This document shows, one piece after another, positions 1 to 64,000 of a stretch of 64,000 nucleotides of DNA. A program made the translations under genes and the position numbers. Every line of letters starts with the position of its first letter. Position 1 is the first letter of the stretch. The stretch covers positions 1-64,000 of the forward strand of contig NZ_JAIMIA010000003.1 of NCBI RefSeq assembly GCF_019966495.1, in the 5' to 3' direction. This stretch comes from Tateyamaria pelophila (GTDB lineage Bacteria > Pseudomonadota > Alphaproteobacteria > Rhodobacterales > Rhodobacteraceae). Below the pieces are notes generated by a model. That model searched no databases. It saw only the letters and a list, made by a program, of their open reading frames with translations, and had not been told where the DNA came from.

Positions 1-1
1 A

Positions 2-46
2 GACGATGTCATCAAGCAGTACCTGGAATTACATTCCGACAAATGA
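2..46 (+). CDS. 3' end of an unidentified gene cut by the window start
   Basis: An open frame enters from the left edge and reads DDVIKQYLELHSDK before a TGA. The composition looks like the C-terminal helix of a cytoplasmic protein. Fourteen residues are too few to name a family. It would be convergent with the SIS-domain gene that ends at 203. A GC-rich hairpin (49-72, arms CCTCCGGC/GCCGGTGG) follows at once but has no T-tract. Confidence 0.3.
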   Translation, partial: DDVIKQYLELHSDK

Positions 47-202
47 TGCCTCCGGCGTCAGCCGGTGGTCCTTCACTGAATGGCAAGCAGGAGCCCGAAT
101 TTGTCGTTGATGCATTTGCTATCAAAGACAGCAAAGGGCGTGCGGTTTGTTGACGAGAATAATCTTGCCAGCGACCGAAAACCTATCCAGCCTTTTCGGT
201 GG

Positions 203-760
203 CTACTCAAGATTCGTGTGGTTGGCGCGCATTGCATCGGCGCTCAGCCCCATCTTGTCTCGCAGATGCAGGACAAGCATTTCGAAAAACAGAAACTGCA
301 CGGCCTCATAGAGCGAGCCCATTGGCAATACGGATTGTCCACCATTCTGGTCGTTCGCCATGGTCTGCGCTTCGAGATGTATGACGTGATCGACGCGTCG
401 AGGCGCCGGTCCGTCAGGGGTTGCGGTAACGCACAGTGTGGCAGCGCCTGCGGTTTTGGCGACCTCGATCAACGCTTCGACTGTGGAAAGCTGTCCGGGT
501 CCAGCGCTGACAAGCAGCAAATCGCCGGCCCCCAAGGATGGCGTTGTCATGTCGCCCACCACATGGGCATCCAGCCCCAAATGAAACAAACGCATGGCAA
601 GGGATTTCATCATCAACCCCTCGCGGCCCACGCCATAAAGGGCGATCCGGTTGGCTGTCAGAAGTGGAGCGGCCATCGCCTCGACCTGTTGCGGGATGGC
701 CCGGTCCAGCACGGCCCCGACTTCGGCAATTGCGGAGGCGGCTGTGGCGCTGAGACTCAT
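203..760 (-). CDS. SIS-domain sugar isomerase, 6-phospho-3-hexuloisomerase-like
   Basis: The 185-residue product is a single SIS domain, the length expected for 6-phospho-3-hexuloisomerase (HxlB/PHI), which interconverts 3-hexulose-6-phosphate and fructose-6-phosphate. An N-terminal helix precedes the phosphosugar-binding core: [19 protein letters not shown] (about residues 40-58), then [14 protein letters not shown] (about 81-94), the Ser/Gly-rich loop of the family. The ATG at 760 overlaps the stop of a small upstream ORF (ATGA). No hexulose-phosphate synthase lies beside it, so the formaldehyde-fixation role is unproven; a related ketose-phosphate isomerase is possible. The SIS assignment is firm, the substrate is inferred. 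Confidence 0.75.
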
Positions 761-882
761 GTCGTCGCCATCACATCGTCACATGCGCGCGCGGAGATAA
801 CTGCAAAGCCTGTGTCTGGTTGCTGATCGTTTAATCCACATTCCTGCGCACGCGCGGGGATGTCTGTGGGGTGATCATTCAT
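757..882 (-). CDS. 41-residue ORF overlapping the SIS-domain gene
   Basis: A short reading frame begins at an ATG (882) preceded by a purine-rich AAGAAAGGAAAC stretch and ends in a TGA that overlaps the ATG of the SIS gene (ATGA). The predicted peptide is hydrophilic, starts [16 protein letters not shown] and has no signal peptide or membrane segment. The overlap suggests translational coupling: it may be a leader peptide, a small partner protein or the truncated 3' end of a former gene. I recognise no family. Confidence 0.4.
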
Positions 883-1263
883 GAAACCGTTTCCTTTCTT
901 GGACCGGGACAAACCACGTTGATGGAGATATTTCGGTCACTACCCGTCGTGAAGTCAACACACTCATGCGTAAGCAGGATGACCCGAGGCGGCAACGGAG
1001 TCTCGCCATCCGGCCACCATTCATGGGGCATATTCAGCAAAGGTCAGGAAGTTCTTCGATGCGTCCGTCTGTTCACGTCGCCAAACCGGAAACTTCCATA
1101 TCACGCGGATCAGATTGTTCCGGAGGATTTGAGTACTGACAGTTTGAATTGCGATTCACTCGGGGCGTTTATCGCGGGCAACTGCCAGATGCAGGATTTG
1201 GTAACTGATACATCAACCAACGGTTTCAATAAATCTTCGGAATACCAAGGTAACAAGAGCATT
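883..1263. other. Gene-poor gap between the SIS gene and tkt
   Basis: About 380 bases with no convincing coding frame. A 134-codon open frame on the plus strand covers 871-1275 but lacks a ribosome binding site and any recognisable protein pattern, and it runs through the tkt terminator hairpin. The promoter for the minus-strand SIS unit presumably lies here, but no clear -35/-10 pair was found. Confidence 0.4.
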
Positions 1264-1286
1264 CGGGCCGCCTGAAAAGCGGCCCG
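1264..1286 (-). terminator. Hairpin after tkt
   Basis: A perfect 8-bp stem CGGGCCGC/GCGGCCCG with a 7-base loop lies 13 bases beyond the tkt stop codon. The T-run on the minus strand is weak, so termination may be inefficient. Confidence 0.55.
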
Positions 1287-1298
1287 ACTGCCATTGGG

Positions 1299-3314
1299 TT
1301 ACAGCATCGCCTTGACCTTTTCGACGACGGCCTCTGCCGTGATGCCGAACTCTTTGAACAGCACGTCCGCAGGCGCCGAGGCGCCAAAGTCGTGCATTCC
1401 GACGAACGCGCCTTTTTCGCGTTTGCCGCGCTCTCCGTAAAGCCACCGATCCCAGCCGAAACGGATGCCTGCTTCGATCGCGACCCGGACGGGGCCTGCG
1501 GGCAATACGCGGCGGCGGTAGGCCTCGTCTTGTTCCTCGAACAGTTCCCAGCAGGGCATGGACACCACGCGGGTGCCGATCCCGGCCTCTTGCAGGATGT
1601 CGCGTGCAGCCAGCGCAATCGAGACCTCGGAACCGGTCGCCATCAACAGCGCCTGTCGCTTGCCTTCGGCGTCGGCCAGGACATAGGCCCCCTGTGCCGA
1701 CAGGTTCTTGAGCTTGTGCTCCGTGCGCACGGTCGGCAGGCCCTGACGGGTCAGCGACAATACTGACGGGGTTGCGGTGGAGGATAGCGCCAGTTCCCAC
1801 GCCTCGGCGGTTTCAATCGCATCTGCGGGCCGGAACACGTTGGTGTTTGGCGTTGCCCGGCTGATCGCCAGATGCTCCACCGGCTGGTGGGTGGGGCCGT
1901 CTTCGCCCAGACCGATGCTGTCATGGGTCATGACAAAGACCGTCGGGATTTTCATCAAGGCCGCCAGACGCATGGCAGGGCGGGCATAGTCGGTGAAGCA
2001 CATGAACGTGCCGCCATAGGGGCGGATGCCGCCATGCAGCGCCATGCCGTTCATGGCCGCGGCCATACCATGCTCGCGGATACCCCAATACATGTAGCGC
2101 CCGCCGCGGTTGTCAATGTCGAACACACCCAGATCGGCCGTTTTGGTGTTGTTTGATCCCGTCAGGTCAGCAGAGCCGCCAAAGGTTTCGGGCATGACCG
2201 GGTTCAGCACTTCGAGTGCTTTTTCGGAGGCGGCCCGGGTCGCCAGTTTCGGCGCGGCTTCCGACATCTGCTTTTTGAACGCCTTCACGGTGGCCGTCAG
2301 TTTCTTGGGCACGTCGCGCGCCATGACCCGGTTGAACTGGTTCTGCTTGTTGGTCGAGACGCCGGCAAAACGGGCTTCCCATGCTTCGCGATCCGAAACG
2401 CCGCGTGCACCAATGGCTTCCCAGGCTGATTTGACATGCGCCGGTACTTCGAACGGTCCGGTTGTCCAGCCATAGGCGGCCTTGGCTTCGGACATCTGGT
2501 CCGCATCGGTCAGCGCGCCGTGGCCTTTGGAGGTGTCCTGCGCCGCGTGACCCAAAGCGATGTGGGTCTTGCACGCAATCATCGTCGGTTTCTTCTGCGT
2601 CTTGGCTTTGGTGATTGCGGCATCAATGGCGTCGGGGTCATGGCCGTCGATCTCGATCACCGCCCAGCCTGCGGATTTGAAGCGCATGGGTTGGTCCGTG
2701 GTGTCCGACAGCGTGGCCGGACCATCGATCGTAATGTTGTTGTTGTCCCAGAACACGATCAGCTTGCCCAGTTGTTGACGGCCCGCCAGGGTGATCGCTT
2801 CCTGACTGACACCTTCCATCAGGCATCCGTCCCCCGCGATGACATAGGTGTGGTGATCGACGATCTTCTTGCCGTAATGCGCACGCAGCACTTCCTCGGC
2901 CATGGCAAACCCGACTGCGTTGGCGATCCCCTGGCCCAGCGGGCCGGTTGTGGTCTCGATCCCGGTGGCGTGTCCATATTCAGGATGGCCCGCCGTGATA
3001 GACCCCCACTGGCGGAAATTCTTGATCTGCTCCAACGTCATGTCTTCGTAGCCCGTCAGGTGCAGCAGCGAGTAGAGCAACATCGAGCCATGGCCCGCCG
3101 ACAGGATGAACCGATCCCGATCCGGCCAGTTGGGGGCGGATGCATCGAACTTGAGATGCTTTTCGTAAAGCACGGTGGCGACGTCGGCCATGCCCATGGG
3201 CATGCCGGAGTGGCCGGAATTGGCGGCGGCCACCGCATCCAGCGTCAGGGCACGGATGGCCGTGGCTTTGGACCAGTGGTCAGGATGGGCGGTGCGAAGG
3301 GCTGTCAGATCCAC
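1299..3314 (-). CDS. tkt: Transketolase
   Basis: The 671-residue protein matches full-length bacterial transketolase. It transfers two-carbon ketol units between sugar phosphates in the non-oxidative pentose phosphate pathway, using thiamine diphosphate and a divalent metal. The TPP/metal motif begins at GDG (161-163) and ends at the NN pair (191-192). The N-terminal [14 protein letters not shown] and the central [13 protein letters not shown] region are typical. It is transcribed away from the coiled-coil/zapA pair, leaving a divergent promoter region of roughly 290 bp. A hairpin follows the stop codon. Start chosen at the ATG giving the usual N-terminus ([14 protein letters not shown]). Confidence 0.97.
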
Positions 3315-3609
3315 GAATGTGTCCTTTGGGCAAAGAGATTTCAGGCTGAATAACAGTCAATGGCCAAAGATCAAGGCGATGTGGACATGTGCAGACGGCG
3401 TCAATGGGCCGTAAAATCCGGCCGTACCGGTGCCTTGATCGATTGTGCACTTCAACGCCGCCCTGCAAGCTGTTGATCGCAAAGGGGGGCGCAATTTCCA
3501 AATCCTTTGTCTAGACTTGGGTCCAATCAGAGGATGATGCGATTCGCGGGCCATGGATTTGGTGGTCTGGATAAAACTTCACGAACGACCGGAGGGGACG
3601 GGCAAAAAC

Positions 3610-4101
3610 ATGAGCGACATAGATGAGTTGCAACGACGGATCACCGCCGCGATGGACAGGATCGCCAGCGGCCTGAACAGCGTCGCGGGAACCGATGTCG
3701 GGGCGGCCGCCGCACTGGCCGCCGCGCTGGACGAGGAAAAGCTGGCCAATGCGCAGCTGACGGAGCGGTTGCAGACGCTCAATGACCGCTATGACGCGGC
3801 GATGCGCGAAGGGCAGGCGGTAAAGGATGCAGCGGATGCACGTGTGGCGGACCTGGATCTTGAACTGCAACGGTTGCGCAAGGCGAATGACCTGCTGCGC
3901 CAATCCAACACGGATTTGCGCAACGCCAATGAGGAAGGTGTCGGCGCGCCGCATCTGATCAACACCGCGATGATGGCGGAACTGGAAGCGCTGCGCGCGG
4001 CCCGCGCGGCGGATGTTGCCGAAGCCACCAGCATCATCGGCGCTTTGACGCCATTGCTGGATCAGTTGGAAGCACCCAAAGAGGAAGATACAGATGCCTG
4101 A
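3610..4101 (+). CDS. Coiled-coil protein upstream of zapA
   Basis: A 163-residue, Ala/Leu/Glu/Arg-rich protein (MSDIDELQRRITAAMDRIA...) with heptad-like patterning over most of its length, so probably a long parallel coiled coil. It has no signal peptide or membrane segment. The ATG at 3610 is preferred over an in-frame ATG at 3553 because coiled-coil patterning starts there. Its end overlaps zapA by 8 bases, implying co-transcription and coupled translation. ZapA is a coiled-coil FtsZ-ring factor, so a divisome-associated role is a reasonable inference from position only. Confidence 0.75.
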   Translation: MSDIDELQRRITAAMDRIASGLNSVAGTDVGAAAALAAALDEEKLANAQLTERLQTLNDRYDAAMREGQAVKDAADARVADLDLELQRLRKANDLLRQSNTDLRNANEEGVGAPHLINTAMMAELEALRAARAADVAEATSIIGALTPLLDQLEAPKEEDTDA

Positions 4102-4486
4102 GGTTACCATTAGCATCGGCGGACGCCAATTCTCGGTCGCCTGTCAGGAAGGCGAGGAAAACTATCTTCATACGGCGGCCAAGATGCTGGACGACGAGGC
4201 GCAAGTGCTTTCGGATCAGGTGGGTCGAATGCCCGAAGCCCGCATGCTCCTGATGGCGGGGCTGATGCTGGCCGACAAGACCGCAAGTGTCGAAGACAAA
4301 ATCGTCGAGGTTCGGGCGGTACTTGCCGAGCGCGAGGCGGAGCTTGAAGGCCTCAGAACCATGGGCGCGCCCGAGCCAGAGCGCATCGAAGTGCCTGTCG
4401 TGCCTCAGTCAGTGCATGACACGCTGGCCGAACTGGCCGCGCGGGCTGAAGCATTGGCGGCGGATATCGAAGAAAAGGCACGCTGA
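4094..4486 (+). CDS. zapA: Cell division protein ZapA
   Basis: A 130-residue protein starting MPEVTISIGGRQFSVACQEGEENYL, the typical ZapA N-terminal beta-strand domain, followed by a helix (AAKMLDDEAQVL) and a longer C-terminal coiled coil. ZapA cross-links FtsZ protofilaments and stabilises the Z-ring in the cytoplasm. The start overlaps the upstream coiled-coil gene by 8 bases, so the two are probably translationally coupled. An inverted hairpin pair follows before the convergent grxD. A 6S RNA gene often lies downstream of zapA in other bacteria, but the 113-base gap here is too short and does not resemble one. Confidence 0.9.
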   Translation: MPEVTISIGGRQFSVACQEGEENYLHTAAKMLDDEAQVLSDQVGRMPEARMLLMAGLMLADKTASVEDKIVEVRAVLAEREAELEGLRTMGAPEPERIEVPVVPQSVHDTLAELAARAEALAADIEEKAR

Positions 4487-4499
4487 ACGATGTGACCTA

Positions 4500-4591
4500 G
4501 GGCGCAGTATGACTGCGCCTTACGGGGCTCATCCACACGGCGCGCCTACAATCCAATCGGGGAGCCGTAAGGCGCATCCTTGATGCGCCCC
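4500..4591. repeat. REPIN-like inverted pair of hairpins between zapA and grxD
   Basis: Two similar hairpin units face each other in the convergent gap. The left unit (4500-4530) is GGGCGCA-N7-TGCGCC followed by TTACGGGGCTC. The right unit (4562-4591), read on the minus strand, is GGGGCGCA-N8-TGCGCC followed by TTACGGCTC. Each forms a local hairpin, and the two also pair with one another through an 11-bp perfect stem GCGCCTTACGG/CCGTAAGGCGC plus a CTC/GAG extension. It can act as a two-way terminator for zapA and grxD. The doublet layout resembles REP/REPIN elements. Confidence 0.6.
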
Positions 4592-4599
4592 GCGCCCGA

Positions 4600-4962
4600 T
4601 CAGCCGTTTGCTTCGCGGATCTTTTCAGCGGCGTCCTTGTCGTAAGTGACACCGTTTTCTTCAAAGAGTGTGTCCAATTCACCCGAAAGCGTCATTTCGG
4701 TGATGATATCGCAGCCTCCGACGAACTCGCCTTTGACGTAAAGCTGTGGGATCGTGGGCCAGTCAGAGAATTCCTTGATCCCGGCCCGGACTTCTTCGTC
4801 GGCCAGCACATTCACATCGGCAAAATCGACGGCCATGTAGTTCAGCACGCCAGCCACCCGGCTGGAGAACCCGCATTGCGGCATGGACTTGGTGCCCTTC
4901 ATGAACAGAACCACATCGTTGGAGGTGATGGTTTCGGTGATACGTGCGTTTGCATCGGTCAT
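4600..4962 (-). CDS. grxD: Monothiol glutaredoxin, Grx4 type
   Basis: A 120-residue monothiol glutaredoxin with active-site CGFS at residues 30-33 in the context [12 protein letters not shown], a [17 protein letters not shown] cis-Pro/glutathione-binding segment, and an acidic C-terminus. Such proteins bind a bridging [2Fe-2S] cluster with glutathione and exchange it with BolA-type partners. The ATG at 4962 is chosen because it gives the canonical N-terminus and has AGGAAAG upstream; a start at 5007 would add 15 atypical residues. It is the last gene of a tight bolA-orf51-orf20-grxD unit. Confidence 0.93.
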
Positions 4963-4963
4963 G

Positions 4964-5026
4964 TCAGCTGTCTTTCCTGATAAAGGCGCCGTGATAGCGC
5001 GCGGCATGGGTTTCGTGTTCGGTCAT
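4964..5026 (-). CDS. 20-residue microORF between orf51 and grxD
   Basis: An ATG overlaps the orf51 stop (ATGA), and the frame ends in TGA one base before the grxD ATG. The predicted peptide [20 protein letters not shown] is basic and histidine-rich. It could be a genuine microprotein, or a device that passes ribosomes from orf51 to grxD. Nothing outside its exact junctions supports expression. Confidence 0.35.
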
Positions 5027-5178
5027 CGGGTCTGGGTGTCGGAGCGCTCCCAGACCGATCCGTTGAGTTGTGTCTGTTTGATATGGTTTCGTTCAAACGC
5101 GTCCTTCCGCAGCGCCGCCAATGCGTGCTGCGTGCCATTGTGAAACGGGTCGGTGTTGATATGTGAATTGACGTGCAT
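5023..5178 (-). CDS. Small 51-residue protein between bolA and grxD
   Basis: The ATG overlaps the bolA stop codon (TGATG). The 51-residue product starts MHVNSHINTDPFHNGTQHAL, is hydrophilic, contains a predicted amphipathic helix (HALAALRKDAFERNHIK) and ends in [11 protein letters not shown]. It has no cysteine, signal peptide or membrane segment. Codon use resembles the neighbours, and the frame exactly fills the space between bolA and the next microORF, which argues that it is real. BolA and monothiol glutaredoxins form mixed [2Fe-2S] complexes, so a role near that complex is a positional inference. I do not recognise the family. Confidence 0.65.
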   Translation of the reverse strand: MHVNSHINTDPFHNGTQHALAALRKDAFERNHIKQTQLNGSVWERSDTQTR

Positions 5179-5417
5179 CAGGGGGCTTTCGTGGTCAGAG
5201 CCAGTGCGTGCAACTCCCCGTGGCTGCCGTCCATCTTGCCCTTGAGCGCCTTGGTTACGGCACGGTGCTGTTGCACTCGGTTCATGCCTGCAAAGGACGC
5301 GTCGATAACCTCGGCGGCATAGTGATTTCCATCACCGGCGAGGTCAGTGATCGTAATCTTGGCGGCGGGGAAGCTTTCGCGGATCAACTCTTCGATCTCT
5401 TGGGCTTGCATTGGCAT
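5178..5417 (-). CDS. bolA: BolA family protein
   Basis: A 79-residue BolA-fold protein: N-terminal helix AQEIEELIRESFPAAKITITD, GDGNHYAAEVIDASF, then the signature MNRVQQHRAVTKALKGKMDG and a C-terminal HALALTTKAP. The conserved histidine of the RxxxHR-like segment (QHR) can ligate a [2Fe-2S] cluster shared with a CGFS glutaredoxin, and grxD is encoded in the same unit. The start at 5417 is chosen for its GGAGAG ribosome-binding sequence; a longer open frame to 5600 has no family-like sequence. Confidence 0.92.
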   Translation of the reverse strand: MPMQAQEIEELIRESFPAAKITITDLAGDGNHYAAEVIDASFAGMNRVQQHRAVTKALKGKMDGSHGELHALALTTKAP

Positions 5418-5683
5418 GTGGTGGCTCTCCGGTTCCTGTACGTCAGATTTAGGGCGCAGGTCCGCGGGAAGCAAGCGTTTGGACAGGCACAAAGTGCTCT
5501 GCGTGTTTGCGATGCGCAGGGGCTTGTCATTTCGGTCGGCTGGAGCATAGGCTTTGTCCGGGCCAGACCTTGCGCGGTGCTTGATCCGAAGCACGTGCAA
5601 AATTCTGCGCGCGCATCAAAATGTCCCGGATTATGGCCCGCATCACCGGGGGCCGCCCAATATGACCTGCGGAGGCGCGATTT

Positions 5684-6649
5684 ATGAGCATGGAAACAGC
5701 ACCCGAACAGGCCCTTGCGTGGCATCAGGCGGGCATCGGCGCGGCCCTTGCCACTGTGATCGAAACCTGGGGCAGCGCGCCGCGTCGTGCAGGGGCTCAA
5801 CTTGTCGTGTCGGGCACTGGCGAGATGATGGGATCGGTGTCCGGCGGCTGCGTCGAGGGCGCTGTCGTTGTCGAAGCGATGGACGCTTTGGCAGACGGAC
5901 AGCCCCGTCTGTTGGAATACGGGATCAGTGATGGCGACGCCTTTGCCGTCGGCCTGGCCTGTGGTGGCACCATCCGCATTCTGGTGGAACCCGTTGGTGC
6001 AGCCATGCCTGTGGAGATGTTGAAGGCTTTGGTCAGCGCGCGGGCCGCGCGCCAAAGGATGGCTTATGTGGTTGATCTGGAGGATTGGACCCGGCGTCTG
6101 GACGACAGCGGGTTTGCCGCGCGCTTCGCCAATGATCGTACCGGTGTCGAACCCGATGGCCAGACCTTTGTCACCATCCACAATCCCCCTCTGCGGCTTG
6201 CCATCGTCGGGGCCGTGCATATTGCACAGGCCCTCGTGCCCATGGCGCGGGTTGCGGGCTATGACCCGGTGGTCATCGACCCGCGCGGTGCGTTCGGGTC
6301 CGAAGCGCGGTTCCCCGGCGAACGGGTGATCAATGACTGGCCGGACGATGCTTTGAGAGAGGTTGGTCTGGATGCCCGCACGGCGCTTGTTTTGCTGACC
6401 CATGACCCCAAGCTGGATGACCCGGCCTTGCACATCGCTCTGAAATCAGAGGTCTTTTACATCGGTGCGCTCGGCTCGACCCGCACCCATGCGAAACGGG
6501 TGGAGCGATTGACCGAGGCCGGATTTTCCGAGGCCGATATTGCGCGCATCAAAGGCCCGGTGGGACTTGATATCGGGGCGGCCAGCCCGGCAGAGATCGC
6601 CGTGTCGATCCTGGGGCAGATGGTGCAGACCCTGAGGCGCGGCGCGTGA
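5684..6649 (+). CDS. XdhC/CoxI family molybdoenzyme maturation protein
   Basis: A 321-residue XdhC/CoxI-family protein. The N-terminal domain carries RAGAQLVVSGTGEMMGSVSGGCVEGAVVVEA (described by its SGGCVE core), and the C-terminal half is a Rossmann-like domain (LAIVGAVHIAQAL, then VLLTHDPKLDDPAL and IGALGSTRTHAKR). XdhC proteins bind molybdenum cofactor and help sulfurate or insert it into xanthine dehydrogenase-family enzymes. The gene overlaps the following molybdopterin-binding gene by 4 bases, and coxSLM follow, so CoxL is the probable client. Confidence 0.88.
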   Translation: MSMETAPEQALAWHQAGIGAALATVIETWGSAPRRAGAQLVVSGTGEMMGSVSGGCVEGAVVVEAMDALADGQPRLLEYGISDGDAFAVGLACGGTIRILVEPVGAAMPVEMLKALVSARAARQRMAYVVDLEDWTRRLDDSGFAARFANDRTGVEPDGQTFVTIHNPPLRLAIVGAVHIAQALVPMARVAGYDPVVIDPRGAFGSEARFPGERVINDWPDDALREVGLDARTALVLLTHDPKLDDPALHIALKSEVFYIGALGSTRTHAKRVERLTEAGFSEADIARIKGPVGLDIGAASPAEIAVSILGQMVQTLRRGA

Positions 6650-7638
6650 AGTTCGGACCCGTTACAGCGCAAGACGCCATCGGCGCTGTTCTCGCCCATT
6701 CCATGACGGGTACAAAGGGACGCATTGCCAAAGGCACGATGCTGGAGCCCGCCCATGTGGCGCAATTGCAGGCGAGCGGGCATGAAAGCCTTGTGGTCGC
6801 GCGGCTTGAGCCGGGCGATGTGGAGGAAAACGCCGCCGCCACGCGCCTTGCGCACGCCATTGCCAATGATCCGGATGCGCAGGGTTTGCGGATTGCGCAG
6901 GCCGGGGCAGGGCGGGTGAATCTTTATGCGGTGGGACCGGGCGTCGTGCGCATCGACGAGCGGGCCATTCACGCAGTCAATGCGGTTGATCCGATGATCA
7001 CTATTGCTACCGTGCCGCCATTTCACAGGGTGGAAGACGGAACGATGATCGCGACGATCAAGATCATTGCCTATGCGGTATCAGAAGCGGCACTTGCCGA
7101 TGCGTGCGGCGTCGGTATCGGCGCGCTGGATGTGGCCGCCCCGACCTACGCCACGGCAACCCTGATCGAGACCGTGGTGGGCGAGGATCCGCCCGCGGCC
7201 AAGGGCCGGGCGGCGCTGACCGGCCGCCTGGATCGGCTGGGCCTGACGCTCAGCCCGCGTATTATGGTGGATCACGTGGCCGAACCGTTGGCGCAGGCGC
7301 TGATTGTCGCGCCCGGCGACGTGATCTTTGTGTTGACCGCTTCGGCCACGTCCGACCCATATGATGTGGGGCCGGAGGCGCTGCGTCAGGCGGGCGGTAC
7401 GGTCACGGCCTTCGGCATGCCGGTGGATCCGGGCAACCTTTTGTTCCTGGGCTGGCTGGGGGAAAAGCCGGTGATCGGCTTGCCGGGCTGTGCCCGCTCG
7501 CCCGCACTCAACGGGGCGGATTGGGTGATGGAGCGGATCATTTGCGGGCAGCGTCTGACGCAGGCGAGCATTTCTGCAATGGGGGTCGGTGGTTTGCTCA
7601 AGGAAATTCCGACCCGGCCGCGCCCGCGCGCGTCCTAG
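6646..7638 (+). CDS. MoeA/CinA-like molybdopterin-binding protein
   Basis: A 330-residue protein with GTG start overlapping the xdhC stop (GTGA). The N-terminal half resembles the MoeA-like region (AHSMTGTKGRIAKGTML, then a domain with AVNAVDPMITIATVPPF). The C-terminal half has the MoCF/MogA-like molybdopterin-binding pattern: DVIFVLTASATSDPYDVGPEAL, then GMPVDPGNLLFLGWLGEKPVIGLPGCARSPALNG. In related operons this domain may be fused to a MobA-like nucleotidyltransferase; here only the binding part is present. It probably handles Mo-cofactor for the CoxL subunit encoded downstream. Confidence 0.8.
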   Translation: MKFGPVTAQDAIGAVLAHSMTGTKGRIAKGTMLEPAHVAQLQASGHESLVVARLEPGDVEENAAATRLAHAIANDPDAQGLRIAQAGAGRVNLYAVGPGVVRIDERAIHAVNAVDPMITIATVPPFHRVEDGTMIATIKIIAYAVSEAALADACGVGIGALDVAAPTYATATLIETVVGEDPPAAKGRAALTGRLDRLGLTLSPRIMVDHVAEPLAQALIVAPGDVIFVLTASATSDPYDVGPEALRQAGGTVTAFGMPVDPGNLLFLGWLGEKPVIGLPGCARSPALNGADWVMERIICGQRLTQASISAMGVGGLLKEIPTRPRPRAS

Positions 7639-7770
7639 GGTCAATCGGTCGGCTCGCTTAAGGTCTTGCATGATCTTGCGATTTTTCGGGATCGGAAAAA
7701 ATAGGTGTTCTCAACCGACGATCTCCGTGCTTAACTCCGCTCCAACAAGAATGCCAAAAGGGAGGATGCC

Positions 7771-8256
7771 ATGGCACAGGTCTCAATGACTGTGAACGGA
7801 AAGACTGCGTCTGGCGAAGTGGAAGGGCGCACGTTGTTGTCGTCGTTCCTGCGCGACACGCTCAAACTGACAGGAACCCATGTCGGGTGCGACACGTCTC
7901 AATGCGGCGCCTGCGTGGTGCATGTGGATGGGGTCGCGGTGAAATCCTGCACAATGCTGGCGGCAGAAGCCGATGGGGCCGATGTGGCGACCATCGAGGG
8001 TCAGGCGAATGCGGACGGGTCGCTCAACGTGATCCAGCAGGCGTTTCAGGACCATCACGGACTTCAGTGCGGGTTCTGCACGCCGGGCATGGTGATGTCG
8101 GCGGCGGCTCTGCTCAAGGAAAACCCCAAGCCATCCGAAGGTGAGGTGCGGGCCTATCTCGAAGGCAATATCTGCCGCTGCACGGGCTACCACAATATCG
8201 TCAAGGCGATCATGGCGGCATCCGGACAGGATGTCAGCGCCATCGCGGCCGAGTAA
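7771..8256 (+). CDS. coxS: CO dehydrogenase-type small subunit, two [2Fe-2S] clusters
   Basis: A 161-residue CoxS-type subunit of the molybdenum hydroxylase family. The plant-type [2Fe-2S] motif [15 protein letters not shown] with a following C is in the N-terminal half, and the second cluster motif CGFCTPGMV...CRCTGYHNI is in the C-terminal half. It passes electrons from the Mo centre in CoxL to FAD in CoxM. A GGAGG-type site precedes the ATG. A G/C-rich hairpin repeat separates it from coxL. Confidence 0.93.
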
Positions 8257-8271
8257 GCACGTATTTGAACC

Positions 8272-8322
8272 GCCGGGGGGCCAGCCCCCCGGACCCCCCG
8301 GGATTTTTTCCAACAGAGAAAG
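8272..8322 (+). repeat. Dispersed G/C hairpin repeat, copy 1 (coxS-coxL)
   Basis: CCGGGGGGCCAGCCCCCCGG followed by ACCCCCCGGGATTTTTTCC and a purine-rich AACAGAGAAAGAGG tail. The first part forms a strong hairpin; the second C-run can compete for the G-run. Copies 2-4 lie at 10755, 29721 and 54136. Confidence 0.75.
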
Positions 8323-8383
8323 AGGACCGGGACATCTGATTTGGCGGAGCAGATCTCTGCCGTCACATTCCGGGAGGACTAAA

Positions 8384-10744
8384 ATGCCAAAAGACGGAGG
8401 CATCGGCGCCAGCAGCAAACGGCGCGAGGATGTACGGTTTCTGACAGGGGTCGGAAATTATACAGACGACATCAATATGCATGGGCAAGCCCATGTGTTT
8501 TTCCTGCGCTCTGATGTGGCGCACGGAACCCTGACAACGGTGGATACCAGTGCGGCGGCAGATATGCCGGGGGTGGTGCAAATCTTTACCGGTGCGGATT
8601 TCGAGGCTGTGGGCGGGATGCCCTGCGGCTGGCAGGTCACGGACAAGCATGGCGAAGTGATGCAGGAGCCCCGCCACCCTGTGCTGGCCCATGGCAAGGT
8701 GCGCCATGTCGGCGAACCCATTGCAGCGGTCGTGGCCGAAACGCTGGAACAGGCCCGCGATGCGGCGGAGGCCATCGTGGTCGATATTGCCGAATTGCCC
8801 GCTGTGATGGATATGAAGGCGGCCGTGGCAGAGGGGGCGCCCAAGGTCCACGACGATCTGACCAGCAACCTGTGCTATGACTGGGGATTTGTCGAGGAAA
8901 ACAAGGACGCGGTGAACAAGGCTTTTGAGGAGGCCGCGCATGTGACCACACTGGAGCTGGTCAACAACCGTCTTGTGGCCAACCCGATGGAGCCCCGGGT
9001 CGCCGTTGGAGATTATTCCCGTGGCACGGATGAGCACACGCTGTTCACCACGTCGCAGAACCCCCACGTGATCCGACTGCTGATGGGGGCCTTTGTTCTT
9101 GGCATTCCGGAGCACAAGCTGCGCGTCGTGTCGCCGGACGTCGGTGGCGGGTTCGGCACCAAGATCTTCCACTATCAGGAAGAGGCGTTCTGCACCTTTG
9201 CCGCCAAGGCCTGTAACCGGCCCGTCAAGTGGACATCGTCGCGGACCGAAGCGTTTATGTCGGACGCCCACGGACGCGATCACGTGACCAAGATCGAGCT
9301 GGCGCTGGACGCGGACAACAACTTTACTGCGTTGCGTACGGATACCTATGCCAATATGGGCGCGTATCTGTCGACCTTTGCGCCGTCGGTCCCAACCTGG
9401 CTGCATGGCACGCTGATGGCGGGCAATTACAAGACCCCGCTGATCTATGTGAACGTGAAGGCCGTCTTTACCAATACAGTGCCGGTCGATGCCTATCGCG
9501 GGGCGGGCCGCCCCGAGGCGACCTTCCAGTTGGAGCGTGTCGTGGACAAGGCCGCGCGCGAGTTGGGCGTTGATCCGATTGCCCTGCGACGTCAGAACTT
9601 TATCACAGAGTTCCCCTATGCCACGCCCGTGGCGGTGGAATATGACACCGGTGATTATCACGCGACCATGGACAAGCTCGAAGAGATGATTGACCTGCCC
9701 GGATTTGCGGCGCGCCGCAAGGCTTCCGAGGCCAAGGGTAAGCTGCGCGGTCTGGGCGTGAACTGTTATATCGAGGCTTGCGGCATCGCGCCGTCGAACC
9801 TGGTGGGCCAGTTGGGCGCGCGTGCGGGGCTGTATGAAAGTGCCACAGTGCGGGTGAATGCCACCGGCGGTCTGGTTGTGATGACCGGCTCGCACAGCCA
9901 CGGACAGGGGCACGAGACGTCCTTTGCCCAAGTGGTGGCCGAAATGATCGGCATTGACGAATCGATGATCGAGATCGTGCACGGGGATACGTCCAAAGTA
10001 CCGATGGGCATGGGCACCTATGGCTCGCGCTCGATTGCAGTCGGTGGCTCGGCCATGGTGCGGGCGACCGAGAAGATCATCAACAAGGCCAAGAAGATCG
10101 CGTCTCATCTGCTCGAAGCCTCCGAAAGCGACATCGAACTGAAGGACGGTGCGTTCTCTGTCGCGGGCACGGACAAGTCCGTCGCCTGGGGCGATGTGAC
10201 TTTGGCCGCTTACGTGCCGCACAACTATCCGCTGGAGGACATTGAGCCGGGTCTGGAGGAAACGGCGTTTTATGACCCGTCGAACTTCACCTATCCGTCC
10301 GGGGCCTATGCCTGTGAAGTTGAAGTGGATCCGGAGACCGGCAAGGTCACGATCGAAAGCTTTGCCGCTGCGGATGATTTTGGCAACATCATCAATCCGA
10401 TGATCGTCACCGGTCAGGTCCATGGAGGGATTGCGCAAGGGATCGGGCAGGCGTTGTTGGAGAACTGTGCCTATGACGAGAACGGCCAGTTGCTGAGCGC
10501 GTCCTATATGGATTACGCGATGCCGCGGGCGGACGATCTGCCGATGTTCGATGTGGATCATTCCTGCCAGACGCCCTGTACCCACAACCCGCTGGGTGTG
10601 AAGGGCTGCGGCGAAGCGGGGGCGATCGGATCGCCTCCGGCGGTGGTTAATGCGGTTGTGGATGCGCTGCGTTCTGCGGGTAAGGAAGTCACCCATATCG
10701 ATATGCCGCTGTCGCCGGACCGTGTCTGGGCAGCGATGCAATAA
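8384..10744 (+). CDS. coxL: Form II CO dehydrogenase-like large (Mo) subunit
   Basis: A 786-residue xanthine oxidase-family molybdopterin subunit. The active-site loop AYRGAGR (residues 370-376) is the form II signature; true form I CO dehydrogenases carry AYXCSFR. Other family landmarks: GVGNYTDDI near the N-terminus, VSPDVGGGFGTKIF, and GVKGCGEAGAIGSPPAVVNAV near the end with the conserved GEAG. Form II enzymes often have an uncertain physiological substrate (weak CO oxidation or other aldehyde/aromatic hydroxylation). The ATG at 8384 has GGGAGG upstream; an in-frame start at 8141 would overlap coxS and add unrelated sequence. Order S-L-M is the form II arrangement. Confidence 0.9.
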   Translation: MPKDGGIGASSKRREDVRFLTGVGNYTDDINMHGQAHVFFLRSDVAHGTLTTVDTSAAADMPGVVQIFTGADFEAVGGMPCGWQVTDKHGEVMQEPRHPVLAHGKVRHVGEPIAAVVAETLEQARDAAEAIVVDIAELPAVMDMKAAVAEGAPKVHDDLTSNLCYDWGFVEENKDAVNKAFEEAAHVTTLELVNNRLVANPMEPRVAVGDYSRGTDEHTLFTTSQNPHVIRLLMGAFVLGIPEHKLRVVSPDVGGGFGTKIFHYQEEAFCTFAAKACNRPVKWTSSRTEAFMSDAHGRDHVTKIELALDADNNFTALRTDTYANMGAYLSTFAPSVPTWLHGTLMAGNYKTPLIYVNVKAVFTNTVPVDAYRGAGRPEATFQLERVVDKAARELGVDPIALRRQNFITEFPYATPVAVEYDTGDYHATMDKLEEMIDLPGFAARRKASEAKGKLRGLGVNCYIEACGIAPSNLVGQLGARAGLYESATVRVNATGGLVVMTGSHSHGQGHETSFAQVVAEMIGIDESMIEIVHGDTSKVPMGMGTYGSRSIAVGGSAMVRATEKIINKAKKIASHLLEASESDIELKDGAFSVAGTDKSVAWGDVTLAAYVPHNYPLEDIEPGLEETAFYDPSNFTYPSGAYACEVEVDPETGKVTIESFAAADDFGNIINPMIVTGQVHGGIAQGIGQALLENCAYDENGQLLSASYMDYAMPRADDLPMFDVDHSCQTPCTHNPLGVKGCGEAGAIGSPPAVVNAVVDALRSAGKEVTHIDMPLSPDRVWAAMQ

Positions 10745-10754
10745 GTTGAAAGCG

Positions 10755-10812
10755 CGGGACCGGGGGCCAGCCCCCGGACCCCCGGAGTTTATCTGGCAAG
10801 ATGAAGAAGGAT
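10755..10812 (+). repeat. Dispersed G/C hairpin repeat, copy 2 (coxL-coxM)
   Basis: GCGGGACCGGGGGCCAGC followed by CCCCGGACCCCCGGAG, then TTTATCTGGCAAGATGAAG. Same design and orientation as copy 1, again placed between two cox genes. Confidence 0.75.
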
Positions 10813-10839
10813 CTGTCTTGCTGATCGAAAGGACCGAAG

Positions 10840-11628
10840 ATGTATAACTTTGAGTTTGAAAAGCCCGAGACGGTCGCCGACGCCGTTGCAGCTCTCGGTG
10901 CGGAAGATGCCCAAGCGCTTGGGGGCGGGCAGACGCTTATCCCCACGCTGAAACAGCGGCTGGCCAGCCCGGCCGTTTTGGTGAGCCTGAAGGGCATTTC
11001 CGAAATGCAGGGCATTTGCACTGCCAATGACGGGGCCTTGTGCATTGGTGGCGCCACGAACCACGCGACCGTCGCGACGGAGGGCGGCGCCTATCCTGCG
11101 CTGGCAGCGACCGCAGCGCATATCGGGGATCCTGCCGTGCGCAATCGTGGCACCATTGGCGGCTCTTTGGCCAATAATGATCCGTCCGCCTGCTATCCGG
11201 CAGCTGCATTGGGATCCGGCGCGACCATCGTGACCAATACCCGTGAGATTGCGGCGGATGACTATTTTCAGGGGATGTTCACCACGGCCCTGGAGGAGGG
11301 TGAGATCATCACCGAGGTTCGTTTTCCGGTGCCGGAAAAGGCCAATTATCAGAAGTTTCTGCAACCTGCGTCGCGCTTTGCGCTGGTCGGCGTGTTCGTG
11401 GCCAAATACGCGGATGGTGTGCGTGTGGCTATCACGGGGGCGTCCAATGACGGTGTGTTCCGCTGGTCGGAGGCAGAAGCGGCGCTGTCGGCCAACTTCG
11501 CCCCTGAGGCGCTGGATGGCTTGTCTTTGAGCGGGGACGATATGATCTCTGACCTGCATGGCACGGGCGCTTACAGAGCGCATCTCTGTGCCGTCATGAC
11601 CAAACGGGCGGTTGCGGCAGCCAGCTGA
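10840..11628 (+). CDS. coxM: CO dehydrogenase-type FAD-binding medium subunit
   Basis: A 262-residue FAD-binding subunit. The N-terminal FAD motif reads ALGGGQTLIPTLKQRLASP, and the second FAD motif AHIGDPAVRNRGTIGGSLAN lies in the middle, as in CoxM/CutM. It takes electrons from the CoxS iron-sulfur clusters and passes them to quinone or another acceptor. It ends the xdhC-MoeA-like-coxSLM operon and is followed by a terminator. No coxD, coxE, coxF or coxG accessory genes were found in the window. Confidence 0.92.
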   Translation: MYNFEFEKPETVADAVAALGAEDAQALGGGQTLIPTLKQRLASPAVLVSLKGISEMQGICTANDGALCIGGATNHATVATEGGAYPALAATAAHIGDPAVRNRGTIGGSLANNDPSACYPAAALGSGATIVTNTREIAADDYFQGMFTTALEEGEIITEVRFPVPEKANYQKFLQPASRFALVGVFVAKYADGVRVAITGASNDGVFRWSEAEAALSANFAPEALDGLSLSGDDMISDLHGTGAYRAHLCAVMTKRAVAAAS

Positions 11629-11658
11629 TCTCCGCTCGATCTAAACATTCTGTATTTT

Positions 11659-11696
11659 AGTGCGGCGCTCGATTTTGGGCGCTGCGCTTTTTTATT
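11659..11696 (+). terminator. Rho-independent terminator of the cox operon
   Basis: A GC-rich stem (AGTGCGGCGCTC pairing with GGGCGCTGCGCTT, three G-U pairs) is followed by TTTTTT. Confidence 0.75.
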
Positions 11697-11857
11697 GGCG
11701 GGTCGTGTCGGTAGATTGGACGTCCCTTTTTTGTTGTGAGGCGGCCGTGACGTTGAGGCTGACAATCCCCTTGAGACCCTTTTGGCCTATCTCGCAGCTT
11801 ATGCTACGGCGGCAGCGGGACCCTTGAAACACCGGTTTGACGGGCTTGTGGGCAACG

Positions 11858-11884
11858 AAAAAGGGCCAGACAAATCTGGCCCCT
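11858..11884 (-). terminator. Rho-independent terminator of infC
   Basis: On the minus strand GGGGCCAGA-TTTG-TCTGGCCC is followed by TTTTTC, 25 bases beyond the infC stop. Confidence 0.85.
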
Positions 11885-11908
11885 TGTCGTTTGCAGTCGT
11901 TATATCGA

Positions 11909-12463
11909 TCAGCCCTTGGTGGGCAGCGGTCCGATCAGCATGACCATCTGACGGCCTTCCATCTTGGGAAAGTTCTCGATCTTGCCATGCTCTTTGGTGT
12001 CTTCGGCCACACGCTCCAGCAACTCGCGACCGAGATTCTGGTGTGCCATTTCACGTCCACGGAAGCGCAACGTGATCTTCACCTTGTCGCCGTTTTCCAG
12101 AAACTTGAAAACATTGCGCATTTTGACATCGTAGTCATTGGTGTCCGTGTTCGGGCGGAACTTGACCTCTTTGATCTCGATGATCTTCTGCTTTTTGCGC
12201 GCTTCGGCTTCGCGTTTCTGTGTCTCGTATTTGAACTTGCCGAAATCCATGATCTTGCACACGGGCGGGTTGGCGTTGGGCGAAATTTCGACCAGGTCGA
12301 GGCCTGCTTCTTCCGCCATGTCCATGGCGCGCGTCGGTGTCACAACACCGACATTCTCGCCATCTGCGCCGATCAGGCGAATTTCGGGGGCACGAATTTT
12401 TTCGTTCACGCGCGGGCCAGTGTCACGTTGCGGCGGCGCGTTGTGGGGTCTTCGAGCGATGAT
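11909..12463 (-). CDS. infC: Translation initiation factor IF-3
   Basis: A roughly 184-residue IF-3: N-terminal domain with [22 protein letters not shown] and [22 protein letters not shown]-terminal domain with [14 protein letters not shown] and [13 protein letters not shown]-3 binds the 30S subunit and rejects non-AUG start codons. No ATG sits at the right place: the frame's only upstream ATG (12529) adds 22 atypical residues, whereas AAAGGA lies just upstream of tandem ATC codons at 12463 and 12460. An ATC start would make the gene self-regulating, as the AUU start does in E. coli. No rpmI-rplT follows; a terminator does. Confidence 0.93.
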
Positions 12464-12474
12464 GGTCGTCCTTT
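12458..12474 (-). promoter_or_regulatory. Ribosome binding site and non-AUG (ATC) start of infC
   Basis: The minus strand reads AAAGGACGACCATCATC. The AAAGGA site is 5 or 8 bases from the two ATC codons, in frame with IF-3 sequence ([12 protein letters not shown]). Which ATC is used cannot be decided from sequence; the second has the better spacing. Confidence 0.65.
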
Positions 12475-12663
12475 GATGGTTGGCAGAAAATTGAGGCCAA
12501 AACGTAGCCTCTGCACCAGCTATCTTCAAGCCGCAAATCGGCTGTCCTGTGCCGAAACTGTCGATTTTACCTCTTGTACCTTTCCATCGGCACGCGCATC
12601 TGACACCTCAGGATGAAACATGTGCATATGCACCATCGTGTACCGCTTGAAAGGGACAGGAAA

Positions 12664-13587
12664 ATGAAAAATCTGATCTGGATTATTGTGGCTGTTGTAA
12701 TCGCAGGGGGTGCTTTCCTGTTATATTCCGGCCAGACACCGAAACAGGCCATCGACGAGGCAACGGAAGCTTTGAGCCCCGAAGAGACGGTGGACGCGGC
12801 AAGTGAAGCTGTCGAAGAAGCGGTCGATGCTACCGTAGAGGCTGTTTCCGAAGCTGCGTCGGATGCTGAAGAGACAGCAACTGCGATTGCGGATGAAGTG
12901 GTGGAAACGACAACCGAAGGCGTGGAAGCGGCGGAAGAGGCTGCATCGGATGCTGTAGAGGCGACGACAGACGCTGTGGAAGATGCGACCGAGACTGCGT
13001 CGGATGTGGCAACGGACGCAACCGAAGCTGCGAGCGAAGCAACGGCGGATGTGACCGACGAAGCGGCGGAAGCTGCTGCGGACGCAACAGAAGCGGCAAC
13101 GGACGCAACGGATGCTGCGAGTGACGCTGCTGCGGATGTCGCGGATACAACGGAGGAAGCGGCAACCGATGCGGCGGATGCTGCAGGTGAAGCAACGGAA
13201 GAGATTGCGGATACAGCAGAGGACGCGGCAACGGACGCAACTGACGCCGCAAGTGAAGCAACGGACGAGATCGCCGATACGGCGGAGGATGTGACAACGG
13301 ACGCTGCGGATGCCGCAAGTGAAGCCGCGGCAGACGCAACGGATGCGACTGAAGAGGCAGCGGAAGACGTATCTGAGGCCGTGACCGCAGAAACAACCGA
13401 AGCGACCACGCCCGATCCCTTGTCCGTCGAAGGATTTGACCTTGGTCAAGTGTCCGACATGATCGACGGATCGGATTTGAGCATCGTGCAGAAAACCGCG
13501 TTGAAAACGAGCCTTGAGCAAGCACAAAACAACCCTGCATTGCTGCAAGGCGCTCTGGATCAGGTCAAAACCGCGATGGGTCGGTAA
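12664..13587 (+). CDS. Membrane-anchored acidic Ala/Thr/Asp/Glu-rich repeat protein
   Basis: A 307-residue protein with AGGAAA before the ATG at 12664. Residues 1-22 (MKNLIWIIVAVVIAGGAFLLYS) form one membrane segment. About 220 residues follow that are almost only A, T, D, E, S and V, in degenerate 11- and 22-residue units such as IADTAEDAATDATDAASEAT, predicted as a long acidic amphipathic helix reminiscent of LEA-like repeats. The last 50 residues (GFDLGQVSDMIDGSDLSIVQ...) form a distinct non-repetitive domain. It probably projects into the periplasm. Function unknown; structural spacer or stress protein are guesses. A strong terminator follows, so it is likely monocistronic. Confidence 0.75.
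   Translation: MKNLIWIIVAVVIAGGAFLLYSGQTPKQAIDEATEALSPEETVDAASEAVEEAVDATVEAVSEAASDAEETATAIADEVVETTTEGVEAAEEAASDAVEATTDAVEDATETASDVATDATEAASEATADVTDEAAEAAADATEAATDATDAASDAAADVADTTEEAATDAADAAGEATEEIADTAEDAATDATDAASEATDEIADTAEDVTTDAADAASEAAADATDATEEAAEDVSEAVTAETTEATTPDPLSVEGFDLGQVSDMIDGSDLSIVQKTALKTSLEQAQNNPALLQGALDQVKTAMGR
13189..13320 (+). repeat. Two tandem 66-bp units inside the Ala-rich gene
   Basis: Units 13189-13254 and 13255-13320 each begin GAAGCAACGGA and encode 22 residues of nearly the same sequence (ATEEIADTAEDAATDATDAA and ATDEIADTAEDVTTDAADAA). A third, diverged unit begins at 13321. The units preserve the reading frame, which suggests expansion by slippage or recombination. Confidence 0.7.
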
Positions 13588-13617
13588 CCGACATCTTCGT
13601 GTTGATGCGATGACACA

Positions 13618-13650
13618 CCGCGCTCTGGTTTCCAGAGCGCGGTTTTTTTT
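13618..13650 (+). terminator. Rho-independent terminator of the Ala-rich gene
   Basis: CCGCGCTCTGG-TTT-CCAGAGCGCGG, a perfect 11-bp stem, is followed by eight T residues. Confidence 0.95.
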
Positions 13651-13999
13651 GGCCACTGTCGGGCCCTCGGGCAAGGTCTTGTGGCAAAAGCGCCGGGTAT
13701 GACGGATTGGGCGATGAGGACGCTGTCGGCACAATGCGCAGGTTTGAAGGCGAAGTGACCACAGCAAGATCACGCGTGGAACATGGTCCACGTCGCATTC
13801 CTATGTCCAGATACAGGCTTTGGTTTTGATTCTGTCGGCCCAGACGAGTCCGCCCTGCGACGGTGATACCCATTTCGCTTAAATGACGGCGGTCTGAGAT
13901 GTAATCTCAGCGCGCTTGTGCGCGTCGTTGGAAAGGATGTCGACAGGGTACAGCGACGCCAGCATTGCCGACTGCAAGCGCGAGATAGAGTGGGATCCG
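13651..13999. other. Gene-poor gap with two tandem small hairpins
   Basis: No convincing coding frame. Two adjacent perfect hairpins occur: CTGAGAT-GTA-ATCTCAG (13894-13910) and CGCGC-TTGT-GCGCG (13911-13924). They could belong to a small RNA or to the leader of the possible small ORF that follows. Confidence 0.3.
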
Positions 14000-14227
14000 A
14001 TGGCCCATAAACACCGCGTGCGCCACCCGGTGATGACCCGCCATCCCGGAACAGGGGTTGCAGCGCGATATGTCTTTGAAGATTTGACCACGCAATTCGA
14101 CGGCCAGAGACAATGCGCCGCTGCCCGGGTGTCCGCAGCGGTCAATACCGGATCGATCCTGACCCGCCGCGAGGATTGGACGCTTGCGATGGTTATTCCG
14201 TCGGACGATCATCGGGTGCCGCGTTGA
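14000..14227 (+). CDS. Possible small hypothetical protein
   Basis: A 75-codon frame starting MAHKHRVRHPVMTRHPGTG with a weak GTGGGAT site, and codon use not far from the neighbours (many G/C third bases). It is basic, then has an extended segment AARYVFEDLTTQFDGQRQC and RREDWTLAMVIPSDDHRV. No membrane segment and no recognised family. The frame stays open upstream to 13916. It could be spurious. Confidence 0.3.
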   Translation: MAHKHRVRHPVMTRHPGTGVAARYVFEDLTTQFDGQRQCAAARVSAAVNTGSILTRREDWTLAMVIPSDDHRVPR

Positions 14228-14493
14228 GCAGTTGCCAGTCCGCGAGCCGGAAACTGTTAGAGTTTACACGCTGTACCGTCCGCCCTGGAAACTGAATTTG
14301 GGCACCAAAAGGCGGTGTCATAGCTCGACAGATCGAAGAGTTTTTCCGGCGGTTCGCAGCCGAGCGTCGTCGAACCGGGAATCCAGCCCTTTACGGCGAA
14401 TTCGCGCCACAGTAACAAAGTACCATGACGATAAGCAGCGTTGGCCGATGGCGCCCTGGCGCCGGACGTGCTGACATCACAAAGGAATGAAAA

Positions 14494-14763
14494 ATGAAAT
14501 ATCTTGCAATGATGATCGCCGTCGTAGCACTTACGGCCTGCGAGAACATGGACAGCCAGGCGCGCACCACTGCGGGTGCACTCGGGGGGGCCGCTGCCGG
14601 TGTCGGCGTGGCCAGCGCATTGGGCGGTGGCTCAACTGCAAAGGCAATCGGTGGTTTGGCAGGCGGCGCGGCCGGCGTTGCCGTTGCGCAGAACCAACAA
14701 CCACAAGCCCGTTGCGTCGGCACACGTCCTGACGGTTCGACTTTCCCGGTTCAGTGCCCCTGA
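14494..14763 (+). CDS. Glycine-zipper lipoprotein
   Basis: An 89-residue lipoprotein: signal peptide MKYLAMMIAVVALTAC with lipobox LTAC (lipidated Cys at residue 16), then a Gly/Ala-rich glycine-zipper stretch (GALGGAAAGVGVASALGGG and AIGGLAGGAAGVAVAQ) and a short C-terminal tail CVGTRPDGSTFPVQCP with two cysteines that could form a disulfide. AAAGGA precedes the ATG. Glycine-zipper lipoproteins sit in or at the outer membrane; the specific role is unknown. Confidence 0.8.
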   Translation: MKYLAMMIAVVALTACENMDSQARTTAGALGGAAAGVGVASALGGGSTAKAIGGLAGGAAGVAVAQNQQPQARCVGTRPDGSTFPVQCP

Positions 14764-14802
14764 TCTCTGGTCTTGGCCACGACTGACCTAAAATAATGGA
14801 TA

Positions 14803-14830
14803 CACCAGCGTATGTTTTTGTGCGCTGGTG
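14803..14830 (+). terminator. Hairpin downstream of the glycine-zipper lipoprotein
   Basis: Perfect 8-bp stem CACCAGCG/CGCTGGTG with a 12-base loop. No T-run follows, so it may be an mRNA-end stabiliser rather than a strict terminator. Confidence 0.4.
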
Positions 14831-14929
14831 GCAAATATTGCGACGCGTGTGTCATCGTGAAATCGGATATCTTCATTTATTTCCGAATACGCGCGCGCCT
14901 GACAGCAGCAAGTCAGTCTTTGGCTGATT

Positions 14930-14975
14930 AAAAAAAACGCCCCGATGCTCTTGTGGAGCGCCGAGGCGTTTTTTG
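14930..14975 (-). terminator. Rho-independent terminator of fpr
   Basis: On the minus strand ACGCCTCGGCGCTC pairs with GAGCATCGGGGCGT and is followed by eight T residues, about 20 bases after the fpr stop. A T-run also exists on the other strand, so it may work both ways. Confidence 0.85.
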
Positions 14976-14993
14976 TTTCAGGTCGCCGCAAGC

Positions 14994-15851
14994 TTAATCG
15001 AGGAAGGCTTTTTCCACGACATATTGGGCAGGCTTGGAGTTTGCACCCTCTTCGAGGCCGTAATTCTCCAACATCTCTTTCAGTTCAAGGTTAAAGGCGA
15101 GGTTGCCGCAGATCATGGCCCGGTCCGTGTCCGGGTTCAGAGGCGCGACGCCCAGATCCGTGAACGCTTCGCCCGAATTCATCAGGTCGGTGATGCGGCC
15201 CATCTTGGGGCTCTGCTCGCGGGTTGTGGTGGGATAATACTTAATCTTTTTCCAGAAACCCTCGCCGATGACCTCGTTCAGCAGCTCGTCAGATTTCAGG
15301 TCTTCGATCAGCTTGGCACCATATTCCAATTCGCCCGCTTCGCGGCAGGTGTGGGTGATGATGACCTCATCGTAATCTTCATAGGTCTGCGGTTCGCGCA
15401 AGAGCGAAGCAAAGGGGGCAAAGCCGGTCCCGGTGGCAAAAAACCAGATGCGCTTGCCCGGGATCAGCGCGTCATGCACCAGCGTTCCCACGGGTTTGGG
15501 CCGCAGGATGATTTCATCACCGGGCTGGATGTGCTGAAGACGAGAGGTCAGCGGTCCGTCAGGGACCTTGATCGAGTAGAACTCCAACTCTTCGTCCCAG
15601 GATGGGGAGGCGATGGAATAGGCCCGCAGCAATGGCTTTTGCTTGCCGGTCTTTGGATCCGGGTCGCCCATCAGGCCGATCATCACAAACTCGCCCGAGC
15701 GGAACCGCAAGGAGACGGGTCGCGTCACCCGAAAGGAAAACAGGCGGTCCGTCCAGTGCTGAACGGATGTAACGGTCTGGGCGTCGGGGAGGGTTGGGGT
15801 CGCCTTGACGGCGGAGGATTCATTCACGGGTGTTTGCTCGGTCATGCTCAT
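14994..15851 (-). CDS. fpr: Ferredoxin/flavodoxin--NADP reductase
   Basis: A 285-residue Fpr-type reductase. An FAD-binding beta-barrel with RAYSIASPSWDEELEFYSIKV (RxYS motif about residues 90-93) precedes an NADP domain with ATGTGFAPFASLLREP and ends in a long C-terminal extension VEKAFLD. It moves electrons between NADPH and ferredoxin or flavodoxin. It lies downstream of the cys genes on the same strand, separated by about 135 bases, so it could feed electrons to sulfite reductase; that link is inferred. Confidence 0.92.
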   Translation of the reverse strand: MSMTEQTPVNESSAVKATPTLPDAQTVTSVQHWTDRLFSFRVTRPVSLRFRSGEFVMIGLMGDPDPKTGKQKPLLRAYSIASPSWDEELEFYSIKVPDGPLTSRLQHIQPGDEIILRPKPVGTLVHDALIPGKRIWFFATGTGFAPFASLLREPQTYEDYDEVIITHTCREAGELEYGAKLIEDLKSDELLNEVIGEGFWKKIKYYPTTTREQSPKMGRITDLMNSGEAFTDLGVAPLNPDTDRAMICGNLAFNLELKEMLENYGLEEGANSKPAQYVVEKAFLD

Positions 15852-15986
15852 GTCAACGCAAGTTTACAATTGCGCCGCTCTCTATGGAAAGGGTTTTCTG
15901 GTACGGAAATAAGCTGAAACGCGCGTTTCACCATGATGTGGGTCAATGCGCGCCGCAAATCCGGTGCTTAGCAGTTTTGTCCGGGC

Positions 15987-16397
15987 TTAGTGGTTTGAAG
16001 CCCCGCGCAGACGGGCGTGATAGTCATGAGACTGCCAATCCGCGCGAAACTGCCACTCGTCTTCGGGTTGGCGGGCCGCAAGGGATTGGCTGATCTCGAC
16101 CTCGTCAAAACCGGAACGGCGCGCCATGGCGTATTGGTCCGCTATGACATGGCCGTGCGCCCGAAGGCGCCCTTTGAATCCGCGCAGGCGCAACATGCGC
16201 GCGATGGTAAAGCCGCGCCCGTCGGCAAAGCTGGGGAAATCCACGCGGATGATATCGGCGCAGAGCGGGATGGTGTCGGGGTCGGCATCCGCAGGCACGT
16301 CCAGCGCCACAGCGTCATTGGCGGCCTCGCCCAAAGGGGTGTAGCCACGATCCCATGTGTCCGGGCCAAAGCCCTGATCCGTTACGAGAATTGTCAT
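15987..16397 (-). CDS. DUF934 protein of the sulfate assimilation cluster
   Basis: A 136-residue DUF934-family protein. The recognisable core is DFPSFADGRGFTIARMLRLRGFKGRLRAHGHVIADQ (quoted by its SFADGRGF and LRLRG elements) followed by ARRSGFDEVEIS. The family is found almost exclusively beside cysH/cysI. Its start overlaps the cysH stop by 4 bases. The molecular function is unknown; a role in sulfite reduction or siroheme enzyme assembly is inferred from context only. Confidence 0.85.
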   Translation of the reverse strand: MTILVTDQGFGPDTWDRGYTPLGEAANDAVALDVPADADPDTIPLCADIIRVDFPSFADGRGFTIARMLRLRGFKGRLRAHGHVIADQYAMARRSGFDEVEISQSLAARQPEDEWQFRADWQSHDYHARLRGASNH

Positions 16398-17206
16398 GTT
16401 GTTGCTCCTGTTCGGGCGTCATCTTGTGGCGTTCCTGCGCGCAGATCATTTTGTACAGTGCCTGCGCGCACGAGTTTGCCGTCGACAAAATGGATGCCGC
16501 ATTCTTCCTTGTCCTGATCGCGCCAGCGCCCTGCACGCGGGTCTTCGCCGCTTGCCACGCGGGATGTGCAGGGCGCGCAGCCGATGGAGGGGTAGCCTTG
16601 CGCCACCAGCGGATGCCGGGGCAGGCGGTTTTCGTCCATATAGTCGCAAATATCCTGCGCCGCCCAGCGGGCCAGCGGATTGACCTTGATCTTGCTTGTC
16701 CCGTCTTCGACCTCGAAAAAATCCAGACCTGCGCGGCTGTCCGATTGATAGCGTTTGCGTCCGGTGATCCAGCCCGCATGAGGCTTGAGCGCGTTTTGCA
16801 AGGGGACGGTTTTTCGCAAAGCACAGCACGCATCGGTGTCACGCAGGTGCAAGGTGCTGTCCGGATCATGGGTTTTCGTATTTTCGGCGCGGATGACAGT
16901 GACATTCTGCAGCCGCAAACGTTCGGCAACCTCCATCTGATAGACCAGCGTCTCGGCGAACAGCATTTCGGTGTCGATAAAGATTACCGGAATGTCCCGT
17001 TTGATCATTGCACCGAGGTGCAACAAGACCACCGATTCCGCCCCGAAACTCGAAACCAGCGCCAGATCGGGGATTGCCGCGAGCGCTTCGCGCAGGACGT
17101 CCGTCGCCCCGTGGTGCTGTAGGCGGGCGTTCAGCGCCGCCACGAGCGTATCGGCTGCGTGGCTGGCCGACCCTTCGGGGAGAGTTTTTTGGGCAAGATG
17201 AAGCAT
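16394..17206 (-). CDS. cysH: Adenylylsulfate (APS) reductase, assimilatory
   Basis: A 270-residue PAPS/APS reductase-family enzyme that reduces activated sulfate to sulfite. The ATP-pyrophosphatase-like core has VSSFGAESVVLLHL, and the two cysteine pairs typical of [4Fe-4S] APS reductases are present: CC in TDACCALRKTVPL and CxxC in GCAPCTSR. The catalytic cysteine is in KEECGIH near the C-terminus. The CC/CxxC pairs indicate APS rather than PAPS as substrate. It lies 5 bases downstream of cysI and overlaps the DUF934 gene. Confidence 0.93.
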   Translation of the reverse strand: MLHLAQKTLPEGSASHAADTLVAALNARLQHHGATDVLREALAAIPDLALVSSFGAESVVLLHLGAMIKRDIPVIFIDTEMLFAETLVYQMEVAERLRLQNVTVIRAENTKTHDPDSTLHLRDTDACCALRKTVPLQNALKPHAGWITGRKRYQSDSRAGLDFFEVEDGTSKIKVNPLARWAAQDICDYMDENRLPRHPLVAQGYPSIGCAPCTSRVASGEDPRAGRWRDQDKEECGIHFVDGKLVRAGTVQNDLRAGTPQDDARTGATT

Positions 17207-17211
17207 GGGAT

Positions 17212-18879
17212 CTATTCCGCTGCGACGGCTTTGGATTCGGGATAGAGGGCCGCTTTGAATGGGGCCATGCCGGTGCGCCTGTAGGTGTCGAGGAATGGCT
17301 CATCTTCGTTGGTGCGCAAATCAAGATAGGCGTCGACGATCCGTTCGATTGCGGGAATGATGTCGTCTGCGGAAAAGCCGGGGCCTGCGCGGTCGCCGAC
17401 GGCGGCCGTTTCGGTGTGATCGCCGCCCAGTGTGATCTGGTAGGATTCGACCCCAGCCCGGTCGAGGCCGAGGATGCCGATATGGCCCACATGGTGATGC
17501 CCGCAAGCGTTGATGCAGCCCGAGATTTTGATCTTTAGTTGGCCGATATCGTGTTCACGCTTGATATCGTCAAAGCGGTTGGCAATCTGCTGGGCGATCG
17601 GGATCGAGCGGGCAGTGGCCAGCGCGCAATAGTCCATACCGGGGCAGGCGATGATGTCACTGATCAGGCCGATATTGGCAGTGGCCAGTTCTGCGGATTT
17701 GAGCCGTGCATGCAGCGCTGGCAGGTCTGAGATGTGCACATGGGGCAGAATCACGTTCTGTTCATGGCTGATCCGCAATTGGTCGTGGCCGAACTCTTCG
17801 GCCAGATCGGCCATCAGCCGCATTTGGTCAGAGGACGCATCGCCCGGTGTCGCGCCGTGCTTTTTCAAGGAGATGGACACGATCTTGTAGCCCGGAGCCT
17901 TGTGGGCGGTCAGGTTGGTGTCGGCCCATGACCGGAACACCGGATCGCTGTGATAGGCGTCTTTGAAACGCGCTTCGGATGTGGCTTTAAAGCTAGGCGG
18001 GGCAAAGTGGCCCTCGATTTCGCGCAGCATTTGCTGATCCACGCCGGTGAAAGCGGCACGGGTTTTGACAAAGCGTGCGTCCACCAGGCGGCGGATTTCA
18101 TCGATGCCGTGTTCGTGCACGGTGATCTTGATCCGCGCCTTGTACTTGTTATCGCGCCGACCGATCTGGTTCCAAACCGAGACGATGGCCTCGAGATAGG
18201 GCAGCAGATCCGCTTCGGGCAAGAAGTCATTGATAACCTTGCCGATCATTGGTGTGCGCCCGAGGCCACCGCCGACGATGACTTCAAAACCACGCGCACC
18301 GTCGCGTTCCAGCATCCGCAGGCCGATGTCATGTGCCTTGGTCACGGCGCGGTCGTTGGGCGAGCCTGTGATCGCGATCTTGAACTTGCGGGGCATGAAC
18401 TGGAATTCGGGATGATCCGTAGACCATTGGCGCAAAAGCTCGGCAACGGGCCGCGGGTCCGCGATCTCGTCCGCGGCGGCACCGGAAAAGTGATCGGCCG
18501 TCACGTTGCGGATGGTGTTCCCGGACGTCTGGATGGCGTGCATGCCGACCTCGGCCAGCGCGTCCAACATGTCGGGCACGTCCTTGAGCGCGGGCCAGTT
18601 GAACTGGATGTTCTGGCGCGTGGTGAAATGGCCGTAGCCCTTGTCCCACCGTTCAGCGATCTCGGCGAGTTTGCGCATCTTGGCCCCGTTCAGCGTGCCG
18701 TAGGGGATGGCGACGCGCAGCATGTAGGCGTGCAATTGCAGATAAAGACCGTTCATGAGGCGCAGGGGTTTGAATTCATCCTCGGTCAGGCTGCCTGCGA
18801 TGCGGCGTTCGACTTGGGTACGAAACTGGGCGTTGCGCGCGGCGAGGAAGTCGGTGTCGAATTCGGAATAGCTATACAT
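17212..18879 (-). CDS. cysI: Sulfite reductase hemoprotein (nitrite/sulfite reductase family)
   Basis: A 555-residue siroheme/[4Fe-4S] reductase made of two ferredoxin-like half-domains and two nitrite/sulfite reductase domains. Cluster cysteines are visible in CPGMDYC and GCINACGHHHVGH. Context with cysG, cysH and DUF934 points to sulfite (six-electron reduction to sulfide) rather than nitrite. The ATG overlaps the DUF2849 stop (TGATG), so the genes are coupled. Electrons probably come from ferredoxin or an Fpr-type system, since no CysJ flavoprotein is encoded here. Confidence 0.93.
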   Translation of the reverse strand: MYSYSEFDTDFLAARNAQFRTQVERRIAGSLTEDEFKPLRLMNGLYLQLHAYMLRVAIPYGTLNGAKMRKLAEIAERWDKGYGHFTTRQNIQFNWPALKDVPDMLDALAEVGMHAIQTSGNTIRNVTADHFSGAAADEIADPRPVAELLRQWSTDHPEFQFMPRKFKIAITGSPNDRAVTKAHDIGLRMLERDGARGFEVIVGGGLGRTPMIGKVINDFLPEADLLPYLEAIVSVWNQIGRRDNKYKARIKITVHEHGIDEIRRLVDARFVKTRAAFTGVDQQMLREIEGHFAPPSFKATSEARFKDAYHSDPVFRSWADTNLTAHKAPGYKIVSISLKKHGATPGDASSDQMRLMADLAEEFGHDQLRISHEQNVILPHVHISDLPALHARLKSAELATANIGLISDIIACPGMDYCALATARSIPIAQQIANRFDDIKREHDIGQLKIKISGCINACGHHHVGHIGILGLDRAGVESYQITLGGDHTETAAVGDRAGPGFSADDIIPAIERIVDAYLDLRTNEDEPFLDTYRRTGMAPFKAALYPESKAVAAE

Positions 18880-19181
18880 CAGTGCAACTCCACTTGTTTG
18901 CCGTGGGCGTAGTTCGATGGGCCTGTTGCGCGAAAATCTTCGCGAAAATGCGTGGGTGTCGGCAGGCCGTCCTGCAGGGTGATCTCGGCGAGGTAGGCCC
19001 CGACGACGACATCCCGTTGCTGTATGGCATCGATGAGCCGCAGGTCCGCATCCGCCTCATCGGTCAGAACCTCGGCGTCCTGCAGGCGGCGTGTCCAACC
19101 GGCGGCGGTCTGATAGATCACGTCGCCTTGCAGCAGGTGGTTGGCAGTGACGACTTTGGGTGTGAAGGGTTTGGGCATCAC
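18879..19181 (-). CDS. DUF2849 small protein between cysG and cysI
   Basis: A 100-residue cytoplasmic protein (MMPKPFTPKVVTANHLLQGDVIYQ) of the DUF2849 type that recurs between cysG and cysI in alphaproteobacteria. It overlaps cysG by 4 bases and cysI by 1 base, so it is translated as part of the same unit. It has no cysteine cluster or catalytic motif that I can see. A role in siroheme delivery or sulfite reductase assembly is a positional guess. Confidence 0.82.
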   Translation of the reverse strand: MMPKPFTPKVVTANHLLQGDVIYQTAAGWTRRLQDAEVLTDEADADLRLIDAIQQRDVVVGAYLAEITLQDGLPTPTHFREDFRATGPSNYAHGKQVELH

Positions 19182-20614
19182 AGAACCTTTCGTGCGGTGT
19201 CGGATTGAGCGACAGGGTGCATGGGTTGCGTATGGGGTGGCAGGCCGGACAGCGCGTTTTGCGCGGCGCGCGGGGCGAGGCCGATGAAAGTCAGGGCCGG
19301 GCCGTCCAGACCTGCGTTTGAAATCGTCGGCTCCATGTCGGAGACGGTCGTGCTCAGCACCCGTTGATCGCGGCGCGAGGCGTTTTCGATCACGGTGACG
19401 GGTGTGGCTGGATCGATCCCGTGCATCAGCAGGCGGCCCTGAATGAAACGCGCGGATTTCTTGCCCATATAGATCGCGGCGACTTCGCCGGTTTGGGCCA
19501 GCGCTTTCCAGTCATGATCGGCAAAGCCTTTCATGTCGTGACCGGTCAGAAAGCGGACGGAGGAATTGCGGCCCCGCTTGGTCAGCGATTGCCCGATCGA
19601 GGCGACGGCGGCGGAAGCGGATGTAATGCCGGGCACGATGTTCCAGCTGATATTTGCATCCGTGACGGCGTCGATCTCTTCGTCGAGGCGGCCAAAGACG
19701 GTGGCGTCGCCGGACTTGAGCCGCACCACCTGTGCGCCTTTCAACCCATGTTCGACGATCAGGGCGTTGATCACGTCTTGGGGCGTGGACGGACCGAACG
19801 CCTCTTTGCCGACATCGATCATCGTGGCCTCGCGGCGGGCCAGTTCGAGTATCTCGGGCGAAATCAAGCGGTCGTAGATCACGACATCCGCCTCATCCAG
19901 TGCCTTGCGTGCCTTGAGCGTCAGCAATTCAGGATCGCCGGGACCCGCGCCGACGAAGGCGACATGACCCTGACGCGTGTCGCGCATCAGGTGATCCGAC
20001 AGGAGTGCGTCGAGGGCGGGTTGTATGGCTTCGACGCCGTCCGCCATCGCCCTTGGGCCCGCGTTGAAATAGTAGTCGCGCCAGAAGTCACGGCGCGGGC
20101 GGCCGAAGGGCAGCGCGTCCGCAGCCTTGCGAAACGCCTTGCCGATGGCCGCAAGGGTGCCGAGCCCCGTGGGCAGCTTTTCTTCGAGGTCGGCCTTGAT
20201 GGCGCGGGCCAGCACAGGGGCGGCCCCTTCGGTGCCGATGGCGATTGTGACAGGGTCACGATCCACGATGGCGGGGGTGATGAACTGGCTGTCGGCCAGA
20301 TTATCCACGATATTGACCAGCGCGCCGTCGGCATGGGCGATGGCGGCGGTGCGCTTGTCCTCGGCAGCGTCTTCGTCGGCGGCATAGAACAGGGCGGCGC
20401 AGAGCGTATCGCCGGGTTCCATCGTGCGTTCGATCAGGGTCAGTTTCCCGGCGTTTGCCCAGGCCTTGATTTGGGCATCCGCATCAGGCGCAATGACGGT
20501 CAGATTGGCCGTGGTTTTCATCAGCAAGCGCAGCTTGGCCTGTGCCGCATCGCCGCCACCCGACAGCACGATCCGGCGGCCTGCGGTGTTGAGGAAGATT
20601 GGGAAGTGGTTCAT
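19178..20614 (-). CDS. cysG: Siroheme synthase, trifunctional
   Basis: A 478-residue fused enzyme. The N-terminal third is the precorrin-2 dehydrogenase/ferrochelatase (MNHFPIFLNTAGRRIVLSGGGDA). The rest is the S-adenosylmethionine-dependent uroporphyrinogen-III methyltransferase with FVGAGPGDPELLTLKA, VVRLKSGDATVFGRLDEE and VVPGITSA-like NIVPGITSASAA. It makes siroheme for CysI. The ATG at 20614 is preferred over a TTG at 20647 because AGAGG lies 6 bases upstream. First gene of the cys cluster, divergent from an Lrp-type regulator. Confidence 0.93.
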   Translation of the reverse strand: MNHFPIFLNTAGRRIVLSGGGDAAQAKLRLLMKTTANLTVIAPDADAQIKAWANAGKLTLIERTMEPGDTLCAALFYAADEDAAEDKRTAAIAHADGALVNIVDNLADSQFITPAIVDRDPVTIAIGTEGAAPVLARAIKADLEEKLPTGLGTLAAIGKAFRKAADALPFGRPRRDFWRDYYFNAGPRAMADGVEAIQPALDALLSDHLMRDTRQGHVAFVGAGPGDPELLTLKARKALDEADVVIYDRLISPEILELARREATMIDVGKEAFGPSTPQDVINALIVEHGLKGAQVVRLKSGDATVFGRLDEEIDAVTDANISWNIVPGITSASAAVASIGQSLTKRGRNSSVRFLTGHDMKGFADHDWKALAQTGEVAAIYMGKKSARFIQGRLLMHGIDPATPVTVIENASRRDQRVLSTTVSDMEPTISNAGLDGPALTFIGLAPRAAQNALSGLPPHTQPMHPVAQSDTARKVL

Positions 20615-20755
20615 GACGGGCCTCTGATCGCTGTAGCTTGTGCTCAATATAGGAAATTGTTCTGGATATCCGCCAGTACCTCACGCATATAAGGACGTGT
20701 GTTCTGGTTCGATGTCAGTTTAGAGCGTTTGTTCGCAAAACAGGAGTGGAATGGA

Positions 20756-21223
20756 ATGGCTGTTCGCATTGATGGGGTGGATCGCAAAATTCTGGCCGAG
20801 ATGCAGCGCGATGCCAGCCAGTCGCTGGACGATATCGCCCGCGCTGTGGGCTCATCCAAAACGCCGGTCTGGAACCGGATTCGCAAATTGAAAGAGGCTG
20901 GCGTCATCCGCCAGCAGACCGTTTTCCTCGATGCGGAGGCACTCGGGTTCGAGGCGTGCTTTTTTGTTCTGATCCGCACATCGGAACATGATGCAGACTG
21001 GCAGGCACGCTTTCTGAAAGCGCTGCAAGATCGCGCCGAGGTACAAGAGGCGCACCGTCTGGCGGGCGATATCGACTACATCCTGAAAGTGCGGGTCCGC
21101 AACGCGCGCGCCTATGATGCGTTCTACCAGGCGCTGATCTCGGAGGTGCGGGTGCACAACGTGACGGCGCTGTTGTCGATGGAAGAGATCAAATCGACGA
21201 CGATGCTGCCGTTGGAGATTTGA
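20756..21223 (+). CDS. Lrp/AsnC-family regulator, divergent from the cys cluster
   Basis: A 155-residue Lrp/AsnC regulator. An N-terminal winged helix-turn-helix (DGVDRKILAEMQRDAS...SLDDIARAVGSSKTPVWNRIRKL) is followed by a RAM effector-binding domain (AEVQEAHRLAGDIDYILKVRV). AGGAG lies 9 bases before the ATG at 20756; a longer frame to 20699 is less likely. It is divergent from cysG with about 140 bp between, and the same arrangement is common in this group, so it probably activates sulfur assimilation in response to a sulfur metabolite such as cysteine. Confidence 0.88.
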   Translation: MAVRIDGVDRKILAEMQRDASQSLDDIARAVGSSKTPVWNRIRKLKEAGVIRQQTVFLDAEALGFEACFFVLIRTSEHDADWQARFLKALQDRAEVQEAHRLAGDIDYILKVRVRNARAYDAFYQALISEVRVHNVTALLSMEEIKSTTMLPLEI

Positions 21224-21367
21224 TCGGTGTTGGCGGCTGCATTGCGTTCAAGTCCGGCCTCGCACGGCTGAAGTCGGCCTGTGTTCCGTCCGCCGGAATT
21301 CTGAACGGGCGCGGAAAATATCATCAGGCTTGCTTCGGCCCAATAGTTTTGCGTAACGTGTGCGTCC

Positions 21368-21850
21368 ATGACACAGCAACAGACGCAAAACGTGAACAAA
21401 GCTGCGCGCAAGAGGGTGGTTGCGGTCGTACTGGCACTGGCCAGCCTCGCTTTGTTTCTTGCGATGATTTTCGAAGACATTGGTGAATTCGCCACCGCCG
21501 ATTGGACTAACCTCCCCGTTGGATTGATCGTGCGCTATGCTTTTGCAATGGGGCTGGGTGGCGCACTTGCCGGTTACATCCTGGCGGGCTGGTTCGGCAA
21601 ATCGGGCATTTTTGGATGGCTGCTTGCCTTTGTTGGCGGTTTCCTGGCAACGACCTGTGCAGGCATCATCGGAAGCGCTTTTGGTCTCGCACCGGATCTT
21701 CTGTCTGATGGGTTTCAGGCCAGTGACATCCTTGCGATTGCTGCGGGCGCGTTCGTATTACCGCTGGCTATCATCGGATGGCCCATTCTTTTGCCGATAT
21801 GGTTGGCTTTGGTCGGCTTGGCGCATGTTTTGGCTGGGAAACGGCGTTAG
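21368..21850 (+). CDS. Integral membrane protein of unknown function
   Basis: A 160-residue protein with a short basic cytoplasmic N-terminus (MTQQQTQNVNKAARKRVV) and about four transmembrane helices: VVAVVLALASLALFLAMIF, AFAMGLGGALAGYILAGW, IFGWLLAFVGGFLATTCAG and a C-terminal pair around FVLPLAIIGWPILLPIWLAL. Several glycine-rich helix-packing motifs. It stands alone between the Lrp gene and the convergent P450. No family recognised. Confidence 0.75.
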   Translation: MTQQQTQNVNKAARKRVVAVVLALASLALFLAMIFEDIGEFATADWTNLPVGLIVRYAFAMGLGGALAGYILAGWFGKSGIFGWLLAFVGGFLATTCAGIIGSAFGLAPDLLSDGFQASDILAIAAGAFVLPLAIIGWPILLPIWLALVGLAHVLAGKRR

Positions 21851-21895
21851 AATACACCAAAGCCCGAACAGCCCGCGCTGAAGCTCCGGTATGAT

Positions 21896-23071
21896 TTAGC
21901 GCGCTGTCACCATCAAATGATCCAATTTGTGAAAGTGATAGCTGTTTGCATAGTGCGGAGCCTGGCTGATCCGCAGGTTCGGGGCGTGCTCGAACAGGGC
22001 GGGCAGGGCGATCTGCATTTCCAGTCGGGCCAGGGGCGCGCCCACGCAAAAATGTAGACCGCCGCCAAAGGCGAGGTGTGCGGGGGCTTTGCGAGCCGGA
22101 TCGAACCTATGCGGATCGTCATAAATTGCGGGGTCCCGTCCGGCAGCCCCCAGCATCAGCGCGATCTCGTCGCCGGGCTGCATCACGTGGCCGCCGACTT
22201 CAACCGCGTCATAGGCGTAGCGTGTGAACATGTGCAGCGGTGGATCGAAACGCAGCAGTTCTTCGATCGTGCCTGCAATCTGGTCCGGGGCCAGCGCCTC
22301 CACCGACCCGGTCTCGATCAGGCATTTTACGGCGTTCCCGAGGCTGTGAACCGTGGCCTCATGGCCCGCGTTCAGCAAAAGAATGCAGGTGCCGATCATT
22401 TCCTCGCGGGACAGTCTGGTGCCGTCTTCTTCGGCGGCGATCAGTTCGGTAATCAGATCGTCGCGCGGATCATTGCGGCGCTGTTCGATATACCCACGCA
22501 AAAAATCGGTGAATTCGGTAGCCGCCTGATTGGCGGCGTCCTCGATGGCGCGGGTGCGGCCCGCCTGATACATCGCCACCATCGCGCTCGACCAGCGCAG
22601 CAGGTCCGGCCCCATCTCTTCGGGCACACCCAGGAGGCGCGCGATCACGCGCACGGGGACGTGTTGGCAATAGGTCGGGATCAGATCCACCTCGCCGCGG
22701 GGCAGCGCATCCAGCAAATTTGCGCAAATCTCGTGAATGTCACCGGTCAGCCCGGCGATCCGGCGCGATGTGAAGGCGTGCAAGACCAGTCGACGCAAGC
22801 GCGTGTGCTCCGGCGCCTCAAGTTCCAGCAGTGAATGCCGCTCTACGGCGTCGAAGGCCGTCAGATGACCCGGAACGGGGCCACGTTTGGCTTCTGGCAT
22901 CGCGCGTCCCAGTCGTTTGTCGCGCAACAGGCGGTGCACCGAGGCGTGGTCAAAGGCGGCGAGCATGCCATAGTCCTTCCAGAACAGGACCGGGCCGTCC
23001 GCACGGGCACGGTCATAGACGGAATATGGGTCCTGTATGAAATCGGGGGCATGGGGCGACTGGATCAGCAT
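21896..23071 (-). CDS. Cytochrome P450
   Basis: A 391-residue soluble bacterial class I P450. The I-helix reads LLNAGHEATVHSLGNAV (in place of the usual AGxD/ETT), the ExxR motif is EELLR, and the heme loop is FGGGLHFCVGAPLARLE with the proximal cysteine. The N-terminal DPYSVYDRARADGPV start is typical of CYP families that act on small substrates. No ferredoxin or ferredoxin reductase is adjacent, and the substrate cannot be inferred. It is divergent from dctB. Confidence 0.93.
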   Translation of the reverse strand: MLIQSPHAPDFIQDPYSVYDRARADGPVLFWKDYGMLAAFDHASVHRLLRDKRLGRAMPEAKRGPVPGHLTAFDAVERHSLLELEAPEHTRLRRLVLHAFTSRRIAGLTGDIHEICANLLDALPRGEVDLIPTYCQHVPVRVIARLLGVPEEMGPDLLRWSSAMVAMYQAGRTRAIEDAANQAATEFTDFLRGYIEQRRNDPRDDLITELIAAEEDGTRLSREEMIGTCILLLNAGHEATVHSLGNAVKCLIETGSVEALAPDQIAGTIEELLRFDPPLHMFTRYAYDAVEVGGHVMQPGDEIALMLGAAGRDPAIYDDPHRFDPARKAPAHLAFGGGLHFCVGAPLARLEMQIALPALFEHAPNLRISQAPHYANSYHFHKLDHLMVTAR

Positions 23072-23145
23072 AGGCGCTGTGTCTCAGGCCCGGCGGTGCT
23101 TGGCAAGACTGGCCAACGGCGGGGCGGTCAAGATAGGTTACATTT

Positions 23146-24879
23146 ATGAGTGATGGGGTCATCAGACGGCTGGCGGGCGTGCTGGCGTTTCTAACACTGG
23201 TCGCCGCTGTGGCGGGCGGTGTGTGGCGCTATGGCTATTTTCAGGCGCTGGATCAGTTGGACCGGCAGGGGGCGTCGGACCTCGCGTTGGCCAGTGACCG
23301 GCTCAAGGGTCAGTTGCAGCGCTACCGGGAACTGGCCGTTCTGGTGGCTGATCATCCGCAGATCGGGGCGGTATTGGCAGGTGAGGACGTCGCGGCCGCC
23401 GAAGCGCTTTTTCTGGAAATCGCGGACAAGACCGCCGCCGCGGAAATCCTGCTGACCAATGCAGATGGGGTTCTGATGGCGGAGGCGCGCGGCACGACAA
23501 GCGGCGTTGATATCAGTCCGCTGGTCGAACGGGCCATGCAGGGCGCGCTGGGATGGGGCAGCGGGCAAACCACAACCGGCACGCGCGTGTTCGCCTACGC
23601 GGCTCCGGTTTTTGACGCATTGACGACAGTGCGCGGGGCCGTTGTGGTGTTTGCCGATTTGTCGAGCATCGAGTGGGACTGGGTCGGGTCCAACCCGGCG
23701 GTATTCTTTACCGATGCTTCGGACCGGGTGTTCATCACCAACCGCTCCGAAATCGTGTTTTGGCAGCGCCCCGAAAACGCACCGGGCCTGACCCCGACAG
23801 ACGGGCAGCCCCTGCCTTTTGACAGCTACAATCTGGGGCGGCACGAGGTGTGGCAAATGGGATGGGGCCCGTATCTGCCGCGCAACGCGCTGCATATCAG
23901 TCGGAATCTGCCCGTGATCGGAATGCGGGGCGAAGCGTTGATCGATGTGGCCCCCGCGCGTCGTCTGGCAGGGTTGCAGGCGGCCGCCGTTGCGGGCCTG
24001 TGCCTTGCCTTTGGCGCGTTGTTGTTTCTGGCGACTGAGCGGCGGCGTACTTTGGCGCAAGCCAACGCATTGCTAGAGGCGCGGGTGGCGGAACGGACGG
24101 CTGAATTGCTGGACACCAACAGACAGTTGCGCCGTGAGGCGGAAGAACGCGAAGAAGCACAGGCCGCACTGGCGCGCGCACAGGCCGATCTGGTGCAGGC
24201 CGGCAAGCTTAGCGCGCTCGGTCAGATGAGTGCCGGCCTGAGCCACGAGTTGAACCAACCGCTGATGGCCATCCAGACCTATGCCGAAAACGCCGTGCAA
24301 TTTCTGGAGCGGAACAAGACCGAGCGGGTGGGCGACAATCTGGGCCGCATTTCGGACATGGCGCGGCGCATGGGGCGAATCATCAAGAACCTGCGGGCCT
24401 TTTCGCGTCAGGAAAGCGCGCCGGCGGTCCGGGTGGATCTGGTCGCTGTCATCAACAGTGCGTTGGAGTTGACCGCACCGCGGCGGAGGCAAGAGGCGGT
24501 GACGCTGGTGTTTGATCCGCCGGACAAGGAAATATGGGTTTCAGGGGGCGAGGTGCGTCTGGGACAGGTCTTTGTCAACCTGATCACCAACGCGGTCGAC
24601 GCGATGTCTGGCCGCGACGTGCGCGTGCTGACGATCGAGATCGCAGCTGGTGTCGCCACGGTGCGCGATACCGGCCCAGGGGTCGAAGTTGCCGATCGCG
24701 TCTTTGACCCGTTTTATTCCACCAAGGAAGTGGGCGCATCCGAGGGTATGGGCCTGGGCCTGTCCATTTCCTATGGAATCGTTCAGAGTTTTGGCGGCGA
24801 AATCCGCATCGGCAACGGGCCCGACGGCGCGGAATTCATAGTGGAATTGCAGCCTTGGGCTGAGGAGGTCGCGGCGTGA
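23146..24879 (+). CDS. dctB: DctB-like sensor histidine kinase
   Basis: A 577-residue membrane sensor kinase. A first transmembrane helix (residues about 8-28) and a second (about 281-300, AAVAGLCLAFGALLFLATE) enclose a periplasmic double-PAS-like sensor domain of about 250 residues. A coiled linker precedes the H-box QMSAGLSHELNQPLMAIQTYAE, and the ATPase domain has VFVNLITNAVDAM, VRDTGPGV and GMGLGLSISYGIVQSFGG. The layout matches DctB sensors of C4-dicarboxylates. Its stop overlaps dctD (GTGA), and dctPQM follow. Confidence 0.88.
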   Translation: MSDGVIRRLAGVLAFLTLVAAVAGGVWRYGYFQALDQLDRQGASDLALASDRLKGQLQRYRELAVLVADHPQIGAVLAGEDVAAAEALFLEIADKTAAAEILLTNADGVLMAEARGTTSGVDISPLVERAMQGALGWGSGQTTTGTRVFAYAAPVFDALTTVRGAVVVFADLSSIEWDWVGSNPAVFFTDASDRVFITNRSEIVFWQRPENAPGLTPTDGQPLPFDSYNLGRHEVWQMGWGPYLPRNALHISRNLPVIGMRGEALIDVAPARRLAGLQAAAVAGLCLAFGALLFLATERRRTLAQANALLEARVAERTAELLDTNRQLRREAEEREEAQAALARAQADLVQAGKLSALGQMSAGLSHELNQPLMAIQTYAENAVQFLERNKTERVGDNLGRISDMARRMGRIIKNLRAFSRQESAPAVRVDLVAVINSALELTAPRRRQEAVTLVFDPPDKEIWVSGGEVRLGQVFVNLITNAVDAMSGRDVRVLTIEIAAGVATVRDTGPGVEVADRVFDPFYSTKEVGASEGMGLGLSISYGIVQSFGGEIRIGNGPDGAEFIVELQPWAEEVAA

Positions 24880-26105
24880 CGATCAAGTTTCTGGTTGTGG
24901 ATGATGATGCCGCCGTGCGCGATGCGCTGTCCCAGACGCTTGAGTTGGCGGATCTCGAGCCGATCAGCGCGGGTTCTTTCGTGGTGGCCAAGGACCACAT
25001 CGCCGAAGATTTCGAGGGCGTCATCCTGTCGGATATTCGGATGCCGGGGCGCGACGGGTTTCATTTGCTGGCGCATGCCCGCAAGATCGATGCGGACCTG
25101 CCGGTGATTCTGCTGACGGGAGAGGGAGATATCCCGATGGCCGTCCGTGCGATGCGCGAGGGGGCTTTTGGGTTTCTGGAAAAACCCTGTGCGCGCAATG
25201 ATTTGCTGGCCGTTCTAGAGCGGGCTTTGAAAACCCGCACACTGGTTTTGGAAAACCGCCGCCTGCGGGCGTTGGTCGAAAGCGGTGATCCCGCTGCCCG
25301 GATGTTGTTCGGGCAATCGGAATTGGCCGATGGGCTGCGGGCGCGGGTGAGGCGGGTGGCACCGCTGGAGACCGAAGTGCTGGTCACCGGTGCGCCGGGC
25401 ACGGGAATCTCGAAAGTGGCCGAAGTCATTCACCTGTCCTCGCTGCGCTCCAAGGCCCCGTTCGTGAAACGGGCGGCCGCCGATCTGGGCGCGGACGATC
25501 TGGCGCATGCGTTGGAGAGCGCAAAGGGCGGCAGTCTATTTCTGGACGAGGTCGCGGGCCTGCCCGCCGCGGCGCAACTGGCGTTGCTGGAGGCGCTGGA
25601 GGCGGGATGCGCCGCGCGCCTGATTGCAGGCAGCACGCGCGATTTGGCGGCCGCGGCAGAGCAGGGCGCATTGAACGCGGATCTCTACTACCGACTTGAC
25701 GTGATGCCCGTGCGCGTGCCGTCGCTGAGCGAGCGGCCCGAAGACATTCCGGTGCTGTTTCGTCACTATGTCGCGCAGGCTGCGGAACAGGCCGGGCTGT
25801 CAGCGCCTGAACTGGCCCCCGATCACATGGCTGCGCTCATGGCACAGGACTGGCCCGGAAATGCACGATCCCTGATGAGTGCGGCCATGCGCTTTGTGCT
25901 TGGCATGCCCGAAGAGGTCACACATGAGGTCGATCTGGGGCTGGCAGAGCAATTGGCGCGGGTCGAACGATCCCTGTTGATCGCCGCATTGGGGCGTCAA
26001 AACGGGCATGCGAGCGATGCGGCCAAAGCACTGAAACTGCCACGCAAGACGTTTTATGACAAGCTGACACGCTACGGGATTCGCGCCGAAGACTATCGGC
26101 GCTAA
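24876..26105 (+). CDS. dctD: DctD-like response regulator with a disarmed AAA+ domain
   Basis: A 409-residue NtrC/DctD-family regulator with GTG start overlapping dctB. The receiver domain is intact: acidic D9-D11, phosphoacceptor D53 in LSDIRMP, and K103. The AAA+ domain is eroded: Walker A reads GAPGTGIS at 172-179, with Ile in place of the nucleotide-binding Lys, and only about 20 residues separate the FV strand from Walker B (GGSLFLDEV), so the GAFTGA sigma-54 loop is missing. A Fis-type helix-turn-helix ends the protein (AAKALKLPRKTFYDKLTRYG). Rhodobacter capsulatus NtrC also lacks GAFTGA and works with the housekeeping sigma factor. It probably binds the dyads immediately downstream. 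Confidence 0.85.
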   Translation: MTIKFLVVDDDAAVRDALSQTLELADLEPISAGSFVVAKDHIAEDFEGVILSDIRMPGRDGFHLLAHARKIDADLPVILLTGEGDIPMAVRAMREGAFGFLEKPCARNDLLAVLERALKTRTLVLENRRLRALVESGDPAARMLFGQSELADGLRARVRRVAPLETEVLVTGAPGTGISKVAEVIHLSSLRSKAPFVKRAAADLGADDLAHALESAKGGSLFLDEVAGLPAAAQLALLEALEAGCAARLIAGSTRDLAAAAEQGALNADLYYRLDVMPVRVPSLSERPEDIPVLFRHYVAQAAEQAGLSAPELAPDHMAALMAQDWPGNARSLMSAAMRFVLGMPEEVTHEVDLGLAEQLARVERSLLIAALGRQNGHASDAAKALKLPRKTFYDKLTRYGIRAEDYRR

Positions 26106-26108
26106 CAC

Positions 26109-26158
26109 TGTGCGGAATTTCGCACACAGCTTCTGTGTCGTGTGTGGATTTCCGCACT
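26109..26158 (+). promoter_or_regulatory. Paired 18-bp dyads, probable DctD operators for dctPQM
   Basis: TGTGCGGAATTTCGCACA (26109-26126) and TGTGTGGATTTCCGCACT (26141-26158) are near-palindromes whose centres are 32 bp apart, about three helical turns. They lie 4 bases after the dctD stop and about 195 bp before dctP. The pattern resembles, from memory, the dyads bound by rhizobial DctD. No convincing sigma-54 -24/-12 element (GG-N10-GC) was found between them and dctP. Confidence 0.6.
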
Positions 26159-26351
26159 TTGAAAGTCAAGCGATGTGGCGCATTCCTTAAGAACAACCTG
26201 CAAGTACATGTAATAAAGTATAAATTCAGGACTCTAGAATCTGATAACTTTAGTGCTTGGGTCAGGTTGCACGGCTTGGTCTCTATACGGTGACGCTGCC
26301 TGTTACGGAGCGGCGGATGCAAAGCCCTTAAACTCTCTGGGAGGAGATACC

Positions 26352-27353
26352 ATGAAATTTATGACCGCTGCCGCCACGGCATTGGCCTTGACCGTAAGTG
26401 CGGGCGCTGTTGCCGCCGCCTGTGATGACGGCGAAATCGTCATCAAGTTCAGCCACGTGACAAATACCGACAAGCACCCCAAAGGCATTGCAGCGTCCTT
26501 GCTGCAGCAACGGGTGAATGATGAAATGAACGGCACAGCCTGCATGGAAGTGTTCCCACAGTCGACGCTGTACAATGACGATCAGGTTCTCGAAGCCCTG
26601 CTGCAAGGCGACGTGCAGTTGGCCGCACCATCACTGTCGAAATTCGAGCAATTTACCAAGAAGTTCCGGATCTTCGATCTGCCCTTCATGTTCAAGAACA
26701 TCGACGCAGTCGACGCATTCCAGACCTCGGAAACCGGGCAGGCGATGAAAGAGTCGATGACGCGCCGTGGATTGCTGGGACTTGCGTTCTGGCACAATGG
26801 CATGAAGCAAATGTCCGCCAATGTCCCGCTGATCAGCCCGACGGATGCCAACGGCCTCAAATTCCGGGTCCAGAACTCGGACGTGCTCAAGGCGCAGATG
26901 GCCGCCATCGGTGGATCGCCGCAGCCCATGGCGTTCTCCGAAGTTTACGGCGCCCTGCAAACCGGCGTTGTCGATGGTCAGGAAAACACGTGGTCGAACA
27001 TCTACGGCCAGAAGTTCTTTGAAGTTCAGGACGGCGTGACCGAGACCAATCACGGCATCATCGACTATCTTGTCGTGACCTCAACCGATTTTTGGGACAG
27101 CCTGGAGGATGACACGCGTGATCAGCTTGCGACCATTCTGGACGAAGTCACAACGGCCCGGAACGCCGAGTCGACACGGGTGAACGACGAAGCCAAAGCG
27201 GCCATCGTCTCTGCGGGTGGCGTGGTGCGCGAGCTGGACGAAGCACAGCGCGCCGAGTGGGTCGCCGTCATGAACCCCGTCTGGGACGAGTTCAAGGACG
27301 ACGTGGGTCAGGACAACATTGACGCCGCACAGGCGATCAACGCAGGCTTCTGA
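26352..27353 (+). CDS. dctP: TRAP transporter substrate-binding protein, DctP type
   Basis: A 333-residue DctP-family periplasmic binding protein. A cleavable signal peptide ends near AGAVAAA (residue about 22), and the mature part begins CDDGEIVIKFSHVTN. Family landmarks: FPQSTLYNDDQVLEALLQGDVQLAAPS, GLKFRVQNSDVLKAQMAAIGGSPQPMAFSEVYGALQTGVVDGQEN (substrate-binding Arg in KFRVQ). The ATG at 26352 has GGGAGGAG upstream. It captures a carboxylate (C4-dicarboxylate inferred from DctB/DctD) for the DctQM carrier. Confidence 0.92.
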   Translation: MKFMTAAATALALTVSAGAVAAACDDGEIVIKFSHVTNTDKHPKGIAASLLQQRVNDEMNGTACMEVFPQSTLYNDDQVLEALLQGDVQLAAPSLSKFEQFTKKFRIFDLPFMFKNIDAVDAFQTSETGQAMKESMTRRGLLGLAFWHNGMKQMSANVPLISPTDANGLKFRVQNSDVLKAQMAAIGGSPQPMAFSEVYGALQTGVVDGQENTWSNIYGQKFFEVQDGVTETNHGIIDYLVVTSTDFWDSLEDDTRDQLATILDEVTTARNAESTRVNDEAKAAIVSAGGVVRELDEAQRAEWVAVMNPVWDEFKDDVGQDNIDAAQAINAGF

Positions 27354-27370
27354 TCTGACGACGTCATGGT

Positions 27371-27400
27371 GTTGCGCTCCGGCCCGTTCCGGTGCGCAAC
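27371..27400 (+). promoter_or_regulatory. dctP-dctQ intergenic stem-loop
   Basis: GTTGCGC-T-CCGG-loop-CCGG-T-GCGCAAC: 7-bp and 4-bp stems around one T-T mismatch, starting 17 bases after the dctP stop. No T-run. It probably stabilises dctP mRNA or attenuates read-through, giving more binding protein than carrier. Confidence 0.65.
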
Positions 27401-27466
27401 CCGAACCCTTCAGCGTTGCACACCTCGTACACCGCATTTTCTCCGTACATCTGAAAGGGGCAGCTT

Positions 27467-28156
27467 ATGGCGCATCACGCACAGCCAAAAAGCACCTTGG
27501 GCCGTATCGTCAACGAAATCGAAGAGACCATGATCGCGCTCCTGCTGGCGGGAATGACGATTATCACCTTCATCAACGTGGTGCTCCGTTATGGGTACAA
27601 CACGGGTCTTGTCTGGGGCCTTGAGGCGGTGACATTTCTGTTTGCCTGGCTGGTCCTGTTCGGGGTGAGCTATGCCGTCAAGATCACTGCCCATCTGGGC
27701 GTGGACGCGGTGATCAACCTGTTTTCGCCACCGGTGCGCAAAGTACTGGCTCTGATCGCGGCCACCGTCTGCCTCGCCTATGCGTTCCTGCTGCTCAAGG
27801 GGGCGTGGGATTACTGGGCGAATTTTGCCAACCTGCCGCAGACCACGGGCAAATGGTTTCCCACCGGGTTCGAAGAGATGCGCCGCTCATCCTATCGCGG
27901 CTGGTACGAGACCATCGATATTCCGTTCCCCGAGTGGTTGCGCTGGATCCAGCCGATCATGAATGAGGGGGAAGATTACGAGAAAATCCCCCGTTTCATT
28001 CCCTATTCAATCCTGCCCTTTGGCATGGCCCTGCTGCTGTTTCGTTTTGCTCAGGCCACGATGCGCCTGATCCGTGGAGAAGCCACCAGCCTGATCGTCA
28101 GCCACGAAGCTGAAGACGAGGTCGAAGCCGTCAAACACATGAATGAGGGCGCATAA
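27467..28156 (+). CDS. dctQ: TRAP transporter small membrane subunit, DctQ type
   Basis: A 229-residue DctQ-type subunit with four membrane helices: MIALLLAGMTIITFINVVLRY, EAVTFLFAWLVLFGVSYAVK, VLALIAATVCLAYAFLLLKG and a C-terminal helix near YSILPFGMALLLFRFAQATMR. The loop between helices 3 and 4 is longer than usual (about 80 residues). It partners DctM in the inner membrane. It lies 3 bases upstream of dctM, so both are certainly co-transcribed. Confidence 0.9.
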   Translation: MAHHAQPKSTLGRIVNEIEETMIALLLAGMTIITFINVVLRYGYNTGLVWGLEAVTFLFAWLVLFGVSYAVKITAHLGVDAVINLFSPPVRKVLALIAATVCLAYAFLLLKGAWDYWANFANLPQTTGKWFPTGFEEMRRSSYRGWYETIDIPFPEWLRWIQPIMNEGEDYEKIPRFIPYSILPFGMALLLFRFAQATMRLIRGEATSLIVSHEAEDEVEAVKHMNEGA

Positions 28157-28159
28157 GCC

Positions 28160-29701
28160 ATGGAAGTTGCAATTCTTTTTATCATGGTCGTGGGCTTGAT
28201 GCTGATCGGTGTTCCGATCGCGGTGAGCCTTGGCATGTCGTCCATCATCTTTCTGCTGTTTCTCAGTGATACCTCGCTTGCGTCGATTGCGCAGACGTTG
28301 TTTCAGGCTATGGCCGGGCACTATACCTTGCTGGCGATCCCGTTTTTTGTTCTGGCGTCGACCTTCATGTCGACAGGTGGTGTCGCGAAACGGATCATTC
28401 GTTTCTCCATTGCCCTGGTGGGGCACTTTCCAGGCGGTCTGGCGATTGCGGGCGTGTTTGCCTGTATGATGTTCGCGGCCCTGTCGGGATCGTCCCCGGC
28501 GACGGTGGTGGCCATCGGATCCATCGTGATCGCGGGCATGCGTCAGGTTGGGTATACCAAGGACTTTGCCGCAGGCGTCATCGCCAACGCAGGTACATTG
28601 GGCATTCTGATCCCCCCCTCCATCGTCATGGTGGTCTATGCATCCGCCACCGATGTGTCCGTGGGCAGGATGTTCCTTGCCGGCGTCATTCCAGGCTTGC
28701 TGGCCGGGATGATGTTGATGACGACCATCTATATCATCGCACGTGTCAGAAACCTGCCAAAGGGAGAATGGCAAGGCTGGGGCGAGGTGGCATCAGCCGC
28801 CGGTACGGCTTCCGGTGGATTGTTCCTGATCATCATCATCCTTGGTGGGATCTATGGCGGGATATTTACTCCCACCGAAGCGGCGGCCGTCGCGGCGGTC
28901 TATGCCTTTCTCATCGCCAGCTTCATCTATCGGGATATGGGCGTTTTTGCCCATTACCCGCCAAAGGCCGGGAACTTTACCGGAATCACCCTGATGCTTG
29001 GCCTGTTTTTCGGGATCATGCTGTGGTTGATCACGGGGGGCAGCGTTGCGCTGACTACGGCGACGCTGATCGGCTTTGTCGCGGCGGCGGGGGTCGCCGT
29101 GGCCGAGCGGCTCATGCGGGGCCTGCCCCTGAACCCTGTCGGCATTGTAAGTGACTTTGCCCGGATGCCGCTGGCATTGGTGCACAAGGACACAAAAAAC
29201 GCGTTCTTCGAGGCGGGCAAGCTGACCGTTACGCTGATGTTCATCATTGCCAATGCGTTGATCCTGAAGCACGTTCTGACCGATGAGCAGATCCCGCAGC
29301 AAATCGCGGGCGCGATGCTGGATGCGGGCTTCGGGCCGATCGTGTTCCTGATCATCGTTAACGTGATCTTGCTGATCGGTGGTCAGTTCATGGAGCCGTC
29401 GGGCTTGTTGGTGATCGTGGCGCCACTGGTGTTCCCGATCGCGATCGAGCTGGGGATCGATCCCATTCACCTTGGCATCATCATGGTGGTGAACATGGAG
29501 ATCGGGATGATCACGCCACCTGTAGGGCTGAACCTGTTCGTGACGTCGGGCGTGGCCAACATGCCGATGATGTCGGTGGTGCGCGCAGCGTTGCCCTTCA
29601 CCGCCGTACTTTTCGTCTTTTTGATTATGGTGACCTATATCCCGATCATTTCGACCTGGTTGCCGACGATGATGATGGGCCCCGAGGTGATCATAAGATA
29701 G
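28160..29701 (+). CDS. dctM: TRAP transporter large membrane subunit, DctM type
   Basis: A 513-residue DctM-type carrier, longer than the usual 430 residues because of an insertion around residues 270-350 that carries extra hydrophobic segments (FTGITLMLGLFFGIMLWLI, LIGFVAAAGVAVAERLM). Family landmarks: SGSSPATVVAIGSIVIAGM, GTLGILIPPSIVMVVYASAT, YGGIFTPTEAAAVAAVYA, GMITPPVGLNLFV. It uses an ion gradient to take up the substrate delivered by DctP. A G/C hairpin repeat follows. Confidence 0.92.
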   Translation: MEVAILFIMVVGLMLIGVPIAVSLGMSSIIFLLFLSDTSLASIAQTLFQAMAGHYTLLAIPFFVLASTFMSTGGVAKRIIRFSIALVGHFPGGLAIAGVFACMMFAALSGSSPATVVAIGSIVIAGMRQVGYTKDFAAGVIANAGTLGILIPPSIVMVVYASATDVSVGRMFLAGVIPGLLAGMMLMTTIYIIARVRNLPKGEWQGWGEVASAAGTASGGLFLIIIILGGIYGGIFTPTEAAAVAAVYAFLIASFIYRDMGVFAHYPPKAGNFTGITLMLGLFFGIMLWLITGGSVALTTATLIGFVAAAGVAVAERLMRGLPLNPVGIVSDFARMPLALVHKDTKNAFFEAGKLTVTLMFIIANALILKHVLTDEQIPQQIAGAMLDAGFGPIVFLIIVNVILLIGGQFMEPSGLLVIVAPLVFPIAIELGIDPIHLGIIMVVNMEIGMITPPVGLNLFVTSGVANMPMMSVVRAALPFTAVLFVFLIMVTYIPIISTWLPTMMMGPEVIIR

Positions 29702-29720
29702 AGCCGGTCGCCGGGTGCGG

Positions 29721-29785
29721 TTGGGGGGCTCTGCCCCCCCGCCGCGGTGCGGCGCCCCCCGGGATATTTAAGGCCGAAAGAAGAT
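29721..29785 (+). repeat. Dispersed G/C hairpin repeat, copy 3 (after dctM)
   Basis: GTTGGGGGGCTCTGCCCCCC, a second hairpin around GCCGCGGTGCGGC, then GCCCCCCGGGATATTTAAGG and a GAAAGAAGA tail. Same orientation relative to the upstream gene as copies 1 and 2, but with an extra GC hairpin inserted. It also lies against the tpiA stop. Confidence 0.7.
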
Positions 29786-30531
29786 CAGGATTCCGCGAGG
29801 GCGTCGATGATGGGCTGAAAATCTGTCGCCTTGAGCGATGCACCACCGACGAGCGCGCCGTCCACGTTTTGTGCCTGAAAGATCTCTGCGGCGTTGGCAG
29901 GTTTGACCGAACCCCCATAGAGCAGCCGGATTTGCGCACCTTCTACGCCCAGACGATCGATCAGTTCGGCCCGCAACATATCGTGGGTTTCAACGATCTG
30001 ATCCAACGTGGGAACCTTGCCGGTGCCGATGGCCCAGATGGGTTCATAAGCGACCACAGTATTGGCGGCGGTGGCATCGTCGGGCAGGGACGCCTGAAGC
30101 TGTGCCGCGATAATCTCAAGGGTGGCGTCACCAGCACGTTCCGCTTCGCTTTCGCCGATGCACAAGATGGCATTGAGCCCGGCAGCCCATGCGGCTTGTA
30201 CCTTGGCGCGGACCATCTCGTTGCTCTCGTTGTGGCCATCGCGCCGTTCGGAGTGGCCGACGATCACGTGTGTGGCGCCGGTATTGGCGATCATCGACGC
30301 AGCGATGTCACCGGTATAAGCGCCTTTGGTCTCCGCGTGGCAGTCCTGGCCACCGATTTCGACGGGGCTGCCTTGTGCCCTGAATGACGCAAGGGTCAGC
30401 AGTGTGTGGGGCGGGCAGATCACGATTTGAGGGGCTTGGGCGGTTTGGCTGGTTGCCAGGGTCCCCAGTTCGTCCAATAGCCCACTATCGCCGTTCATTT
30501 TCCAATTGCCTGCTGCCAGTTTGCGCCGCAT
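29785..30531 (-). CDS. tpiA: Triosephosphate isomerase
   Basis: A 248-residue TIM-barrel enzyme that interconverts dihydroxyacetone phosphate and glyceraldehyde-3-phosphate. Catalytic motifs: AGNWKMNGD near the N-terminus (Lys), IVGHSERRDG (His) and AYEPIWAIGTGKVPTLDQI (Glu and flexible loop 6), then LLYGGSVKPANA for phosphate. Full family length. Convergent with dctM and divergent from a 2OG oxygenase, so it stands alone. Confidence 0.96.
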   Translation of the reverse strand: MRRKLAAGNWKMNGDSGLLDELGTLATSQTAQAPQIVICPPHTLLTLASFRAQGSPVEIGGQDCHAETKGAYTGDIAASMIANTGATHVIVGHSERRDGHNESNEMVRAKVQAAWAAGLNAILCIGESEAERAGDATLEIIAAQLQASLPDDATAANTVVAYEPIWAIGTGKVPTLDQIVETHDMLRAELIDRLGVEGAQIRLLYGGSVKPANAAEIFQAQNVDGALVGGASLKATDFQPIIDALAES

Positions 30532-30621
30532 GTCGCTTACCTCTAAAATTATATCCCGTTGGTCCTAGCACCCGTGCGGCGCCTCGGCTAGTGCTGGCGC
30601 CAATCGCGTATGGAGGTGGCT

Positions 30622-31524
30622 ATGATCCCACGGCTGGATGCACAAAAACTGGTGGCACGGGATGCGTCAAGCCTTGACGCGTTGCGCGATGCTGCCACGG
30701 GGGCAGGGTTTGCGACGGTGCACAACACTGCCCTGAGTGCCGCGCGCGTGACGGAGGTGATTGAAACCTACCGCACGTTCTTTCACCGCAGCGCAGCGCA
30801 AAAGCGCCAGCTGGATATGGCGCAGACCGGATCGAACCGGGGATGGGGTGCGCCGGGATCCGAGCAGGTCGATCCGGATGCCAATCCCGATTACAAACAG
30901 TTCTTTGACGTGGGCTTTCAGTTGCACGACGGGCATCCGCTGGCGGGAAAGGTGTTCTATGCGCCGAACCTCTGGCCTGAAGACCCTGAGTTCAAGCGGG
31001 TTATTTCAGCCTATTACGATGATGCGCTGGCAATTTCAAAGAGCCTGCTTTCGGCCATATCAGCAGCGCTTGGCATGGACGATGCGCGGTTCGAAGGGGC
31101 TTTTGAAACGCCGATGGCCTTGCTGCGGGGCAATTTTTATCCCGCCCGTCCGACATGGGCGGGGGCAAAGGATTTCGGCATTGCGACACATACGGATTAC
31201 GGCTGTCTGACACTGTTGGCCACCGATGGATCACCGGGGTTGGAGGTGCGCAAACGCGGTGGCGGCTGGATTCCGGTCAGCGCACCGCCGGGGGAATTCG
31301 TGATCAATTTTGGCGAAATGCTGGAGTTCTGGACCGGTGGCCGTGTCACCGCCACGCCGCACCGGGTTGTCGGGGGGACCGCAGAGCGCATTTCGGTACC
31401 GATGTTCTTTAACCCAACGTACGACACCAATATCGCACCGGCTGGAGCGCCGGTGATGTTGGCGGGCGATCACCTTTCCGCGCGTTTCCGGGCCACCTAC
31501 GTGCATTTGCAGGGTGGTTCGTGA
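30622..31524 (+). CDS. 2-oxoglutarate-Fe(II) oxygenase, isopenicillin N synthase family
   Basis: A 300-residue DIOX-type oxygenase. The N-terminal DIOX_N region (ATGAGFATVHNTALSAARV...TYRTFFHRSAAQK) precedes the jelly-roll core with THTDYGCLTLL (HxD iron ligands) and TPHRVVGGTAERISVPMFFNP (third His, and the RxS 2OG site). The ATG at 30622 is preferred over one at 30610 because GGAGG sits 5 bases before it. The substrate is unknown; relatives include ethylene-forming-like and amino-acid hydroxylases. Confidence 0.88.
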   Translation: MIPRLDAQKLVARDASSLDALRDAATGAGFATVHNTALSAARVTEVIETYRTFFHRSAAQKRQLDMAQTGSNRGWGAPGSEQVDPDANPDYKQFFDVGFQLHDGHPLAGKVFYAPNLWPEDPEFKRVISAYYDDALAISKSLLSAISAALGMDDARFEGAFETPMALLRGNFYPARPTWAGAKDFGIATHTDYGCLTLLATDGSPGLEVRKRGGGWIPVSAPPGEFVINFGEMLEFWTGGRVTATPHRVVGGTAERISVPMFFNPTYDTNIAPAGAPVMLAGDHLSARFRATYVHLQGGS

Positions 31525-31707
31525 GCGTGGGCGCCGAGCATGATAGACGGCGCAACTGAGGCGGGGACGACGATCACGGCGCGGTTCGGACCGTCCAATG
31601 CCCTCATGTTTGTTCCCGGACGTCGCGGACGCGGCGCGCAATTTTTCGGTTTTTGGGCGTGTTCGACGCATATGTCCGCTTCGCGTCTCAGATAGTCAGG
31701 GCGGAAC

Positions 31708-31941
31708 CTAAGCCCAACGGATCAAACCGATCACGGCTGAAGTTGCATAGAAGCCCTGGAGTAAAAGGAAGGTCCATCGTTTGTCGATGAGTGCCCAGGC
31801 GGCGAACAACGCCGACGAAACCAGCAGCAGGGTAAAGCCAATCAATTCGTTGCCCGTATTGGACGCGATCAGCAGTGCATAAGCCATCGCAAGAACGGAA
31901 CCCGAGATTTCGAACAGCGATGTGAGTCTTCTGTTTTCCAC
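31708..31941 (-). CDS. Small membrane protein, possibly CBU_0592 family
   Basis: A 77-residue protein with GTG start at 31941 and AAAGGTC upstream. After MENRRLTSLFEISGS come two or three membrane helices: VLAMAYALLIASNTG, IGFTLLLVSSALFAAWALI, and TFLLLQGFYATSAVIGLIRW. Pattern and length fit the small CBU_0592-type membrane domain. A longer open frame reaching 32148 adds basic, non-protein-like sequence and is rejected. Function unknown. Confidence 0.6.
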   Translation of the reverse strand: MENRRLTSLFEISGSVLAMAYALLIASNTGNELIGFTLLLVSSALFAAWALIDKRWTFLLLQGFYATSAVIGLIRWA

Positions 31942-32069
31942 GATATGACCTTTGAACGCTAAATTTTCGCGAAAACTAGTGGATTTAAAACCGATTGCAA
32001 TTGTCGCCTTGTCCGCATCGCAGACGGTGCGATGGCCGCGACAAATCGGCGGATGTGTTGGACTGGTGT

Positions 32070-32393
32070 TTATAGACAGGCCAGTGCTGCGCGGGCCAGT
32101 GCGACGGCTTCTTCTGCGTCGTCCTGCGCGCTGTCGGGGAGGGTCCAATAGGGCATGGCGGTGGGGGATTTGCCGGGGCGGACGGAGGTCCAGCGTTTCA
32201 TCCCGAGAGCATCAAACCGGTCCTGCATTTCGCCCTGACCTTTGAGCATGATCCTCCCATCCGACAACATCACCGCAAAGATTACGCCGCGGTGGTAAAT
32301 CCCCAGCCCGCCAAACATCTTGCGCGTCGTCAGTTCCCCCAGCGCGTCGAAAAGGTCGCGCGCATGTGCGATCTCTTCGTTCGACAGGGCCAC
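32070..32393 (-). CDS. TfoX N-terminal domain protein
   Basis: A 107-residue single TfoX_N domain: ALGELTTRKMFGGLGIYHRGVIFAVM and then LKGQGEMQDRFDALGMKRWTSV. GTG start at 32393, one base after the iscA stop, with no clear Shine-Dalgarno site, so translation is probably coupled. Stand-alone TfoX_N proteins are small and of unknown function; the full TfoX competence regulator has an additional C-terminal domain that is absent here. Confidence 0.75.
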   Translation of the reverse strand: MALSNEEIAHARDLFDALGELTTRKMFGGLGIYHRGVIFAVMLSDGRIMLKGQGEMQDRFDALGMKRWTSVRPGKSPTAMPYWTLPDSAQDDAEEAVALARAALACL

Positions 32394-32394
32394 T

Positions 32395-32775
32395 TCAGGA
32401 GGCGTTTTGATCGGCGGCCAGTTCGTCGACACCCTTGAAGCTGATCGATTCGCCGCAGCCACAGGCATCGGACACGTTTGGGTTGTTGAATTTGAACCCG
32501 GATTCGAGCAGCGATGTTTCGTAGTCGATTTCTGTTCCGAAAAGAAACATCTGTGCCATGGGGGCGATCATGACACGCGCGCCGTCCTGTTCGACAGTTT
32601 CATCGTTGGGGTCCGCGACGTCCACATATTCCATGGTGTATTCCATACCCGCACAGCCGCCTTTTTTCACGCCGATGCGCAACCCCTGATGTCCGTCCTT
32701 GGCCATCAGTCTGGAAATGTGTGCTGCGGCACGGTCGGTGATGCTGACGGCCTGTTTGCCGGGTATCGAGAACAT
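32395..32775 (-). CDS. A-type iron-sulfur carrier (IscA/ErpA/HesB family)
   Basis: A 126-residue A-type carrier with its three conserved cysteines: the first in KKGGCAGMEYTMEY, the other two in DACGCGESISF. Start chosen at ATG 32775 with GAGG upstream. These proteins deliver [2Fe-2S] or [4Fe-4S] clusters to target enzymes. It is not beside isc or suf genes, although a SufT-like gene lies 750 bp away. The stop is one base from the TfoX-domain start. Confidence 0.88.
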   Translation of the reverse strand: MFSIPGKQAVSITDRAAAHISRLMAKDGHQGLRIGVKKGGCAGMEYTMEYVDVADPNDETVEQDGARVMIAPMAQMFLFGTEIDYETSLLESGFKFNNPNVSDACGCGESISFKGVDELAADQNAS

Positions 32776-32849
32776 GGAATGCACCTCAGGTTATCTGACT
32801 GTTAAGGTAGGGCTTTGCGCCGCGCGCTGCAAGAGGGGGGGGTGCGTGA

Positions 32850-33212
32850 CATGTTTGCAGGGTCGGCGTGAACGTCAAGCCGACGGCTTTCAAAAGGCAT
32901 ACTGGGCTTTTCAACCATATCTGAGGCTTCGATGCGCCATCGGATCGCAAAAAAGTCAACAAGACGTTCCTGCAGCCATTTCTGACCTACACGACACCGG
33001 ACGGGTGGACATATTCGTTAAACACCGAACCGACCTATGACTGGGAAAGCGAGGAGTGGACTGTGCCGATCAACATCGGCATCAGTAAGCTGGGCAAGTT
33101 TGGGGAACAGCCTGTCAGCCTTCAGGCCGGATACCGCTATTGCGTCGATGCACCAGACGGTGGACCGGATTGGAATGTTCGTTTTGTCGTGACGCTCCTG
33201 TTTCCAAAGTAA
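32850..33212 (+). pseudogene. Remnant of a neuromedin U-like outer-membrane channel gene
   Basis: A plus-strand remnant with no start. The C-terminal 90 codons read cleanly as KTFLQPFLTYTTPDGWTYSL, then TYDWESEEWTVPINIGISKL, KFGEQPVSLQAGYRY and FVVTLLFPK plus stop, the terminal beta-strands of the neuromedin U-like/phenol-degradation-type outer-membrane proteins common in roseobacters. An in-frame TGA at 32922-32924 falls where the family usually has Trp (GLFNHI-stop-GF), and sequence upstream to 32850 is weakly family-like. The first two thirds of the gene are missing. Confidence 0.65.
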
Positions 33213-33318
33213 GCCGCTTACCTGACGCCGCGCCCTGAATGGATGTCGTGCGGAGCGATCCGTGCGACGGCATCTGGCTTTTATGCGCGGCGAGACCACG
33301 TTGCCTAAAATACATCTC

Positions 33319-33352
33319 AAAAAAGAGGGCCGCCGGACAATGCGGCGGCCCT
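33319..33352 (-). terminator. Strong minus-strand rho-independent terminator
   Basis: On the minus strand GGGCCGCCG-loop-CGGCGGCCC with an extra A-T closing pair is followed by CTCTTTTTTG. The nearest minus-strand gene, the SufT-like CDS, ends 170 bases away, so either its mRNA has a long 3' end or a small RNA lies between. Confidence 0.85.
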
Positions 33353-33520
33353 GAGGCGTGGACAGTGCCGGTATGCCTGCACTCGCAACGCAAATGGGGA
33401 CATCAGACAACAAGGCGCATATCGGCGTGTGTATGATTGCCACAACGATATTACGGTTTTCAAACGCAGACGTGACTGTTTTGCGACAGGCTGTGGATCG
33501 GTCAACACGACTAGGATTGC
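33353..33520 (-). other. Non-coding stretch between the sufT-like stop and a terminator
   Basis: About 170 bases with no credible coding frame on either strand but a strong terminator at its minus-strand end. It may be a 3' untranslated region or a small RNA. A possible -35 TTGAAA lies on the minus strand around 33456; the matching -10 is poor. Confidence 0.25.
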
Positions 33521-33883
33521 TTACATGAAGCCCAATTCAAGACGCGCCTCATCCGACATCATCTCCATGCCCCACGGCGGTTCCCAGACAAGTTCGACGT
33601 CTACTTGTTTGACACCGGGCAAAGGTTCGACCGCGTCGGCGACCCAGCCGGGCATCTCGCCCGCCACGGGACAGCCGGGGGCTGTCAGGCTCATGATGAT
33701 CTTGACCTCGTTCTCTTCGGAGATGTCGATCGTGTAGATCAACCCCAGCTCAAAGATATTCACCGGGATTTCAGGGTCATAGACGGAGCGGCACGCCTCT
33801 ACCACGGCCTCGTGCAGCGGGTGATCGGTGGAGGACGGCGCAATCAGCGGCGTTCCTTCAAGCATGTCATTGGGTTGGTTCAT
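33521..33883 (-). CDS. SufT-like MIP18/DUF59 iron-sulfur assembly protein
   Basis: A 120-residue DUF59 (MIP18/PaaD-like) protein: VVEACRSVYDPEIPVNIFELGLIYTIDI is the diagnostic block, and SLTAPGCPVAGEMPGWVADAV carries the conserved reactive cysteine. VELVWEPPWGMEMMSDEAR ends the domain. Such proteins help mature [4Fe-4S] enzymes, usually within the suf operon; here it is solitary. A TATAAAG box sits about 30 bases before the start on the minus strand. Confidence 0.87.
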   Translation of the reverse strand: MNQPNDMLEGTPLIAPSSTDHPLHEAVVEACRSVYDPEIPVNIFELGLIYTIDISEENEVKIIMSLTAPGCPVAGEMPGWVADAVEPLPGVKQVDVELVWEPPWGMEMMSDEARLELGFM

Positions 33884-34204
33884 CGGCCCCTCGCTCTGTT
33901 CCTGAGTCTTTATATAGGGATAGGGCGGGGTGTGGTAAAGGGGGCGCTCATAAGGTCGGCACCAGAGTGCATACGCGATCAGGCGCGGTTGGGAGAACTG
34001 CGCCTGTTGCTTTCAAACGGAGGCGCTGCATCGTCCATTGGGGCCTGCGTTCAAATAACGTGCACTGACGAGGGGTGTTTGAGAGCAGGGCGGCATTGCG
34101 CCACGGTGACATGTGCGCTGTCGTACAGTCAGCACAACATGGCTCTGGGGTCTACTGACACACATTGGGATGTCCGGTCTGAGCCCTAACGTACCAATGC
34201 CGAG
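33884..34204. other. Gap between two minus-strand genes
   Basis: About 320 bases with the putative promoter of the SufT-like gene at its left end (minus strand CCCTATATAAAGACTCAGG). No other convincing gene. Confidence 0.35.
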
Positions 34205-34756
34205 CTATCGGGAAATCAACTGCAGATAGTCGCGCGTTTCAGTGAACATCTCATAAAAGAGCGACATAGGCGTTGGCCAAGGCGGGGTCAGTGCTGCTTC
34301 CACCTCGCCAATGTCGAATTGCAGAATTGCGTCATGCTTTTTCGCCAGGTGCTGCATGCGTTTGTTTTCTCTCAGACAGAGCATGTAAATCGATTTGATG
34401 TTACGGTTCTGTGCTGCGGTGAGAACACGGTCGAAAAGCGCATCGCCGATGCCTCTTTCTTGCCAATCAGGTTCAACCATCAGGGCAATTTCCGCAGTGC
34501 GGGGCCAACTGCCCGGAAGAATGCGCAATTCGGATATGCCCCTCAACGCCTGATCGGTAAATGCTCCATAGGCCACGCTATCGGAAGACACCAAACCTTC
34601 AGCGTAACTCGTGACGTAATCATCGCTCACTTGGGAACAAAATCTGAGGCGACGTGTTTGCAGGTCCGTTCTGTTAAAGAAGTCGACGAGGTCGGGTTGG
34701 TCGGATTGCAACAATCGCCTTATGTCGGGTCTGATATGGGTTACTTCAGTTTTCAT
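34205..34756 (-). CDS. GNAT family N-acetyltransferase (1)
   Basis: A 183-residue GNAT protein when started at the ATG giving MKTEVTHIRPDIRRLL. The acetyl-CoA site is in IALMVEPDWQERGIGDALFDRVLTAA (described by its QERGIG pyrophosphate loop). An upstream ATG at 34768 or 34837 is possible; none has a clear ribosome binding site. The substrate cannot be inferred. Confidence 0.72.
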   Translation of the reverse strand: MKTEVTHIRPDIRRLLQSDQPDLVDFFNRTDLQTRRLRFCSQVSDDYVTSYAEGLVSSDSVAYGAFTDQALRGISELRILPGSWPRTAEIALMVEPDWQERGIGDALFDRVLTAAQNRNIKSIYMLCLRENKRMQHLAKKHDAILQFDIGEVEAALTPPWPTPMSLFYEMFTETRDYLQLISR

Positions 34757-34883
34757 GAAATCGGGCATCACGGTTGAGTCAGCGTTTTTAGTCGCTGTGT
34801 TAACCTCCCACGCTGTACTTATGCTGCATTGCGGCATTGTCCAGCGGTATGAGGTTGATTTCTCATTTTTTCGGTCTCGGACG

Positions 34884-35105
34884 CTAACTTAGACGCATAA
34901 AAATCGCCACATCCACGTTCTGACCATGGTGTTTCAGGTTGCCGACCACTCGAACGTCAGAGAGTCTGGCTGAATACGTAAAAAACGCGCCTTCGTCCGC
35001 GCTGTCGACTTGCCAAGTGAAGCGTTTTCTTTGAACGTATTCAAATCCGGCGGGAACGAAACTTGATTGATCGCATTGGCAGATGGTAGAGGATAAGGGA
35101 AACAT
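34884..35105 (-). CDS. Possible small protein divergent from the second GNAT gene
   Basis: A 73-codon frame from an ATG at 35105: MFPLSSTICQCDQSSFVPAG, then FEYVQRKRFTWQVDSADEGA and a C-terminal LKHHGQNVDVAIFMRLS. The composition looks protein-like (balanced charges, few rare residues), but no ribosome binding site is visible and no family is recognised. The frame continues upstream through the GNAT gene on the other strand. May be spurious or a remnant. Confidence 0.3.
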   Translation of the reverse strand: MFPLSSTICQCDQSSFVPAGFEYVQRKRFTWQVDSADEGAFFTYSARLSDVRVVGNLKHHGQNVDVAIFMRLS

Positions 35106-35132
35106 CAAAGAAATGCTGAAGAGCAGATCAAA

Positions 35133-35717
35133 ATGAACGTCGTCGCCGCAAGTCCTGATCAATTCGAAGCCGCTATCAGGCTGATGACACATTGCTTTAT
35201 TGACGATCCCGTGTGCCGGTATCTCTACCCAAATACATCCCAGTATCTCGAATTTTTCCCGGAATACGTGCGAATTTATGGCGAGAAGGGCGTGGACTGT
35301 GGCGGTGCCCATATTTGCAGTGATCGTGGTGCAGCACTTTGGGTCCCACCGGATATACATCCTGACGAAAAGGCGCTTGATGCGCTTTTGGAGCGCAGTG
35401 TTGCGCCGGACGCGAAGGCTGAACTCTTTGATGTTTATGCTGAATTTGATCGCGCGCACCCATCAGAGCCTCATTGGTTCTTGCCGCTGATGGGTGTTGA
35501 TCCGTTTATGAAGAAGCAGGGCATAGGTGCGGCATTGATGACGCATGGATTAACTATGTGCGATCGGGATGGAACCATCGCTTATCTCGAATCGACAAAG
35601 CCAGAGAATGTACCGTTCTACGAGAGGTTTGGCTTTAGACCGCACTATACAATAGATGTCGGCGGTCACCCAAAGGTCATCACGATGGTGAGACCGGCAA
35701 AGAGGGCCAGTGCCTAG
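35133..35717 (+). CDS. GNAT family N-acetyltransferase (2)
   Basis: A 194-residue GNAT protein: MNVVAASPDQFEAAIRLMTHCF at the N-terminus, acetyl-CoA loop in LMGVDPFMKKQGIGAALMTHGL (KKQGIG), and the C-terminal YLESTKPENVPFYERFGF typical of the family. The third-position base bias is weaker and AT content higher than in neighbouring genes, so it may have been acquired. Substrate unknown. Confidence 0.85.
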   Translation: MNVVAASPDQFEAAIRLMTHCFIDDPVCRYLYPNTSQYLEFFPEYVRIYGEKGVDCGGAHICSDRGAALWVPPDIHPDEKALDALLERSVAPDAKAELFDVYAEFDRAHPSEPHWFLPLMGVDPFMKKQGIGAALMTHGLTMCDRDGTIAYLESTKPENVPFYERFGFRPHYTIDVGGHPKVITMVRPAKRASA

Positions 35718-35837
35718 GAAGAAAAACGACAAGCAGGAAAAGGGAAAGCCCGGTTCATCCGCACTGCCGGGTCTGAGCCACTGTTGGTATCGGGATCAAC
35801 CGCATTGCCCGTTCAGGCAGTTCTCGCGATCCGCAGC

Positions 35838-36971
35838 CTACAAGTCGGCGCTGAAATCCGTGATTAGGGAGCGCACGACGTTTTTCAGTGCGTCTTCCTC
35901 GCTTGCGCCGCCGTCGCGGGCCTCGCGCAGGACTGACACCTGGCGCGTGGCGCTCGTGCCGTCTTCCAGAATGGCCGCAGCACTTTGAACCTCGGCCAGA
36001 CATCCCAGCGCAGCGGCATGGGGCGTGACAAGGTCGATCAGTTCCTGAAGCAAGGTGCTGAAAGGGACGATCTGACCGATTCCGAAATCGATCAGCCCTT
36101 CGGTGATGCCATAGCGTTGCGCCCGCCAGCGGTTTTCCTCGATCAGGAACCGGTCATATTGCCGCCAGCGTTTGTTTTCGCGGCGCAAGGTATAGAGCAT
36201 ATGAAAAAGGCTCTGCGTCAGGGCCGCCAGCGCGACGGTGTGGTTCAGGCGGGGGCAGATATCGCAGATGCGCGATTCGACGGTTGGAAACTTGGCGGAC
36301 GGGCGCAGATCCCACCAGATCTTGGACCCGTCCTCGATGATGCCGGATTTGATGATGGTCTTGATCGAGCGATCATATTCGCCAAAGCTGTTGAACAGGG
36401 GCGGGATGCCGGTGCGGGGCAGGTTGTCGAACACACTCAGCCGGTAGGAGTTCAGGCTGGTATCGCCGCCTTCCCAGAACGGCGAAGAGGTGGACAGCGC
36501 CAGAAGATGGGGCAGGAAATATGAAAACTGGTTCATCAGGTCGATGCGCATGTCTTCGTCCTCGATCCCCACATGCACGTGCATGCCGCAGATCAGCATG
36601 CGCCGTGCGACCCCGCCCAGATCCTTTTCCAGGTTGCGATAGCGTTCCTTGTCCGTGAACACCTGCTGGTGCCATTTGGCGAAAGGGTGCGTCGAGACGG
36701 CGATGGGCTCCAGCCCGTGCGCGTTGCAGGCGGCCTTGACGGTGCGGCGCAGGTGCGTGAGGTCCGCCCGCGCGTCCGCCACGGTGTGACACACGCCCGT
36801 GCCCACTTCGATCTGGCATTGCAGGAATTCGGGGCTGACCTTTTCCCCCAACTGATCGATGCAGTGTTGCATCAGCCCGTCGGGAGCGGGGACCAGATCA
36901 AGCGTTTCGGCATCCACGATCAGGTATTCTTCTTCGATGCCGAGTGTGAAGGTGGGGGCGGTTTCGCTCAT
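35838..36971 (-). CDS. Carboxylate-amine ligase (YbdK/GCS2 family)
   Basis: A 377-residue YbdK-type glutamate-cysteine ligase 2 family protein. Landmarks: [21 protein letters not shown] near the N-terminus (ATP/metal Glu residues), [38 protein letters not shown]. Start at the ATG with GAGG upstream (36971). The family makes a weak gamma-glutamyl bond but the true substrate is unknown. It is isolated from obvious partners. Confidence 0.88.
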
Positions 36972-37265
36972 GACGGGCCTCATGTCGGGGCGACGCGGAG
37001 ATCGCAGTTATTATTTGCGCTGTTTTGGTAAATGTCTTTGCGCGCTCTTGATCCAACTTACTGACCTCTTCGAAGGGAAATCAATCATCCTCTTGGCCGA
37101 GGAATCGGGGTGCGACGGCGCAATATGGCTGCTCTTTTTTGAAAAAAGCGGCTGTGACGCGATCAACACAGTTTTTAGGCCGTCACGGTTTTGCCTCATT
37201 TCTGTCTGACGGATGCCCTGAATTATGGTGAATTGGTTAACGATCCTTGGCAGACGAGCGTGACA

Positions 37266-38072
37266 ATGACCCAAATCGCAGACAATCTAACGATCAAGAC
37301 CGCCATTGCAGACGTCGATCTGAGGCTGATCGATGCCGTGTGGGATGTGCAATACCGCGACGCAGACACCCTCCGCCCGTCCGATCGTCACAGCATCCGC
37401 CAAGGTTTTGCCGCTGTTGAGCGGGTGGGGGCACGGCTGATCGCGGCGATCGGGGCGCAGGCCACGTTGAACAGCCGGGTTTTGCCGATGATCACCCAGA
37501 CGACGCGCCTGCGCAAATCGCCCGAGCGCTTTTGGCTCGAGATTGCACAACGCGATGCGGACGCGTCGGGGGAGAATGGCGCGGTCCTGTTTTTTGAATT
37601 CACGCCGGGGATTGTGAACATGGGAGTGTTCGTGCCCGGGTTCGCCTCTGAAAAGCTGCGCCAGGATGTGTGGAAGCGGTTCCGCAAGGGCGCGCCGCGG
37701 GTCTTCCGTGCGCTCAAACAAGAGCGCGCAAGTGCCGGTCATATCAGCGCGACTGACATTGCTCCGCGCGCATGGTCGCTTTGCCCATCCTGCCCGCCGG
37801 GCTCCCCGACACCCAGTGTGGCCGATATGAAAGACAAGCAGCGCAATATGACCGATGAAACGTCCGGGACGGAGGGCCCCGTCAGTATTGCGCTGTCTCT
37901 GAAGACCGCAGACTTGTCCATGGACACGCTGGAGATGTGCCTGTCCAAGGCTGTCACCGTATTCGCACCGTTCTTTGGTGCCGTCGGCGGCAAACGTGCC
38001 CCGCGTGCCGGGGTGCGAAAACTGTCGCTGGTCCCTGCATCGGTGGCGCAAAACGTGGCGCATCAGGCGTGA
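37266..38072 (+). CDS. Hypothetical protein, no recognised family
   Basis: A 268-residue protein from ATG 37266 (MTQIADNLTIKTAIADVDLRLI); a start at 37191 is possible. No signal peptide or membrane segment. The first 180 residues are mixed alpha/beta-like (IAAIGAQATLNSRVLPMITQ, NGAVLFFEFTPGIVNMGVFV), followed by a CPSCPPGSPTP segment with two cysteines and a C-terminal region with LSLKTADLSMDTLEMCLSKA. Composition resembles neighbours. I cannot assign a function. Confidence 0.6.
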   Translation: MTQIADNLTIKTAIADVDLRLIDAVWDVQYRDADTLRPSDRHSIRQGFAAVERVGARLIAAIGAQATLNSRVLPMITQTTRLRKSPERFWLEIAQRDADASGENGAVLFFEFTPGIVNMGVFVPGFASEKLRQDVWKRFRKGAPRVFRALKQERASAGHISATDIAPRAWSLCPSCPPGSPTPSVADMKDKQRNMTDETSGTEGPVSIALSLKTADLSMDTLEMCLSKAVTVFAPFFGAVGGKRAPRAGVRKLSLVPASVAQNVAHQA

Positions 38073-38171
38073 AAGATCATCTCAAACGAAGGTGATCGCG
38101 CCGCAGGCTTTCCTCACCGTCACGCGCCCGACGGCGCCGTATGCCATCGCTGGCCCTGCGATGCGGAGGCG

Positions 38172-38768
38172 TCAATACAGCGTCTTGCGGTACAGGTCAT
38201 CGACGGCGGCCTGCTCGGTCGATGGTATCGGGGCATCCGTGTGATCCCGAAGCATTTCGTATAGGGACGCAACCGGCCGGTCCGGCGCCCATGTCTTTGG
38301 CCGCCACAATCCGGCCCGCAAGGGTGCTTTGCCGCAGTGGGTAAAGATTTCTTCGGCGGTGACGCGCAACACGGTCTTGGGGCTGCGACCCTTGACGGCA
38401 AAGCGATCACACAGCGTCGGGTCGTCGCTGATTTCAGCCACGCCGTTCACGCGCAGGGTTTCATCGACTGCCGGAATCATGAAAAGCAACGCAACCTGCG
38501 GATTGGACAAGATGTTCAACAAGCCGTCGATGCGGTTGTTGCCGGGGCGGTCCGGGATCAGCAGGGTGGTATCGGTCTCGACCTCGACGAACCCGGCGGG
38601 ATCGCCCTTGGGCGATACGTCGAGGCTTTGACCATCGGATGTTGCCAGAACGAGAAAAGTGGAGTTCGCGATGAACTGCCTGCAATGACGGTCAAATTTT
38701 GAAATCACCTTCGTCGCAGGGATGGCGGATGGTGTGCCATAGATCTCGCGCAGTTTTTCCGGTGTCAT
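38172..38768 (-). CDS. FMN-dependent PPOX-type flavoprotein (MSMEG_1061-like)
   Basis: A 198-residue split-barrel flavoprotein: FLVLATSDGQSLDVSPKGDPAGFV, then LLIPDRPGNNRIDGLLNILSNPQVALLFMIP (FMN/phosphate-binding RPGNNRIDGL) and TLRVNGVAEISDDP. The pattern fits the MSMEG_1061-type pyridoxamine-phosphate-oxidase-like clade, which usually binds FMN or F420 and reduces unknown small molecules. Not the pyridoxal synthesis enzyme itself. Confidence 0.85.
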   Translation of the reverse strand: MTPEKLREIYGTPSAIPATKVISKFDRHCRQFIANSTFLVLATSDGQSLDVSPKGDPAGFVEVETDTTLLIPDRPGNNRIDGLLNILSNPQVALLFMIPAVDETLRVNGVAEISDDPTLCDRFAVKGRSPKTVLRVTAEEIFTHCGKAPLRAGLWRPKTWAPDRPVASLYEMLRDHTDAPIPSTEQAAVDDLYRKTLY

Positions 38769-38837
38769 TGTTCCTGTCCCCTTTACGTCTCGGACTTTGG
38801 CCGGTGAATATGGCTGTCGGCGGCGCCGGACGAAGTG

Positions 38838-40214
38838 CTAGCGACGCTTCCGGGTCGGCTTTGCCTTTACGCGTGTTTCGATCATGTCATAGACCATGCC
38901 GACGATGTCCTTGCCGGTGGCACCTTCGATCCCCTCGAACCCCGGCGAGGAGTTCACCTCCAGCACCTTCGGCCCGGTTTCGGAGCGCAGCAGGTCGACG
39001 CCGGATTTCCCCAGCCCAAAGGCACGCGCCGCGCGCACGGCGGCGTCGCGTTCCTCCTTGGTGATGCGGACCGATTTGGCCGATCCGCCCCGGTGCAGAT
39101 TGGAGCGGAAATCGCCCTCCGCCCCGGTGCGTTTCATCGACGCCACGACCTTGCCGTCAATCACCAGACAGCGAATGTCTTCGCCGGCCGCTTCTTTGAC
39201 GAAATCCTGCACCAGAAAGTTGGCGCGCAATCCGCGAAACGCGTCGATCACGGATTCAGCAGCCTTCTTGGTTTCCGCCAGCACGACGCCCTTGCCTTGC
39301 GTGCTTTCCAGCAGTTTCACGATGACGGGGGCGGACCCGACCAGACCCAGAATGTTCGCGGTGTCGCGGGGCGAGGCGGCAAAGGCCGTGGTCGGCATCC
39401 CGATTTTCTTGGAGGCGAGGATTTGATGCGCATGCAGCTTGTCGCGGCTGGCGGTGATTCCGGCGGAACCGTTGACACAATAGGTGCCCGTGGTCTCGAA
39501 CTGGCGGATCACGGCGGTGCCATAGGCAGTGACGGAGGCTCCGATGCGCGGGATGACCGCGTCATAGCGGGGCAGGCGCTTGCCGTCATAATGTACTTCG
39601 GGCGCCATAGCGTTGATCGCCATATAGCAGCGGGTGGTGTCGATCACCTCGACGGTGTGGCCGCGCGATTCTCCCACCTCGACCAGGCGGCGCGTGGAAT
39701 AGTTGTTTTCGCGGCTCAGCACGGCGATGCGCAGCGCGCGGCTGGGGGCAACCTTGCGCATGGCGGAGGAATGGTAGACGTCGTAGCTCAGGTCCGGCTG
39801 AAGCCGTTTTTCCGACGCGGTGATGGTGATGTGCTCGCTGAGCGCCTGGCGGCCCAGAAGCATACGGCTTGCCATCGATGACCGGTTGGTCAGCGTGATT
39901 TCGATCGGCCAGGACTGGCCCGCGACCTCGAGCCTTGTCTCGATCACATAGCGCAACTCGGCTTCACCATTGGAAGACGTGACTTCGCGCCGGTCAAGGA
40001 TCGGGGCGGAACAGGTGATGGAGACTTGATCCTGCCCGCTGATGGGATGCACGTTGAAGCGCACCTTGGGCTTGGCGGCGGGGCCGAACACTTCGATGTC
40101 GTGGGCGTGCAGCGCAGAGGTGCGCGCACCGGTATCGACCTTGGCCCTGAGCGCGGGCAGGCCCAGTTCGGGCAGGCCGATCCATTCTTCCCAGCCAAAG
40201 TTCAGATTTTCCAT
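38838..40214 (-). CDS. Fused RimB-like protease / RimK-like ATP-grasp ligase
   Basis: A 458-residue fusion. Residues about 1-150 form a retropepsin-like RimB (DUF785/ATP-dependent zinc protease) domain with the Asp motif [12 protein letters not shown] (27-38) and [10 protein letters not shown]. Residues about 160-450 form a RimK-type ATP-grasp ligase with [40 protein letters not shown] (nucleotide Lys), [18 protein letters not shown] and [18 protein letters not shown] (metal-binding ENSSPG-like). RimK adds glutamate to the C-terminus of ribosomal protein S6; RimB is thought to trim such tails. The fused form keeps both activities together. Typical separate genes are not seen nearby. Confidence 0.88.
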
Positions 40215-40276
40215 GCGCTTATGTCCCCGATCTGTGTGAAGGTTCGGCGTAACATATCGCTGACAGAAGATACAAC

Positions 40277-42300
40277 TTAGTCGGTGGTGGGCATGGGGCC
40301 AAAAGGTTGTCCCGGCTCGCAGTCGGTGAGGCCCAGTTCTGCGAGGCGTTCGGGGGTGGGGAGGGGGACGTTACGCAGGTCGGACGGCATGAGAAATCTG
40401 GGCACTTCAGTCTTTTTGACCCACCAGTGCCAGACAGAAAAAAATTCCTGATCATCGAGTGCCTCACCGACCCATTGGCAGGGATTGCCCATGCGCGTCT
40501 CAAACTCTGCACTCCTGAGGACGGTGGCATCCATGAAGGCGTTGCGGAAATCCGTCTTGTCGTCCCACAGGGCATTGGTCATTTTTGCAAACCTCATCGC
40601 GCCACCGTAATTGATGGTCGCGCTTAGATTTGCATAGCCCAAGGCGGCGTTGCGCTCTGTCGAACCCAATATCCGTGAGTAGCGCAGGTTCGCCCGCTCC
40701 ATTTGCGTGAGAAAGAGGTTTGTTTCCACCAATCGCACGCCGCTCAGGTCCACATCTTGCATTTGCGCACCGCTGAGGTTCGCTCCGTCCATAGCCGCAA
40801 AGCTGAGGTCTGCCCCTCCATTTGCGCGCTGCGCAGGTCAGCAGCCACAAGGGATGCGAAGCTGAGGTCCGCTCCTTGCATATGCGTGCCGCGCAGGTCT
40901 GACCGCGTCAGGTGCGAGTCGACAAGGTTCGCTCCCTTCACGTGCGCGAAGCGCAGGTCCGCCCCATCCATCTGCGCCGCATTGAGAATGGCCCCGTCCA
41001 TTTGCGCTGAATTGAGGTTCGCCCGCTCCATTTGCGCGGCGCTGAGGTTCGCCTGCTGCATCTGAGCCTCGAAGAGATCTGCGCCCTCCAGAACGGCACC
41101 GTCGAGTTTTGCCCCATTCAGGTCCGCAGCCACGAGATTCATCCCCGGTAAAAACGCGCCCCTCATGTCGAGCTTGCGCAAATCCAAACCATTCGCCCTG
41201 ACAAACGCCCGCAGGTCCGCGTTCATTTCCCGGTACTGCGTCGGGTTGACGTGGTTGACCTCCGGTTTGCCAAGGGCGTCGATCTGTGCGCTGCGGCGGG
41301 TTACCCATTCGGCTTGAAACGCGTCGGCTTGCTGTGCGGACATATTCTGGCAGTCCACAGCCTCACGCTCGCACCATTTTGGGCGAAACTCGCTGCGCGC
41401 GATATCATGGGGCAGCCAGTTGTCGGGCTTTTCGACAAGTGCTTCGCCGACCAGATTGACCGGGCCGAGCGTGAGCAGGCCAAGGGACCAGAAGTTCTCC
41501 GGAAAATCGAAGGCGTCATCCGCCTCGGGCGGGTCGTTGCGCGCCAGCCATGTGCCGATGGCCGCCTCCGCTGCTGCGGCCCGAGGGTAAAACCCCAGCA
41601 TCCCCGAGGTGCGTTCAATGCTGACGGCCCCCACGAATACAATCGCTGCAGCCCCGCCCAGCCCAAGCGCCGCCCACGCCCAAAGCGGGCGTTTGTCGGT
41701 CACGCTCAAGCCGCGCATGCGTCGGCGCATCACCAGCCACGAGGCAAGCCCGATCCAACCTGCCGCAATCAGCATGAGCCCGGCCACCAAGCTCATGTCC
41801 GGGCTGCGCGCGGCCATCGACGTCATCCACAAGGCAAAGAGGATCATCAGACCAAAGCCCCAGGCCAGCGCCACATTCAGCACCATCGCGGCACCTTCGA
41901 GCGATCTGGGCGTGGTACAACGGTCCTCGCGTTTCTTGTTGCGCAGATGCAGCGCGGCATCGCTGACCAGCCAGGGCGTGATTACATCGCCCAGGGGCGT
42001 GCGTTTGACAAAGGCATCCGCCGCGCCCAACGCATCCCAGAGCCGGATCAGGTAGAGGTGGAAGTACCCGTAGATCGCAAAGGTCAGGATGGGGGCGGCG
42101 ATAAAGAACAGCCGCGTAGGCACCTCGACATCGACCAGCGGCAGTTTTGTGGCGCGGTTCACGCCGTAAAAGTCGATATGCTCGACACCCATCAGCGTGA
42201 TGCCCACAAAGACCAGCACACCCAGAAGGGCGAACCACGTGGTGCGCGCATTGGTCGTTAGCGCGTTGATGCGGGCGACTTCGGTTGGTAGATCTGCCAT
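40277..42300 (-). pseudogene. Pentapeptide-repeat membrane protein, frameshifted
   Basis: Two minus-strand frames make one protein. The first (42300 to 40744) has an N-terminal membrane domain with four to five helices (TWFALLGVLVFVGITLMGVE, LFFIAAPILTFAIYGYFHLY, MVLNVALAWGFGLMILFALW, and LGLGGAAAIVFVGAVSI) and then about 130 residues of A(D/N)LxxA pentapeptide repeats. It loses the repeat pattern after SAQMEG; adding one G to the GGGG run at 40814-40817 restores GADLSFAAMDGANLSGAQMQ and continues into the second frame (to 40277). Total would be about 674 residues. Frameshift or sequencing error; the gene is otherwise intact. Function unknown. Confidence 0.8.
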
Positions 42301-42422
42301 CAACAAATACCGTCTTCAAATACCTGACTATGAATGCACGTTGCGTTTTGCGTCAAGCGGTGAGCTTGGCAAAGGGCAGGGTGGGGGATATGGAGGCGCG
42401 AAATGCGGCACGCGAGGGCGAC

Positions 42423-43550
42423 ATGAGCAGATTTTCCTTTGATCTCAAGGCGACGGACGGACGGGCGCGCACGGGTGTCATTTCCACGCCGCGCGGAGAT
42501 ATCCGCACGCCGGCCTTCATGCCCGTGGGTACGGCGGCCACCGTCAAGGCGATGCTGCCCGGTTCCGTGCGCGAGACGGGGGCGGATATCCTGCTGGGCA
42601 ACACCTATCACCTGATGCTGCGTCCGACCGCCGAGCGGATTGATGCCTTGGGGGGGCTGCACAAGTTCATGAATTGGGATCGTCCCATTCTGACCGACAG
42701 TGGTGGCTTTCAGGTGATGAGCCTGGCCGATCTGCGCAAACTGACCGAGAACGGCGTGACCTTTAAAAGCCACATCGACGGCTCAAAGCATGAGTTGACC
42801 CCCGAACGCTCGATGGAGATCCAGCGCCTGCTGGGCTCTGACATCGTGATGTGCTTTGACGAATGCCCCGCGCTGCCTGCGGATCGTGACCGGCTTGCGC
42901 AAAGCATGGAGTTGTCGATGCGGTGGGCCAAGCGGTCGCGTGAGGCGTTCGGAGATCGGCCCGGCCATGCGCTTTTTGGCATTCAGCAGGGCGGGTTGGA
43001 GCAGGACTTGCGCGGTCAGAGCGCCGAGGCGCTGCGCGAGATCGGCTTTGAAGGTTATGCCGTCGGGGGACTGGCCGTGGGCGAGGGGCAGGAGGCGATG
43101 TTTGGCTGTCTGGATTATGCGCCGGAGCAGTTGCCCGCCGACAAGCCGCGGTACCTGATGGGCGTTGGCAAGCCCGATGACATCGTGGGGGCGGTGGCGC
43201 GCGGCATTGATATGATGGATTGCGTACTGCCGTCGCGGTCTGGGCGCACCGGACAGGTCTTTACCCGGCGCGGGGTGCTCAACATCAAGAACGCGCGGCA
43301 CATGGATGATCCGCGACCCCTGGACGAAAACTGCGACTGCCCCGCCTGTCGCGGCTATTCGCGGGCCTATCTGCACCACGTGTTCCGCAGTCAGGAGATC
43401 ATCAGTGCGATGCTGCTGACCTGGCACAACCTGCGCTATTATCAGGACCTGATGGTGGGGATGCGAACGGCGATTGCGGCGGGCACCTTCGCGGCCTGGC
43501 AGGCGGCGTTTCATGCCGGGCGGGCCGAGGGCGATATCGACCCTTTGTGA
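42423..43550 (+). CDS. tgt: Queuine tRNA-ribosyltransferase
   Basis: A 375-residue TIM-barrel tRNA-guanine transglycosylase that swaps guanine-34 for preQ1 in GU(N) tRNAs. Active-site motifs: [12 protein letters not shown] (catalytic Asp), CFDECPAL (substrate-binding), and the zinc site [21 protein letters not shown] lies 4 bases before ATG 42423; a longer frame to 42285 overlaps the divergent gene and has no family-like sequence. Stands alone. Confidence 0.96.
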
Positions 43551-44045
43551 CAAAAGGTAGGGTATTCCGCCATCTGTTGTGAAGTATTTGCAGGCTATTG
43601 TCCCCTTTTGTGTGTGATGCCTTTTGGGGAAGGTCGTAATGATATTTGGAATGTTTTCGGTAATCTGGTGCGCAGTGATTGTTCTGGCCGTCCTGGTCCT
43701 GGCCTGAAAAGGACAACGGGGGCGGGCTGGCGTTTGGGACGCGTGGCGCGTTTCGTGTCGTCACGCCCCCCTGCTATGGGCCACGTTCGGGGCACCGGTT
43801 TCAGCATTGTGCGCAAATATGGACTGCAGATTCAGCTCAAGAGACTGAGAGGATTGCATCGGTGCACGGTGAGGGCCGCGCTTACGTCCTTTGAACCGAT
43901 TTGCGCGATTTTCACGTCTGATTTGGGCCGAACTGCGCATATTTAGCAGGAAATACGGTGGAATTCTCTATCTGTAGTGCCAAAAAAACTGGGGACAGTT
44001 TGCAAGGTCCCATTGCGTCCATGGCCGGGGCGCGTCATTCTGGAC
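43551..44045. other. Gap between tgt and lon
   Basis: About 500 bases. It holds a candidate membrane micropeptide (43639-43707), and the lon promoter region lies at its right end. No tgt terminator with a T-run was found. Confidence 0.35.
43639..43707 (+). CDS. Candidate single-helix membrane micropeptide
   Basis: A 22-codon frame with GGGGAAGG 5 bases before its ATG. The peptide starts MIFGMFSVIW and is an almost unbroken hydrophobic helix ending in LAVLVLA, typical of tiny membrane proteins. It is too short for standard gene callers and has no known family. Confidence 0.35.
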   Translation: MIFGMFSVIWCAVIVLAVLVLA

Positions 44046-44074
44046 CTTGAAACAAGGGGGCTGCGGACACAAAT
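44046..44074 (+). promoter_or_regulatory. Possible heat-shock (RpoH) promoter of lon
   Basis: CTTG at 44046-44049 (within CTTGAAA), an 18-base spacer, then CACAAAT. The -35 fits the alphaproteobacterial RpoH pattern (CTTG-N17-18-CYTATNT) well, the -10 only partly. lon is commonly heat-shock controlled. Transcript would have a leader of about 70 bases. Confidence 0.3.
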
Positions 44075-44151
44075 CAGTAGCCAGTATAAGGAGACAGCCA
44101 AGGTTGCCGCAGTCGGGACCGCGCTGTTTTGCCAAAGATAAGGAAAAGAGC

Positions 44152-46560
44152 ATGCAAGAGCCACTTAATGCCTCGTACCCGGTTTTGCCGCTGCGTGACA
44201 TTGTCGTATTTCCACACATGATCGTGCCGCTGTTCGTGGGCCGTGAGAAATCGGTGCGCGCCTTGGAAGAGGTTATGGCAGATGACAAGCAGATCCTGCT
44301 GTCGAGCCAGACCGATCCGGCCGTCGATGACCCGGATACTTCTGGCATTTACAAGGCCGGGGTTCTGGCCAATGTGTTGCAACTGCTGAAGCTGCCCGAT
44401 GGTACCGTAAAGGTGCTGGTCGAGGGGCAGGCGCGGGTGCGCATTACGGAATACCTCGACAATGATAACTTCTTTGAGGCCCGCGCCGAGTATCTGACCG
44501 AGATGCCGGGAGATCCGGCCACGACCGAAGCGTTGCTGCGGTCTGTCGGCGACGAGTTCGAACGCTATTCCAAAGTGAAAAAGAACATCCCCGAAGAGGC
44601 GTTGACTGCCGTCGGGGAAACAACCGAGCCTGCGAAACTGGCCGATCTGGTTGCCGGTCATCTGGGCATCGAAGTGGAGCAGAAGCAGGACCTGCTGGAA
44701 ACGCTCGCCGTCTCGGAACGCCTGGAGAAGGTTTACGGCCTCATGCAGGGCGAGATGAGCGTTTTGCAGGTCGAGAAAAAGATCAAGACCCGCGTCAAAT
44801 CCCAGATGGAGAAGACACAGCGCGAATACTATCTGAACGAGCAGATGAAAGCCATTCAGAACGAATTGGGCGATGGCGAGGACGGCAAGAACGAAGTCGC
44901 CGAGTTGGAAGCCAAGATCGAGGCTACCAAGCTGAGCAAAGAGGCCCGTGAAAAGGCCGATGCCGAGATCAAGAAGCTGAAGAACATGTCGCCCATGAGC
45001 GCCGAGGCGACCGTGGTGCGCAATTATCTGGACTGGATGCTGTCGATCCCGTGGGGCGTGAAATCGCGCGTGAAAAAGGATCTGGGCCGCGCCGAGAAAA
45101 TCTTGGACGACGATCACTATGGGTTGGAAAAGGTCAAGGAACGCATTGTCGAATACCTCGCGGTGCAGCAGCGGTCGAAAAAGATGAAAGGCCCGATCAT
45201 GTGTCTGGTCGGCCCTCCGGGCGTGGGCAAAACCAGCCTGGGCAAGTCGGTCGCCAAGGCCACGGGACGCGAGTTCATCCGCATCTCGCTGGGTGGTGTG
45301 CGTGACGAATCCGAGATCCGCGGCCACCGCCGGACCTATATCGGCTCGATGCCTGGCAAGATCATTCAGGCGCTGAAAAAGGCAAAGACAACCAATCCGC
45401 TCATCCTGCTCGACGAGATCGACAAGATGGGCCAGGATTTCCGGGGCGACCCGGCGTCGGCCATGCTTGAAGTGCTTGATCCGGAACAGAACTCCACCTT
45501 TGTGGATCACTACCTTGAGGTCGAGTATGATCTCTCGAACGTGATGTTCCTGACCACGTCGAACTCTTACAATATGCCGGGGCCATTGCTGGACCGGATG
45601 GAGATCATTCCGCTGGCGGGCTACACTGAGGACGAAAAGCGCGAGATTGCGAAACAGCACCTCATCGCCAAGCAGATCAAGAACCACGGCCTGAAAAAGT
45701 CCGAGTTCGAACTGACGGACGAGGCTTTGTCGTCGATCATCCGTTATTACACCCGTGAAGCGGGCGTGCGGAACCTTGAGCGTGAGATTGCCAAGGTGGC
45801 GCGGAAATCGCTGACCAAGATCGTCAAGAAAGAGGCCGAGACCGTCCGCGTCACGGCCGAAAACATCGACGACTTCCTGGGTGTCAAAAAACACCGCTAT
45901 GGTCTGGCCGAACAGGCCGATCAGATCGGTGTTGTCACGGGACTGGCCTGGACGTCAGTGGGCGGTGATCTTTTGCACATCGAAGCGTTGAAACTGCCCG
46001 GAAAAGGTCGGATGAAGACGACCGGCAAGCTGGGCGATGTGATGAAAGAGAGCATCGACGCCGCCTCGAGCTATGTGCGCTCGATCAGCCCGCAGATCGG
46101 GGTCAAGCCGACCAAGTTCGACAAGATCGACATCCACGTTCACGTGCCGGACGGTGCGACGCCCAAGGATGGCCCGTCTGCGGGTCTTGCCATGGTCACG
46201 TCGATCGTGTCGGTGCTGACCGGCATTCCCGTGCGCCGCGATATTGCCATGACGGGCGAAGTGTCCCTGCGCGGCAATGCGATGCCCATTGGCGGGTTGA
46301 AGGAAAAACTGTTGGCGGCCCTGCGTGGCGGGATCAAGACGGTTCTCATCCCGCAAGAGAATGAGAAAGATCTGACCGAGATTCCCGACAACGTGAAGGA
46401 AGGGTTGGAAATCATCCCGGTGTCCCACGTCAGGGAAGTGCTGGAACGTGCCTTGATCGAAGCTCCGGTACCGATCGAATGGGATGAGGCCGCCGAAGAA
46501 GCGGCGGCAGCCGCCGCGGCCCAGGCGCAACCGGGCGGTGCAGGCGCCACGGCGCACTGA
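44152..46560 (+). CDS. lon: ATP-dependent protease Lon
   Basis: An 802-residue LonA: N-terminal LAN domain ([23 protein letters not shown]), coiled helical region, AAA+ domain with Walker [10 protein letters not shown] starting at residue 354 and Walker [11 protein letters not shown], and C-terminal protease domain with catalytic Ser676 ([10 protein letters not shown]) and Lys719 ([10 protein letters not shown]). It degrades misfolded and regulatory proteins in the cytoplasm. AAGGA precedes ATG 44152. An upstream frame to 44047 is non-homologous. Strong terminator follows. Ala-rich tail ([17 protein letters not shown]). Confidence 0.97.
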
Positions 46561-46584
46561 CCCATCTGAGATGAAATGCAAGAC

Positions 46585-46618
46585 TGCGCGCAACTCCCGG
46601 GTTGCGCGCATTTTTTTT
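46585..46618 (+). terminator. Rho-independent terminator of lon
   Basis: TGCGCGCAAC-TCCCGG-GTTGCGCGCA, a perfect 10-bp stem, followed by eight T residues. Confidence 0.95.
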
Positions 46619-46778
46619 GCACTCTCTCTGCGCATCACGGGACTGGCGTTCGTCTGGATGACCGGTCGCAAAGGCGCAGGAATATGGTATGCCTTTGGCC
46701 ACACACTGCATCGGCATTATAGATGTCTAAGTGAATTTGCGCTATACGCAGCCCAAGCAGTCATAAAGTGAGGCACCC

Positions 46779-47234
46779 ATGGCAACGACCAAGAAAACGA
46801 CCAGAACATCAACCCGCAAGACCCCGTCCACTGGCGAAACAGCCGTGACAAAGGCCAAAGCCACCGGTGCAAAACCGGTGTCACCGGAACCGGCGCCATC
46901 TGTCGTCGTCAACGCACCGCAGCCCGTTGTGGCAGGACCAATGATGCGGAAAAAAGAGTTGATCAATGCGGTTGTCGCCAAGTCCGGCATCAAGAAGAAA
47001 GACGCAAAGCCCGTGATCGAGGCGATGCTGGAGGTGCTCGGATCGGCCTTGCAAGATGGGCGCGAGTTGAATCTGCAACCTTTGGGCAAGGTGAAAGTGA
47101 ACCGTGAAAAGAAATTGGCCGTCGGCAAGGTGCTGATCACGCGTATACGGCAGGCCCGCGATCTGCCGCCCAGCGTTGTTGCGGACGACCCGGATACCGC
47201 GTCGCAGGGCAATATGTCCCCTTCGGCCGACTGA
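46779..47234 (+). CDS. HU-family DNA-binding protein with an N-terminal tail
   Basis: A 151-residue protein. Residues about 1-55 are a disordered, Thr/Lys/Ala/Pro-rich basic tail (MATTKKTTRTSTRKTPSTG). Residues about 56-130 are an HU/IHF fold: KKELINAVVAKSGIKKKDAKPVIEAMLEVLG and ELNLQPLGKVKVNREKK. A normal HU has about 90 residues, so the tail is an addition resembling eukaryotic-like histone tails or the tailed HU proteins of actinobacteria. It likely compacts or bridges DNA. Placed between the lon terminator and a tRNA gene. Confidence 0.85.
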   Translation: MATTKKTTRTSTRKTPSTGETAVTKAKATGAKPVSPEPAPSVVVNAPQPVVAGPMMRKKELINAVVAKSGIKKKDAKPVIEAMLEVLGSALQDGRELNLQPLGKVKVNREKKLAVGKVLITRIRQARDLPPSVVADDPDTASQGNMSPSAD

Positions 47235-47293
47235 TATTTGCGGGGAAGGCCTCTTGCGTACAGCGTTTTGATTGGCTAGGACGCGCGCAGTTT

Positions 47294-47368
47294 GGGTGAT
47301 TAGCTCAGTGGTAGAGCGCTTCGTTCACATCGAAGATGTCAGGAGTTCAAATCTCTTATCACCCACCA
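47294..47368 (+). tRNA. tRNA-Val (anticodon CAC)
   Basis: Acceptor GGGTGAT/ATCACCC, D-stem GCTC/GAGC, anticodon stem-loop CTTCG-TTCACAT-CGAAG with CAC at positions 34-36, T arm AGGAG-TTCAAAT-CTCTT, and encoded CCA. Confidence 0.95.
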
Positions 47369-47619
47369 TCTGACTTTCTCTGGCAATACCTTCTGAAAAT
47401 CAATCGCTTGGGAGTGTCGTTCTACGCGCGCAACAGCCTACAGTGGCGGACGATCTGGTGCACTGCGAAATACGAAAACAAACTTGCAAAGCCGTTTCTA
47501 AATGCCGATGCATACATGCGACGTGCTTGGGGCGGAGGGTGGACAAGGTGCAAACAGGAGATGTCGAAGCAACGACTACGGCACGTTTTCCCGCGTTCAA
47601 GTGCGGATAACCCTTGGCT

Positions 47620-48195
47620 GTGACGTATCCAGACCTCCTCATTCTTCGACACGGTGAGACGGAATGGAATCGCCTTGGCCGCATGCAGGGCGAGGCAGAT
47701 AGTCCACTCACACAACAGGGCTGTTCGCAGGCCGCAGCCCAAGGGCGATTGCTGAACGAGTTTGGCATTTCAGGGTGGGATATCTTCTGTAGTCCGCAAG
47801 GCAGGTGCACCGAAACGGCGCAGCTCGCCCTGCAAGGCACCATGTCACAGGTTGTTTTGGACGGCCGTTTGGCGGAAATCACCTTGGGCGCATGGTCCGG
47901 TGCGTCGCGGACCAAGATCATGGAAACCGCGCCGCATTTGTTTGAGCCGGAAGATAACATGATCTGGTACGATCACGCGCCCGGCGGCGAGGGGCTGGAA
48001 GCGCTCTATGTCAGAACCGGAGCCTTTCTCGCGGAACGTACCAAACCGACCGTCGTGTTTACCCATGGGATCACCTCCCGGATGCTGCGCTGTCATGCGC
48101 TCGGACTGGACTCAGGGGCATTTTCCGATTTGCCGGGAGGGCAGGGCGTGATCTATCATCTGTCCAGCGGGCGACAGACATGCCTGGCTGAATAG
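47620..48195 (+). CDS. Histidine phosphatase / phosphoglycerate mutase-family protein
   Basis: A 191-residue histidine phosphatase. The catalytic LILRHGETEWNRLGRMQG motif is at the N-terminus, the second His in VVFTHGITSRML near the C-terminus, and LAEITLGAWSG has the proton-donor Glu. GTG at 47620 or TTG at 47614 can start it; neither has a strong site. Substrate unknown (such proteins dephosphorylate sugar phosphates, nucleotides or proteins). It lies between the two tRNA-Val genes. Confidence 0.85.
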   Translation: MTYPDLLILRHGETEWNRLGRMQGEADSPLTQQGCSQAAAQGRLLNEFGISGWDIFCSPQGRCTETAQLALQGTMSQVVLDGRLAEITLGAWSGASRTKIMETAPHLFEPEDNMIWYDHAPGGEGLEALYVRTGAFLAERTKPTVVFTHGITSRMLRCHALGLDSGAFSDLPGGQGVIYHLSSGRQTCLAE

Positions 48196-48283
48196 CGTCA
48201 CACGCCCGCCGATTTACGCGTTTGCAATACAGTCGATGAAAGGGGTTGAAGCGCCCTGCGCCTTTGAGTAAGACAGCGCAATC

Positions 48284-48359
<76 letters not shown>

Positions 48360-48534
48360 TTCCCTCTTTCCAAGAAGATTTTTAGGGCAAATTGCCATGC
48401 GCTTTCCCATCTGGCGCCATGGTAGGCACAGGGGCTACCAGTGTTCATTTGCGCACCAAAGCCCTCATGACTTGCCTGTTGTGTGAATACATCATCGCGT
48501 TATCTTCATTTAAAGCGCACAAGGAGTATCGCAC

Positions 48535-49473
48535 ATGAGCTGGAACCCCGCACTCGATCCCGATTGCCCGAAAGGCGACGCCGTGGATGCGATTGAGACC
48601 ATAATTGTCCCCCGCGCCCGCGATCTGGGCGGGTTTGAAGTCCGAAGGGCTTTGCCTGCGCCCAAACGCCAGATGGTGGGCCCGTTCATCTTTTTTGACC
48701 AGATGGGTCCCGCCGAATTTGTCACCGGCAAAGGGATTGACGTCCGCCCGCACCCGCATATCGGACTGGCAACTGTCACCTATCTTTACAAGGGCAAAAT
48801 CCATCACCGTGACAGTGTCGGCACGGATCAATGGATCGACCCGGGGGCGGTCAACTGGATGGTTGCGGGACATGGAATCACTCATTCCGAGCGGACCGAT
48901 GGGCAGGTGCGCGAAAAACCGCACAGCCTGTTTGGCATTCAGACCTGGGTCGCGTTGCCCAAGGATGCCGAGGATGATCCGGCGGCCTTTGAACATGCCC
49001 CGAAAGACTCGCTGCCCGTTCTGGAGGGCGAAGGCAAAGAAGTGCGGCTGATTCTGGGGGACGCCTGGGGCGAACGGGCACCGGTAAAGACAGCGTCCGA
49101 GATGTTTTACGCCGATGCGGTGTTGGAGGCAGGGGCGCGCATGCCCTTGCCGGACAATCACGAGGATCGCGGGATCTATGTGGTGCAGGGATCGATCGTG
49201 GTCGCGGGACAAAGCTATGACGCCGGACAGATGATGGTCTTCCGGCCCGGTGATCAGATGTCCGTCACGGCAGGCGAGGCCGGTGCGCGACTAATGCTGC
49301 TGGGGGGCGCAACACTTGAGGGATCGCGTCATATCTGGTGGAATTTTGTGGCATCCAGCAAAGAGCGGATTGAGGCTGCCAAGGAAGCCTGGCGCGCGGG
49401 CGATTGGGCGCATGGTCGGTTTCACCTGCCTCCTGGTGATGAGGATGAGTTCATTCCACTGCCCGAGAGATAA
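48535..49473 (+). CDS. Pirin family protein
   Basis: A 312-residue pirin (bicupin). The N-terminal cupin carries the metal-binding pattern RPHPHIGLATVTYLYKGKIHHRDS and later GHGITHSER. AAGGAG precedes the ATG 48535. Bacterial pirins are iron-dependent and include quercetinase-like enzymes and metabolic regulators; this one cannot be placed further. The C-terminal cupin (GIYVVQGSIVVAGQSYDAGQM) lacks a full metal set. Confidence 0.9.
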   Translation: MSWNPALDPDCPKGDAVDAIETIIVPRARDLGGFEVRRALPAPKRQMVGPFIFFDQMGPAEFVTGKGIDVRPHPHIGLATVTYLYKGKIHHRDSVGTDQWIDPGAVNWMVAGHGITHSERTDGQVREKPHSLFGIQTWVALPKDAEDDPAAFEHAPKDSLPVLEGEGKEVRLILGDAWGERAPVKTASEMFYADAVLEAGARMPLPDNHEDRGIYVVQGSIVVAGQSYDAGQMMVFRPGDQMSVTAGEAGARLMLLGGATLEGSRHIWWNFVASSKERIEAAKEAWRAGDWAHGRFHLPPGDEDEFIPLPER

Positions 49474-49747
49474 GGGACAGTACAAACCGGCACGCGGACG
49501 TTTTGAGCTGAAGAATGGTTTGCCTGGTCTTGGGTTTGATGTGGGTGATGCAGACGTCGATCTGTGAAATCAGAATGAAGTCGGCCTCTGCAGATGGTGT
49601 GACAGCGAGCGCAATCTGGAGGGTGAGGACACAAAAGAGGGGCGACCGAAATGGTTGCGATACGTTGAACGCAGAATTCGGTGAGTTTCAGGCAAAACCC
49701 GGCTTGACGCGCCACCGCACTGCACATATGACCGCACAACGCAGCGG

Positions 49748-49824
49748 GCGGTTGTAGCTCAGTTGGTTAGAGTACCGGCCTGTCACGCCGGGGGTCGCGG
49801 GTTCGAGCCCCGTCAACCGCGCCA
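49748..49824 (+). tRNA. tRNA-Asp (anticodon GTC), copy 1
   Basis: Acceptor GCGGTTG/CAACCGC, anticodon stem-loop CCGGC-CTGTCAC-GCCGG with GTC, T arm CGGG-TTCGAGC-CCCG, encoded CCA. Confidence 0.96.
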
Positions 49825-49872
49825 CTGCTGCACTCTGGTCCCGGAGAAATGGGCACGCCGAAAGGCAAATGC

Positions 49873-49949
49873 GCGGTTGTAGCTCAGTTGGTTAGAGTAC
49901 CGGCCTGTCACGCCGGGGGTCGCGGGTTCGAGCCCCGTCAACCGCGCCA
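49873..49949 (+). tRNA. tRNA-Asp (anticodon GTC), copy 2
   Basis: Identical in sequence to copy 1, 48 bases downstream. A recent tandem duplication or gene conversion keeps the two alike. Confidence 0.96.
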
Positions 49950-50083
49950 CTTCCCTCCCCAAGCCGACAGTTTTGGCCGAAACAGAAAACAGTAGGTTTT
50001 CTGGCCATTTTCCGTGTCGGAAAATGGCTGCGCGACGGGTCTGTTTCGCCGAAGCCATGACAGACCGAGACGTTGATCAAGTC

Positions 50084-50112
50084 GAAAAAAAGGCTGCCGG
50101 GAAGGCAGCCTG
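50084..50112 (-). terminator. Rho-independent terminator of ssb
   Basis: On the minus strand AGGCTGCC-TTCC-CGGCAGCCT is followed by a T7 run, about 40 bases after the ssb stop. Confidence 0.92.
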
Positions 50113-50153
50113 TCCAAAACTTTTCTGACTTCGGCGTTTAGAAAGACAATCGC

Positions 50154-50657
50154 TCAGAACGGAATTTCATCGTCAAGATCGCGGCTGGGTGCCGGGCTGC
50201 TTGATCCGCCACCCCCGCCGCCGCCATAGTCTCCGCCCCGATCATCGTAACCCATCTGGCCACCACCACCGCCACCGCCAAAGTTCCCGCCGCCACCGCC
50301 GCTGTCACGACCATCCAGCATGGTCAGTTCGGACCGGTAGGGGCGCAATACGACTTCGGTGCTGTACTTGTCTTGTCCGGACTGGTCCTGCCACTTGCGC
50401 GTTTCGAGTTGGCCCTCGATATAAATCTTGGACCCTTTCTTCAGATACTGCTCGGCGACACGCACCAGCGGTTCCGAGAAGATCGCAACCGAATGCCATT
50501 CGGTCCGTTCCTTGCGCTCGCCGGTGTTGCGATCCTTCCACGTCTCTGACGTTGCAATCCGCAAATTGCAGACTTTTCCACCATTTTGGAACGTGCGCAC
50601 TTCCGGGTCACGCCCCAGATTGCCGATCAGTATGACCTTGTTCACCGACCCTGCCAT
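50154..50657 (-). CDS. ssb: Single-stranded DNA-binding protein
   Basis: A 167-residue SSB: OB-fold [23 protein letters not shown], then [18 protein letters not shown], a Gly-rich disordered linker ([18 protein letters not shown]), and the C-terminal acidic tip DLDDEIPF that docks partner proteins. ATG 50657 gives the canonical N-terminus; a frame to 50741 adds non-homologous sequence. Coats single-stranded DNA in replication and repair. Confidence 0.96.
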
Positions 50658-50840
50658 GTGATTCCCCTTCTTGTCTTTGCGGGCGATACCGATTCCGTAC
50701 CGCACCCTTGGTTTTCGCCAACCTATACTTCGCCGAAACATGGTTAAAGCCGTGTGTAAGCTTCTGACTGGATCAAATGCAAAAAAAGGGCTATTTGATA
50801 CGCGAAGCGGAAGATAATTCGTTTGAGGACAGTAGGCACG

Positions 50841-51428
50841 ATGCGGGCAGCAACAAGTGTATTGGTGATTTTTGCTTTGATGGGACAGGCCGCCGCGGCG
50901 GATGTTTTTTCCAGCCGAAGCAGATCAAAGCTGTTCAAATCTCAAACTGGTATCCTCGATAATCGCGCGTCCAAACAGTATTCCAATTCGGTGCGCCTGA
51001 AACCGCCAACCGTGGTGACGCCCACCAAATGGGACGGCCAGGGCCTGAAATTCAAGGGCAAGTACAACGGGCCTTACCTGACCATGGCCAAATCTGCGGC
51101 ACAGAAACATGGTGTGCCGGTGAACCTGTTTTTGCGGCTGGTGCAGCAAGAATCAGGTTGGAATTCCAAAGCTGTGTCACACAAGGGCGCCTATGGTCTG
51201 GCCCAGCTGATGCCTGAAACCGCCCGTGCATTGGGCGTGGATCGTAAGGATCCCGCCGAAAACCTGGAGGGCGGCGCGCGCTATCTTAAGCAGCAATTTC
51301 AAACATTTGGCAATTGGCGCCTCGCTCTGGCGGCTTATAATGCCGGGCCGAATGCGGTCAAAAGACACAATGGTGTCCCGCCCTACAAGGAAACCCGCAA
51401 CTACGTCCGGGTGATCTGGGGCAGCTGA
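50841..51428 (+). CDS. Lytic transglycosylase (SLT family)
   Basis: A 195-residue secreted protein with a cleavable signal peptide ([20 protein letters not shown]). The SLT domain starts about residue 95: [37 protein letters not shown] carries the catalytic Glu, and [30 protein letters not shown] the closing motif. It cleaves peptidoglycan glycan strands. ATG 50841 has TAGG upstream. Divergent from ssb. Confidence 0.92.
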
Positions 51429-51988
51429 TCCTGCCCTGAGCATTTTCCCGAACGTTCCGATGCACCTTGGCCGAATTTTCAGGTCAGCTTGCAGACACCT
51501 TGCGACTTTCCAATCCAGATGAACGAAGGTGTCCGACAGCAACCGTATGCCACCAGTGGTTTGCAATGTGCGGATGCCGGATTTCACGATGGCTTAGCTC
51601 AGTCAGACCCTGCATCCTTTTGCACGCACTCCATTTACCCGCCAAGAGCGTGGGTCCGACCCGCAAGAAAATGCGGTGAAGTGCAGAGGGGCATTTCAGG
51701 TCGGATGGCGCTCGCACAGAGTAATTTCAATCCTACGCATTGAATGCAAATGGGGCTTTTTCTGTCGCAGAACGGGATATTTAAGCGTCCAATATACTGA
51801 TGACGATCGACAATATGGACGCCGGTTTGTTCTTGCGTGTTGCGCTGGCGCCACTTTGAATGCGGCACACATCTGCCAAGCGGCCACTTTGCCGTGCGCC
51901 CCAAACTCACAGGGTGAAACCCCTCCGCGCATTTCACCCAGAGGATCGCAGAATACCGGAAAACAGGCCGCAGGATGCGACCTGTTTC
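51429..51988. other. Long non-coding gap before the ABC transporter genes
   Basis: About 560 bases between convergent genes. I see no convincing coding frame, no strong terminator and no repeat, although base composition is lower in GC than the flanks. It may be a remnant of a deleted gene. Confidence 0.35.
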
Positions 51989-54076
51989 TCACTCGGCCGC
52001 GATTTTGATGACCGGCTCCATCGTGGCCAGTTTTTCGTCGCTGAGGTGGCATTTGACCTGATGACCTTGTGCCAGCATGCGCACCGGTGGCACCTCTTTC
52101 TCGCAAAGCCCGCCCGGCACTTCCGATTTCCAGCGACAGCGGGTCTGAAAGGGGCAACCGGGTGGCGGGTTCATCGCCGACGGAATGTCGCCCTCGAGCA
52201 CGATATGCTGTTTCTGTACGCTGGTATCGGCAATGGGAACCGCCGACAAAAGCGCTTCCGTGTAGGGGTGATAGGGGGGGGAGAAGACCTGATCCGTCGT
52301 GCCGAGCTCCACGACATGGCCAAGATACATCACCATGACCCGGTCGCTGAGATAGCGCACAATCGACAGATCATGACTGATGAACAGCAGCGTGGTTTTG
52401 TGCTCGCGCTGAATTTCCATCAAAAGATCCGTGACGGCCGCCTGCACCGACACATCAAGGGCCGACACAGGCTCGTCCGCTACAACGATGCGGGCATCCC
52501 CGGCAAAGGCGCGGGCAATCCCCACCCGTTGCTTTTGTCCGCCAGACAATTGCCGCGGCATCCGGCCGGCGAATTCACGGGGCAGTTTTACCAGATCAAG
52601 CAGTTCCAACATCCGGTCGCGCCGCTCACTTTCGTTCTTGCCGATCTTGAAAATCTCAAGCGCGCGGATGATCTGGCGCCCCACCGTCATGGAGGGGTTC
52701 AACGTATCGAACGGGTTCTGAAACACCATCTGAATGTCGGCCACGGTTTGCGTGTCCCGTTTCTCAATCGGAATATCCTGGATCTGGTTGTTGCCCAGGG
52801 TGATGGTCCCTTCGGTAGCGGTTTCCAAACCCATCAACACTTTGGCAAAGGTGGACTTGCCGCAGCCGGATTCTCCCACAATGGCGAGGGTCTCGGATTC
52901 GCGCGCCTCGAAACTCAACGTTTCATTGGCCTTGACCACCTTCTTTTCACCGGAGGAAAAGAGCGCAGAGGCCGCAACCTCATAGTACTTCTTGAGGTTG
53001 TCCATTTTCAGGACAACATCGCCGATCTCGCCCTTGGTCTTGACGTCGGCCAGTTCCATCGGGGCGTTCCAGTCGATCTCCTGAAATCTCAGGCACCGGG
53101 TCTCATGGCTGCCATCCTCATTGGCCGGGGCCATTCTGATGGTTTTATCCGCATCGCAACGTCCCGCTTCAAAGTAGTCACAGCGCGGGCCAAAGTTACA
53201 TCCGGGCGGCCGTTCATGGGGCAGGGGGAAATTGCCGGGTATCGCCACAAGCGGACGCGCGTTCTTGTCCGCGCCGGGCAGGGGGATCGACCGAAACAGC
53301 GCCTGCGTGTAGGGGTGCTGCATCTCGTCAAAGACCTGTTCGATGCTGCCACGTTCCACGGCTTCGCCGGAATACATCACACAAATCCGGTCACAGGTCT
53401 CCAGAACCAAACCAAGGTTGTGCGAAATGAAGAGCATGGACGTGCCGTATTTCTTGCCCAGATCCTTGACCAACTCAACCACGGCTGCTTCGACGGTTAC
53501 ATCAAGCGCCGTGGTCGGCTCATCCAGGATCAGCAAGGATGGCTCCGACATCAGCGCCATGGCAATCACGATCCGCTGCTGTTGACCCCCCGAAAGCTGG
53601 TGCGGGAAGGAGTTCAGGATCCGCTTGGGGTCGGGCAGCTTGACGTCGGTAACCACCTGCAGCGCGCGGTCATAGGCATCCTTTTCCGACATATCCTGGT
53701 GGATCATCGGCACTTCCATCAACTGCCGTCCGATCTTCATCGCGGGGTTCAGCGAAGCCATCGGCTCCTGATAGATCATTGCGATCTCCGAGCCGCGAAT
53801 GGCGCGCAACTCGTCGGCGGTCATCTCCTGCAAATCCTGACCCTTGAACTTGATGGAGCCGCCAACGATGCGCCCGTTCTTGCCAAGGTCCTGCATGACG
53901 CCAAGCGCCACCGTGGATTTCCCACAACCCGATTCGCCCACCAGCCCGACCGCTTCACCGGGCTGCACCGTCACCGAAAAATCCATGACCGCAGGAATTT
54001 CCCGCAGCCGCGTAAAAAAGGAAATACTCAGCTTGTCGATCTCGAGGATCGGGCCTTCATAATCCAGTTTCGCCAT
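51989..54076 (-). CDS. Fused two-domain ABC ATPase (DppD-DppF type)
   Basis: A 695-residue protein with two complete oligopeptide-type ATPases. The first has Walker A GESGCGKST near residue 55, LSGGQQQR, and LILDEPTTALDV; the second has GESGCGKST near residue 420, LSGGQKQR and VADEPVSALDV. Each ends in a cysteine-containing oligopeptide/dipeptide transporter C-terminal region (CNFGPRCDYFEAGRC, CPFQTRCRWKSEVPGGLC). In most systems DppD and DppF are separate. It energises the DppB/DppC permeases encoded upstream. Confidence 0.93.
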   Translation of the reverse strand: MAKLDYEGPILEIDKLSISFFTRLREIPAVMDFSVTVQPGEAVGLVGESGCGKSTVALGVMQDLGKNGRIVGGSIKFKGQDLQEMTADELRAIRGSEIAMIYQEPMASLNPAMKIGRQLMEVPMIHQDMSEKDAYDRALQVVTDVKLPDPKRILNSFPHQLSGGQQQRIVIAMALMSEPSLLILDEPTTALDVTVEAAVVELVKDLGKKYGTSMLFISHNLGLVLETCDRICVMYSGEAVERGSIEQVFDEMQHPYTQALFRSIPLPGADKNARPLVAIPGNFPLPHERPPGCNFGPRCDYFEAGRCDADKTIRMAPANEDGSHETRCLRFQEIDWNAPMELADVKTKGEIGDVVLKMDNLKKYYEVAASALFSSGEKKVVKANETLSFEARESETLAIVGESGCGKSTFAKVLMGLETATEGTITLGNNQIQDIPIEKRDTQTVADIQMVFQNPFDTLNPSMTVGRQIIRALEIFKIGKNESERRDRMLELLDLVKLPREFAGRMPRQLSGGQKQRVGIARAFAGDARIVVADEPVSALDVSVQAAVTDLLMEIQREHKTTLLFISHDLSIVRYLSDRVMVMYLGHVVELGTTDQVFSPPYHPYTEALLSAVPIADTSVQKQHIVLEGDIPSAMNPPPGCPFQTRCRWKSEVPGGLCEKEVPPVRMLAQGHQVKCHLSDEKLATMEPVIKIAAE

Positions 54077-54135
54077 GTGTTGCTCTCCCTGTCGGAGGTG
54101 CGGGGATACAGTGTCCCCTGCTTCTCTGTTCTAAC

Positions 54136-54174
54136 AAATCCCGGGGGTCCGGGGGCTGGCCCCCGGTCCCGCAT
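54136..54174 (-). repeat. Dispersed G/C hairpin repeat, copy 4 (permease-ATPase)
   Basis: On the minus strand GCGGGACCGGGGGCCAGC, then CCCCGGACCCCCGGGATTTG and an AACAGAGAAGCAGG tail, between the DppC-like and the fused ATPase genes and oriented with them. Confidence 0.75.
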
Positions 54175-54181
54175 TCTCAAC

Positions 54182-55633
54182 TCAGTCTTTCAGGCTCTCT
54201 TCGCGCAATCCGTCCGCCAACAGGTTCAGACCCAGCACCAGCGTCATCAGAGACAGCGCAGGCGGCAGAAGGGGATGAACGTAGGCGCGAATAAGTTGGC
54301 GACCGGTGTTGATGGTCGTGCCCCAATCCGGACTTTCGCTTTCCAGACCCAGACCAAAGAAGCCCAAAGTGCCCAGCAGGATCGTGGTATAGCCGATACG
54401 CAGACAGAAATCGACGATCAGCGGACCCCGCGCATTGGGCAGGATTTCCCAAAGCATGATGTACCAGGGTCCTTCACCGCGGGTTTGGGCCGCTGCCACG
54501 TAGTCGCGTGTCTTGATATCCAGTGCCAGGCCCCGGACGATCCGAAACACGGTTGGCGCGTTCACAAAGACCACGGATACAAAGACCACCAGAATGCCGC
54601 CCTCAATGTCAAAGAGGTCAAGGAACTCAGGCAGCAAGTTCACCTTCGTTCCGCTGTCTGAAATCAGCGACAGGTAAATCCAGCCCATGATGCCCAACAC
54701 CACGATCAAGAGCGGCGTGCGGATGCTTGGCTGCGTGTAGTAGCGCGAGTTCAGCAAGACACCGACAAAGACCAGCGGAAAGACAAAGAGGACCGTCGCC
54801 ATGTAATTCGGAATGCCCGTGGCCACGATTTCCGGCGTCACCAGCAGGTAGAACAGCAAGATCACCGGGAAGGCGAGGATCAAGTTGGCAAGAAAGGACA
54901 GAACCGTGTCCAGCTTGCCGCCATAATATCCCGCAGGCAGGCCCAGCGTGATGCCGACCATAAAGGCGAAAAGCGTGGCCAGCGGTGCGATCTGCACCAC
55001 CACCCATGCGCCCTTGAACAGGCGGCTGAACACGTCGCGGGCAAGGTTGTCACCACCCAGCAGGTACCAGGGGTATTCGCCATCTTCCGCGCCAAAGAGC
55101 GGTGTTCCGGGGCCTTTGTTCTTCATGCCGGAGACCTGGCTGAGGCTGTCGAAGGTGGTGATCCAGTCAAACACACCGGCCATAACCCCTGCAAAGACCC
55201 AGAACATCACCAGCGCAAAACCAATCATGCCCACGGTCGAATCAAAGAGTTTGCCATAAAGTCCCAGTTTGCGCTTGAACTTGATCGAAACGACAAAGGT
55301 GACGATCAGCGCGATCCAGACCGGGATCAATTGCTGGCTCATACCGCCGACAATGCCGACGCCGGTTGGGCCTGAAATCGCGCCGATCACGATATAGAGC
55401 AGCGCCAGTCCGATCAGGCTTGTCCCCAGCCAACGGGTGCCCATCGAAACCATTCCATAAGCGCCACCGGCTGAGCTTAGCGTGCCATCCGGGTTTGTCA
55501 CGACCCTGTCGCCGCTGCTGACCACGCTCAAAACGATCTGCGCCGTCACGGTCAATGCAAAGAGAATGCCCAAAACAAAGGTCACCGGATCGAGAAATTC
55601 GCCAACGGTGCCTGTCCACGTCAAAGGTTCCAT
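54182..55633 (-). CDS. ABC permease, DppC type, with an N-terminal extension
   Basis: A 483-residue permease; DppC is usually about 300. The extra 170 N-terminal residues contain three or four added membrane helices (VTFVLGILFALTVTAQIVL, LGTSLIGLALLYIVIGAI, LIPVWIALIVTFVVSI). The core has GGDNLARDVFSRLFKGAWVVVQIA, and the cytoplasmic EAA-type loop AAAQTRGEGPWYIMLWEILPNARGPLIV contacts the ATPase. Downstream of DppB by 15 bases. Function: peptide or related solute uptake (inferred). Confidence 0.88.
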   Translation of the reverse strand: MEPLTWTGTVGEFLDPVTFVLGILFALTVTAQIVLSVVSSGDRVVTNPDGTLSSAGGAYGMVSMGTRWLGTSLIGLALLYIVIGAISGPTGVGIVGGMSQQLIPVWIALIVTFVVSIKFKRKLGLYGKLFDSTVGMIGFALVMFWVFAGVMAGVFDWITTFDSLSQVSGMKNKGPGTPLFGAEDGEYPWYLLGGDNLARDVFSRLFKGAWVVVQIAPLATLFAFMVGITLGLPAGYYGGKLDTVLSFLANLILAFPVILLFYLLVTPEIVATGIPNYMATVLFVFPLVFVGVLLNSRYYTQPSIRTPLLIVVLGIMGWIYLSLISDSGTKVNLLPEFLDLFDIEGGILVVFVSVVFVNAPTVFRIVRGLALDIKTRDYVAAAQTRGEGPWYIMLWEILPNARGPLIVDFCLRIGYTTILLGTLGFFGLGLESESPDWGTTINTGRQLIRAYVHPLLPPALSLMTLVLGLNLLADGLREESLKD

Positions 55634-55648
55634 AATTCTGACCCTCCC

Positions 55649-56734
55649 TTAAGAAATGCGGATGCGTGGGTTGAGAAAGACGTAGCCGATATCCGATATC
55701 AGCTGCGTGATCAGCACCACGACCACAGAGACGACCGAAACGGCCAGAAGAAGTTCGATGTCATTGTTGCCCGCCGCCTGTACCAGCAACCAGCCAAAGC
55801 CCTTATAGTTAAAGAGCGTCTCGACAATGACGACACCGTTCAGAAGCCACGGAATTTGCAACATGATCACGGTGAAAGGCGCGATCAGCGCGTTGCGCAG
55901 GGCATGTTTCATCACGATGTTGCCAAAGCTGACCCCCTTGAGCCGTGCAGTCCTTATATACTGCGCCGTCATCACTTCGGTCATCGATGCCCGCGTCATC
56001 CGCGCGATATACCCCATCCCGTAAAGCGCGATCGTCAGGACGGGCAGGGTAAAGTTCGCAAATGTCGCATTGTCGATCGCCTGGGTGGCGGAGCCGGAAA
56101 ACAGTGTTCTGCCATCGATCCAGCCCCATTCCGCCAAGATGGGCGATATGCCGAATTTGGACGAGGCGAGAAGGGCGATGAACACAACCCCGGAGACGTA
56201 TTCCGGCGTGGCTGTCGTTGCGATCGAGAAGGTCGAGAGCGACCGGTCAAGCCCAGAGCCTTCGCGCATCCCCGCAAGCACGCCGACCAGCAGCGAGAGC
56301 GGCACCATCAGGAGCAGTACAAAGCCCATCAGCTTGCCTGTGGCTGCCAGTCGTGTGGCAACCAGACTGCCGACGTCGTCCTGAAAAACCAGAGACGTGC
56401 CCCAGTTGCCCTGAAGCACACCGCAGAAGGTGGGCCGCTCTTCGACGGGCGTGTCCTCGGTAAAGCACTTTCCGGTCACTGTGCCATCCGCGGCCACATT
56501 GACCCATCCCGGCGCGACCCCCAGCCAGCGGCCGTACTTGATCAACATCGGATCCGTATAGCCACGCGGCTCAAGCCAGCTCTGCACCTCCTCTTCGGAC
56601 ATGCGGAAGTTGCCTTGGGTCTTGGCGAGCTTTTCCAGGTTTGGATAAAGATTTGTCAAAAAGAACACGATGAATGTGAGGCAAATTGCCGTCAGAATCA
56701 TCACGCCCAGTCGTCGAAGAATGAATAGTCCCAT
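55649..56734 (-). CDS. ABC permease, DppB type
   Basis: A 361-residue DppB-type permease. A first helix (MILTAICLTFIVFFLTNLY) is followed by an inserted periplasmic loop of about 90 residues with two cysteines (KCFTEDTPVEERPTFCGVLQ), then five helices and the EAA loop YIRTARLKGVSFGNIVMKHALRNALIAP. No substrate-binding protein is encoded upstream; the next minus-strand gene is a broken AraC regulator. Confidence 0.9.
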   Translation of the reverse strand: MGLFILRRLGVMILTAICLTFIVFFLTNLYPNLEKLAKTQGNFRMSEEEVQSWLEPRGYTDPMLIKYGRWLGVAPGWVNVAADGTVTGKCFTEDTPVEERPTFCGVLQGNWGTSLVFQDDVGSLVATRLAATGKLMGFVLLLMVPLSLLVGVLAGMREGSGLDRSLSTFSIATTATPEYVSGVVFIALLASSKFGISPILAEWGWIDGRTLFSGSATQAIDNATFANFTLPVLTIALYGMGYIARMTRASMTEVMTAQYIRTARLKGVSFGNIVMKHALRNALIAPFTVIMLQIPWLLNGVVIVETLFNYKGFGWLLVQAAGNNDIELLLAVSVVSVVVVLITQLISDIGYVFLNPRIRIS

Positions 56735-57079
56735 ATGTCGCCCCTGTTGGGTGGCTTTAGGCAGGTCGATCTGCCGGTGGATGTGCGGGCCTCATTGAAC
56801 GTGCCACGCATTTTTAATTTGTTTGCCCTTTGGGGGCCGGTCGTCCGGATCGCAGATTCGGTGCCTGTGTACTCCCTTCGGACCTCAGCCAACCATTTCG
56901 CTCGGACGTGTCTGCAATCTGCCGACGTCTTCGGAGCCAGCGCAAGTCGGCTCGGTTTTTAGTTCCGCCGCCATGAGGCAACAGATATCGACATAGGTCA
57001 ACGGTGTGCATGGATGAATCGAGGTTTATTTGCGACATGCGATTGGATCGTTTGCGACATTTGCAGCGCACGGCACATT
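56735..57079. other. Gap upstream of the ABC permease operon
   Basis: About 345 bases. It holds a pair of direct repeats at 57029-57060 (see next feature) and no convincing gene; a substrate-binding protein gene would normally sit here. Confidence 0.45.
57029..57060 (-). promoter_or_regulatory. Direct repeat, candidate AraC operator
   Basis: TTTGCGACAT occurs at 57029-57038 and 57051-57060, a 22-bp period (two helical turns), as in tandem AraC-family half-sites. It lies 20 bases after the AraC gene and about 295 bases before dppB on the minus strand. Confidence 0.5.
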
Positions 57080-57892
57080 TTAGGAGCGAACCGCGCCCGC
57101 ATCGGAGGCTCGACTTCGGCGCAGGGCCGTGGGGGTCATTTTTGTATGCTGCTGGATGAACCGCGTGAAATACGCCGCCGAACCAAAGCCCAGAAAGCGG
57201 GCCACATCCTGCACCGGCACCGATGTCTCCAACAGCGCGATACGCGCGGCATATAGTACCCGTTCGGTCAGCAGATCCGCCGCCGTTTTGCCGGTGGCGG
57301 CCTTGCAGGCCTGGGTCAGGTGGGTGGGCGTAACGCCGAGAAACAACGCATTTTCGGTCATTGTCAAACCGTCGCGGTGTCTTCGCACCACGTCTGCGCA
57401 AAACGCGGCGCTTAATCGGGCCGCCGCATTCATCGGAAGGGGCAAGTGCTCCGGCAGGGCAATCTGACGCCGCAGCCAGACCGACATCAATGCGATGTGA
57501 GCATTCAGCGCATCCTGTGACAGGGATCTGGGATGGGTAACCTCCCGTTACGCGGAGTCAAAGAGCAGGGCCAGTTCCGATATTGTCGTCGTATCGCGCA
57601 ACCGAAGCTGTTGCGGTCCGGAGGGAAGACGCACCTCAGTGCCGTCCGGGATCACCACGACCTGACCCAGGCCTTGTCGACCCAGATCCAGCGAGAAGAG
57701 CGTGTTTGGAGGCACCGAAATCACATTGTTGGTGCCAACCCCACGCCGGGTCCCGTTCAACAGGAGCCGCCCCTGACCACGGGTGACCCAGATCAGCAGG
57801 TGGGCCGGATGATCATGCGCCAGGGTCAGCCGCCAGTCCTGTTGCCCGGTCCACTGTGTCAGGCTCGCAACATGTATCGGCGCCAATGACAT
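57080..57892 (-). pseudogene. AraC-family regulator interrupted by an in-frame stop
   Basis: The N-terminal cupin-like domain (57892-57548) ends in SELALLFDSA and TAA. The same reading frame continues without a shift: REVTHPRSLSQDALNAHIAL, then the AraC helix-turn-helix domain (CKAATGKTAADLLTERVLYAARIALLETSVPVQDVARFLGFGSAAYFTRFIQQH, quoted by its LGFGSAAYFTRFI core) to 57080. One TAA codon at 57550-57548 splits a 270-codon gene; GAA or CAA there would restore it. The C-terminal half can initiate at TTG 57490 but has no good site. Probably the regulator of the adjacent ABC operon. Confidence 0.8.
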
Positions 57893-57962
57893 GCGTTTTG
57901 TTCGCTTTCATCAATTCAAGCCGATGTTGTCACCAGAAACCACCGAAATACAGCAAGTAATG

Positions 57963-58844
57963 TTACCTGTCCGCAAGCGTTGCTGAAGCGATCCGTTGCC
58001 AGTCCGGCATCCGTGAGCGAAACCAGGTCCGCTGCCGCTTGGCGTATCGGCGGGTGGCAATGGTTGCGGCCTCAACGGCTTGTGCATATGTCAACTCTCC
58101 GTCAAGCACAGCCATCGCTTCGGCCACACCTATGGCTCGACATGACGGCAGACTCGGATCGAATCGGTCTTGCATGGCCCGTGCCTCGTCTAGCCCACCG
58201 TCGGACAACATTTGACCAAATCGGTGTCCGATGCGCGGGGTGAGCCACTCTTTTGGGCTGTCCATCACGATGCCGGTATACTGTCCCTTGGCCAGCAATG
58301 GGCGCGCCGTATCGTTTTGCCAACTGGTCAAAGACCGGCCTGTCGCGTGCTGGACTTCCCACGCCCGCTGGACCCGGGCGCGGTTGGCCATATCAATCCG
58401 GGTCGCCGTTTGCGGATCGATGTCTGTCGCCAGGGCCGCAAGTGACAGAGCGTCCGCCCGTGTGCGCAGGTCTGCAGGGATGGCGGGAATATCTGCCAAT
58501 CCTTCGGTCAGCGCGCTGAAATACAGCCCCGTACCGCCAACGATGATCGGACGACCCGCCTTGAGAAGCGGGGCGACGTCGCGCAACCAATGCCCGGTGG
58601 AGTAGGGCGCATCAAAGGGCAAATGACCGTAAAGAGCGTGCGGCGCGCGTGCTTCCTCCTGAGGTGACGGGCGCGCGGTCAACACCCGCCAGCAGTCGTA
58701 AACCTGGCTGGCATCCGCATTTACAATCACCCCGCCGTGCGCCTCGGCGATGGCGAGCGCCAGCGCAGATTTACCCGATGCTGTCGGTCCTGCGATCAAT
58801 ACAGGGCGTTCACGCGAAAAACTTGCGATCAGGTCAGAGATCAT
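57963..58844 (-). CDS. miaA: tRNA dimethylallyltransferase
   Basis: A 293-residue MiaA: P-loop [19 protein letters not shown], the [18 protein letters not shown] motif, and [14 protein letters not shown]. It adds a dimethylallyl group to A37 of tRNAs reading UNN codons. Start at ATG 58844 with GGA upstream; a GTG start at 58868 is possible. Divergent from pyrH with about 70 bases between. Confidence 0.94.
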
Positions 58845-58917
58845 GTGCGGCTGTCCATTGAAAACCACCCGCTTTTAGGACAGGTTGCGACGAAATTCAA
58901 AGAGTGGGGAATACGAC

Positions 58918-59646
58918 ATGGTCGAGATGGAAGCAGGAGCATCCTTCAGCAGGGTCATGCTCAAGATTTCGGGCGAGGCGCTGATGGGCGATCAGGGCTT
59001 CGGCCTGCACCCTCCGACGGTCGAACGGATCGCCCGCGAAGTGCAATCGGTGCACGATATGGGCGTCGAAATTTGCATGGTCATCGGCGGCGGTAATATT
59101 TTCCGCGGCCTGCAAGGATCGGCGCAGGGAATGGAGCGGACCACGGCCGATTACATGGGCATGCTGGCCACGGTGATGAACGCACTTGCGATGCAGTCGG
59201 CGCTCGAAGGGCTCAACATCCACACCCGCGTGATTTCCGCCATCACCATGAACGAAGTGGCGGAACCGTATATTCGCCGCCGCGCCGTCCGCCACCTGCA
59301 AAAAAAGCGGGTCTGTATCTTTGCGGCCGGTACTGGCAATCCCTATTTCACGACCGATACGGCCGCGACGCTGCGGGCCAACGAAATGTCCTGCGAAGCG
59401 ATCTTCAAAGGGACCAAGGTCGACGGTGTCTATGACAAGGACCCTGCCAAACATGCCGATGCCGTGCGCTATGATACGGTCAGTTATGACGATGTGCTGC
59501 AAAAAAGGCTGGGCGTGATGGATGCAAGCGCGATTGCACTGGCCCGCGACAACAATCTGCCGATCATCGTCTTTTCACTGGATGAGCCCGGGGGGTTCCG
59601 TGGCATTCTTGCGGGCAAGGGGACCTATACGCGCGTGCAGGGGTAA
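58918..59646 (+). CDS. pyrH: UMP kinase
   Basis: A 242-residue amino acid kinase-fold UMP kinase: [25 protein letters not shown]-like [48 protein letters not shown]. Converts UMP to UDP for nucleotide and cell-wall precursors. ATG 58918 with GGGGA upstream. First gene of the essential pyrH-frr-uppS-cdsA-dxr-rseP series. Confidence 0.96.
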
Positions 59647-59918
59647 CTGCGGAAAAGCTTGCAGTTTTGTCTGTGAATGACACAGCGCCTTGGAAGTGGC
59701 GCAACGATCGCAGTTCAATTGACGGGGCGGCTTTGTGTCAGGACTGCCACCTTGGATCCACCAAGCCAACCGAACAGCGGCAAATTCATCTGTTTTTGAC
59801 ACAAATTTCAGGGCCGCGTGGCTTGCGCCGGGCTTCAACCCCTCTGGCCATCCATGCGTGCCTTGATCTATACCGAACCAAATGGGCCCGAACGGGTGAA
59901 CGAACACAGGGAAAGCGC

Positions 59919-60482
59919 ATGTCCGAAGACTTCATGCTTGATACCGATGATCTTGGCCGCCGGATGGATGGCGCCATGACGAACCTCAAAACCGAATTTG
60001 CCTCTTTGCGCACAGGCCGTGCGTCTGCCTCGATGCTGGAACCGGTCATGGTGGATGCTTACGGCTCGATGACGCCGATCAACCAGGTCGGCACCGTCAA
60101 CGTGCCGGAACCGCGCATGGTCACGATCAACGTGTGGGACAAGGGCCTTGTCGGCAAAGTGGAAAAGGCGATCCGAAACAGTGGCTTGGGGATCAATCCG
60201 CAACTGAATGGCACCATCATCATGCTGCCTATCCCCGAGTTGAACGAAGAGCGCCGTCGCGAGCTGACCAAGGTCGCGGCAAGCTATGCCGAAAATGCCC
60301 GCGTGTCCGTGCGCAATGTACGCCGTGACGGGATGGACCAGATCAAAAAGGCCAAGGCGGATGGTATGTCGGAAGATGACCAGAAACTGTGGGAAGGCGA
60401 AGTTCAGGACATGACGGATGCCGCGATCAAAGCCATCGACGCCCAGCTTGAGCAAAAACAATCCGAGATCATGCAGGTGTGA
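59919..60482 (+). CDS. frr: Ribosome recycling factor
   Basis: A 187-residue [23 protein letters not shown], then [23 protein letters not shown] (conserved RTGRAS), [28 protein letters not shown], and the coiled-coil tail. It splits post-termination ribosomes with EF-G. The ATG at 59919 gives the family N-terminus; the longer frame to 59667 is unrelated. A 270-base gap follows pyrH. Confidence 0.96.
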
Positions 60483-60570
60483 GCGCACACTCGGTGTGGC
60501 CCCTTTTTCGCCTTGCAAGACCCGGGCGGATTGGCGGCGCACCGGTGTCATTGGATGATCCACATACCAC

Positions 60571-61314
60571 ATGCCAAATCGCAAGGACCACACAATCGCT
60601 GACGCTGAACATATAGGCCCGCGCCACGTCGCAATCATCATGGACGGTAACGGGCGTTGGGCAACGCAACGAGGGCGGCCGCGTCTGTTTGGCCACCGCG
60701 CCGGGGCCAAGCGCGTGCGCGAAATCGTGGAGACCTGCCCGGACATCGGTGTCGAGTACCTGACCATCTTTGCCTTCTCGACGGAAAACTGGAAGCGCAC
60801 GCAGGTCGAAGTCGCAGGGCTGATGAGCCTGTTTCGCCGCTACATCATCAAGGAAACGAGGGCCGTGCACAGCTTTGGGGCTCGCGTGCGCTTTATCGGA
60901 GACCGGGTGCAGCTGGACAAGAAGCTGATCGCGCTTATGGACGAACTCGAGACACTGACCGAAAACAACACGCGTGTTCACTTGACCGTTGCGTTGAACT
61001 ACGGCGGGCGGGACGAAGTGGCCCGCGCCACGCGTCGGCTGGCCGAGGATGTGGCCGCAGGCAAACTGCGCCCGCAGGACGTGACCGAAGAAACCCTGCC
61101 AACTTATCTGGACACATGTGTTTTGCCAGATCCTGATCTGGTGATCCGGACCAGTGGCGAGGCGCGCATCTCCAATTTTCTGCTGTGGCAATCGGCCTAT
61201 GCCGAATACGAATTTGTCGACACGCTCTGGCCCGACTTCTCGCGCAAGGAATTTACGTCGCTGTGTCGGAGTTACGGCATCCGGGATCGCCGTTATGGTG
61301 GGGTGAAACGATGA
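60571..61314 (+). CDS. uppS: Undecaprenyl diphosphate synthase
   Basis: A 247-residue cis-prenyltransferase: HVAIIMDGNGRWATQRGRPRLFGHRAGAK (catalytic Asp in the MDGNG motif), YLTIFAFSTENWKR, and LVIRTSGEARISNFLLWQSAYAE with the Mg-binding Arg/Glu set. Makes the C55 lipid carrier for peptidoglycan. Its TGA overlaps the cdsA ATG. Confidence 0.95.
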   Translation: MPNRKDHTIADAEHIGPRHVAIIMDGNGRWATQRGRPRLFGHRAGAKRVREIVETCPDIGVEYLTIFAFSTENWKRTQVEVAGLMSLFRRYIIKETRAVHSFGARVRFIGDRVQLDKKLIALMDELETLTENNTRVHLTVALNYGGRDEVARATRRLAEDVAAGKLRPQDVTEETLPTYLDTCVLPDPDLVIRTSGEARISNFLLWQSAYAEYEFVDTLWPDFSRKEFTSLCRSYGIRDRRYGGVKR

Positions 61315-62105
61315 GTGCATCCTCCGAAAAGTGGTCTGACCTGGCCGCCCGCATGGGGTCTGCGCTGGTGATGGTTGTGATCGGGATCTGGGGCATCTGG
61401 GTCGGGGGGCATGTGTTTCATGTCCTCGTTTCGGTCATTTGCGGTTTGATGGTATGGGAACTGACGCGGATGCTGGAGGCTGAAAACCGGTCGCTGGCGC
61501 TGCAATTGGGATGCGTGTCGGGGGCTGCGTTATTGCTGGCAAGCTACCTGCCCGTCGGATTTGCGCTGCCGCTTTTGCTCGCACCTGCCATGGTGGGGTT
61601 CGGACAGTTGGACAGGAATCGCGTCGTCTATATGACCTTTTCGGTTCTGATCCTGATGGCGGGTTACGGCATGATGGGAGTGCGTGATGATCTGGGCTTT
61701 GGCTGGATGATCTGGCTGGTCATGGTCGTGATCGTGACCGACGTGGTGGGATATTTCGCCGGTCGCACATTTGGCGGACCCAAGTTCTGGCCCCGTGTCA
61801 GTCCGAAAAAAACCTGGTCAGGGACTGTTTCAGGCTGGATCGGGGCAGGGATTGTCGGTGCCCTTTTCGCAATCAACACCGGGACGACACTGCAACTTAT
61901 CGGCGTTTCGATCGCTCTGTCGATGGCCAGCCAGATGGGCGACATCGCCGAAAGCGCGATCAAACGCAGAACCGGCGTCAAGGACAGTTCTGATCTGATT
62001 CCCGGCCATGGCGGCGTGCTGGACCGTTTTGACGGTATGCTTGGCGCATCGGTCTTTCTGCTGATGCTGGGGCAGGTCTCCGGCATTCCCGGAGGGGCTT
62101 TGTGA
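61311..62105 (+). CDS. cdsA: Phosphatidate cytidylyltransferase
   Basis: A 264-residue integral membrane CdsA with about seven helices (ALVMVVIGIWGIWVGGHVFH, LLLASYLPVGFALPLLLAP, GFGWMIWLVMVVIVTDVVGYFAGR). The C-terminal signature KRRTGVKDSSDLIPGHGG-VLDRFDG is complete. It makes CDP-diacylglycerol for phospholipids. ATG overlaps the uppS stop; its own stop overlaps dxr. Confidence 0.95.
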   Translation: MSASSEKWSDLAARMGSALVMVVIGIWGIWVGGHVFHVLVSVICGLMVWELTRMLEAENRSLALQLGCVSGAALLLASYLPVGFALPLLLAPAMVGFGQLDRNRVVYMTFSVLILMAGYGMMGVRDDLGFGWMIWLVMVVIVTDVVGYFAGRTFGGPKFWPRVSPKKTWSGTVSGWIGAGIVGALFAINTGTTLQLIGVSIALSMASQMGDIAESAIKRRTGVKDSSDLIPGHGGVLDRFDGMLGASVFLLMLGQVSGIPGGAL

Positions 62106-63271
62106 CGCGCCGCGTTTCGATCTTTGGGGCAACAGGGTCGATCGGACAAAACACCATTGATCTGATTGCCCGCAATCCGGATGCCTATGATGTGGTGGCC
62201 CTGACCGGGGCATCGAATATCGATCTGCTGGCGCGGGACGCGATCCGCCTGGGGGCCGATGTGGCCGTGACAGCCGACGAAACACAGCTTGACGCCTTGC
62301 GTGAGGCGCTGCGCGGATCCGGTGTGGAAGCGGCGGCAGGTCAGTCTGCGATGACCGAGGCGGGCTGCCGTCCGGCAGACTGGGTGATGTCGGCGATCGT
62401 GGGGGCTGCGGGCCTTGCGCCAAGCATCTGCGCCTTGCAGCAAGGGGCGACACTGGCGCTTGCAAACAAGGAATCGCTGGTCTGTGCCGGGGCCCTGATC
62501 CTCGAGACGGCCAAGGCGCATGACGCACGCCTGTTGCCGGTCGACAGCGAACATTCCGCTGTGTTTCAGGCGCTGGTCGGCGAAGACATGAGCGCGGTCG
62601 AGCGGATCATCATCACCGCATCTGGCGGAGCATTCCGCGACTGGCCCATCGAAAAACTCGCCAGCGCCACGATTGCCGAAGCTTCGGCGCATCCCAATTG
62701 GGACATGGGTCAGCGGATCACCATCGATTCCGCGTCCATGTTTAACAAGGCGCTGGAAATTATTGAAACACATGAATATTTTGGCGTTGCACCTGATCAA
62801 ATCGAAGTGCTGGTCCACCCTGAATCCCTGATCCACGCGATGGTCGGTTTTCGGGATGGTGCATTGATGGCCCATGTGGGGCCACCCGATATGCGCCACG
62901 CCATCGGCTATGCCTTGCACTGGCCCACACGCCAATCGCTGCCGGTCGCGCGTCTGGATCTTGCGGAAATAGGTGCGCTGACCTTCCGCGCGCCAGACGA
63001 AGACCGCTGGCCCGCGCTGCGTCTGGCCCGCGAAGTGATGGAGCGCGGCGGCTTGTCCGGTGCAGTGTTCAATGCGGCCAAGGAAACCGCGCTCGATGGT
63101 TTCATTGGCGGGGCGCTCTCGTTCCCGGCGATGGCCGAAGTTGTGGAAATCGTGCTGAACGAAACAGATCCAGGTCACATTGACGCCCCGATGACCCTTG
63201 ATAACGTCATGGTTGTAGACCACATCAGCAGACAAGCGGCGCGCAAAGCGATCGAGCAACGAGCAGGATAG
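62102..63271 (+). CDS. dxr: 1-deoxy-D-xylulose-5-phosphate reductoisomerase
   Basis: A 389-residue Dxr: NADPH site VSIFGATGSIGQNTIDLI, then ANKESLVCAGALILE and LLPVDSEHSAVFQALVGE (metal Glu/Asp), and ITASGGAFRDWP; C-terminal NRVVFNAAKE-like GAVFNAAKETALDGF. Second enzyme of the MEP isoprenoid pathway, feeding UppS. GTG start overlapping cdsA (GTGA). Confidence 0.96.
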   Translation: MTRRVSIFGATGSIGQNTIDLIARNPDAYDVVALTGASNIDLLARDAIRLGADVAVTADETQLDALREALRGSGVEAAAGQSAMTEAGCRPADWVMSAIVGAAGLAPSICALQQGATLALANKESLVCAGALILETAKAHDARLLPVDSEHSAVFQALVGEDMSAVERIIITASGGAFRDWPIEKLASATIAEASAHPNWDMGQRITIDSASMFNKALEIIETHEYFGVAPDQIEVLVHPESLIHAMVGFRDGALMAHVGPPDMRHAIGYALHWPTRQSLPVARLDLAEIGALTFRAPDEDRWPALRLAREVMERGGLSGAVFNAAKETALDGFIGGALSFPAMAEVVEIVLNETDPGHIDAPMTLDNVMVVDHISRQAARKAIEQRAG

Positions 63272-63275
63272 CATT

Positions 63276-64000
63276 TTGGACATTTCGGCCCTCATACCCG
63301 CCTTTGGCGGCCTTGCCTGGACCATCTTTTTCTTTGTCGTGGCGCTCAGCATCATCGTGGCGATCCATGAATATGGCCATTACATCGTGGGCCGGTGGTC
63401 GGGCATTCATGCGGATGTGTTTTCGATCGGGTTTGGCCCCGTTCTTTACAGCCGGGTCGACAAGCGCGGTACACGTTGGCAAATCGCGGCCTTGCCCTTT
63501 GGTGGTTATGTGAAATTCGCGGGCGACGCGGATGCAGCTTCCGGCAAAGACACCGAGGCCATGGCCGAAGCGGCCGAAGATCCCGAACGGTTGCGCAAGA
63601 CGATGCACGGCGCGCCGCTCTGGGCGCGGGCGGCGACCGTCGCGGCGGGCCCGGCGTTCAACTTTGCCCTGTCGATCATCGTCTTCGCCATCGTTGGATA
63701 TTCAAACGGCGTAGTCCGTGATCCGCTGACCGTCGGCGAACTGCGCCCATTGCCCGCACAGGTGCAGGAACTGCGGGAAGGCGACGTGGTGTTGGCGATC
63801 AACGGCGTCCCCGTTCCGAGTGTCGAAGATGCAGCCTACGGCGATCTGATGAATGACCTGCCCGGTGAGCCGATCCTGGACTATACGATCATCCGGGACG
63901 GCTCCGAGATGATCGTGCAGGGGCCGTATCTGCGCCCTGCCTTGATCAGCGCGGTCAGCCCGCAAAGTGCGGCACTTGCCGCCGATCTGGCCCCCGGTGA
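63276..64000 (+). CDS. rseP: RseP-type intramembrane metalloprotease (partial)
   Basis: 241 codons to the window end of a site-2 protease. The zinc motif HEYGH is at residues 31-35 in the first helix region (SIIVAIHEYGHYIVGR). FGGYVKFAGDADAAS, AAGPAFNFALSIIVFAIVG and the first PDZ domain (LPAQVQELREGDVVLAINGVPVPSVEDA) follow. It cleaves membrane-anchored regulators and signal-peptide remnants. A TTG start at 63276, 5 bases after the dxr stop, fits the AGGA at 63265. Incomplete at the right edge. Confidence 0.93.
   Translation, partial: MDISALIPAFGGLAWTIFFFVVALSIIVAIHEYGHYIVGRWSGIHADVFSIGFGPVLYSRVDKRGTRWQIAALPFGGYVKFAGDADAASGKDTEAMAEAAEDPERLRKTMHGAPLWARAATVAAGPAFNFALSIIVFAIVGYSNGVVRDPLTVGELRPLPAQVQELREGDVVLAINGVPVPSVEDAAYGDLMNDLPGEPILDYTIIRDGSEMIVQGPYLRPALISAVSPQSAALAADLAPG

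Follow-up and report, generated by a model that had tools for sequence, protein, structure and literature searches.

A probable pseudogene between bolA and grxD of Tateyamaria pelophila and its intact counterparts in Rhodobacteraceae

Introduction

Is the short stretch between bolA and grxD of Tateyamaria pelophila occupied by genes of its own? The question is raised by two tiny open frames, orf51 and orf20, that lie between the genes of a BolA-family protein and a CGFS monothiol glutaredoxin in a 64,000-nucleotide stretch of DNA, the whole of which is referred to as the window. The original prediction took the two frames for separate microgenes and considered the 51-residue product of orf51 as a possible third component of the complex formed by the flanking proteins. 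The partnership of BolA with monothiol glutaredoxins in [2Fe-2S] complexes, on which that prediction drew, agrees with the portions of the literature source covered here (PMC10051749).

Results

Layout of the locus

The frames follow one another on the minus strand in the order bolA, orf51, orf20 and grxD (Table 1). The coordinates and junctions of the two small frames proved to be exact as predicted: the ATG of orf51 overlaps the bolA TGA as TGATG, orf51 and orf20 overlap as ATGA, and a single base, C, stands between the orf20 stop and the grxD start (TGA-C-ATG). The stretch between bolA and grxD measures 215 nt, or 218 nt with the bolA stop counted, and orf51 is present once in its own genome. 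Open frames of at least 20 aa overlapping the first 9 kb of the window number 145, and a 59-aa frame in the third register (4959-5138, minus strand) overlaps orf51, orf20 and the grxD start and is longer than orf51, so that the length of an open frame means little here. A purine run resembling AGGAAAG stands at the same place upstream of grxD in the relatives, as read from the DNA alignment.

The plus strand beyond bolA carries a divergent XdhC/CoxI-family gene (5684-6646), a 330-aa frame (6646-7635) for which Pfam has no match at E 0.01, and the large subunit of a molybdopterin-binding dehydrogenase (8141-10741).

Table 1. Features of the bolA-grxD locus in the window; type A denotes the intact gene of the genus described in the text.
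Feature	Position	Strand	Basis
bolA (BolA family, 79 aa)	5178..5417	-	Pfam PF01722, 2.4e-12
orf51, probable front part of decayed type A gene	5023..5178	-	DNA alignment with 18 intact same-genus copies, and frames
Probable deletion scar, about 90 nt, in frame	5106..5110	-	90 gap columns against L015; exact breakpoint ambiguous
Frame-changing indel, just before PMPEDET motif	5027..5035	-	Alignment places 4 nt missing
orf20, probable tail of decayed type A gene	4964..5026	-	Matches at E 0.0017, 1.2e-6 and 3.5e-17
AGGAAAG, likely grxD ribosome-binding site, within orf20	4972..4978	-	Read from sequence; function inferred
grxD (CGFS monothiol glutaredoxin, 120 aa)	4600..4962	-	TIGR00365 Grx4 family, 6e-44

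An intact gene in the genus

The grxD search yielded 110 loci (30 plus 80 named ones, some genomes being in both sets), and a bolA match was found upstream of grxD in all 110, in one case truncated by a contig end (L072). The genus set comprised 20 genomes including that of the window, and, counted with the bolA stop, the gap between the two genes measures 218 nt in the window, 247 nt in L020 and 303-321 nt in the other 18 members. In 18 of the 19 other members one open frame of roughly 100 codons, designated type A, occupies the gap and carries the tail motif PMPEDETYA or AMPEDETYA; the exception, L020, carries another kind of frame, type B, instead. In eight of the 18 intact type A copies an in-frame ATG overlaps the bolA stop as TGATG, and the remaining copies start within a few bases of that stop.

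The intact type A gene is under strong purifying selection: a codon model fitted to the 18 copies on the bolA+grxD tree gave an omega of 0.178, and an omega of 1 was worse by 2dlnL 495. The expectation of a conserved small protein at this site was hence borne out by the relatives, whose intact gene lies between bolA and grxD under such selection, and failed for orf51 itself. The window copy resembles the intact ones in its place, in a stop junction that it shares with most of them and in the tail motif MPEDETYAARYH; unlike them, it is devoid of a core of about 30 codons and runs out of frame before the tail.

Within the same genus, L020/L044 (Tateyamaria omphalii) possesses an intact type B gene of 81 aa with a membrane helix and a DPQDYAKTFIPKDK tail, which amounts to a swap within the genus.

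Decay of the window copy

Alignment of the window with the 18 intact gaps located two lesions, namely an in-frame gap of about 90 nt that removes the VPLGMEATDL...VNR core and, in the same 19-sequence DNA alignment, a gap of 4 nt just 5' of the PMPEDET motif that changes the frame. orf51 and orf20 lie in different frames; the "start" ATG of orf20 is an internal Met of the conserved PMPEDETYAARYH motif, and orf20 holds the window counterpart of the conserved tail motif MPEDETYAARYHRA. Similarity to the type A tail extends upstream of that ATG to about 5047, and a search of the own genome with the A2 profile matched 5047-4970 (E 0.0017); this remnant tail is the sole match at E <= 10, and no second intact type A copy was found in the genome. 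When the genus HMM was run against the whole window, the tail piece (frame 5092-4967) scored E 1.2e-6 and the next best match 0.19.

At the DNA level, a profile built from the 18 intact gaps matched positions 5109-4964, across the orf51/orf20 junction, with an E of 3.5e-17, and since the match spans the junction, the two frames are one ancestral gene: what had been predicted to be two genes are pieces of a single decayed one. The front portion, 5178-5110, is supported more weakly: for the 154 nt that precede the tail motif, 3 of 300 dinucleotide shuffles gave a mean alignment score as high as the observed one, and orf51 alone gave an E of 9.8 against the type A protein HMM. A residue was counted as near-invariant when at least 17 of the 18 intact copies share it. 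The retained blocks contain 22 such positions, 8 of which are changed in the window, and 10 more lie outside these blocks, where they are deleted or unalignable. The relatives show no replacement in 15 copies, one in two copies and four in L028, counts that are low partly by construction as the same 18 copies define near-invariance.

As a protein, orf51 gave a best non-self match of E 0.24 in a six-frame search of 100 relatives, and none of the 12 weak matches, spread over 11 genomes, lies at grxD by its coordinates. Matches across the 100 relatives were at chance level and orf51 was rejected as a conserved protein; a DUF4258 assignment was likewise discarded (E 0.093), its 13.5 bits falling short of the cut-off of 25. 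Lack of amino-acid conservation of orf51 where bolA-grxD is retained had been named in advance as the refuting outcome, and the idea of two microgenes fails on it; orf20 too is not a separately conserved frame but a tail fragment.

Relaxed selection on the window branch

The codon test, which rests on 41 window codons aligned by anchors, fitted better with an omega of its own for the window branch than with the background omega (2dlnL 19.3), and an omega of 1 on this branch was not rejected (2dlnL 1.6); the free estimate ran towards the upper bound (25 and 54 in two runs) and is to be read only as "not below 1". The comparison of synonymous and nonsynonymous changes, named as a check when the frames were first noticed, thereby spoke against them, with omega = 1 fitting the window copy and the background value being rejected. 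When the 18 other branches were tested in turn, 2dlnL was at most 3.03, and that towards stronger constraint, and relaxed selection is therefore confined to the window branch among the 19 tested. On that branch, bolA and grxD are both still constrained, with omega values of 0.018 and 0.028 respectively.

Reading of the window copy

In view of its homology to type A, its broken frame, the relaxed selection, the 8 replaced residues out of 22 and the lack of another genomic copy, we are highly confident that the bolA-grxD stretch of the window is a pseudogene, the shrunken and frame-broken remnant of a single type A gene of about 100 codons. About 30 codons were lost in frame, the frame-changing indel near the 3' end having arisen before or after, and the apparent coupled microgenes are the two frames left behind by decay. 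Precisely overlapping starts and stops may be a residue of gene decay and are not in themselves a sign of translational coupling. The remnant probably persists as carrier of the likely grxD ribosome-binding site and probably also keeps the bolA-grxD messenger together.

It is improbable, though it would not conflict with a pseudogene, that the remnant yields no useful protein and is kept as a translational relay leading from bolA to orf51 and, through an ATGA restart, to grxD. The TGATG overlap and the one-base spacing to grxD would suit such a relay, but TGATG starts and TGA-C-ATG spacing are also found in the intact relatives; the ATGA stop arose by a change beside the internal ATG, where relatives have ATGCC, but the internal motif Met plus one new stop codon, a single chance substitution, would suffice for it; and the purine-rich site before grxD is kept, whereas 24 of the 60 sampled genomes described below have a gap of at most 115 nt with no gene there.

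Very unlikely is a shortened gene of about 71 codons that still works, with only the 90-nt deletion real and the frame break a sequencing or assembly error. The deletion is indeed in frame, a single indel would account for the change of frame, and the frameshift is known from one assembly of 280 contigs and could in principle be an assembly error. The deletion itself and the replaced conserved residues could hardly be such errors, however, as the near-invariant positions replaced (8 of 22) lie outside the deletion and sequencing error does not produce replacements of this kind; omega = 1 not being rejected also stands against a working gene. Scarcely credible, in spite of the location between known partners and the exact junctions, is the notion that orf51 and orf20 each encode a genuine conserved microprotein of its own and that one of the two belongs to the BolA-Grx complex as its third member, as orf51 is without conservation in 100 relatives, the relatives have one continuous gene and the window copy evolves neutrally.

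Survey of the gap across Rhodobacteraceae

The region upstream of grxD was surveyed in 60 Rhodobacteraceae genomes, a sample that leans to the more similar half and some of whose members are also in the named set. In all 60, bolA lies upstream of grxD, with a gap of at most 115 nt in 24 and of more than 115 nt in 36. Helix-bearing ORFs, defined as having at least 40 aa and a 19-residue stretch with a mean hydropathy of at least 1.6, and sought among the two longest sense ORFs, were present in 27 of the 36 longer gaps, as against 2 of 36 in an antisense control on the same gaps with all ORFs counted and 0.1 expected from base shuffles of the gaps. The ORF starts between -8 and +13 nt from the bolA stop in 24 of the 27 and ends no more than 31 nt from the grxD start, or just overlaps it, in 22. 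Every one of the 27 has a single hydrophobic stretch, and the flank after the helix is more positive than the flank before it in 22, less so in four and equal in one. According to the positive-inside rule, the more positive flank faces the cytosol; most of the helix-bearing ORFs are therefore predicted to have a cytosolic tail. Nine of the 36 gaps were devoid of a helix-bearing ORF, and two of these (L213, L214) hold type A without a helix, as in the genus of the window. For other families of the class, bolA was adjacent in 17 of 20 genomes, with gaps of 2-174 nt, while three showed no bolA; none of the 17 had an ORF of at least 40 aa in the gap.

Very short helix-bearing ORFs of 43-48 aa were seen in L205, L208, L210, L216 and L226, in gaps of 124-143 nt, with a pattern like TWPxxGAxALVxxIxYGALxPYxKxD; Pfam at E 0.01 matched neither that of L210 nor that of L226, and those of L205 and L208 matched the type B profile weakly (E 0.04). 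L212 and L118 possibly represent a further kind, of about 70-94 aa. Enemella evansiae is an actinobacterium, and a contig titled with this name (L093, JAFKDC010000021.1) has a grxD 85% identical to that of the window; it is probably mislabelled or contaminated.

Type A and type B families

In profile searches of 295 genomes of the family, which scored the best 16-18 candidates per genome and may have passed over distant members, type A was detected in 24 genomes (window remnant and weak matches included) and type B in 48, with never more than one match of either type per genome. Flanking by both bolA and grxD was observed for type B in all 30 loci kept, out of 48 matches, and for type A in 20 of the 24 loci kept, or in 19 of 20 when only matches at E <= 1e-3 are counted. 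The type A exceptions comprise three weak matches (E 0.003-0.007) and a good one that lies elsewhere, in L154 (E 5e-9), and a weak type B match, in G026 (E 0.00998), lies on a different contig from grxD. In 8 of 12 type B loci the stop codon and the grxD start share four bases, and in one more (L065) they share a single base.

Type B, for instance in L055, L081 and L044, is like type A in its bolA-grxD slot, N-terminal helix and short conserved C-terminal motif, here DPQEYAKRFxPK; unlike type A, it has a Gly-rich middle with a hairpin predicted at modest confidence. Strains with an intact copy include Sulfitobacter dubius DSM 16472 (L114) for type A and Roseobacter sp. GAI101 (L081) for type B. 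Homology between the two types is not claimed, hhalign having aligned 17 tail columns at a probability of 18% (E 0.0014). Types A and B stand side by side, in either order, in G278, G266 and G204 (the L103 genome), and are thus not strict alternatives. The type A core, as PPLGMEATDLDLVNRANRENERVE, recurs in a stray frame of 56 aa that occupies 1492-1662 on the minus strand of L154 (G329), away from bolA-grxD and near a 400-aa frame that resembles, by eye, a nucleotide-sugar epimerase; the core motif may be a module of its own.

Database comparisons assigned neither type to a described family. In Pfam, the best E for type A was 0.0053, in one of 23 members (a Stannin transmembrane helix, not convincing), that for type B was 0.078, and four other helix-bearing examples had no match at E <= 0.01; NCBIfam gave no match for four examples, and the best PDB match (E 0.011) was to a designed protein and is not meaningful. 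AlphaFold2 models had a pLDDT of 65 and a pTM of 0.26 for type A (N-terminal helix 2-26) and a pLDDT of 73 and a pTM of 0.35 for type B (N-terminal helix 3-28), with only the N-terminal helix reaching a pLDDT of about 90 or more in either. Cys is absent from the invariant and nearly invariant columns of both A2 and A3 (types A and B), and ligation of a cluster through Cys by these proteins is therefore unlikely. In a search for members outside Rhodobacteraceae that scored the best 16-19 candidates per genome, so that distant members may have been passed over, the matches listed at E <= 1e-4 comprised 0 of 289 genomes of the class for type A and 1 of 289 for type B, the latter itself belonging to the window's family.

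Discussion

The intact gene, rather than the window copy, is the part worth pursuing. It places an uncharacterised small protein between two well-known iron-sulfur partners in many Rhodobacteraceae, and this product may perhaps work with the BolA/glutaredoxin pair. Types A and B are genomically linked to both bolA and grxD. The intact gene gives rise to a small protein which, in several related genera, is predicted to comprise an N-terminal membrane helix and a cytosolic tail; a single membrane helix with such a tail is predicted for most candidates outside the genus of the window, whereas the relatives of the window's lineage have a helix-less version. A search of titles and abstract openings, with most subscription journals outside its scope, found no publication that deals with a small gene at this site.

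One account of the intact families, falling only a little short of an even chance, is that small genes unrelated to one another enter and leave a permissive spot that has nothing to do with BolA-Grx4. It would explain why at least two families share the slot with no detectable homology over most of their length, along with further helix-bearing types, and why presence is patchy, L020 having type B in place of type A and the window having lost type A; a good type A match is moreover found elsewhere, in L154. Against it, the loci kept place type B between bolA and grxD in 30 of 30 cases and type A in 20 of 24, type A is under strong purifying selection and all 27 helix-bearing ORFs have a single predicted helix.

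BolA and GrxD are described in Escherichia coli as cluster-containing heterodimers with physical links to each other (PMC10051749), and Grx4, BolA and IbaG have a part in the maturation of respiratory complexes I and II, an effect visible only with several genes mutated (PMC6558291), as stated in the portions of these sources covered here. The iron-sulfur heterodimer together with the role in complexes I and II makes a membrane tether reasonable, and the role that we favour for the intact protein, though at well below an even chance, would be to retain the BolA-Grx4 pair at the inner membrane or bring it there. Helix-less versions, patchy distribution, the lack of a conserved Cys and a possibly permissive site are points against it. 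About as probable is the broader proposal that several families fill one slot with a single-pass protein anchoring BolA-Grx4 near the respiratory complexes, the lineage of the window having lost the gene. Should the tether reading be true, that lineage would be a natural knock-out, and recruitment of BolA-Grx4 to the membrane would make it possible to study in bacteria how [2Fe-2S] clusters are guided to their membrane clients.

Overall, the locus compares with the known system in that both genes of the BolA-Grx4 pair are present in the window, adjacent and constrained. A membrane-anchored third component finds no mention in the covered portions of PMC10051749 and PMC6558291, and many Rhodobacteraceae differ from the BolA-Grx4 pair as known by carrying a gene between the two partners.
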